DNA of 29,011 nt from a virus, in the IMG/VR virus record IMGVR_UViG_3300013099_000065, positions 1 to 29,011 of that record. One strand, written 5' to 3'. A model generated the notes under the pieces. That model searched no databases. It saw only the letters and a program-made list of their open reading frames with translations, and was not told where the DNA came from. Shown here one piece after another: positions 1-29,011 of the stretch. Within the stretch, counting starts at the first letter, position 1. Each line of letters opens with the position of its first letter. Made by a program: the position numbers and the translations under genes.

Positions 1-123
1 AAAATTCTCAGTTGAAAACATGCCGAAATTTTCATTGTATAAATTTTCAGTATGCCAAATATTGGTAATAATATATTTTTCAAACTCATCTTTATCTGTC
101 TTTACTTTTTTTCGTATAAATTC
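1..123. repeat. Left copy of 123-bp terminal direct repeat (circular assembly overlap)
   Basis: Bases 1-123 are identical to bases 28889-29011. The repeat lies inside one reading frame (portal) that continues in phase across the join. This is the usual signature of a circular contig cut at an arbitrary point with an assembler overlap, not of a true phage terminal repeat, although a circularly permuted or short-terminal-repeat genome cannot be excluded from sequence alone. Confidence 0.95.
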
Positions 124-516
124 ATATGGTATAGGTGTAAATTCGACCGCCTCACCTAGTTTATTATAGTTAATATGCACGGCGAAATTGATGTGAGCCT
201 TTTCGCTTGTTGCATATTTCAGCAAGTCGTAAGGTGTTAATTTTTCTTTGTTCAAATAAATAGTGTTGCCTGTCATTACATCGGTGGCGGTTGCACCTGC
301 AAAACCCAAGCCCTGTATAAATTTTGCAAAGGTATTTGTGGCGGTTACAAGACTGCCGGAACGTAAACCTAACTGTTTTATTTTGTAAGGATAATTATTA
401 TCACTACCATACAAATAAATGCCGTTTGCGTTGCTCTTATGGACGCTAAGGCGTTCTACATGAGTAACAAAATCAATACTATTAACCGGAGTTGTTGCAA
501 TTCTTTTATCTGACAT
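1..516 (-). CDS. Phage portal protein, N-terminal part (continues across the circular junction)
   Basis: The ATG at 516-514 opens MSDKRIATTPVNSIDF and runs off the left edge. Because the window ends repeat, the frame continues without a break into the frame ending at 28184, giving one protein of 406 residues (172 codons here, 235 with stop there). The portal call rests mainly on the second part (residues about 180-230: a stretch rich in VLDDIQTEAE and SNLQNGFSA patterns seen in HK97-type portals) and on its place in the head-gene block. The start follows an intrinsic terminator (530-559), so this gene may be separately promoted or read by leaky transcription. It would form the dodecameric DNA entry ring at the capsid vertex. 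Confidence 0.75.
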   Translation of the reverse strand, partial: MSDKRIATTPVNSIDFVTHVERLSVHKSNANGIYLYGSDNNYPYKIKQLGLRSGSLVTATNTFAKFIQGLGFAGATATDVMTGNTIYLNKEKLTPYDLLKYATSEKAHINFAVHINYNKLGEAVEFTPIPYEFIRKKVKTDKDEFEKYIITNIWHTENLYNENFGMFSTENF

Positions 517-529
517 AATTTTTTAGTTT

Positions 530-559
530 AAAAAAGGCAGTTACATTTATATAACTGCC
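530..559 (-). terminator. Intrinsic terminator between the 63-aa gene and the portal gene
   Basis: On the minus strand an 8-bp stem (GGCAGTTA with TAACTGCC, 536-543 and 552-559) with an 8-nt loop is followed by a run of T (complement of 530-535). It sits immediately downstream of the 63-aa gene and about 15 bp before the portal ATG, so it lies inside the head operon. Confidence 0.75.
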
Positions 560-594
560 CTCAAATATAACAAAGTGAAAAGATTATTTTGAAA

Positions 595-786
595 TTATTT
601 TTTAATTTCTTTTTTCGAGACTTCTTTTTTTTCGGGTGCAATCTCGAAACGTGAATTTCTACTTTTGCCCTCCGAGAATAGCATTACAAAATCGGTATCT
701 ACTTTTTCGCCTTTTTTTACTTTTACTAATTTTCCTTTTACGGAGAAAATTTTGTCTATTTTTGAAATATATGTAACTTTTGACAT
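595..786 (-). CDS. Small basic hypothetical protein, 63 aa
   Basis: A 63-residue, lysine-rich protein with no recognised domain. It has alternating short hydrophobic and lysine stretches in its first half (residues 3-27) that could form a small beta fold, and a charged C-terminus (KEVSKKEIKK). It lies 31 bp after the 190-aa structural gene and is followed by a strong terminator, so it is the last gene of that sub-operon. Its position between structural genes and the portal suggests a minor virion or head-completion role, but that is inference only. Confidence 0.6.
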   Translation of the reverse strand: MSKVTYISKIDKIFSVKGKLVKVKKGEKVDTDFVMLFSEGKSRNSRFEIAPEKKEVSKKEIKK

Positions 787-817
787 AATATTTGTATTTT
801 AGTGTTAAGAAATTATT

Positions 818-1390
818 TTAAACGCCTGCAACGTTCAAGTTGTTAAATTCAGCTAAGGTCGTGGCTTCGTCTGTATTGAAATAAGTCAAAGGCATTTTAG
901 TTTCTTTACGTGCCGACTTCATTTCGAGCGGTAAAGTCCCGCCAGTATCTGAATTTCCCGGCTCGTATGTTCCGGCTTGCAAATTTAAACCTTGTTCATT
1001 TCCAACTACTTCACCTTTTCCAGTATATTTCATATATACAATAACAACCTTACCGTTTGCAAGTGCTTGTGCTGTATTCTTTGCATCCTGGTCGGTTACT
1101 ATGATAGGAAAATTTGCAGAATGTTCAAACATCGTATAATTTCCTTCAATTACAACAGGTGCAGATGTTGGTTTGAACGCTCCCGGAGGCACGTCAAATT
1201 CAAAAGCCCTTTTTGCCGTTTCGTTTGCAATACTTGAAATACTTCCGTCAGTTCCGTCAAAAATAACAGTGCCGTTTGCTTTCATACTATCCCAGTCTTC
1301 CTTGTTGTAAATCATTAGCTTATCACCAACGCCGGATGGGTTTATATCTCCGCAATCCTGTATAAAATCTTTGTCTATTAAACAACTCAT
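818..1390 (-). CDS. Putative structural protein (tail-tube-like or head decoration), 190 aa
   Basis: A 190-residue protein immediately downstream of the major capsid gene, separated from it by a terminator hairpin. It opens MSCLIDKDFIQDC followed by a glycine-rich GVGDKLMIYNKEDW segment. The C-terminal half has the pattern VVIVYMKYTGKGEVVGNEQGL, then GG-x-LPLEM and a final threonine-rich strand, which resembles tail-tube-type beta-sandwich proteins of Bacteroidota phages. No signal peptide or membrane segment. Position and composition indicate an abundant virion protein. A head-decoration role is the main alternative, and I cannot decide between them. Confidence 0.55.
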   Translation of the reverse strand: MSCLIDKDFIQDCGDINPSGVGDKLMIYNKEDWDSMKANGTVIFDGTDGSISSIANETAKRAFEFDVPPGAFKPTSAPVVIEGNYTMFEHSANFPIIVTDQDAKNTAQALANGKVVIVYMKYTGKGEVVGNEQGLNLQAGTYEPGNSDTGGTLPLEMKSARKETKMPLTYFNTDEATTLAEFNNLNVAGV

Positions 1391-1426
1391 AATATTTTAT
1401 TTTTTGATATTTTGTAAATTTATTTT

Positions 1427-1456
1427 AAAAAGCTACTCAAATAAATGAGTAGCTAT
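1427..1456 (-). terminator. Intrinsic terminator directly after the major capsid gene
   Basis: A perfect 9-bp inverted repeat, AGCTACTCA (1431-1439) with TGAGTAGCT (1446-1454), has a 6-nt loop. On the minus strand it is followed by TTTTT (complement of 1427-1430 and neighbours). It lies 10 bp after the capsid stop codon and upstream of the next structural gene in the same direction. Confidence 0.8.
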
Positions 1457-1465
1457 TTTTTAAAG

Positions 1466-2398
1466 TTATTCCGGTATGTAATAAATTAAGTTTTCACTAT
1501 ATTTATAGTTTGCATCCATTTTGAAGTTGACACGTAAAAACCACTCTTCCGAGTCGTTCGCAACACGGTTTACACGTGCATCTGCAAATTCGTTTTTCTC
1601 ATCAAACCAGAAACCAAAATGTAAATTGCTTTCTGCGGTATTCCCTGTTTTTGTGCAAAGAATATGATTTTTATCAATTCCAACAAGCGGTATAATTTGC
1701 TTGTTTTCCATCATGTTCTTAAAAGTGTCTTCCAAGACGCCATCATGACTTTTCTTTGTAAGAGTGTTGTATCGCTGTAATATACGATAGTCAGCAACCG
1801 ACATCATAATTTTGTAGTCTTCATTCAAATAGTCTTTGTCTGGAATACTGTCAATTACTGACGAAATAATATCAATAACATTATTAATATTAATTAAGCC
1901 CGCTGGCGTTACTTGAATAGTGTTACCGTCTGCAATTGCCTCTGTGAAAATTCCGTCAAATTCGCCAGTGTTTGAAGTCACTCCGTGGAAAAAAGTATGG
2001 GACATTTGAGCTCCCGCGTTTGGAACTAATAATTGCATAACTTCGCTTAATACCTTAGGTGCAACGCGATGTTCTGTTTGACTTCCTACGCTTCGTAAGT
2101 CTTCCTCTACTAAATCATAATCAACAGGACTAAACCTTTCATAAATCATTGACTTTACTAAGTCTAACTCCCTGAAATTAAATTCACTGCTTACGGTAAC
2201 ATCTCCCGGTAATGGCGTTGCAATCCAGCCACCTATTGGATTGTCGGATTGTTTTGCGTATCGCAAAGCTCTTTTTTGAGGGACATCTAATTCTAAAAAT
2301 GCGATTCCTTTTTCAACAACTTCATTCCCAACTGCCAAATCTTTATAAATCTCTTTTGAATAATCGCCGTCAAAATCTGTAATAATCTCTAAACTCAT
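1466..2398 (-). CDS. Major capsid protein, HK97 fold
   Basis: A 310-residue protein, a normal length for a compact HK97-type major capsid protein without a delta domain. It follows the protease-scaffold gene by 49 bp, the expected order for head genes. Recognisable features are the acidic N-arm (MSLEIITDFDGDYSKEIYKDL), a spine-helix-like stretch (APKVLSEVMQLLVPNAGAQMSHTFFHG, about residues 113-139), a central axial region with SVADYRILQRYN, and a terminal strand (EWFLRVNFKMDANYKYSENLIYYIPE). It would assemble into the icosahedral shell after scaffold removal by the upstream protease. A terminator follows at once, as expected for the most abundant late protein. Confidence 0.85.
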   Translation of the reverse strand: MSLEIITDFDGDYSKEIYKDLAVGNEVVEKGIAFLELDVPQKRALRYAKQSDNPIGGWIATPLPGDVTVSSEFNFRELDLVKSMIYERFSPVDYDLVEEDLRSVGSQTEHRVAPKVLSEVMQLLVPNAGAQMSHTFFHGVTSNTGEFDGIFTEAIADGNTIQVTPAGLININNVIDIISSVIDSIPDKDYLNEDYKIMMSVADYRILQRYNTLTKKSHDGVLEDTFKNMMENKQIIPLVGIDKNHILCTKTGNTAESNLHFGFWFDEKNEFADARVNRVANDSEEWFLRVNFKMDANYKYSENLIYYIPE

Positions 2399-2447
2399 AA
2401 TAATTTTATTTTTATTGTTAATTAATTTTTCAAGTAAGTTTTAAATT

Positions 2448-2978
2448 TTATTTTTTAAATCTGCGACCGTGCATTACTTCTTTTCGCACGCTTGTAAATT
2501 TTTTAGTTCCGTTTTTGTCGTTTTTAAAATCCGCCGTTGGTAACTTAGGATTTGAAACTTCGAGTCTTGCACTGTCCACAGTCGCCTGTAATTTAGAATT
2601 TTCAGCTTTTAAAGTTTCAATTTCGTTTTGAATTTCCGAAACTTCATTTTCTTTTGTTTCTGTCTCTTTTTCTGCCCCACCTTTTAAAGTTTCAATTTCT
2701 TTTTTTAGCTCCGAAATTTGAGTTTTTAAGTCTTCATTTTCGGCTGTCAAAGTTTCAATTTCTTTATCAGTTTCAGAAATTTCCGAAACTTCAGTAATTT
2801 CACCATCCGCGACTGTAACTGTATTGTTCTGAAATTCAAAACTACCGGTAAATTTATTGACAGTTCCTGCCAGTTCTACATTTTCACCTTTTTCTAATTT
2901 GCCGAAAATTAAAATATTTTCGCCAAAAGGTAAAGTGTTTAAAACAGTATCTTTTTTTTCTTTATTAAAAAGTCCCAT
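2448..2978 (-). other. Possible nested in-frame scaffold product starting at Met234 of the protease gene
   Basis: An in-frame ATG at 2978-2976 begins MGLFNKEKKD exactly at the boundary between the protease domain and the beta/coiled-coil scaffold part. The bases before it are A-rich (AAAAATTGAAAAC), the usual context of starts in this genome. Initiation here would give a 176-residue free scaffold, as Nu3 is made from within the lambda C gene. This is inferred from the domain boundary and start context. Confidence 0.35.
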
Positions 2979-3677
2979 GTTTTCAATTTTTAGATTATTA
3001 TTAAATTTATTTAGTCTTTCAATATTTTGGCAACTCCAACCGCACGCTTTTAAGTTTTCTATACTTGCCGTTGCATTGTCTGTTGTCGGCTTGTTATTGC
3101 TCTTAAAATCAATTATTTTACCAACAAAACCAAGCTCTTTGGCACGTTCTGGTGTTAATAATTCGCCCTCACCGTTGTTTATACTCATAATTTGTAAATT
3201 TTCGGCAACTGTTTTGCCGTTCAAATTAGAGTATGTTGTTGCAATAGAGTTGTTTATGGTGTGTAAATCTTTTATTGTTATTTCGTGGTCCGAAATTGTG
3301 CCGTAACTATCTACCCTTGCTTCATGTACTAAAATAGGAATATTATTTGCAACGCTTATATTTTCAAGTTTTGCAACGGAACCTATGACAGTACTTGCAC
3401 TTGCAGAAATACCAATATATTTTACAAAGATTTCAGCATCCAAACTTTTCAAAATATTATAAATTGCCAAAGCGTGGGCAACGTCTCCACCATAGCTATC
3501 AATTTCAATATTTAAAATTTTTACATCTTTTAAATTTTCAATTGCCTTTAATTCTTTGCGTAAATCTTCTTTTGTAGATACAATGCCTTGATAATCATCA
3601 TTTTGCATGAATGAAGGAATACCTATAAAACCGCTTACAAGTAGAGTTGCTTTGTCTTTATCTTTATTAATATTCAT
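2448..3677 (-). CDS. ClpP-type (S14) prohead protease fused to a coiled-coil scaffold-like C-terminus
   Basis: A 409-residue protein. Residues 1-190 form a ClpP-like serine protease: IEIDSYGGDV at 57-66, GISASASTVIG at 89-99 with Ser93 as the likely nucleophile, and LVHEAR at 116-121 with His118. The third triad position falls near NNGEGELLTPERAKELG (167-183), where the usual Asp is replaced by Gly or Glu. Residues 234-300 hold a small beta domain, 300-370 a strongly predicted coiled coil (heptads rich in E, L and K), and the C-terminus is basic (HGRRFKK), as in scaffolds that bind capsid subunits. It would form and then digest the internal scaffold during prohead maturation. It is the first gene of the head operon, just downstream of an operator-linked promoter. 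Confidence 0.9.
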   Translation of the reverse strand: MNINKDKDKATLLVSGFIGIPSFMQNDDYQGIVSTKEDLRKELKAIENLKDVKILNIEIDSYGGDVAHALAIYNILKSLDAEIFVKYIGISASASTVIGSVAKLENISVANNIPILVHEARVDSYGTISDHEITIKDLHTINNSIATTYSNLNGKTVAENLQIMSINNGEGELLTPERAKELGFVGKIIDFKSNNKPTTDNATASIENLKACGWSCQNIERLNKFNNNLKIENMGLFNKEKKDTVLNTLPFGENILIFGKLEKGENVELAGTVNKFTGSFEFQNNTVTVADGEITEVSEISETDKEIETLTAENEDLKTQISELKKEIETLKGGAEKETETKENEVSEIQNEIETLKAENSKLQATVDSARLEVSNPKLPTADFKNDKNGTKKFTSVRKEVMHGRRFKK

Positions 3678-3707
3678 ATTATCAAATAGTTATATTCTGC
3701 AATAATA

Positions 3708-3751
3708 CAAAAATATTTAATTAATTGCAAAAAAAACATGTTATATAACAT
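3708..3751 (-). promoter_or_regulatory. Leftward promoter of the head operon with upstream palindromic operator
   Basis: On the minus strand a perfect 14-bp palindrome ATGTTATATAACAT (3738-3751) is followed after 22 bp by TATTTTTG (3708-3715), a match to the Bacteroidota -7 element TAnnTTTG. The -33 position is a T-run rather than a clear TTTG. The palindrome would be centred about 41 bp upstream of the start point, the position of a class II activator site. Confidence 0.65.
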
Positions 3752-3782
3752 AAAATCTTTGTAACCTACTGATTTTAAGTAT

Positions 3783-3860
3783 ATGTTTTGTAGCATAAAA
3801 AGAAACTTTGCTAAACATGTTTTGCAACATATTCATTCTTATTTATTAGCCGTATGTTTG
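3783..3860 (+). promoter_or_regulatory. Rightward promoter with two tandem operators
   Basis: Two palindromic sites, ATGTTTTGTAGCAT (3783-3796) and ATGTTTTGCAACAT (3817-3830), lie 34 bp apart centre to centre. The second is followed after 22 bp by TATGTTTG (3853-3860), a TAnnTTTG -7 element. No good -33 box is visible. It would drive the 3903-5677 operon. The layout is shared with the 26393-26470 promoter. Confidence 0.65.
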
Positions 3861-3902
3861 CAGTATAGAAATAAAGAAATATTAATTAAAAAATTTAGCA
3901 AA

Positions 3903-4553
3903 ATGAGAAAATTATTCAACAACACAAAAGAAGGGATTAAAGAAACAGCAAGCGACTTTATTTTAAAAGGACGCTCGAAAATAGAAACTCAAAGTCAATT
4001 ATTCAGAGCGATGAGAAAACAAGGTTATGGCGAAGAGGTTGATTTAATTAAAAAAACTTTAGCTAAAATAAGCCGAAGATTTGTAAAGTTTCAAAAACAA
4101 TTAAATAAATTACAAAGTCCTGCAAGTCCTCTTAAAGGTGCTGGATTTTCAAGAGTAGAATATTTTACAGAGAATGGGTTAAATATACCGAGTAATCATA
4201 TAACAGAAGTTTCATACCGAAGAGCTAAAGGATATTTCAGTTGGAATACCGCAATAAGTCCAGAAGCCGATGAAATTTTAAGTGAATATTCTATTGAATT
4301 AAAAAAACTAAATAATATTTTTCAATCAATTCAAACCCCTAAAGATTTTCAAAAAAAAGAAATGCAAAAACTTGAAAAAATGTTAAAAGAGAATAAAATT
4401 AAATCAAAGAAAGAAATTATAAAAAATGCACCTAAAAATATAGCATTAAGTGTATTTTTCGCAAATGAAATACATCCCGCTCCTGCTAATATTTATAAAT
4501 TAAAATCAGATAGTAAAATGAGCTGGAGTGATTTACGTAATGCAAATTCGTAA
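3903..4553 (+). CDS. Hypothetical basic protein, 216 aa
   Basis: I do not recognise this protein. The frame is open from 3783, but the ATG at 3903 (MRKLFNNTKEG) is preferred because it follows the -7 element at 3853 and an A-rich leader (AATTTAGCAAA), while the upstream codons overlap both operators. The product is lysine-rich and mostly helical: residues 20-60 hold charged helices (QLFRAMRKQGYGEEVDLIKK), the middle has a PASPLKGAGFSRVEYF segment, and residues 135-180 form a KK/EE-rich helix. No membrane segment or catalytic motif is visible. It is the first gene of an operon with a PD-(D/E)XK exonuclease, so a DNA-processing or regulatory role is possible but unproven. Confidence 0.65.
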   Translation: MRKLFNNTKEGIKETASDFILKGRSKIETQSQLFRAMRKQGYGEEVDLIKKTLAKISRRFVKFQKQLNKLQSPASPLKGAGFSRVEYFTENGLNIPSNHITEVSYRRAKGYFSWNTAISPEADEILSEYSIELKKLNNIFQSIQTPKDFQKKEMQKLEKMLKENKIKSKKEIIKNAPKNIALSVFFANEIHPAPANIYKLKSDSKMSWSDLRNANS

Positions 4554-4581
4554 GTTTTCGCTAAATTCTTGCGGAACATTA

Positions 4582-4608
4582 AGCGGGGTGAAAGTCCCGC
4601 TATTTTAA
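4582..4608 (+). terminator. Intergenic hairpin, possible attenuator
   Basis: A 6-bp GC-rich stem, AGCGGG (4582-4587) with CCCGCT (4596-4601), has an 8-nt loop and is followed by ATTTTAAAA. The T-run is short, so it would be a weak terminator or mRNA-stabilising hairpin between the 216-aa gene and the exonuclease gene. Confidence 0.4.
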
Positions 4609-4620
4609 AATTGAAGCATA

Positions 4621-5496
4621 ATGAAATTTAAAACAATAAACAACCTTGATAATGAAATTTATCATAATTCCGAAAAATATAAAGAGTATTGGAGTAGCTC
4701 GAATATTAAAAATTATAAGGTAAGCCCAAAAGAAGCGTATTATCAAAAATTTATTGCTGAAAATAAACAGACAGATGCAATGCGTGTTGGCACTTTAATA
4801 CATGACTTTTTAGAGGGCAAACATTTTCATGGTAATAGTTTTGATTACAACCTGTTTGATGCACCAGTGAATGAAAATACTGGCAAGCCTTACGGGTCCG
4901 GCACTAAAAAATATAAAGACGCCCTTTTTGGGATAGAAAAACCAATAATTGAAAGCGAATTAAAAATGTGTAATGATATTTATGCAGAAATGATAAACGG
5001 CAATTATGCCGGGTATGTTACTGATTTCCTTACAGACGGAACACCAGAACAAAGTATTTTTATTGAAACTGACAGCGGTTTAAAATACAAAATAAGACCC
5101 GACATCCTAACAGATACGCATATTTTTGACTACAAATCGGTTGCTAAAAATGACTGGAATTTGAAAAGTTTACATTATAAGATATTCAAACTAGGGTATC
5201 ATATTTCGGCTTCTATGTATCAATATTTTGAATTTAAAAGAACTGGAATATTAAAGCCTTTTATTTTGGTTTGGATTTTAAAAGAGCAACCTTATGATAT
5301 TCTTATTCAGGATATTAGCAGTTATACTTATGAAGTAATTGGAGGTTCGCTAATAAGACACGAGGGTGCTAGGATGTTTGAAAAATACTTGCAATTGCAT
5401 GAGAATTGCATGAGTAATGAAAGTTTTAAAGGAATTTCAAACGGAATAGAAAAAAATAAACAAGGTTACAAAATTGCTAAATACTTAAATATATAA
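4621..5496 (+). CDS. RecE-like PD-(D/E)XK exonuclease
   Basis: A 291-residue protein with the motifs of the RecB/RecE-type nuclease superfamily in order: MRVGTLIHDFLE (54-65; His61 in the GTxxH motif), then acidic EQSIFIE (143-149), KIRPD (157-161) and DYKS (170-173), the PD...DxK active site binding two metal ions, and YHISASMYQYF (193-203) with the conserved Gln. The family includes exodeoxyribonuclease VIII, which chews 5' ends of double-stranded DNA to give 3' tails for an annealase. The partner annealase (Red-beta/RecT type) is at 26731, in a separate operon with a matching promoter. The ATG is preceded by AATTGAAGCATA. Start and call are both firm. Confidence 0.85.
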   Translation: MKFKTINNLDNEIYHNSEKYKEYWSSSNIKNYKVSPKEAYYQKFIAENKQTDAMRVGTLIHDFLEGKHFHGNSFDYNLFDAPVNENTGKPYGSGTKKYKDALFGIEKPIIESELKMCNDIYAEMINGNYAGYVTDFLTDGTPEQSIFIETDSGLKYKIRPDILTDTHIFDYKSVAKNDWNLKSLHYKIFKLGYHISASMYQYFEFKRTGILKPFILVWILKEQPYDILIQDISSYTYEVIGGSLIRHEGARMFEKYLQLHENCMSNESFKGISNGIEKNKQGYKIAKYLNI

Positions 5497-5500
5497 AATC

Positions 5501-5677
5501 ATGAAAGAATTATACAAAGAATTACTTGAAAGATTCGACAACCTAACTGGTTTAAAACAGACAGAAACGAACGATGCTAGAATAGTGGAGTTATCACTTA
5601 CTATCATAAGAGTCCAGCAAATTTTATTTAGAAGACTTGAAATAGAAAAAAACAAAGACAAAACGCCCGCCGTATAA
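5501..5677 (+). CDS. Small charged hypothetical protein, 58 aa
   Basis: A 58-codon frame (MKELYKELLERFDNLTGL...) starts 4 bp after the exonuclease stop and ends just before a strong terminator. It is predicted almost wholly helical, with two charged helices (KELYKELLERF and LTIIRVQQILFRRLEIEK) that could pair as a coiled coil. The tight spacing supports translation. Function unknown; an accessory of the exonuclease or a DNA-end protein would be speculation. Confidence 0.6.
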   Translation: MKELYKELLERFDNLTGLKQTETNDARIVELSLTIIRVQQILFRRLEIEKNKDKTPAV

Positions 5678-5680
5678 TCA

Positions 5681-5712
5681 CAAAAACCCGCTAATTTGCG
5701 GGTTTTTTTTAT
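5681..5712. terminator. Bidirectional intrinsic terminator between convergent operons
   Basis: The stem AACCCGC / GCGGGTT with loop TAATTT is preceded by AAAAA and followed by T8, so it gives a T-run in both directions. It separates the rightward exonuclease operon from the leftward tail operon, whose last stop is at 5745. Confidence 0.9.
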
Positions 5713-5744
5713 GCTTAAAAAGTCGGTTAATTTGTCCCTTATTT

Positions 5745-8700
5745 TTATATTTCTGAATTACTAACAATTTGATTGTTTGCACTTTGCAGACTTGTAACGT
5801 CTTCAACTTTTGTAACAATAGTTACGTTTTGCATTGCCGTTGCAATTTGTTCGCTAATATCAATATTTTGCGTATTATTTTGACTTGCAGTTATATCATT
5901 TGTGCCGTCTGCAAAAACACCAGCCCTTGCCGTTTGCGGTGCAATTTGATTGTTTAACTTGCTTACCATGTATTCATTAACTGCTGATTTTCTAATCACT
6001 GGCATAGCCTCGCCTTGTTCAACTTTACCGAAAAATTGAGACCGCCCTGTATTGTCATATCCGTAAACAGATACATCGTTACCGCTTGCATGCGAACCTC
6101 CTATGTTTACAATATCGGATATTCCTTTTTCAAATTTTGGAGGTTGTTTTGATGCAATAATACCCGCCTGCACCAACCCCAAAGAACCAGCAATGATACT
6201 GGCGGGGATTCCAATTGGAACTCCCAAAGTTGCCAAAGTTTTTGCAACACTAAGAGCCGTGTTAATTGCTACTTGTGTTAATGCACTTTTTTTGTCGCTT
6301 TTCCATTGTTGCAATTTTAAATCAGCTTCTTGTTTTGCATATTTTTCATTTATTTGTGCTTGCAATTCTTTATTATCACCAACCGCCAACAACTCTTTTT
6401 CTTTGTTTAATTGTAAGTTCGTAAGCTGTGCATCCTGCCCTGACTTTATAGCACTGAATATGCTCGCAGATACTTCACCAATCGCTGTGAATGTTTCAGT
6501 TATTGAAAGTTTTCCTTTTGCGAACCCTTTAATTAATGCCTTTGAAATATCGCCAAATATAGCAATTTCATTGCCTGCAAATTCCTGAGTAATTCTTTGC
6601 GTTTCGGCAAAAGTATCATAAATTCTTTGCTGTGTTGCAACTTCGCGTTCTGCACTTGCAAGCTCTTTTTCAATTTCAATTTCTTGAACTTTCAAATCAT
6701 GTTCTGCTGTTAAGACGTCCCTTTGTTCTTGTGTTAATTTATCATTTTCAAGTAAAATTGTAAGTTTGTCTTTTTCTTGCTGAATAAAAGTCTCATTAAT
6801 TTCATTTTGAATTTTTAATTTTTCCTGTTCTGTGCCTCCGTATATTTCAACTTCTTTTAGTTTGTTTTCTAAATATTTTAGTTGTTTAGCATCTGCAATA
6901 TCATTCATTTTATCATTTGATGCTTGCAAAATATCCGCCTTTTCTTGTTCTTTTTTCTTTTGTAATTCCGTTTCTTTATCTGAAAATTCTTTACGGAGTT
7001 GCAAATCAAGTTTAAAATATTTATCATTTATTGATAAAATAGTTTCTTTGTATTCCGTTGTTTTTTTGATTTTTTCTTTTTGCGTTTCTGTCAAATTTGC
7101 AAAAGAATTTTCTAAAGTTTGAAGTTCGTTTTTATGTGAAATTTTATTTTTTTCAATTTTGTCATCAACTAAACTTTGGTTTATTTTTTCTGTTTTTTTA
7201 CTTAAATTACTAAGGGCTTTTAAATAATTTTTGTCGGCTTTGTCTTTTTCGTTTTGCCGTTTTTTTAATGCGTTTTTTTGTGCATCTGTTAATTCTTTTT
7301 CTCCTTTTTTTGTTTCTGCCAGTGCTTGTTCTGATATTTCTGATGCTTTGTCTTTGAATTTTTTAAATAAATCAAATCTTTTGTTTTCCTCTTTTTCGGT
7401 ATATCCTGAAAAAGTAGCATTAATTAAGGCTAATTCTTTTACTTTATTTTGTTCAATTTCAATAGTTTTTGCAACCGCCATTTTTAAAGTGCCAACCTCC
7501 AAACCGCCCAAATCGTATTTTTTTGCAAATTCGTTTATTTCTTTAATTCCGACCTTGCCCGACTTTATAGCATTGTCAATTAACTTATTAGCATCTTTAC
7601 CCGCCTGTGCCGTCAAATTAGCGTTTTGGCTTGCTACATACTTAACCACACCGCCCACAATTTCCATACGTGAAGCAATCGCTTCAGTATTAATTTTTTC
7701 TAATGCAGTTGCCTTTGTTTTCAGTGCAATACTTCGTTCAAGTTCTCTATTAGCTTGTTTTTGAGCTTGTTCAATCTCTTGTAAGCCAGCACTTTCGAGG
7801 TTAATATTTTTTATGTAACCCGGATATTCTTTATTAATTTTCTTTACAAGTTCGGCACGTTCCTTGCTTCCCTTTTCTGTTTTTTTCAGTGCATCAAATA
7901 CGTTGTTTAATTCTTGCTGTTCTTTTGCAAGTTCAATATTAAAGTCTCTAACTGCCTTTTGTGCAGTGTTTTGAGCACTTTCAAACAATGAAAAGAACGA
8001 ACTAACAGCATTGCCAACGAACGCCAAAGTATCAAAAATTACACCTAAAAGAGAAACCAAACCGCCAAAGACTTTGCCAAATACCCCCTCGCCGTTTGCG
8101 ACTCCATTAATAAAGTTGCCAAAGGCAAGCGAAATTTTATCAAATATTGCAACAAATTTTTGAGTAATGGTTTGCGTGCCGGTGGTTTGCACGGCTACAT
8201 TATTCATGTTCTCATCAATATCCTTTAAACTTTGCAAATATCGAAGTCCAGCATCCTCACCTGCCCCTCCGAAAACATCCGCAATAATTGTTTGCGTCTC
8301 CATTGCAGATAGTGAACTGTCATTAAGTGCCTCACTTACTAACTGTATAGCCTTGAATGAGTTACCCGCCTGAACCTCTTGTTCAATTTGTTTCTTAATA
8401 GAGTCATCCAAAGGCTTTAAAGCATCCTGCACCGCCTTTGTGTTTTCTCGAAGCCGTAAACCGCCCTCTTTTATTGCATCAATACCTTTATCTGAATATA
8501 TGCCTTCATCGACTGTTTTATTTATGATAGCAAACATTTGCCCCGCACTTATTCCAGATGCCTTAAATTGTGCCGGATATTCTTTGAGCATATCAATAAA
8601 CTCGCCTGAATTGTCGCTCCCTTTTGAAAATCCCTCCTCTATAAATTTTAGTGCTTCTTTTCCAGAAATTCCAAATTCTTTGGAAACCGTCAAGGTTGCT

Positions 8701-9440
8701 TGTTTTATTTCGTCAAATTCTTTGCCGTAAGTCTTTGAAAGTCCGCTCATTTGCAAAGTCAAATCTTTTGCCGACTTTGTAGTCAAATCAAATTGTTTTT
8801 CAATTATTTTTTGATTTTTTGAAAGTTGTAAACCACGACTTACAAGCGAACCAATAGAAACCCCGACCGCTGTAATCCCAGCAACGGCAAAGCCTTTAAA
8901 CCCTTGCCAAGCCTTAGCATAGTTACCTACCGACCTTTGGTTTTGTCCTAGTTCGTTATCAATTTTTTTTAATTCTTTATCAAGTTTGGTAACTTCTTTT
9001 TTTGCTTTTAAAAATTCCTTTGAAGAGGTGCCAAATGTTACAGCCAAATTTTTAGCGTTCCTACGTGTTTCGTTTAATTTTGTGCTAAGTTTATCATATT
9101 CAGAACTTTCCTTGCTTAAAATATTTAAGTTTGCTTTACGCTCCCTTTTTTGTTTTTGCAAGTCAATAGTATTTTTCGCAATTTCAGAATTATTTTTGCG
9201 GATAGCAATATTAAGATTATTTTTTGCTTTTAAATATTCCGTTGCAGTGATTTTGTTCTGTTTATAAGCCTTTTCATTGCTTTTTAGCGTTGCATTAAAT
9301 TCTTTGTTTTGCTTCCTTGCCGTTCCGATTGTATCGCTTAAATCCTCTATGCTATTATCTAATATATCGACTGTTTTGCTTGCTTGCAAAATATCGGCAT
9401 CATTAACTTTTATATCTATAATTACTTGTTCATCAGCCAT
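5745..9440 (-). CDS. Tail tape measure protein
   Basis: A 1231-residue protein with the composition of phage tape measures. There are long charged helical stretches (residues 30-175 and about 700-1050), a hydrophobic patch at 180-203 (KGFAVAGITAVGVSIGSLV), another near 455-490 (GGLVSLLGVIFDTLAFVGNAV), and a C-terminal hydrophobic segment near 1065-1110 followed by a Gly-rich tail (FEKGISDIVNIGGSHASGN). The middle (residues about 205-420) resembles the phage minor tail protein domain, including QFDLTTKSAKDL and AFGNFINGV. It sets tail length and is ejected ahead of DNA. The length fits a long, flexible siphovirus tail. It is unusual in being the last gene of its operon, after the other tail genes, 4 bp downstream of the 573-aa protein. 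Confidence 0.9.
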   Translation of the reverse strand: MADEQVIIDIKVNDADILQASKTVDILDNSIEDLSDTIGTARKQNKEFNATLKSNEKAYKQNKITATEYLKAKNNLNIAIRKNNSEIAKNTIDLQKQKRERKANLNILSKESSEYDKLSTKLNETRRNAKNLAVTFGTSSKEFLKAKKEVTKLDKELKKIDNELGQNQRSVGNYAKAWQGFKGFAVAGITAVGVSIGSLVSRGLQLSKNQKIIEKQFDLTTKSAKDLTLQMSGLSKTYGKEFDEIKQATLTVSKEFGISGKEALKFIEEGFSKGSDNSGEFIDMLKEYPAQFKASGISAGQMFAIINKTVDEGIYSDKGIDAIKEGGLRLRENTKAVQDALKPLDDSIKKQIEQEVQAGNSFKAIQLVSEALNDSSLSAMETQTIIADVFGGAGEDAGLRYLQSLKDIDENMNNVAVQTTGTQTITQKFVAIFDKISLAFGNFINGVANGEGVFGKVFGGLVSLLGVIFDTLAFVGNAVSSFFSLFESAQNTAQKAVRDFNIELAKEQQELNNVFDALKKTEKGSKERAELVKKINKEYPGYIKNINLESAGLQEIEQAQKQANRELERSIALKTKATALEKINTEAIASRMEIVGGVVKYVASQNANLTAQAGKDANKLIDNAIKSGKVGIKEINEFAKKYDLGGLEVGTLKMAVAKTIEIEQNKVKELALINATFSGYTEKEENKRFDLFKKFKDKASEISEQALAETKKGEKELTDAQKNALKKRQNEKDKADKNYLKALSNLSKKTEKINQSLVDDKIEKNKISHKNELQTLENSFANLTETQKEKIKKTTEYKETILSINDKYFKLDLQLRKEFSDKETELQKKKEQEKADILQASNDKMNDIADAKQLKYLENKLKEVEIYGGTEQEKLKIQNEINETFIQQEKDKLTILLENDKLTQEQRDVLTAEHDLKVQEIEIEKELASAEREVATQQRIYDTFAETQRITQEFAGNEIAIFGDISKALIKGFAKGKLSITETFTAIGEVSASIFSAIKSGQDAQLTNLQLNKEKELLAVGDNKELQAQINEKYAKQEADLKLQQWKSDKKSALTQVAINTALSVAKTLATLGVPIGIPASIIAGSLGLVQAGIIASKQPPKFEKGISDIVNIGGSHASGNDVSVYGYDNTGRSQFFGKVEQGEAMPVIRKSAVNEYMVSKLNNQIAPQTARAGVFADGTNDITASQNNTQNIDISEQIATAMQNVTIVTKVEDVTSLQSANNQIVSNSEI

Positions 9441-9444
9441 TTGT

Positions 9445-11166
9445 CTAATATTTTAAAAGTTTTAATTTTGTTGTTTTTCCTTTAATATAGTTTTGAATTT
9501 CCAAAACCCAAAAGTTTGATTTCTGTTGCTCTAAATAAATTAATCGTGTAAAATCAAAAGTCAAAAAATCAGTCTTACTTAAATCAAAATTTGCAGTTAC
9601 CAACTTGCCTTTTTTCAGGGAGTTTATTAATTTATCATAATATTTTGATAGTAAAGTATTGCCGTTTAATTGTTCAAATCGTGCAACGGTGTAATTTGTT
9701 TTTTGCTCAAAATAAGATAGTGAAGTTTCAAAACTTATTCTATCAATATCATTATAAATCGGTATATCTAACATGTTTATATTGTCGATATTAACTTCTT
9801 TGCTTCCCCTAAAAATCGACTTGTAAACAACTTTTTTATCTGTATATGTTTCATTATAAATTGCAAAATTACCTTGCCCTAAATTGTTTTCATTGCTGTA
9901 TTGTAATAGATTTTCTTTTCCGTAGCCTTTTAAAGTTTCAATATTTAAAGTATTTTGAATTAACTTTTTGCTAAAATCAATTGCTGACAGATTAGATACA
10001 TCAGTAAGCGAATGCACGTTAATTTTTTTCTGTAAATTTTTAGAATTAAAGAACCCCGCGACCGTTGTTAGTGAATTTTTGAATAAATCTATTTGCTTTA
10101 TTTCTGGCAAATTATCAAAAGTTTTCACTTTAAAATCTAAAAAATTAACATCAGAAATATCTCCAAAACTTGACTCCTGAATTTTCGTATAAATTAGAAC
10201 ATTATCAAAATCTAATATTCCAGTTAATTCAATTTGAATATTATAAATTGTGTCATCGGTTACAAATTCATTACTTGTAAAGTCATAAAAATGCGTTCCT
10301 TTATTTATTGTCAAAGTTTCTTTTTGACTATCAGCACCGCCAGAGCTTACACCCGAAATTATTATGCTTGTATCATTTTGAGACGTGATATATCCACGAA
10401 TACGAATAGAAGTATCATAATGAAGTTTTAAAATTGAACCGCTTACCGTGTCATTTTTAAGAAAACTGTAATTATCAAAATCCAAATCACTATTGAAATT
10501 GCCGTCAAAACTTTTCTCATAAGAACAAAAATAAAAATTGTCGGCATTAGAAGTGAGTAGCAATTTTTCAATAAAAGAAGTCGAGCCGTTTAATTTATAA
10601 TTCCATTTTTGATTTTCAAACATCTTTTCAAATATTTTCTTAACAGAAAAAAACGGTCTCGAAAATGCTAAATTTCCAGACAAAATATTATTGTCATAAG
10701 TTCTTTTTTCGTGGAAATTAGCAACCGCCCACAACCAAACGGAACCATTAACATCTTTTAAATTTGCGTATGAAGTAGAATTAAAAACAAAATCAGAACT
10801 TTCAAAATTCAATTTATTCAAATCATTATTAAGATTTTTAAATAAAATATACGAACTGTCAAGTAATTGAATTTCATAATCTTTTTTTTGTGTAACTGAA
10901 ATAAGAATTGCAATACCTTGATACACTATCTGTCCAAATTCAGAAACTTCAAAATTATAATATTTAGCAAACGAATTGCTTTTTATTTCTAAATTTTGAG
11001 GTCTTAAAAATAATTTATCAAGCAAATCAGATTTCGCGATTTTTACAGTTTTTGAAAAAGTAATTTGTTTGCTTAACCAATTTTCTAAAACAAAACCGAC
11101 TTTATTAAATGAAATATTATTAATTAAATCGGCTTCTATATTGTTAATTTTTAATTGCATTTTCAA
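9445..11166 (-). CDS. Large tail/baseplate-associated protein, 573 aa
   Basis: A beta-rich protein dense in N, F, Y and S with no membrane segment. The N-terminus (MKMQLKINNIEADLINNISFNKVGF) resembles the beginning of distal tail or baseplate-hub proteins of Bacteroidota phages, and the middle has repeated strand patterns (SSFIEKLLLTSNADNFYF, SGSILKLHYDTSIRIRGY). It overlaps the upstream 141-aa gene by 4 bp and lies just before the tape measure, so it is very likely part of the tail tip. A distal tail protein, hub or fibre-attachment protein are all possible. No enzymatic domain is visible. Confidence 0.6.
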   Translation of the reverse strand: MKMQLKINNIEADLINNISFNKVGFVLENWLSKQITFSKTVKIAKSDLLDKLFLRPQNLEIKSNSFAKYYNFEVSEFGQIVYQGIAILISVTQKKDYEIQLLDSSYILFKNLNNDLNKLNFESSDFVFNSTSYANLKDVNGSVWLWAVANFHEKRTYDNNILSGNLAFSRPFFSVKKIFEKMFENQKWNYKLNGSTSFIEKLLLTSNADNFYFCSYEKSFDGNFNSDLDFDNYSFLKNDTVSGSILKLHYDTSIRIRGYITSQNDTSIIISGVSSGGADSQKETLTINKGTHFYDFTSNEFVTDDTIYNIQIELTGILDFDNVLIYTKIQESSFGDISDVNFLDFKVKTFDNLPEIKQIDLFKNSLTTVAGFFNSKNLQKKINVHSLTDVSNLSAIDFSKKLIQNTLNIETLKGYGKENLLQYSNENNLGQGNFAIYNETYTDKKVVYKSIFRGSKEVNIDNINMLDIPIYNDIDRISFETSLSYFEQKTNYTVARFEQLNGNTLLSKYYDKLINSLKKGKLVTANFDLSKTDFLTFDFTRLIYLEQQKSNFWVLEIQNYIKGKTTKLKLLKY

Positions 11167-11588
11167 TAAGTTTTTTTGTCAATTTCTGCAATTTCAATTT
11201 TAAAATTATACCTAAAATCTGACTGCATATATTTTGATTTTGAAGTAATTATTGCAAGTTTTTCAAAGGTATTATCTTTGGAATATTTACGCAATTCTTT
11301 TGCCCTTAAAATAGTTTCAATATTTTCAACTTCATTCAAAGTCAAATCCTCCGCAATTAATGAAACGGTATTTTTTGCACTTTGAAAAAGTTTATTAATA
11401 TTTTCATTTTCGGTATTAATTACCGTTCCTTTGACTATTAAACTTTTTATAAAATCCTCAAAAAGCCAATAGTTTGGCGAGCCGTTTGCACCAATCCAAA
11501 ATAACATATATTCGTATGTTTCGGCGGTCGCATCGCTTAGACTGTCAGGTCTTACAAGTTTGCAAGTATATGTATCTAATATTGTCAT
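11163..11588 (-). CDS. Hypothetical tail-region protein, 141 aa
   Basis: Residues 25-45 carry a distinctive aromatic motif (YEYMLFWIGANGSPNYWLFEDF), followed by a helical KGTVINTENENINKLFQ segment and a beta-rich end. It ends with a 4-bp overlap onto the 573-aa tail gene, indicating translational coupling. I do not recognise the family; its neighbours make a tail-tip or tail-assembly role likely. Confidence 0.55.
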   Translation of the reverse strand: MTILDTYTCKLVRPDSLSDATAETYEYMLFWIGANGSPNYWLFEDFIKSLIVKGTVINTENENINKLFQSAKNTVSLIAEDLTLNEVENIETILRAKELRKYSKDNTFEKLAIITSKSKYMQSDFRYNFKIEIAEIDKKTY

Positions 11589-11591
11589 AAT

Positions 11592-12482
11592 CTACATGTG
11601 TAATTCAGATTCATAAAATCTCCGATAATAATATAATTTGTCATTGTCCTGTAAATTAGACCCCCCTGCTCTGTACATCTGAATAGAAAAGTCATCACCA
11701 TTATTAGTAGCTTCGGCATTTACTGTTAACTCGCGGTAGTTCGCACCATGTCCATACTGTCTTACATCCCACGTTCGCCACGGTGCATTTGCATTAAGGT
11801 TAACCCCTTGAAAATCTAAATTAACAATGCCAATACTACCATTCAGCCACAGATATATACCTATATCATAAGCGTATAATTCCTTATTATTAATACTATC
11901 CCAACCTGCGTAAGTCCGTGTAATCATTGCGTAACTCCCTGCTTTAAAACCAACACTTAATGTGATTTTAGTAATCGCGACCTCAGTTCTTGTATTGAAA
12001 ATTTTGGGAGTTACAAATTTGTAGCTAGAATTATTATTAAAGTCAACAATATCCGCTTCCTTTACTGACGGCGTTAATGCCTTTGCATAAATTACATTAT
12101 TTTTTGAAAAAATAGAATAAAGAACTTCATTACTAGACTCCGCTAAGGCGTACGGACTTTCAGATAAATCATGCACGAAAATAATATCTTCATGCGTTGG
12201 CTTTATTACATGCAAATATTTTACATCACCATCCGCCAAACCTACTGGATTTATTGATGTTGTGTGTGTTACCACAATCGCTATAAAGTCACAATCTGAA
12301 AAATCAATTGCACCGCCCGGAGGTATAGCCCCGGCACTGTAAGATTTTTTTACGTCTTTACGAAAAACAACACTGTTAACAATATCATTGTTTAATAGGT
12401 CTTTATGCACGATATTAGTTACCGTTGGAACTATCTTTGCATCGACTTGTATTATTGTTTCGTTTCTGTTCTTTACTGCCAT
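11592..12482 (-). CDS. Putative tail fibre or receptor-contact protein, 296 aa
   Basis: A 296-residue protein with moderate G, A and aromatic content, unlike the lysine-rich neighbours. The N-terminal 45 residues (KNRNETIIQVDAKIVPT then VHKDLLNNDIVNSVVF) look like an attachment module found in several tail proteins. The centre and C-terminus are predicted all beta, with sugar-binding-like aromatic clusters (WRTWDVRQYGHGANY, YYYRRFYESELHM). A receptor-binding or fibre role is my inference from position and composition. There is no chaperone or lectin motif I can name. Confidence 0.5.
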   Translation of the reverse strand: MAVKNRNETIIQVDAKIVPTVTNIVHKDLLNNDIVNSVVFRKDVKKSYSAGAIPPGGAIDFSDCDFIAIVVTHTTSINPVGLADGDVKYLHVIKPTHEDIIFVHDLSESPYALAESSNEVLYSIFSKNNVIYAKALTPSVKEADIVDFNNNSSYKFVTPKIFNTRTEVAITKITLSVGFKAGSYAMITRTYAGWDSINNKELYAYDIGIYLWLNGSIGIVNLDFQGVNLNANAPWRTWDVRQYGHGANYRELTVNAEATNNGDDFSIQMYRAGGSNLQDNDKLYYYRRFYESELHM

Positions 12483-12492
12483 AATTGTATGT

Positions 12493-13455
12493 TTATGAGA
12501 TTGTTAAGTAGTCTGGCGTTTCATAATCTATTTTTCTATAATCGAACGCATCGACTTCCTTCGCTGTGAATTTTATAAATTGTGTATTTTCGTTTATTGT
12601 TAAATTTTTAGTATCAAATATTACTTGTAACTGCCCAAATTCCTTAGTATTAAAGTCTTTAAGGAAATTATCATTTGTGAGAATATTCTTATTAATATCA
12701 AGCTCACTGTAATATATTTCTATTGCTTGCCCTTGATAGTTTAGATTTGAATGCAAAAAGCGTAAACTAAAAATGTAATCAAAATAAATGTTTGGAATTT
12801 CAAAACCTTTTATAAACTTTTCAATTTCAGTATTTTCAATTGCATAAACTATCTTAATTGGTTCTTTGTCGATTAGAATAAAACTATTTGAAGTATTATT
12901 TTTCCATACCTCCCTATACATTACTTTCAATTCAATACGACCGCTTGTTAATTCTTTACTTTCAGTAAGCCCTGTATCTTTAAGAAAATCAACAACTTGA
13001 CTAACGTTTATTTTTACATTACCTGAATTACTGCCCGACACTTCAAACGGCACAGGGTACACTAATATCTTATTATTATTCGGGTTTACTAATTTTGCTT
13101 CAACATAATAATTTTGTTTATAATTGCAATATCCACCTTCGGTAACTCCTATAAAATTTCCGTCCAAAACAAGTCTAGTAGGAACGCCTGTAATTACTTC
13201 TAATACTTTAAAAGAGCCATCGTATAAAAAACCATCATCTTTGCTATAAATATATACATAATCATTTACTAAAATTTCGGTTGTATTTGTGTTTATGCTT
13301 ACATTTATCTTATTGTCAATAGCTTGCGAAACTTCAAGTATTTTTGCATCCTCTCTTTTCATTTCAATATTAACATCCTGAAATCCCGCAAAAGTATCTT
13401 TAAAAATGCCCTCGAGAATATCAAATGTTACCGGATATTTTGTTAAATTTATCAT
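12493..13455 (-). CDS. Beta-rich tail/baseplate protein, 320 aa
   Basis: A 320-residue protein predicted mostly beta strand, with alternating V/I and polar residues (KILEVSQAIDNKINVSINTNTTEILVNDYVYIYS). It overlaps the upstream gp10-like gene by 4 bp and precedes the putative fibre gene by 10 bp. No transmembrane segment or catalytic signature. It belongs to the tail module by context; a baseplate or neck component is likely, but the exact role is unknown. Confidence 0.5.
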   Translation of the reverse strand: MINLTKYPVTFDILEGIFKDTFAGFQDVNIEMKREDAKILEVSQAIDNKINVSINTNTTEILVNDYVYIYSKDDGFLYDGSFKVLEVITGVPTRLVLDGNFIGVTEGGYCNYKQNYYVEAKLVNPNNNKILVYPVPFEVSGSNSGNVKINVSQVVDFLKDTGLTESKELTSGRIELKVMYREVWKNNTSNSFILIDKEPIKIVYAIENTEIEKFIKGFEIPNIYFDYIFSLRFLHSNLNYQGQAIEIYYSELDINKNILTNDNFLKDFNTKEFGQLQVIFDTKNLTINENTQFIKFTAKEVDAFDYRKIDYETPDYLTIS

Positions 13456-13919
13456 ATTGAAAAATTGTATCTTTTTGTAAATCTGTCTAATTGTTGAACA
13501 ATATCAGTTTTAATATAAGTCCCTAAATTTTGGTTTATTTCGGCTCGTAAATCATTTATTTTCTTTTCAAGCTGAATACCTTTTGAATTGTCTTTAAAAA
13601 TTTGCGTTCCAAGTTTTGATATTTTTCTGCTGACTAAAAATGTAACCTGTTTTACTTTTTTTTCGTCTGTAATACCTAGTTTAGTTCTTACCCAAAGTTC
13701 TATTTTGTGAGTCGGAGGAAACCGACCGCCACCCCGCCCGGTGTTCAAAAATTCTAAATAAAATATCCCTATACTTTTAAAATGGTTACCGTCTTGTTCA
13801 ACTCGTAAAGACTTCTTTGCATTCCCTGTATTGGTAATATCCTTACCGTCCAAAGTGTCGGCAATGGACTTGTTTAGTTTGTATAGTTCACTTATAATAT
13901 ATTCGCTTACCGAACTCAT
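13452..13919 (-). CDS. Putative tail-completion protein (HK97 gp10-like), 155 aa
   Basis: A 155-residue protein with a helical N-terminus, a beta segment (NAKKSLRVEQDGNHFKSIGIFYLEFLNTGRGGGRFPP) and a helical C-terminus. The pattern of a strand ending in E-F-x-x-T-G-R followed by a glycine/proline loop resembles HK97 gp10-type head-tail closure or tail-completion proteins, where the family has V-E-Y-G-T-x-x-x-P. It overlaps its neighbours by 4 bp on both sides. The call is by pattern and gene order, not a full-length match. Confidence 0.5.
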   Translation of the reverse strand: MSSVSEYIISELYKLNKSIADTLDGKDITNTGNAKKSLRVEQDGNHFKSIGIFYLEFLNTGRGGGRFPPTHKIELWVRTKLGITDEKKVKQVTFLVSRKISKLGTQIFKDNSKGIQLEKKINDLRAEINQNLGTYIKTDIVQQLDRFTKRYNFSI

Positions 13920-14548
13920 ATACTTGCAATTTGTTTTATAATTTCTGTTAAAAAATCATTGCTTATTTTTTCAAAACCTGCACGCCTGACTCCATTCTCT
14001 TTTTCTTTGATTAATGTGTGTAAATTGTGCATAAATACATCCCTTTGAATTGCAATTATTTTCCTAACTGTGTTACTTTCAAGTGCTAACTCCTTACCTG
14101 TAAACTCCTGTGTTAGCTGTTTGTCAGCGACTTGAAACCATGTATAAACCATTTTTTCAGAAACATCCTCAAAACCAATATTCAAAATGTTTTTAAAAAT
14201 TGAAATTGCCTTTTTTATTCCAGAACTTAAAAAAATCTGTAATTCTTTATTTTCTTTTACAAGCGAATAAATAAAATCTAAACTTTTTATTTGCGTTCTA
14301 GCAATAAAAGACTTAGTAAAACTTTCATGTTTGTCATTGTCCTGGATTACAAGTAGAGACGTTCTAATCAAAGATACTTCTTTTCTTAATTCTATGCTTT
14401 CAATTTGAAACTCATCAAATTTTTGAAATATTAATTCATGTTCGCGAACATCTTTTTTTTTGTTTTTGCGATAATCAATTATCATTTTCGACATGACTGG
14501 CAAAATACCCACTATAATATATTTTAATTTCTCTAAAACATCCTGCAT
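13916..14548 (-). CDS. Hypothetical helical protein with N-terminal hydrophobic segment, 210 aa
   Basis: Residues 9-25 (KYIIVGILPVMSKMIID) form a hydrophobic helix that could anchor the protein in the membrane, followed by a charged, helical body rich in K, E and I with no known motif. It overlaps the upstream 33-aa membrane peptide by 16 bp and the downstream gene by 4 bp. The pairing of a tiny membrane peptide with a membrane-anchored partner inside the tail operon is compatible with a holin/antiholin or lysis-accessory role, but I see no specific evidence. Confidence 0.5.
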   Translation of the reverse strand: MQDVLEKLKYIIVGILPVMSKMIIDYRKNKKKDVREHELIFQKFDEFQIESIELRKEVSLIRTSLLVIQDNDKHESFTKSFIARTQIKSLDFIYSLVKENKELQIFLSSGIKKAISIFKNILNIGFEDVSEKMVYTWFQVADKQLTQEFTGKELALESNTVRKIIAIQRDVFMHNLHTLIKEKENGVRRAGFEKISNDFLTEIIKQIASI

Positions 14549-14634
14549 AACTTCTTTAATAAAAATTTAATTGTCAATTTAATTGCTGAAAATATCATAA
14601 CTGAAAATCCAAATAATATATATATTAGAAACAT
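14533..14634 (-). CDS. Membrane micro-protein, 33 aa
   Basis: The ATG at 14634 lies 2 bp after the stop of the 164-aa gene, and the frame overlaps the start of the 210-aa gene by 16 bp, so it exactly fills the gap. The peptide (MFLIYILFGFSVMIFSAIKL...) is one hydrophobic helix of about 20 residues followed by a basic tail (KFLLKKLCRMF). This is the charge pattern of a small N-out membrane peptide. It may be a pinholin-like or regulatory peptide, or a spacer frame. Confidence 0.4.
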   Translation of the reverse strand: MFLIYILFGFSVMIFSAIKLTIKFLLKKLCRMF

Positions 14635-14636
14635 GA

Positions 14637-15131
14637 TTATAATGCTTTATTTTCAATAATCACACCTTTGTCGGCATAACTTTCAAGTATCGCCCTCGCG
14701 TCTGGCTCCAAAAATTTAAGATATTGCATACCGCCCCAAGCAAGGGACTGCTTGTAATCTTTAAAAATTCTCATACTTTCAATAAGTAATCCTATATCGG
14801 TATCTTGCCAAAGGTTAGCGTTCAACAAACAGGCTGGCATATATACCCGCAAATTAGTTGGCTCGCCCTCCGTTCCTGTCGGCATTGTCCAATTTTGAGC
14901 GTCTTCATTAACTACATACTCCGGGTATAATACTTGTAATTTTGATAAAACAGCGTCAAAATTTTCAACTGTTTGAGCTTCATAATCAATTAAGCCTGTT
15001 AATGTTACCGTTTCAATTTCAACTTTTCCAGTCTTTGGATATTCGTATTTTTCAATAGTTACCGTGTCGAAATTGTAATCTATTGTTTTGATTAAAATAG
15101 CTGTGCCGTCTGCATGATTTAATTGTTTCAT
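14637..15131 (-). CDS. Hypothetical tail-region protein, 164 aa
   Basis: A 164-residue acidic protein. The N-terminal half is beta-rich (TVTIEKYEYPKTGKVEIETVTLTGL) and the C-terminal half helical (DIGLLIESMRIFKDYKQSLAWGGMQYLKFLEPDARAIL). It is 6 bp downstream of the 147-aa gene in a tightly packed operon. No family recognised. Its place between TerL and the tape measure suggests a tail or neck function. Confidence 0.5.
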   Translation of the reverse strand: MKQLNHADGTAILIKTIDYNFDTVTIEKYEYPKTGKVEIETVTLTGLIDYEAQTVENFDAVLSKLQVLYPEYVVNEDAQNWTMPTGTEGEPTNLRVYMPACLLNANLWQDTDIGLLIESMRIFKDYKQSLAWGGMQYLKFLEPDARAILESYADKGVIIENKAL

Positions 15132-15137
15132 ATTCTT

Positions 15138-15581
15138 TTATATTTTTGTAAAATAGTCTTTAAACGTTGATACCCTGTAACTTAGCTCAATTTCTATGAT
15201 GTTACTGTTTTCTTTTTTGTCGTAGATTTTTGAAATAAAAACAGGTGAGGGGAATACTAAAATAGTGCCGTCTTCTTTTGTCAGTTCGACAATAAAACCA
15301 GACCGCGAATGCCTTAAATAGTCTAATACTTCTTTATTTGAATTTTGCAAAGTTGCCCTGAAAATATCTGTAAAGTTTTGCTTGTAATTTCCTGAATAGT
15401 TTGTTTTCCGTTGCCATGTTGCCGACTTTTCTAAAATTGTAGTTTTTGCGTGCGGTGTTTGAATGATATTATCAATTTCAGTAATTTTTGCAATATCTGG
15501 AAAATTAAAACGCACAACTTTATCAAACTCATAAAGTTCAATTTTATTAATTCCTATTATTTCGGTGGTGCAATTATTCAT
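15138..15581 (-). CDS. Hypothetical tail-region protein, 147 aa
   Basis: A 147-residue beta-rich protein (IIGINKIELYEFDKVVRFNF, then EDGTILVFPSPVFISKIYDKKENSNIIEIELSYRV). It overlaps the upstream gene by 8 bp, so it is translationally coupled. The strand pattern, with a final run of alternating hydrophobics, is compatible with a tail-tube or tail-terminator fold, but there is no motif that decides it. Confidence 0.5.
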   Translation of the reverse strand: MNNCTTEIIGINKIELYEFDKVVRFNFPDIAKITEIDNIIQTPHAKTTILEKSATWQRKTNYSGNYKQNFTDIFRATLQNSNKEVLDYLRHSRSGFIVELTKEDGTILVFPSPVFISKIYDKKENSNIIEIELSYRVSTFKDYFTKI

Positions 15582-16035
15582 AACTACAAATTATGTTATC
15601 TGAATAAGTTAATTTTAATGTGACGTTTACACCTGTCATGGTGTTACTATTGACACGTAAAGCATTCGTATAAGTAAATTCGTAAATCTTTACATTTGTG
15701 ATTTGTGATAGGTTTTTAATTACTGTATTTGCCAAAATTCGCATCGTTTCGACAATTTCCATGCTGTTTTGAGTATATTTTTTTAAAACATCTGCTGAAT
15801 TATCTGAATTATCAAACTCATCCTGACTTAGGAAAAGGATGTCATAAGTCGCTGTATTCATTAGCTCCCCGCCCTTTGTGAGCTTTGTCGAACCCTTAAT
15901 GTTTGGCTGTATGTTTATTGCGGGCGTTGTAATATTTAGGGTCTCAGCTTCAAATCTTGACTTTTCCAAAACATAACAAACGGCGTTGCTGTTTATTGCT
16001 GTTAAGATATTTGTTATTGCTGTGTAAATATTCAT
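15574..16035 (-). CDS. Putative tail terminator/minor tail protein, 153 aa
   Basis: The frame is open from a TTG at 16056, but the ATG at 16035 (MNIYTAITNILTAINSNAV) is preferred: it lies one base after the stop of the -1 extension of the upstream gene, the normal packing here. The N-terminal helix followed by a beta core (ATYDILFLSQDEF, then a long helix, then TGVNVTLKLTYSDN) is the alpha/beta arrangement of tail-terminator and minor tail proteins. Role inferred from fold pattern and context. Confidence 0.5.
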   Translation of the reverse strand: MNIYTAITNILTAINSNAVCYVLEKSRFEAETLNITTPAINIQPNIKGSTKLTKGGELMNTATYDILFLSQDEFDNSDNSADVLKKYTQNSMEIVETMRILANTVIKNLSQITNVKIYEFTYTNALRVNSNTMTGVNVTLKLTYSDNIICSYE

Positions 16036-16036
16036 T

Positions 16037-16800
16037 TTACCTTTTTTTATGGACAAATTCCGTAAGTTTTGCCGAAATATCCGCCTCTACGGATTCGTTT
16101 ATAAATGCAAATGTAACGTAAATATCATTAAGTTGCAACGCTTTATCTAAATTTACATTAAAAATCTTTATAATTTTGGTAATTTCGCTAATAAAACTTA
16201 GTTTTTTAGTTCTACCATTGTCAAAACTTTTTATTTCATTTGAATACGCATTCTTATTATTTTTCGTAAACGTTGCAATAATGGTAATTCTTTGCTGTAA
16301 CCACGATTCAGCTTTTTGAAAAAAAAAATTGCAAAGGGCAAAATATCAATATAAGAATATTCTAACAGTTTGATGTAATTCTTTTCTATTTTGTCAGCAT
16401 CAAAATTTTTTGATATTAAAATTGCAAGTAAATACGTTGCAAGTTCCAAAACTTCGTTTGTTTGTTCTGCCTTTTTTTCCAGCATCAAACGGACGCCGAC
16501 CGTTTGCCAGTCAAAACTTTTCGTATAAACTTTATTGTCAAAAATGAAAGTTTTTGCCGACTTGCCTAAATTTTGAAGTTCCTTAAAATCTGAAATGTTA
16601 CCAATATAATTTAATAAACGTCTCAAATTTTTATCTTTCATTTTGAGCGTTGCAATTTCTAAAACCCGCCGCCCTGTTACAACTGCTAAGTAATTTGCAA
16701 CATTTAATTTATCAAACTTTGACAGTTCAATATACTGCCCAACAGTCAAATTTTCGGCGGTCGGTATTTCAAACTTTTTATTATTTAGTCTTATTTTCAT
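16037..16800 (-). CDS. Frameshifted long form of the putative tail assembly chaperone, about 254 aa
   Basis: The zero frame contains ATT TTT TTT TTC AAA AAG at codons 158-163, with T10 at 16319-16328. Read in codon phase this gives T TTT TTT and then T TTT TTC, both canonical -1 slippery heptamers. A slip gives a 93-residue extension (FQKAESWLQQRIT...EFVHKKR) with good codon use and no internal stop, ending at TAA 16039-16037, one base before the ATG of the next gene. The zero-frame stop would instead leave an almost 200-bp gap. This is the architecture of lambda G/GT tail chaperones. A homopolymer sequencing or assembly error in T10 is the alternative; then the long form would be the only product. 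Confidence 0.65.
16231..16800 (-). CDS. Putative tail assembly chaperone, short form, 189 aa
   Basis: The zero-frame product (MKIRLNNKKFEIPTAENLTVGQYIELSKF...). It starts with a small beta segment and the phrase LTVGQYIELSKFD, followed by helices (LLNYIGNISDFKELQNL, VGVRLMLEKKAEQTNEVLELATYLLAILI), resembling tail-chaperone-type proteins that load on the tape measure. After the slippery T10 run the tail becomes unusually K/R-rich (KKLNRGYSKELPLLQRLRK), as in frames not under protein-level selection. It overlaps the upstream membrane protein gene by 20 bp. The tape measure gene is not adjacent here, which is unusual for a chaperone. Confidence 0.55.
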   Translation of the reverse strand: MKIRLNNKKFEIPTAENLTVGQYIELSKFDKLNVANYLAVVTGRRVLEIATLKMKDKNLRRLLNYIGNISDFKELQNLGKSAKTFIFDNKVYTKSFDWQTVGVRLMLEKKAEQTNEVLELATYLLAILISKNFDADKIEKNYIKLLEYSYIDILPFAIFFFKKLNRGYSKELPLLQRLRKIIRMRIQMK

Positions 16801-17236
16801 TTTCGGTATATTTTAAATATGCTAAAATGCAATGATTTTGTTCAAAAATTTTATCTAATAATTTCGAGAATTTCAAGCCTCTTTTATTTAATTCTTTTTC
16901 GAGTTGCAATTTTCCTAAACTTGCCGAAATTGTAATATTTCCTTTTCCTAAAAGAGTATTTCTTTTGTCGGTAACAAGTAACTCTATAAGCTCACCAACG
17001 GCAACGTTGCCCAGCAAATCCAGCCCAACAGCTAAGGAATATAAAACATACTTGCAAGCGTTCCAAAGTTGATATATTAACATAAACGGCAAAGTAAACA
17101 TCTTTAAAAAGTTCCTACTTTTCCAGAAATAAAGCAACCCTAAAATATAAGTTGCAATGATTCCAACGCCTGACAATAAGCCAAACAAAATGAATGCCGA
17201 CAGAAACAAAATTAAGGGTGTTAATTCTTTTTTCAT
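16781..17236 (-). CDS. Membrane protein, 151 aa
   Basis: The first 75 residues are strongly hydrophobic, with likely membrane helices at about 6-25 (TPLILFLSAFILFGLLSGVG), 26-43 (IIATYILGLLYFW) and 47-70 (TLPFMLIYQLWNACKYVLYSLAV). The rest (GNVAVGELIELLVTDKRN...) is soluble. It starts 5 bp after TerL stops. Several Bacteroidota phages carry a multi-helix protein here. It may serve in lysis (holin-like) or in injection, but there is no decisive motif. Confidence 0.55.
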   Translation of the reverse strand: MKKELTPLILFLSAFILFGLLSGVGIIATYILGLLYFWKSRNFLKMFTLPFMLIYQLWNACKYVLYSLAVGLDLLGNVAVGELIELLVTDKRNTLLGKGNITISASLGKLQLEKELNKRGLKFSKLLDKIFEQNHCILAYLKYTENENKTK

Positions 17237-17241
17237 AATTC

Positions 17242-18636
17242 TTAAATATTGTAATTCAAATGATAATAGGTAACTATGTAACGTAAAGCATCTGGTATAT
17301 CTTTATATAGATCTTCGGGTTGTTCCGTTGTTTCGCCTGTAATATTGTTAGTTTTCCATTTATGATTATTAAATTCAGTATGTATTGGTATATCTGAATT
17401 GTGAACAAATATTTTATAGTTCTTTAAAATATCGTAACCGCTTAATACTGAATTACTCTTGCCCTCCTTTGACTTTGCGGGTATAATCATAATTCCTTTA
17501 TTTTGCAGTTCTGTTATTTTGTCGGCTCGGGCATTATCTGCCAAAACTTCAAATTGAAAGCCCGCCTTTTCTTTTACGATTTCAATTAAATTATGACTTT
17601 CAATATATCCTTTATAAACCAGCAACTTAATGTAAATCACATTAATAGATTTATTGATATTAACCTGTAAAAAGACCGTCTTACTACTTCCGTCTGGTTC
17701 GTCCGTAACATTACCGCCACCGCCAAAGTCCAAGCCGTAGCCTGTCCAAAAATCAATATTTGGCAAAGTTATATATTTTGTCCAAAGAATTTTATTTTTA
17801 AGTGTTTTACTTATGTTTTGAAAGTCTTTTACTTCGTTAAATATCAGACCCTCAGACTGTTCGCCCCACTCACCTAAAGCATATATTTTATAATCATTTT
17901 CGTTTAATTCTTTAAGTCCCTGTAAGTGAGCGATTTGATGTTTGTCAAAGAAACCTATTTTTTTATTTTTCGGGTGTGAAACTATCCAAAAATTATCTAA
18001 AAACGTTGTTTTAATTAGTATTGTATCTTTTTTTTCGTTTATTCTTACAAAAGAATTTTCGCTTAGTTCCGAAAATTCAATATCCTTTATTTTTTTCGGC
18101 AAGTCATACCAAATTTGCACGTCAATTAGTTTCTTTTTTATCCAATGTTTGCTACTAACAGGGTTCCAACTTGCTAAAATTTGCTGATTTTTGCGACCCC
18201 TTAACCGTTTATGTATCTGTGAATAATCTTTATAATAAAATTCCGTAAGTTCGTCAAGGTATATCTTTGTGAACTCCGAAATCCCCTTTATTCGTTCCGG
18301 GTTGTCCAGTCCCTTAAAACGAATACGATTATTATTTACTCTAATTTCATTTTCAATTATTTCATAAACTCCCGGCAAGTCATTTGCCAGCTTGTTGCTG
18401 AAACTTTTAAAATCGGAATAAATACTATCTTTTAAATCTTTACCAACCTTTCTCATTACTAGGGTGTTGTAATTCTTTGCAAGCGTTTCAATACTTAAAA
18501 TCTGCATTGCAGAATAAGACTTTGCAGAACTCGAGCCACCGTAAAATAATATAGTTCTTATATTACTATCATTCATGTATTTACGTAAGTGAAAATACAA
18601 AGGATTGAATAAGGTCGGCTCAAAATTTACTTTCAT
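17242..18636 (-). CDS. terL: Terminase large subunit
   Basis: A 464-residue packaging motor. ATPase domain: Walker A GGSSSAKS (33-40), Walker B KIYLDE (124-129) and the coupling motif SWNP (156-159). RNase-H-like nuclease: GYGLDFGG (299-306, Asp303), LADNARAD (365-372, Asp367) and KDIPDALRY (445-453), giving the expected acidic metal-binding residues. It cuts concatemeric DNA and pumps it through the portal. The ATG immediately follows the stop of the 91-aa gene. All key residues are present. Confidence 0.97.
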   Translation of the reverse strand: MKVNFEPTLFNPLYFHLRKYMNDSNIRTILFYGGSSSAKSYSAMQILSIETLAKNYNTLVMRKVGKDLKDSIYSDFKSFSNKLANDLPGVYEIIENEIRVNNNRIRFKGLDNPERIKGISEFTKIYLDELTEFYYKDYSQIHKRLRGRKNQQILASWNPVSSKHWIKKKLIDVQIWYDLPKKIKDIEFSELSENSFVRINEKKDTILIKTTFLDNFWIVSHPKNKKIGFFDKHQIAHLQGLKELNENDYKIYALGEWGEQSEGLIFNEVKDFQNISKTLKNKILWTKYITLPNIDFWTGYGLDFGGGGNVTDEPDGSSKTVFLQVNINKSINVIYIKLLVYKGYIESHNLIEIVKEKAGFQFEVLADNARADKITELQNKGIMIIPAKSKEGKSNSVLSGYDILKNYKIFVHNSDIPIHTEFNNHKWKTNNITGETTEQPEDLYKDIPDALRYIVTYYHLNYNI

Positions 18637-18912
18637 TTAGCGGGTTTTTATTTCATAATAATAGCACTTAGTTATATTTTCAAGTGCTGAATATCTATCA
18701 TAATAATCAATATATTTTTCTGCAAAAAGTTTTATACCGAAAGAATCCTCTTCATATTTTGAATAATATTTTTTCCATTTTTTTAGTAGTTTATTAAATT
18801 TTGTAACATATTTTGTAGCAGTTGTCTTATTTGCCGTTGCAAATATTTTTACAGTGTAAAAATCATCGTAAGACCCGCCATAATACTCGATTAGGTACAT
18901 TTTTTTTCTCAT
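18637..18912 (-). CDS. Small Tyr/Lys-rich protein between TerS and TerL, 91 aa
   Basis: A 91-residue protein very rich in Y and K (YYGGSYDDFYTVKIFATANK, then KKWKKYYSKYEEDSFG). Its start overlaps the TerS stop by one base and its stop abuts the TerL start, so it is translated with both. I do not recognise it. An insertion between the two terminase genes could be a packaging accessory or a small moron, and the sequence does not decide. Confidence 0.6.
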   Translation of the reverse strand: MRKKMYLIEYYGGSYDDFYTVKIFATANKTTATKYVTKFNKLLKKWKKYYSKYEEDSFGIKLFAEKYIDYYDRYSALENITKCYYYEIKTR

Positions 18913-19346
18913 TACTCATTATTTATTGCATCGTAAGTAATTGTAATATCACTATTTAGCGGTTTCCCTTTGGTTGTTATATCAGTTTCGGAGATGGTTT
19001 TTAAATTCCATTCTGAAAATTTGCGTTCTAAAATCCATGCCTTTGACTGCCAGCCATTTTCACCTTTTTTAAGTTTTTCAAGTAAATTTATTTTTTCTTT
19101 TACTAAGGCAGTTTTTATAAGAGTTGTAAACTCCTCAATTAAAGGGTTTTCACCTTGACTGATACCATGCTTGTATTCTTTAAATGTTTGGTATTTAATT
19201 TGCTGATTTACAGGCAATTCCAAATTTAACATAAAAACTAAATCCTTATCAGTCAAGTAGATAGCATTTTTAACCACCTTTTCGAGTGCTGTAATTAATT
19301 CTTTTGTTAGTTTCGAGGGTCTTCCGTTCTTTTTCTTTTTTTCCAT
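18912..19346 (-). CDS. Terminase small subunit (putative)
   Basis: A 144-residue protein. The basic start (MEKKKKNGRPSKLTKELITAL) is the typical opening of a DNA-binding HTH, followed by a helical middle (LTDKDLVFMLN...QTFKEYKHG) and the phrase GENGWQSKAWILERKFSEW (100-118), strongly reminiscent of terminase small subunits of Bacteroidota phages. It would recognise the packaging site and recruit TerL, whose gene follows after one small gene. The pac/cos site is expected near this gene but I cannot locate it. Confidence 0.75.
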   Translation of the reverse strand: MEKKKKNGRPSKLTKELITALEKVVKNAIYLTDKDLVFMLNLELPVNQQIKYQTFKEYKHGISQGENPLIEEFTTLIKTALVKEKINLLEKLKKGENGWQSKAWILERKFSEWNLKTISETDITTKGKPLNSDITITYDAINNE

Positions 19347-19363
19347 AATTACAAATATATCAA

Positions 19364-19690
19364 TTATTTATCAATTATTTTTATTATTACTTTATTTTCT
19401 TTTGAGTCCTTGTGCGTTTCGGTGCATATCTGTCTGTTTTCTTTGTCTTCTTTGAAAATTACATCCTCAAAAATTTTACAGTAATGGAAAGTATTCACAC
19501 TGTCCATTTTGCGACCTTTAAAATAGAAATCAAATTTAAGCGAATATCCGCCCTCTAATTTTAACCTTGATGCTGACAGTAATAATACTTGTAAAGTATG
19601 TTTAAATCGTGTCTTTTTACTCCAGTGGGCGGAGTTGTAAACGTTAAATGATAGCTTAGGAATATCTTTTATGATAATTTCATAATTCAT
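19364..19690 (-). CDS. RusA-like Holliday-junction resolvase (putative)
   Basis: A 108-residue protein, short like RusA. It has an N-terminal strand and an N-x-Y-N-x-x-H-W motif (16-23), a strand (YSLKFDFYFKGRK, 49-61), then D63-S-V-N66 with K72 and E75-D76, and a further acidic cluster (FKEDKENRQI), ending in a V-x-I-x-I strand. This order matches RusA family members, where a D-x-D-N...K...D pattern binds the metal. It would resolve recombination or replication junctions before packaging, next to the terminase genes. One of the usual Asp positions is substituted, so the call is tentative. Confidence 0.6.
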   Translation of the reverse strand: MNYEIIIKDIPKLSFNVYNSAHWSKKTRFKHTLQVLLLSASRLKLEGGYSLKFDFYFKGRKMDSVNTFHYCKIFEDVIFKEDKENRQICTETHKDSKENKVIIKIIDK

Positions 19691-19809
19691 TTTTTTATTT
19701 TTCTTATAAGAAATTTAATTGCGTCAATTATTGGGGATGACAACAAGTAAGCAATGCTGTAAATAATTAGCAAAATTACAAATCCATAATCTTTTAAAAA
19801 TTGTTTCAT
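19687..19809 (-). CDS. Membrane micro-protein, 40 aa
   Basis: The ATG at 19809 and the TGA at 19689-19687 overlap the RusA-like start as ATGA. The peptide (MKQFLKDYGFVILLIIYSIA...) has one clear hydrophobic helix (residues 9-28) and a basic end (FLIRKIKK). Start-stop overlap and clean topology support translation. Function unknown. Confidence 0.5.
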   Translation of the reverse strand: MKQFLKDYGFVILLIIYSIAYLLSSPIIDAIKFLIRKIKK

Positions 19810-19823
19810 AATAATTATTTTTT

Positions 19824-19859
19824 CGAGTTGCATTTTTTTTTCATTACGTAAAGCTCCGT
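19824..19859 (-). repeat. Dispersed inverted repeat, copy 1
   Basis: Read on the minus strand this is ACGGAGCTTTACGTAATG followed by A9 and TGCAACTCG. The same word with a few changes occurs on the plus strand at 26352-26386, inside the third attC-like site. It fills the gap between the 238-aa gene and the 40-aa membrane peptide. Confidence 0.6.
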
Positions 19860-19866
19860 ACTAAGA

Positions 19867-20583
19867 TTAATTAAAAAGGAAATGATTTATATCAAAGATT
19901 AACGAATTTATCATTAAAATATCATTAAAATTATCATCAAATTTATAATCATTTAAGTTTATTTCTAATTCTAATTTATCATCGTAAAAAAAACCAATAA
20001 TGTTTTTTTTGTAATCAATATTAAAAATTAATTCATTAGAATAAGTCGTGACAATTAATTTATTATTGTCTATTTTTGAAAATTCGTGATTTTTCATTTC
20101 ACGGACTTTTTCAAGATAAAAAGTAGGATTGTTATTTATTTTTTCAATTGCTTTTTTGAAAAAAACTATTGCCGTTTGAATAAAATTATCTATTATTTTT
20201 TTTAATTCCGTGAAAATTTCATTGTCAAATCCTTGCAAAAAAGTAAAAAATTGCTCGGCTCTTATTGATAAAAAATATTTATGAAAATTAGTTTTATCGT
20301 AAACAATTTCTATATATTTTTTCTTAAATAAGCCTGTATTATTTTCGTATTGACAAAAATAACTTTTCCTTTTCTTGCCCCAGTCAAGGTTTTTTTCAAA
20401 AGCATATCCTTTTACATCTTTGCATTCGGTAAAATACTCAACATCTTTTCCTTCAAATTCCATAGTATTTTTTTTCTTGTAAATTTTTGATTTATAATTT
20501 CGTATCTTGTCAAAAATCATTTTAGGAATTACTTGATTGAATTGGTATAGATATTCTAATTTTAATTGTTCTATTTGTTTCAT
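19867..20583 (-). CDS. AT-rich hypothetical protein, 238 aa
   Basis: A 238-residue protein, extremely rich in N, K, F and I, even compared with its neighbours. No motif recognised. Residues 127-155 (IIDNFIQTAIVFFKKAIEKIN) are amphipathic, and the C-terminus is a run of short beta strands rich in D and N (NELIFNIDYKKNIIGFFYDDK). It overlaps the upstream gene by 4 bp. The 35-bp repeat right after its stop, shared with a cassette end, hints at a recent acquisition. Confidence 0.5.
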   Translation of the reverse strand: MKQIEQLKLEYLYQFNQVIPKMIFDKIRNYKSKIYKKKNTMEFEGKDVEYFTECKDVKGYAFEKNLDWGKKRKSYFCQYENNTGLFKKKYIEIVYDKTNFHKYFLSIRAEQFFTFLQGFDNEIFTELKKIIDNFIQTAIVFFKKAIEKINNNPTFYLEKVREMKNHEFSKIDNNKLIVTTYSNELIFNIDYKKNIIGFFYDDKLELEINLNDYKFDDNFNDILMINSLIFDINHFLFN

Positions 20584-20768
20584 GATTTTATTATTTCTAT
20601 ATTTTCGGCATTGATTACTATTTTTTCTCCGTTGCTATTTTCTAAACTGTAAAAAGTCTTACCGTAAAAATCCTTGAACTCATTTAAAATTGTGAACATT
20701 TCACCAGCCACGAAATCATAATATTTAGTTCGTGCATCCGTTTTTATTGCGACTTGTTTAGTTTTCAT
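20580..20768 (-). CDS. Small hypothetical protein, 62 aa
   Basis: A 62-residue protein with a likely all-beta, SH3-like fold: residues 14-45 read TKYYDFVAGEMFTILNEFKDFYGKTFYSLEN, then EKIVINAENIEII. It lies 3 bp after the loader gene and overlaps the next by 4 bp. No known function; a small regulatory or protein-binding domain is possible. Confidence 0.5.
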   Translation of the reverse strand: MKTKQVAIKTDARTKYYDFVAGEMFTILNEFKDFYGKTFYSLENSNGEKIVINAENIEIIKS

Positions 20769-20771
20769 AAT

Positions 20772-21446
20772 TTATTTATTTTTCCTATAATCCTTGCCCT
20801 CCAATTCCAAAATATTAAACATTTCAGACATTCGACTGATTGTTCTGTCATCTACAATTGTCTTAAAGTCAGATATATATAAGTTTGAAGTTGCATGAGT
20901 TATTTTTCTGTATCTACTTAAAACTAAATACCTTATATCAATAATCGTATCAATTAGATTAATATCATTTCCGTAGTTCTTAACAAGAAAATTGCCCGAC
21001 CCTAAGTCATCAATTAATACAGGTTTTACGGTGGTTTTGTTGTTAGTTTTAATTGCTTTCAGTTCGTTAAGTGCAATATCTCCTTTGATTTTAAAGTCTT
21101 CTGAAAGTTCTTTAAAGTTGAATAAATGGTAAGAGTTTAATTGATTAATTACAGACGTGTAATGCTTAAAAATACGTTCTAATAGTAAACTCTTGCCACC
21201 TCCGACACTGCCAGTCAGTAATATGCCTTTGTTCAAACTTCCTTTAAATTCACTATTACCAGTGAAGTATAGGAGTAATTCTTTTAACAAATATTTATGA
21301 TTTGCAGTCATCTCATAGTTTGGCTCGTTTGATTTTATTAAATTCAAAATACCGTTTGCGTGTTCATTCCAGTTTACGGAAATTGATTTTATTATATTTT
21401 CAATTTCGCAATCTTGCCCTTTGGCAAAAATTTCTTTTATATTCAT
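20772..21446 (-). CDS. DnaC/IstB-type AAA+ helicase loader
   Basis: A 224-residue ATPase with Walker A GSVGGGKS (79-86), Walker B VLIDDLG (143-149), sensor 1 THATSN (183-188) and an arginine-finger region DDRTISRMSEMF (199-210). The order and length match DnaC-like loaders that open or deliver the replicative helicase. It follows the initiator gene by 3 bp, the usual phage initiator-loader pair. I see no phage helicase, so it probably recruits the host helicase. Confidence 0.85.
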   Translation of the reverse strand: MNIKEIFAKGQDCEIENIIKSISVNWNEHANGILNLIKSNEPNYEMTANHKYLLKELLLYFTGNSEFKGSLNKGILLTGSVGGGKSLLLERIFKHYTSVINQLNSYHLFNFKELSEDFKIKGDIALNELKAIKTNNKTTVKPVLIDDLGSGNFLVKNYGNDINLIDTIIDIRYLVLSRYRKITHATSNLYISDFKTIVDDRTISRMSEMFNILELEGKDYRKNK

Positions 21447-21449
21447 AAT

Positions 21450-22160
21450 TTAAAATTTATTTCGGTTCGGGTCTTTTGCTTTTTCTTTGTATTCTAATTC
21501 GTTTATGGAATTATACCCTTTAATTTGATTTTTCGAGGTGGCTTTTTCCTTGTCTTTTTTGAGCCAATTTTTGGCAGTAATGTAGAGACTTTTGTAATTG
21601 GTATTTTTTTTATAGTTTTCTATATTTTCTAAAACTTCATTTATTTGAGTTTCGGAATAATCAAGTTTTAATTTTTCAAAATCAATAATTGATAATTTTA
21701 AATGATTAAAACTTTTGTATATATTTTTATTATTATCATTATTTACATTATTATCTTTATTAACATTATTAGTAGTTGTTAGTTGTTTGTTATTTGTTTG
21801 TTGTTTGTTTGTTATTCGTTTGTTAGTTGTTTGTTGCTTGCCTTGTTCTACTTGTTGGTAACTATCATAGTTTAAGATAGTTATGGTAGTGTTTTTGTTT
21901 GTTGTTTTTACTGCAATTTCTTTTGAGCGTTTTAGTTTTCCTATCGAAGTACGTAGCTTTTGGTTTGTTAGCCCAAGTTCTGCTTCTAAACTTTTCAAAC
22001 TAGTAATAAAAGACCCTCTTTTTATTATATTACCTTGCCAGCTTTTATCTTTAAAATTCGCATTTAAAAGGCAGTGTATAAACAGACTTTTAGTATTGGT
22101 ATCTTTGTACCATTCCCAATCTAAAAGGCTTCTATGTAATGCTATATATCCTAAATTCAT
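21450..22160 (-). CDS. Replication initiator protein (lambda O/DnaD-like)
   Basis: The start is taken at 22160 (MNLGYIALHRSLLDWEWY), because the longer frame from 22214 would run through a structured leader and the T9 run. N-terminal domain: residues 1-80, with the characteristic YIALHRSLLDWEWYKD and a winged-helix (SLEAELGLTNQKLRTSIGKLKRSK). Residues 107-147 are a low-complexity N/T/Q/K linker. C-terminal domain (150-205) ends NYKSLYITAKNWLKKDKEK, as in DnaD/O-type proteins that hand over the loader. Iteron-like repeats lie inside its own gene. Confidence 0.75.
   Translation of the reverse strand: MNLGYIALHRSLLDWEWYKDTNTKSLFIHCLLNANFKDKSWQGNIIKRGSFITSLKSLEAELGLTNQKLRTSIGKLKRSKEIAVKTTNKNTTITILNYDSYQQVEQGKQQTTNKRITNKQQTNNKQLTTTNNVNKDNNVNNDNNKNIYKSFNHLKLSIIDFEKLKLDYSETQINEVLENIENYKKNTNYKSLYITAKNWLKKDKEKATSKNQIKGYNSINELEYKEKAKDPNRNKF
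21712..21842. other. Candidate replication origin inside the initiator gene
   Basis: Bases 21779-21842 form a run of repeated TTTGTTA/TTTGTTG units (for example TTTGTTATTTG, TTTGTTAGTTG and TTTGTTGCTTG). Next to them is a nearly pure A/T stretch (21712-21772, TTATTATTATCATTATT...) that would melt easily. Lambda has its origin iterons within the O gene in the same position relative to the linker. The repeats also encode the linker, so they may be low-complexity coding only. Confidence 0.4.
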
Positions 22161-22177
22161 AGCTATTAATATAAAAA

Positions 22178-22253
22178 TCCGGCACAAACAAAAAAAAACG
22201 GAACAACAAGCCAACCAAAGCTATGTAACCGTTTAAATTTGTCCGTTGCCGGA
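22178..22253 (-). promoter_or_regulatory. Structured 5' leader of the initiator gene, possible attenuator
   Basis: On the minus strand, between the promoter at 22309-22339 and the initiator ATG, TCCGGCA (22253-22247) pairs with TGCCGGA (22184-22178), and nested inside AAACGG (22234-22229) pairs with CCGTTT (22201-22196), with a 27-nt loop. The inner stem is followed by T9 and the outer by TTTTT, the layout of a regulated terminator. No known riboswitch is recognised. Confidence 0.45.
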
Positions 22254-22308
22254 TATACTATGTTTATTAATTCTGTTTTCATTTGGTTGTTTCGTTGTAT
22301 TACACTCA

Positions 22309-22339
22309 CAAAATTAGTAATTAAATTTGATTACACAAA
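22309..22339 (-). promoter_or_regulatory. Consensus Bacteroidota promoter for the initiator operon, with palindrome in the spacer
   Basis: On the minus strand TTTG (22339-22336), 19 bp, then TAATTTTG (22316-22309): an exact match to the TTTG-N19-TAnnTTTG consensus. The spacer contains a near-perfect 18-bp palindrome, GTAATTAAATTTGATTAC (22317-22334), which would be an effective repressor site. Start point expected near 22302, giving a leader of about 140 nt. Confidence 0.7.
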
Positions 22340-22341
22340 CT

Positions 22342-22560
22342 TTAGTTATCTTTTTTTTCACTTAATATAGTCTTAATCCCATTCTTACGGTCACCAATCC
22401 AAATGTAATTATCACACTCTACATGATTACCAGTAAGCGTTTTAACGTCAATAGCTATTTGTAAAATAGCAGTTAAATCAGTTATAAAATTATTAAGATT
22501 AGATTCATTAACTACATTAATCATATCTTGTATTGTCGATATTTTATATTCCTTTTTCAT
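22342..22560 (-). CDS. Small hypothetical protein, 72 aa
   Basis: A 72-residue protein (MKKEYKISTIQDMINVVNESNL...). Predicted helix 9-40 and a short beta end (ECDNYIWIGDRKNGIKTIL). It starts 1 bp after the methyltransferase stop and ends next to the promoter of the replication operon. No family recognised. Confidence 0.55.
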   Translation of the reverse strand: MKKEYKISTIQDMINVVNESNLNNFITDLTAILQIAIDVKTLTGNHVECDNYIWIGDRKNGIKTILSEKKDN

Positions 22561-22561
22561 A

Positions 22562-23329
22562 TTAAAATAAAGTAGGGTTGGTTTTGTAATTAGTTATTAA
22601 TATTTCGGTTCTGCGGTTCTTTAAATTGTGTCTTTCTCCTATTGTTATAATATTTAAGTTTCTTTTTTTTGCTTCGGAAATTACAAATTCATTGTCAAAT
22701 TCAGATATTGCAAACTTACATCCTGTTTTCTCTAAACTGTCATGCAGTCTTAAATGGTCGCTTTTTTCAAATGAATTACTATAATTGTTAGCCGTTCCAA
22801 TATATGGCGGGTCACAATAAATAAAAGAGTTTTCAAGCTCTCTGGGACGCTCTGGATTAAAATATAAATGTTTTAAAAATTTATCAAAATCTTTATTCTC
22901 AAATCTTACGTTTTGCAAAAAATCAAATGTTTTTTCTAGTCTATCAGTAATTATTTTTTTTGAATTATCATAGACTTTTCGCTGGATATTTCCCGAAGTA
23001 GTTTCTAAAAAATTGCTTAAAAATAAAAACCGCAAAGCCCTTTTTATTGGGTCGGTTTCTTTGTTCTTTTTCCAGTAATTTAATAAATCAGAATGTATCG
23101 GCATAAGATAAAAAGCCTTTTCAAGTTCTGTTTTATTATTCATAACAACTTGAAATAAATTGAATACATCGCTGTCCAAGTCATTCACAATGTTATATTT
23201 TGCCTTTGGCTTATTGAAAAACATCCCGCCAGCACCAAAAAAAGGTTCAATATAAATTTTGTGCGGTGGAAAATATGCTTGTATCTTTTTAGCTATTTTC
23301 TTTTTATTTCCTAAACGTCTTAAAATCAT
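22562..23329 (-). CDS. D12-class N6-adenine DNA methyltransferase (Dam-like)
   Basis: A 255-residue enzyme with the AdoMet motif IEPFFGAGGMFF (27-38), NDLDSDVFNLF (49-59) and the catalytic motif DPPY (173-176, in IYCDPPYIGTANNYSN). The order and length are those of Dam-type class alpha methyltransferases. It transfers methyl groups to adenine in DNA, probably shielding phage DNA from host restriction or marking replicated strands. No partner restriction enzyme is present. It lies in the early leftward operon, 8 bp after a small basic gene. Confidence 0.95.
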   Translation of the reverse strand: MILRRLGNKKKIAKKIQAYFPPHKIYIEPFFGAGGMFFNKPKAKYNIVNDLDSDVFNLFQVVMNNKTELEKAFYLMPIHSDLLNYWKKNKETDPIKRALRFLFLSNFLETTSGNIQRKVYDNSKKIITDRLEKTFDFLQNVRFENKDFDKFLKHLYFNPERPRELENSFIYCDPPYIGTANNYSNSFEKSDHLRLHDSLEKTGCKFAISEFDNEFVISEAKKRNLNIITIGERHNLKNRRTEILITNYKTNPTLF

Positions 23330-23337
23330 GTTATTAC

Positions 23338-23523
23338 TTATTTATTTATTCGTCTTAATATCCTGTCTAATAAACCTTTTTTTTCGCGAATACGCTTATA
23401 CTCATTAATGTTTTGAGTCATCTGCCTATTGAATTTTTCACCTTTTCTCTTGCTTCGGGGGGTTCTGTCAATTAAAGATTTTGTCCTGTCAGCAATTCTT
23501 AATAATTTATCTACTTTTTTCAT
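23338..23523 (-). CDS. Small basic hypothetical protein, 61 aa
   Basis: A 61-residue protein with high Arg and Lys content (SLIDRTPRSKRKGEKFNRQM, then EYKRIREKKGLLDRILRRINK), predicted helical. It may bind nucleic acid. It is part of the early leftward operon before the methyltransferase. No family recognised. Confidence 0.5.
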   Translation of the reverse strand: MKKVDKLLRIADRTKSLIDRTPRSKRKGEKFNRQMTQNINEYKRIREKKGLLDRILRRINK

Positions 23524-23530
23524 AATAATA

Positions 23531-23719
23531 TTATTTATAAAATTTCAAATCTAAAAAATCGGTTATAATTGCATAAGAAAAAATTAAAGTGTATGCAATA
23601 AAAAAGAATTGTAACCTTTGGTAATACAATAGATTAGCAAGTATTAATACTAAGTAATTAATTGCTATTAGTCTTTTTATTAGATTATTCATATTGGAAT
23701 ATTTTTTTTCAATAAACAT
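23531..23719 (-). CDS. Small membrane protein, 62 aa
   Basis: A 62-residue protein with two hydrophobic helices (LIAINYLVLILANLLYY and FFFIAYTLIFSYAIITDFL) joined by a short loop. The start at 23719 overlaps the upstream gene by 11 bp; an internal Met at 23692 is a possible alternative. It could be a superinfection-exclusion or host-envelope-modifying protein, typical of small early phage membrane proteins, but that is inference. Confidence 0.5.
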   Translation of the reverse strand: MFIEKKYSNMNNLIKRLIAINYLVLILANLLYYQRLQFFFIAYTLIFSYAIITDFLDLKFYK

Positions 23720-23951
23720 TTTTATTTTTTACTTTTATAAATTCCACCAATTCGAGCAAAATAAATTCAGATTTTTTATCTAATTTATCAACTATATAAG
23801 ATATTTGGGTTTCTAGTAATCGCTTATCTCTGTTTGTGTTATGGAGTCCCGCACAAAATCCATTAATAAGGTCTGCTTGCACAATATCATCGCTGGCCCC
23901 TATCTCGAATCCTATGACTCCCGCAATTTTCTCAACGCTACTTTTTATCAT
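23709..23951 (-). CDS. First gene of the leftward early operon, hypothetical, 80 aa
   Basis: An 80-residue protein (MIKSSVEKIAGVIGFEIGASDD...), predicted helical with a central VQADLINGFCAGLHNTNRDKR segment. It follows the operator-linked promoter at 23995-24039 by a 40-nt leader. No motif recognised. As the first early gene it could be a regulator or antitermination factor, but nothing in the sequence shows this. Confidence 0.55.
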   Translation of the reverse strand: MIKSSVEKIAGVIGFEIGASDDIVQADLINGFCAGLHNTNRDKRLLETQISYIVDKLDKKSEFILLELVEFIKVKNKNVY

Positions 23952-23994
23952 TTTTCTTTTTTTTTAAGTTTAAATTCAATTGTTATAATTTTTA

Positions 23995-24039
23995 CAAAGA
24001 TAAAAACATAAATAGTATTTACAATATGTTATGTAACAT
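23995..24039 (-). promoter_or_regulatory. Leftward early promoter with operator
   Basis: On the minus strand the palindrome ATGTTACATAACAT (24039-24026) is followed 23 bp later by TATCTTTG (24002-23995), a TAnnTTTG -7 element. A TTG lies exactly 19 bp before the -7. It is the best promoter of the operator set, with both boxes present and the operator directly abutting the -33 box. Confidence 0.7.
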
Positions 24040-24072
24040 GCTGGGAAATCGTATTTTTAAATATATTTAGAT

Positions 24073-24080
24073 TTAATTTG
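24073..24080 (+). promoter_or_regulatory. Weak rightward -7 element for the 24112-25439 operon
   Basis: TTAATTTG is a seven-of-eight match to TAnnTTTG, about 30 bp before the zinc-ribbon gene. No good -33 box. The operator at 24026-24039 lies 33 bp upstream, so the spacing differs from the other operator-linked promoters. Confidence 0.35.
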
Positions 24081-24111
24081 CAAAAGAATTAATAAACTAA
24101 AATTATAAAGA

Positions 24112-24267
24112 ATGGAAAATATTGAATATATAGAATGTGAAATGTGCGAAAAAGAGTTTGACAGTGATTATGTTAATAATGATTTTAATGGTGTCTTTTG
24201 CCCTGTCTGTCAGTCCGAACTATTGCAAGATGACAAAGATATGCAAGCAACCTATAAAAGCCTTTAA
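24112..24267 (+). CDS. Small zinc-ribbon protein, 51 aa
   Basis: A 51-codon frame starting MENIEYIECEMCEK and ending ...CPVCQSELLQ, with two Cys pairs (C-E-M-C at 9-12 and C-P-V-C at 30-33) 17 residues apart, a zinc-ribbon pattern. A longer reading frame overlaps it in another phase and is judged false. Small phage zinc-ribbon proteins often bind DNA or host proteins. It is first in the rightward operon, just after the divergent promoter region. Confidence 0.65.
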   Translation: MENIEYIECEMCEKEFDSDYVNNDFNGVFCPVCQSELLQDDKDMQATYKSL

Positions 24268-24268
24268 A

Positions 24269-24496
24269 ATGGATAAAATGGACAAAATAGAAAATTTAAT
24301 ACATTCGCTAATTAGTGAATGTAATCTAAACAATGTAAGTATTCCAATTTTCAAAAAAGAAAACGAAAATACAATTATATTTTTCAGCTCGAAGCATACA
24401 AGTATAGAGTTAATCAATAGACTTATTAATAATATTACTGACAATTATATTATTATTCAAATAAATACAATAACAATAACAATTAAAATTTTATAA
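24269..24496 (+). CDS. Hypothetical protein, 75 aa
   Basis: The frame is open from 24137, but the ATG at 24269 (MDKMDKIENLIHSL) is preferred, because the earlier part overlaps the zinc-ribbon gene in another phase. The product is helical at first and beta at the end (IIIQINTITITIKIL). No family recognised. It starts 1 bp after the zinc-ribbon gene. Confidence 0.5.
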   Translation: MDKMDKIENLIHSLISECNLNNVSIPIFKKENENTIIFFSSKHTSIELINRLINNITDNYIIIQINTITITIKIL

Positions 24497-24497
24497 A

Positions 24498-24740
24498 ATG
24501 GGAAAAAAAAACGAATGTGAAAATTGCGGAGCTGAAATAAACAACGGCAACGCTGTAATAATGACTCTCGCGGGGTCGGTTAGATTGGTAGAGGGCAAGG
24601 TTGTTAACAGAAAAATAAAAATCTGCAAAGAATGTTTTGCGGAGTGGAATATGCAAAACAATGATATTGATATTTTGCTAAAACAAGCCAGAGAAACTGG
24701 TGATTTTAAAACAATTGAAAATATTTATAAAGCATTATGA
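24498..24740 (+). CDS. Second small zinc-binding protein, 80 aa
   Basis: An 80-residue protein with C-E-N-C (7-10) and C-K-E-C (43-46), a four-Cys zinc site around a beta hairpin (VIMTLAGSVRLVEGKVVNRKIKI). The second half is helical (ILLKQARETGDFKTIENIYKAL). It may be a DNA- or RNA-polymerase-binding regulator; function not known. It starts 1 bp after the previous gene and overlaps the next by 4 bp. Confidence 0.6.
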   Translation: MGKKNECENCGAEINNGNAVIMTLAGSVRLVEGKVVNRKIKICKECFAEWNMQNNDIDILLKQARETGDFKTIENIYKAL

Positions 24741-25066
24741 TAAAAGGAATAACAACAATAAAGAACTACCAAACATTTATTGAATATAATTTTAATTGTG
24801 ATGCCTACCTTAATACGATGTTAATAGAACATATACAAGAAAACAACGGCGTTTCGGAATTAATTGTTTCAGATATTGGAAATAATAAAAATGAAATTGT
24901 TGAAAATTTACGTAAAATTTTAAAAGGTAAAATATACAAGTATGATATTAATATTTCCGAAAAAAAAGGCAACGTGAATAAGTGGGCAACTATTATCATG
25001 CAAAATTTAAGGAACGAAAAAGAGTTAATAAACAAAGCAATAGAATTAATTAAATATGATAAATGA
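24737..25066 (+). CDS. Hypothetical protein, 109 aa
   Basis: A 109-residue protein with mixed alpha/beta composition (YLNTMLIEHIQENNGVSELIVSDIGNNKNEIVENLRKIL...). No recognised motif. It overlaps the zinc-protein gene by 4 bp and the DnaA-like gene by 11 bp, so it is translationally coupled with both. Confidence 0.5.
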   Translation: MIKGITTIKNYQTFIEYNFNCDAYLNTMLIEHIQENNGVSELIVSDIGNNKNEIVENLRKILKGKIYKYDINISEKKGNVNKWATIIMQNLRNEKELINKAIELIKYDK

Positions 25067-25439
25067 AAGCACGGTAATCAATACAGTATGTAAGGTCTTA
25101 AAAGTCGAATTTACAGCACTGGCAAGAGGCGGACACACCCGACCGTTGCCAACGCAAAGATATATTTTATTTTATTTTCTTATTAAGTATCTATATTATA
25201 CACTTCAAGAAGCGGGCGATGTTTTATACAAAGACCACGCAACGGCTTTGCGTGGGCGTAAAATTGTTGAAAATATAATAAAATCAAAACTACCCTATGA
25301 TAAAGAAATCCAACTGAAAATAAAAAAAATAGATAATATAATTTCTGGCTCGAAAAGAAGTAAAGCCCTGTATTTTTGGGGTGACTGGAGGTTAAAGAAA
25401 ACATGTTTTATAACATCAAGGCATTGTAGCGTGGAATGA
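25056..25439 (+). CDS. Stand-alone DnaA-domain-IV-like DNA-binding protein, 127 aa
   Basis: Residues 34-75 (QRYILFYFLIKYLYYTLQEAGDVL, then KDHATALRGRKIVENI) match the C-terminal DNA-binding domain of DnaA: the basic loop, helix-turn-helix and the DHATAL signature that contacts the DnaA box. There is no ATPase domain. It would bind DNA near an origin or a promoter. The last seven residues (SRHCSVE) are encoded beyond an operator copy (25403-25416). Removing the cassette array would put a TAA right there and end the protein after ...CFIT at residue 120, so the tail looks like an insertion by-product. Confidence 0.75.
   Translation: MINESTVINTVCKVLKVEFTALARGGHTRPLPTQRYILFYFLIKYLYYTLQEAGDVLYKDHATALRGRKIVENIIKSKLPYDKEIQLKIKKIDNIISGSKRSKALYFWGDWRLKKTCFITSRHCSVE
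25403..25416. promoter_or_regulatory. Operator copy at the left edge of the cassette array
   Basis: ATGTTTTATAACAT, a 14-bp member of the ATGTT-N4-ARCAT family, overlaps the 3' end of the DnaA-like gene. No TAnnTTTG box lies 22-23 bp from it on either side, so it appears orphaned. It shares 13 bases with the operator at 26393-26406. Confidence 0.6.
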
Positions 25440-25569
25440 TGTTGAACATTGTTGGTCTGTAATAGACTTAAATTGGAATGATAGAAGAGGATGGCACGCT
25501 ATCGAATATTTAACAAGCCCTTTTATTGTCATCGGTAATATCTACGAAAATAGCGACTTACTAAGTTAG
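25414..25569 (+). pseudogene. C-terminal fragment of a YopX-family protein
   Basis: An open frame with no start codon, 51 residues, running from just after a TAA at 25411 to TAG 25567-25569. It reads GIVAWNDVEHCWSV... and ends PFIVIGNIYENSDLLS, the hallmark ending (GNIYEN-x-x-L) of YopX phage proteins of unknown function. The N-terminal half (usually EGDIVK-type) is missing, cut at the operator copy 25403-25416. The TAG is one base before a TATAAC box. It is a broken gene. Confidence 0.65.
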
Positions 25570-25637
25570 CTATAACGAAAATGTATTTATTTACGTTTTT
25601 GTTTTTCACAAAAATTAAATTAAATACAATGTTATAG
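25570..25637 (+). other. attC-like site A
   Basis: CTATAAC (25570-25576) and GTTATAG (25631-25637) are perfect complements. Inside, TGTATTTA (25582-25589) pairs with TAAATACA (25621-25628), a single extrahelical T (25620) interrupts the 3' arm, and TTTTTG pairs with CAAAAA at the tip. The unpaired spacers are 5 and 2 bases, as in the next site. This is the R''-L''-loop-L'-R' architecture of integron attC sites. Confidence 0.6.
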
Positions 25638-25688
25638 GCTTCTATTTCATTGTATTATCTAAAATATTAATCATATAAAATTAACTAA

Positions 25689-26087
25689 ATGAGTATAAAC
25701 AATTATTTAAAAAACGAAAAGAAAAAAGATTATGAGATTTTTGTAAACCTTTGCGAAATATCAAATATAGATACAGATTTTCGTAAATTTCATTACTTTT
25801 GTAATAGAGCATCTTATTTTTATGTTAATGGGGACAAGAAATTTTACGAGTATGCACCAATGGAATTGCACCACCGATGCAGCTATTCTATTGAAGAAAT
25901 GTTTGCTAAATTTCAAGAGTGGAATAATGGGAAGAAATATTTCCTTTGTTGGGATAGAAATTTCCCTGAATATCCAGAAAATATTGAAGCTAAAAATGGG
26001 AATCAAGCTAAATACAGATATTCAAAATCTAATTCAATTGATTACATTCAAATAGGCAGTCAAATTGCGTATCAAAATTGCCTATAA
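25689..26087 (+). CDS. Cassette gene, hypothetical, 132 aa
   Basis: MSINNYLKNEKKKDYEIFVNLC..., a 132-residue protein rich in Y, F, K and N with no recognised motif (a HHRCSYSIEEMFAKFQEW helix near the middle, then aromatic strands). Its TAA (26085-26087) lies inside the TATAAC box of site B. It begins 52 bases after the GTTATAG of site A and has no visible promoter of its own, as expected of a cassette gene. Function unknown. Confidence 0.6.
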   Translation: MSINNYLKNEKKKDYEIFVNLCEISNIDTDFRKFHYFCNRASYFYVNGDKKFYEYAPMELHHRCSYSIEEMFAKFQEWNNGKKYFLCWDRNFPEYPENIEAKNGNQAKYRYSKSNSIDYIQIGSQIAYQNCL

Positions 26088-26173
26088 CGTAGATGCGGTA
26101 TGAATAGTGCCGATGTAGAACTATTCAAATTAAACACGGTACTAATAGGCATTATTTATACCGCTTGTTATAC
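26082..26173 (+). other. attC-like site B
   Basis: TATAAC (26083-26088) pairs with GTTATA (26167-26172). Inside, GCGGTAT (26095-26101) pairs with ATACCGC (26158-26164), and the helix continues through AATAGTGCC (26103-26111) with GGCATTATT (26148-26156), one G-T wobble in each part, giving about 17 bp. The unpaired spacers are 6 and 2 bases. The long hairpin, box sequences and unequal spacers match attC geometry. Confidence 0.65.
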
Positions 26174-26191
26174 CCTTTTAAAAAATTTACT

Positions 26192-26350
26192 ATGAGTAAT
26201 TTAATAATAAACATAAGATTTTGGTATTGGCATTTTCAAATTAGCAGAGGGTTTAAGACAGTAGAATGGACTAAAAATAGCTACCACGTTGAAAAAGGAT
26301 TAAAGGGTAAAAGCAAAATACAGGTGTATGATTTTTTTAATTGGGTATAA
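26192..26350 (+). CDS. Cassette gene, hypothetical, 52 aa
   Basis: A 52-residue protein (MSNLIINIRFWYWHFQISRG...) with an aromatic N-terminal strand or helix and a basic C-terminus (EKGLKGKSKIQVYDFFNWV). The ATG at 26192 is 18 bases after site B. The TAA (26348-26350) lies inside the TATAAC box of site C, in exactly the same phase as the 132-aa gene. An earlier TTG start at 26165 would overlap site B and is rejected. Function unknown. Confidence 0.55.
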   Translation: MSNLIINIRFWYWHFQISRGFKTVEWTKNSYHVEKGLKGKSKIQVYDFFNWV

Positions 26351-26401
26351 CACGGAGCTTTGCGTAATGAAAATATTTGCAATTCGCATCACGTGTTTTA
26401 T
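26346..26401 (+). other. attC-like site C with hybrid right end, and dispersed repeat copy 2
   Basis: The left box TATAAC (26346-26351) and the following ACG pair with CGT-GTT at 26392-26397 (AACACG with CGTGTT). TGCG (26361-26364) pairs with CGCA (26385-26388). The right box reads GTTTTAT instead of GTTATA, as expected if the crossover between G and TT joined it to the recipient operator. Bases 26352-26386 match 19824-19859 on the opposite strand. Confidence 0.5.
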
Positions 26402-26470
26402 AACATAAAAAAGAAACATGAAAACATGTTTTTCAGCATACGAAGTTAAATTAATAAAGTTTAAATTTGC
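26393..26470 (+). promoter_or_regulatory. Promoter of the annealase operon with two tandem operators
   Basis: Operators GTGTTTTATAACAT (26393-26406; one mismatch) and ATGTTTTTCAGCAT (26426-26439) lie 33 bp apart centre to centre. The second is followed after 23 bp by TAAATTTG (26463-26470), a TAnnTTTG -7 element. The surrounding bases (CATAAAAA-GAAAC, AACATGTTTT) align with the promoter at 3783-3860, so the two probably share an ancestor. Confidence 0.65.
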
Positions 26471-26489
26471 AAAGGTGTATTAAAAATGA

Positions 26490-26531
26490 GACGGTAAATT
26501 AAAGCGTTGCGTATCACTTCCGTTTTTTTAT
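26490..26531 (+). terminator. Possible attenuator hairpin in the annealase leader
   Basis: AGACGG (26490-26495) can pair with CCGTTT (26521-26526) and is followed by a T-run. It lies between the start point expected from the 26463 promoter and the 55-aa gene. The pattern ACGG...CCGT plus T-run also occurs in the initiator leader (22229-22201). The stem is short and the loop long, so this is a weak call. Confidence 0.3.
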
Positions 26532-26561
26532 TAAAAAAAAAACAAAAAACAAATATCAATA

Positions 26562-26729
26562 ATGAAAAAATTTAGAATTACAAACAGAAATGTAACTGTT
26601 AATGACGGCGGTTACAATAGTAAAAAATCCGCAAAAAGGACAATTAAAAAGGCGGTAAAGTCGAGCCAAACAAACCCGGCATTCGACTCGCAAAATAGAA
26701 AAGATTACAAAATTAAAAAAAACAAATAA
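26562..26729 (+). CDS. Small highly basic protein, 55 aa
   Basis: MKKFRITNRNVTVNDGGYNSKK..., 55 residues with very high Lys/Arg content and an internal SAKRTIKKAVKSS segment. It starts about 85 bases after the probable transcription start and ends one base before the annealase ATG, so it is translated with it. It could be a nucleic-acid-binding accessory of the annealase. Function not known. Confidence 0.55.
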   Translation: MKKFRITNRNVTVNDGGYNSKKSAKRTIKKAVKSSQTNPAFDSQNRKDYKIKKNK

Positions 26730-26730
26730 C

Positions 26731-27639
26731 ATGAGTAAAGAATTAAAACAAATAGAAAAAAAACAAGTCGCATTAAGAATAACAGAAAAAGACGTTTTGA
26801 GCTTCCTTGACTTGTATGGCTTTTCCGACCTGTCCACGAAAGAAAAAGGGCAATTTTTGAAAGTTTGCCAAATGAATAACTTAAATCCCTTTAATCGTGA
26901 AGCTCACATTGTAGCTTATGGGCAAGGTAAATATAGAACTTTCTCAATTATAACAGGCTTTCAAGTATATTTGGAACGTGCCGAAAAGACTAACCTGCTA
27001 ACAGGCTGGCACGTTGGAAATGTTGAAAAATGCAAAACTGCAAAAGTTGACAATAAGGGCAATATTTCAGAAATTGACGACTTGCAAGTAACTACTACAA
27101 TATATCGTAAAGATTTTAAAGAACCATTTACTCATACAGTTAAATTTTCAGAACAAGCGAAAAAGAAAAAAGATGGCACGCTTACCGAGTTCTGGATGAA
27201 GTTAGAACAACAATTGAAAAAGGTTAGCATGTCTCAAAGTTTTAGACTTTGTTTTTCTGGTGCAATCGGAGGCTTACCTTATACAGATGCAGAAGTAAGA
27301 CAGGCAAAGCCTACGGATGCCGAAAGTGATGTAATTGAAGACGCTGAAATAATAACAGAAATTGAAAAAAAAGAACTACCCGAAACGGAATTTAAGATTT
27401 TACTTGAAAAGTTGAAAAACTTTGAAATACTTATTTCTGGTGTGAAATCTGAATACAAAGATTTTGAAATTTCCGAAAGTCAGCAAAAGGAAATTTTAAA
27501 AGCGGGCAAATATACAGATGCACAACTTACCGAAATTGTAGAATTAATTGACTCCGGTAAATATACCGCAAAAGATTTTAGATTTTCGCTAACAGAAAAA
27601 CAAACAAAAGATTTAAAGGAATTTCTTAATATTAAATAA
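26731..27639 (+). CDS. Red-beta/RecT-type single-strand annealing protein
   Basis: A 302-residue protein with the Bet/RecT core: FLKVCQMNNLNPFNREAHIVAYG (43-65), FSIITGFQVYLERAEKTNLLTGW (71-93), the basic loop around FKEPFTHTVKFSEQAKKKKDG, and FWMKLEQQLKKVSMSQSFRLCFSGAIGGLPYT (154-185). The C-terminal third is acidic and helical. It anneals single-stranded DNA exposed by the exonuclease (4621-5496) and drives recombination during replication. The gene ends before a bidirectional terminator. Confidence 0.9.
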   Translation: MSKELKQIEKKQVALRITEKDVLSFLDLYGFSDLSTKEKGQFLKVCQMNNLNPFNREAHIVAYGQGKYRTFSIITGFQVYLERAEKTNLLTGWHVGNVEKCKTAKVDNKGNISEIDDLQVTTTIYRKDFKEPFTHTVKFSEQAKKKKDGTLTEFWMKLEQQLKKVSMSQSFRLCFSGAIGGLPYTDAEVRQAKPTDAESDVIEDAEIITEIEKKELPETEFKILLEKLKNFEILISGVKSEYKDFEISESQQKEILKAGKYTDAQLTEIVELIDSGKYTAKDFRFSLTEKQTKDLKEFLNIK

Positions 27640-27660
27640 ATAAAAACCCCTAAAATTTAA

Positions 27661-27690
27661 AAAAGCGACCTTAAAAAGTCGCTTTTTTTT
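27661..27690. terminator. Bidirectional terminator between the annealase and head operons
   Basis: AAAAGCGAC (27661-27669) and GTCGCTTTT (27678-27686) form a 9-bp stem with an 8-nt loop, followed by further T and preceded by A. It separates the rightward annealase operon from the leftward head block whose last stop is at 27694. Confidence 0.9.
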
Positions 27691-27693
27691 TTG

Positions 27694-28197
27694 TTAATTA
27701 ATACCGAAATCAAGCCCGGTTGTTTGCTGAATTGCACCACCCCGCCACAATGCAAAGTCTGTTTTATTTGCATTCAAATAGTCAACTATTTTATTACTTT
27801 CACGTTGTGCATTTTGTAAATACTCACTTTTGGCATCTTTTAATTGATAGCTATTTGCACCTGAAAACATATCACCAAGTATATTAATATTACCTACATC
27901 GGCTTGTTTTAAGTTGCCGTCTGTGATGTAGGATGCTAGAAAATGCCAACTTAAAAAACCATTAAGTCCCTCGTATTTTATTGTATTGCCGTCTTTTATA
28001 TAGTCTTTTCCGTGCCACAAATCAATATATTTTTGTTCTGTGATATTCGCGAAAAAATCTGAAAACAAAGCCTGCCCGAGCAAGTTATATAATTCAATAT
28101 CTTGAACACTTTTTACATGCCCTTTAAAATTGTCTTCATTCACTTGTTTTGATAATTGCCTATATACCCTAACGTCTTGTATATTAATAAGTTCCAT
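27694..28197 (-). CDS. Putative head-tail connector/head completion protein, 167 aa
   Basis: A 167-residue protein (MELINIQDVRVYRQLSKQVNED...) overlapping the 3' end of the portal gene by 14 bp, and so coupled to it. Helical first half (VQDIELYNLLGQALFSDFFANI), then GFLSWHFLASYITDG and a helical end. The position directly after the portal and the helix-rich small size resemble head-tail connector proteins of Bacteroidota phages. It would sit between portal and tail. No motif decides it. Confidence 0.55.
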   Translation of the reverse strand: MELINIQDVRVYRQLSKQVNEDNFKGHVKSVQDIELYNLLGQALFSDFFANITEQKYIDLWHGKDYIKDGNTIKYEGLNGFLSWHFLASYITDGNLKQADVGNINILGDMFSGANSYQLKDAKSEYLQNAQRESNKIVDYLNANKTDFALWRGGAIQQTTGLDFGIN

Positions 28198-29011
28198 ATT
28201 GTAAAGGATTTATTTTAATTGGTAATTCAATTTCGTTTTGAAAATTCGAGTTACTAAATAGTGTTGTTAATTCAATTTCTAATTGCTGTCTGGCTGGTGC
28301 TGTTACACTGTTATAGAATTTAAAAGCATCTTGCATGCTCTGTTGATTAAACATTCCGGCATCTGCTTTGCCGTTGATTATGCCCGGCTGTGCAAACAAT
28401 TCATAAATATTATTCTTTGCATCTGCCCTTTGGTTTGTGAAAAGTTTATCAATATCTGTTTGCTGTATATTTTCAAACAGTGCCGTTGTTGGTGGCGTTC
28501 CGGGTAGATACGGAACGGTTAAGAACCGCCCTGCATTTGCAGACCCCTTAACATTATTTAGTCTTTTTTTGACTTCTTTAAATTCCTCGTTACTATCCAA
28601 ATTTGCAGGATATTTGAAAATTCCACTTGCTGAAAAACCATTTTGCAAATTGCTAATAGAAAATAGTTTGGCTTCGGCTTCGGTTTGAATGTCATCTAAT
28701 ACACTGTCGTATATTGCCGTTTGGTAAATTTCCATTGTATTTTTAGCATAAAAAATCTGTCCCGGATAGTTTTCTATTCCGTTACATTCTTTTATTTGTT
28801 CGCGAACGGTGTAACTGTCAGGGTTGTAATCGTAAACTTCGAGGGCTGTAAAACTTTTAGACTCTTTTTTGTTTGAAATCCATTTATTAAAATTCTCAGT
28901 TGAAAACATGCCGAAATTTTCATTGTATAAATTTTCAGTATGCCAAATATTGGTAATAATATATTTTTCAAACTCATCTTTATCTGTCTTTACTTTTTTT
29001 CGTATAAATTC
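28184..29011 (-). CDS. Phage portal protein, C-terminal part (5' end continues from the left edge)
   Basis: The frame enters from the right edge in phase with the left-edge segment (1-516), because the last 123 bases repeat the first 123. This part contains the most diagnostic portal features: AIYDSVLDDIQTEAEAKLFS, NLQNGFSASGIFKYP, a helical wing (AMYNQQSMQDAFKFYN-like, here FNQQSMQDAFKFYN) and a C-terminal strand EIELPIKINPLQYGTY. The complete protein is 406 residues. The stop overlaps the head-tail connector gene by 14 bp. Confidence 0.75.
   Translation of the reverse strand, partial: EFIRKKVKTDKDEFEKYIITNIWHTENLYNENFGMFSTENFNKWISNKKESKSFTALEVYDYNPDSYTVREQIKECNGIENYPGQIFYAKNTMEIYQTAIYDSVLDDIQTEAEAKLFSISNLQNGFSASGIFKYPANLDSNEEFKEVKKRLNNVKGSANAGRFLTVPYLPGTPPTTALFENIQQTDIDKLFTNQRADAKNNIYELFAQPGIINGKADAGMFNQQSMQDAFKFYNSVTAPARQQLEIELTTLFSNSNFQNEIELPIKINPLQYGTY
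28889..29011. repeat. Right copy of 123-bp terminal direct repeat
   Basis: Exact copy of bases 1-123. The duplicated DNA lies within the portal gene, so the last 123 bases should be dropped when the genome is closed. Confidence 0.95.

Follow-up and report, generated by a model that had tools for sequence, protein, structure and literature searches.

Integrons are regarded as elements of bacteria, which phages acquire only now and then. The locus described here raises the question of whether a tailed phage can carry integron-type gene cassettes that belong to a system borne by phages, and which recombinase would move them. The window (the whole stretch of viral DNA that was analysed, a contig of 29,011 bases) has a terminal repeat of 123 bp, so that the genome is probably complete and circular, with a size of about 28.9 kb. 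It encodes a terminase, a portal, a head protease, a tape measure protein, RecT, an exonuclease, and a DnaC-like loader. No close relative of the phage was found via its DnaA-like, RecT, and terminase proteins, and the closest terminases in the phage-terminase scan were only 35–43% identical to that of the window. The low GC content and the relatives suggest a host among the Bacteroidota. The nearest phage relative seen was contig G398, in which a terminase fragment (L228, positions 9262–9681) was 46% identical to that of the window; the same contig also has a Xer-like recombinase and attC sites. The cassette region sits between a DnaA-like gene and recT, and all the genes there are on the plus strand. 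A D12-class adenine methyltransferase gene was present at positions 22562–23329, on the minus strand and not within the cassettes.

The attC-like sites and the cassettes that they delimit

The first-pass annotation described three short same-strand reading frames in this region, each followed by a hairpin bounded by TATAAC and GTTATA boxes (sites A, B, and C), and read them as three cassettes in the direction of attC. The three frames are present as described, and the boxes of site A (25571–25636) and site B (26083–26172) were found again, identical boxes being present in reference arrays. Site A (25570–25637, minus strand) has spacers of 2/5 nucleotides, a 12-bp stem, and one extrahelical base on the 5' arm, with a single-stranded DNA fold z of -4.4 for the minus strand. 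Site B (26082–26173, minus strand) is composed of an R'' box GTATAAC, a spacer AA, a stem GCGGTAT, a spacer ATCTAC, and an R' box GTTATAG; its spacers are of 2/6 nucleotides with a mismatch, and the extrahelical base has been lost. Both sites thus have inverse R boxes (ending AAC and starting GTT), an L stem, and unequal spacers. The unequal spacers (5/2 and 6/2 when read in the other direction) and the extra base of site A had been recognised in the earlier annotation. For site B, the extrahelical C is retained in a homologous site (L232) of the viral contig G400.

The direction of the sites was decided by comparison with genuine attC sites, taken from 80 genome contigs with IntI and from integron arrays of genomes in the same phylum as a MAG labelled Bacteroidota. 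In this reference, the spacers were 2–3/3 or 2–3/6, the extra base was on the 5' arm, and the R'' box was complementary to the start of its own cassette. Sites A and B fit this pattern only on the minus strand, and both are therefore read as minus-strand attC-like sites. A scan of the window for the attC geometry returned exactly these two sites, both on the minus strand, and no plus-strand match. No match was obtained in 400 dinucleotide shuffles or in 718 kb of other phage contigs, and without the flank filter the shuffle rate was 0.0075 per genome; since 5 as well as 6 nucleotides were admitted as a spacer, site A had some bearing on the design of the scan. The combined geometry at A and B is not due to chance. 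Taken alone, TATAAC is not enriched (26 occurrences in the window for 25.6 expected), and the boxed-pair TATAAC/GTTATA pattern showed a weak excess (1 for 0.24). The attC score proposed earlier as a check went the other way: a covariance model built here (R1) gave none of A, B, and C a score above background. R1 was poorly sensitive, missing several of its own training sites, and it was consequently weighed lightly and ranked below geometry, own-start pairing, and homology.

Pairing of the R'' box with the start of its own cassette is a mark of circularised cassettes. The R'' boxes of A and of B are each complementary at 9 of 9 positions to their own cassette start, and in-place pairing at site B ends at 6 bases. 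The partner of the site B R'' is the right-boundary R-box GTTATACCC (26343–26351, minus strand), which starts the first cassette. Such a 9-bp match is by itself not significant in the AT-rich genome of the window and becomes informative only in combination with the hairpins; as a sole genome-wide test, the 9-bp chain was dropped, since shuffles yield 1.7 per genome. Together, the hairpins and the 9/9 pairing at both sites delimit two cassettes, not three. The inserted segment spans 25576–26350 on the minus strand, with G|TT crossover points at 26351|26350 and 25576|25575 and an inner boundary at 26088|26087. Read on the minus strand, it consists of a 263-bp cassette ending in site B followed by a 512-bp cassette ending in site A.

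The genes of both cassettes run against attC, the ATG lying near attC and the stop codon at the cassette start. A gene of 132 codons (25689–26087, plus strand) is antisense to site A and a gene of 52 codons (26192–26350, plus strand) is antisense to site B; their stop codons (26085–26087 and 26348–26350) fall inside TATAAC boxes, as had been stated. In integrons, the gene usually, though not absolutely, follows the direction of attC, and neither of the two genes does so. The 132-aa protein had no relative in the viral contigs, genome contigs, phage and plasmid records, or 395 genomes searched, and no family in Pfam, PHROGs, NCBIfam, PADLOC, or PDB; its structure prediction without an alignment (pLDDT of 44) was too poor for use. 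The 52-aa protein matched no known family.

The borders of the segment also speak to the number of cassettes. On the left, the frame previously taken as the first cassette gene (25414–25569, plus strand) is devoid of a start codon; it corresponds to the 3' part of a phage gene, yopX, matching positions 83–127 of 128 of the Pfam family PF09643 (YopX) with an E-value of 1.3e-5; it forms the native flank. On the right, the region named site C (26352–26393) is not attC-like. The box on its right side reads GTTTTAT, and the region folds weakly (z of -1.3 to -1.8); it is probably native flank at the insertion boundary. Thus the earlier assignment of attC-like sites holds for A and B, on the strand opposite to the genes, and fails for C, which is a junction. 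A captured fragment of a host array with three cassettes (A, B, and C) in the gene direction would account for three frames that share a strand and end at R boxes, and own-start pairing is independent of direction. We nevertheless consider such a fragment very unlikely, as the spacers and the extrahelical base match genuine attC sites on the minus strand only, site C fails the geometry, and the first frame is what remains of a disrupted yopX gene. An insertion of two cassettes predicts an empty allele in which the yopX stop would be followed by CTATAACACGGAGC, with only the two-cassette segment absent. No empty site was found in a relative. An exact scan for the predicted empty site CTATAACACGGAGCTTTGC gave a single match, which lies within a protein-coding gene of an unrelated phage and is attributed to chance.

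The yopX fragment and the cassettes are bracketed by a 13-bp direct repeat, TGTTTTATAACAT, with a left copy at 25404–25416 and a right copy at 26394–26406 (both plus strand). The left copy lies within the upstream gene resembling a DnaA C-terminal domain (25056–25439, plus strand; Pfam Bac_DnaA_C, E-value of 1.5e-5, below the curated cut-off), and the frame of this gene would regain its stop at the right copy (KKTCFIT*). A deletion or a microhomology event are candidate origins of the repeat. A palindrome related to it, AAAACATGTTTT, was found again at 26421.

Hairpins between same-strand genes could also be transcription terminators or other regulatory hairpins without any role in recombination, and a weak terminator role has been suggested for attC sites (Qi et al. 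2023, PMC9892861). This explanation appears highly improbable here: neither A nor B showed a terminator-like pattern or an Rfam match, and both the own-start pairing and the cassette differences between isolates described below need recombination.

The window itself has no tyrosine recombinase of any family, with no match to TIGR02249 or PF00589. It is not a complete integron, as there is no intI and no attI-like stretch was recognised at 26352. With A and B lying 0.5 kb apart and no integrase in the window, the locus has the composition of a CALIN in a phage, for which at least two neighbouring attC sites are needed. The central claim of the first-pass annotation, integron-type cassettes in a tailed-phage genome devoid of an integrase, is in this respect borne out.

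Reversed cassettes and Xer-like recombinases in other phages

A pattern search built on site B retrieved six viral contigs, four of which have attC-like sites together with 9-bp own-start pairing. Own-start pairing was absent from the two others (L229 and L230), which were not considered further. Site B and the site in contig G400 share 83.6% identity over 110 bp (E-value of 1.7e-25), the homology being limited to attC; the DNA of site B had no match among annotated phages. Contig G399 contains a chain of four cassettes. These cassettes (L238, 60–2082) are reversed and on one strand, and a further attC is present on the other strand (10904–10996). No recombinase was seen in the array-bearing records G399 and G401, both of which may be incomplete. 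One reversed phage cassette (L233, 497–799) has a 100-aa product that resembles an HNH endonuclease by eye.

The direction of the genes relative to attC, scored with one script, was reversed in all 16 viral cassettes, whereas the cassettes of cellular integrons were 89 forward and 8 reversed (16/16 versus 8/97, Fisher p of 6.6e-14; the 16 reversed cassettes stem from seven phages and are not fully independent). The viral loci were picked by attC or recombinase sequence and not by the direction of their genes, and all scorable cassettes were counted.

The site of G400 homologous to B lies about 600 bp upstream of a gene for a 276-aa Xer-like recombinase. Tyrosine recombinases of 271–276 aa are encoded by G400 and G398, and relatives were found in L243 and L244, the frame of the latter being interrupted. 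The G400 recombinase scored 135 bits against TIGR02249, for a cut-off of 265. The interval between the GLR and HxxR motifs covers 83–91 residues in the phage recombinases versus 134–136 in IntI, and the IntI-specific insertion is absent. In the recombinase tree, the phage proteins fell outside the IntI clade (support of 100/99), several phage rows being long-branched so that their order among themselves is unreliable. Judged by their sequences, the recombinases of the related phages are Xer-like and not IntI. Their nearest named relatives are the integrases of Cellulophaga phage Ingeline and Polaribacter phage Freya.

In G400, L243, and L244, the attC-like sites precede the recombinase start by 0.2–0.7 kb and are borne by the other strand, and the nearest cassette boundary is about 40–65 bp from the recombinase start codon. 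Such attC-like sites were found upstream of the recombinase at three of four loci versus 6 of 2000 control windows; there was no geometry match upstream of the L242 recombinase or of the Ingeline recombinase. A recombinase gene adjoins the array in G400, L243, L244, and Freya, and is absent from the window. The arrangement in G400, L243, and L244 is that of an integron in which the genes are flipped.

Cassette differences among cultured Freya phages

The Freya phages are cultured Polaribacter phages, and four records were compared: Freya_1 (L255), Freya_2 (L256), Freya_9 (L259), and Freya_6 (L260). Over 43.4 kb, 4 mismatches separate Freya_1 from Freya_2, but Freya_2 carries 842 bp, absent from Freya_1, that directly adjoin the integrase gene. 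This insert corresponds to two cassettes whose genes, Freya2_67 and Freya2_68, are reversed, with an own-start pairing of 9–10 bp. The junction between the two phages lies within GTTGTAAACAA, an integron-type boundary. The same two cassettes are present in Freya_9. In Freya_6, at least 438 bp of additional DNA lie between these two cassettes and the integrase gene, and the divergence from Freya_2 sets in exactly ahead of the G of G|TT, as expected if a newer cassette had been added next to the recombinase. The Freya isolates range in size from 44.0 to 48.9 kb (PMC8776804), a range that need not be made up entirely of cassettes, Freya_9 measuring 48.6 kb with the same two; the words integron and cassette are absent from the paper describing them (PMC8776804). 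Freya2_68 (L256, 44380–44760) sits within the loop between the arms of its own 413-nucleotide attC-like site.

A proposed phage-borne system and its relation to known integrons

From these comparisons, phages seem to run a gene-swapping system of their own, and the window phage probably carries two integron-type cassettes that belong to it. In the complete form, found in other phages, the system would consist of a Xer-like tyrosine recombinase gene and of an opposite-strand array of attC-ended cassettes starting about 40–65 bp from the recombinase start codon. Each cassette would have the structure G|TT...R''-L''-loop-L'-G|. By analogy with integrons, one attC strand would fold into a hairpin, which the recombinase would link at G|TT to the boundary flanking the recombinase gene; the most recently acquired cassette would be the one nearest to the recombinase. 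We consider it somewhat likely that this is a phage-borne class of integron, in which the Xer-like recombinase is devoid of the IntI insertion, an attI-like boundary adjoins the recombinase start codon, and all cassette genes are flipped so as to be read by phage transcription. Such a class would be active in marine flavobacterial phages, and the window phage would be a carrier from which the recombinase was lost or always absent. As the window phage encodes no recombinase, one acting in trans, provided by another phage, a prophage, or a host integron, would have inserted the two cassettes, and only such an enzyme could move them.

The first-pass annotation implied instead that the cassettes came from a host integron. 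A rival explanation is that they are genuine integron cassettes moved by the integron integrase of the bacterial host, in which case the Xer-like recombinase near other arrays would be an ordinary phage integrase placed there by coincidence. The window phage has no recombinase, and IntI genes are common in the genomes sampled from the phylum of the Bacteroidota-labelled MAG, 106 of 395 carrying one above the curated cut-off. Moreover, IntI1 is reported to recombine phage-borne attC sites, including P12002L_attC2, in E. coli (PMC9892861). Against it stand the reversal of the genes in phage cassettes and not in cellular ones, the position of the arrays next to divergent phage recombinases, and the changing boundary of Freya, which is the one adjoining a phage recombinase. 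We regard movement by a host integrase as unlikely, and a phage-borne system with its own Xer-like recombinase as likelier than the capture of host integron cassettes by a phage, given the loci of G400, L243, and L244, the gene reversal, and the Freya differences. As a separate observation, many of the 106 IntI-bearing genomes (the phylum of G001) have arrays of spacer type 2–3/6.

If the phage-borne system exists as proposed, phages would have a site-specific route, independent of homologous recombination, by which to gain, lose, and share accessory genes, such as those for methyltransferases and for small unknown proteins. A folded attC would then be usable by a recombinase lacking the IntI-specific insertion, which would bear on the origin of integrons from Xer recombinases.

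Clusters of attC sites without an integrase (CALINs) are known in phage genomes (Qi et al. 2023, PMC9892861). As in the window, the CALINs reported there, such as that of Polaribacter phage P12002L, combine attC sites with small cassettes in tailed phages that encode no integron integrase. The attC2 site of P12002L shows a 9-bp own-start pairing and a reversed gene, as in the window cassettes. As far as its accessible sections go, the report noted divergent attC directions in P12002L, with neither a general reversal nor a phage recombinase tied to the arrays (PMC9892861). Unlike in the window, the attC sites of Tetrasphaera phage TJE1 are on the same strand as the genes.

Cellular integrons share with the phage system the G|TT boundaries, the R and L boxes, the own-start pairing, and an array that extends away from a divergently oriented recombinase gene. 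They differ in that the recombinase is an IntI with its characteristic insertion and that the genes follow attC in 89 of the 97 cassettes scored here. In Treponema integrons with an inverted intI, the integrase and the cassette genes share one direction, as here, but there intI lies ahead of the cassettes and is read in the direction of attI (PMC3607928); in the phage system, it is the cassette genes that are turned around with respect to attC, and they point to the recombinase gene. The attG insertions, in which cassettes are placed at G|TT outside an integron, may resemble the boundary in the window (Loot et al. 2024, as cited in PMC12901181), but they are described there for integron integrases in bacterial genomes. 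The phage Xer-like recombinase, the constant gene reversal, and the cassette differences at the level of isolates appear to be new, being unreported in the open-access literature. With the Freya phages and their Polaribacter host, cultured phages of differing cassette content are at hand, which makes the system testable.
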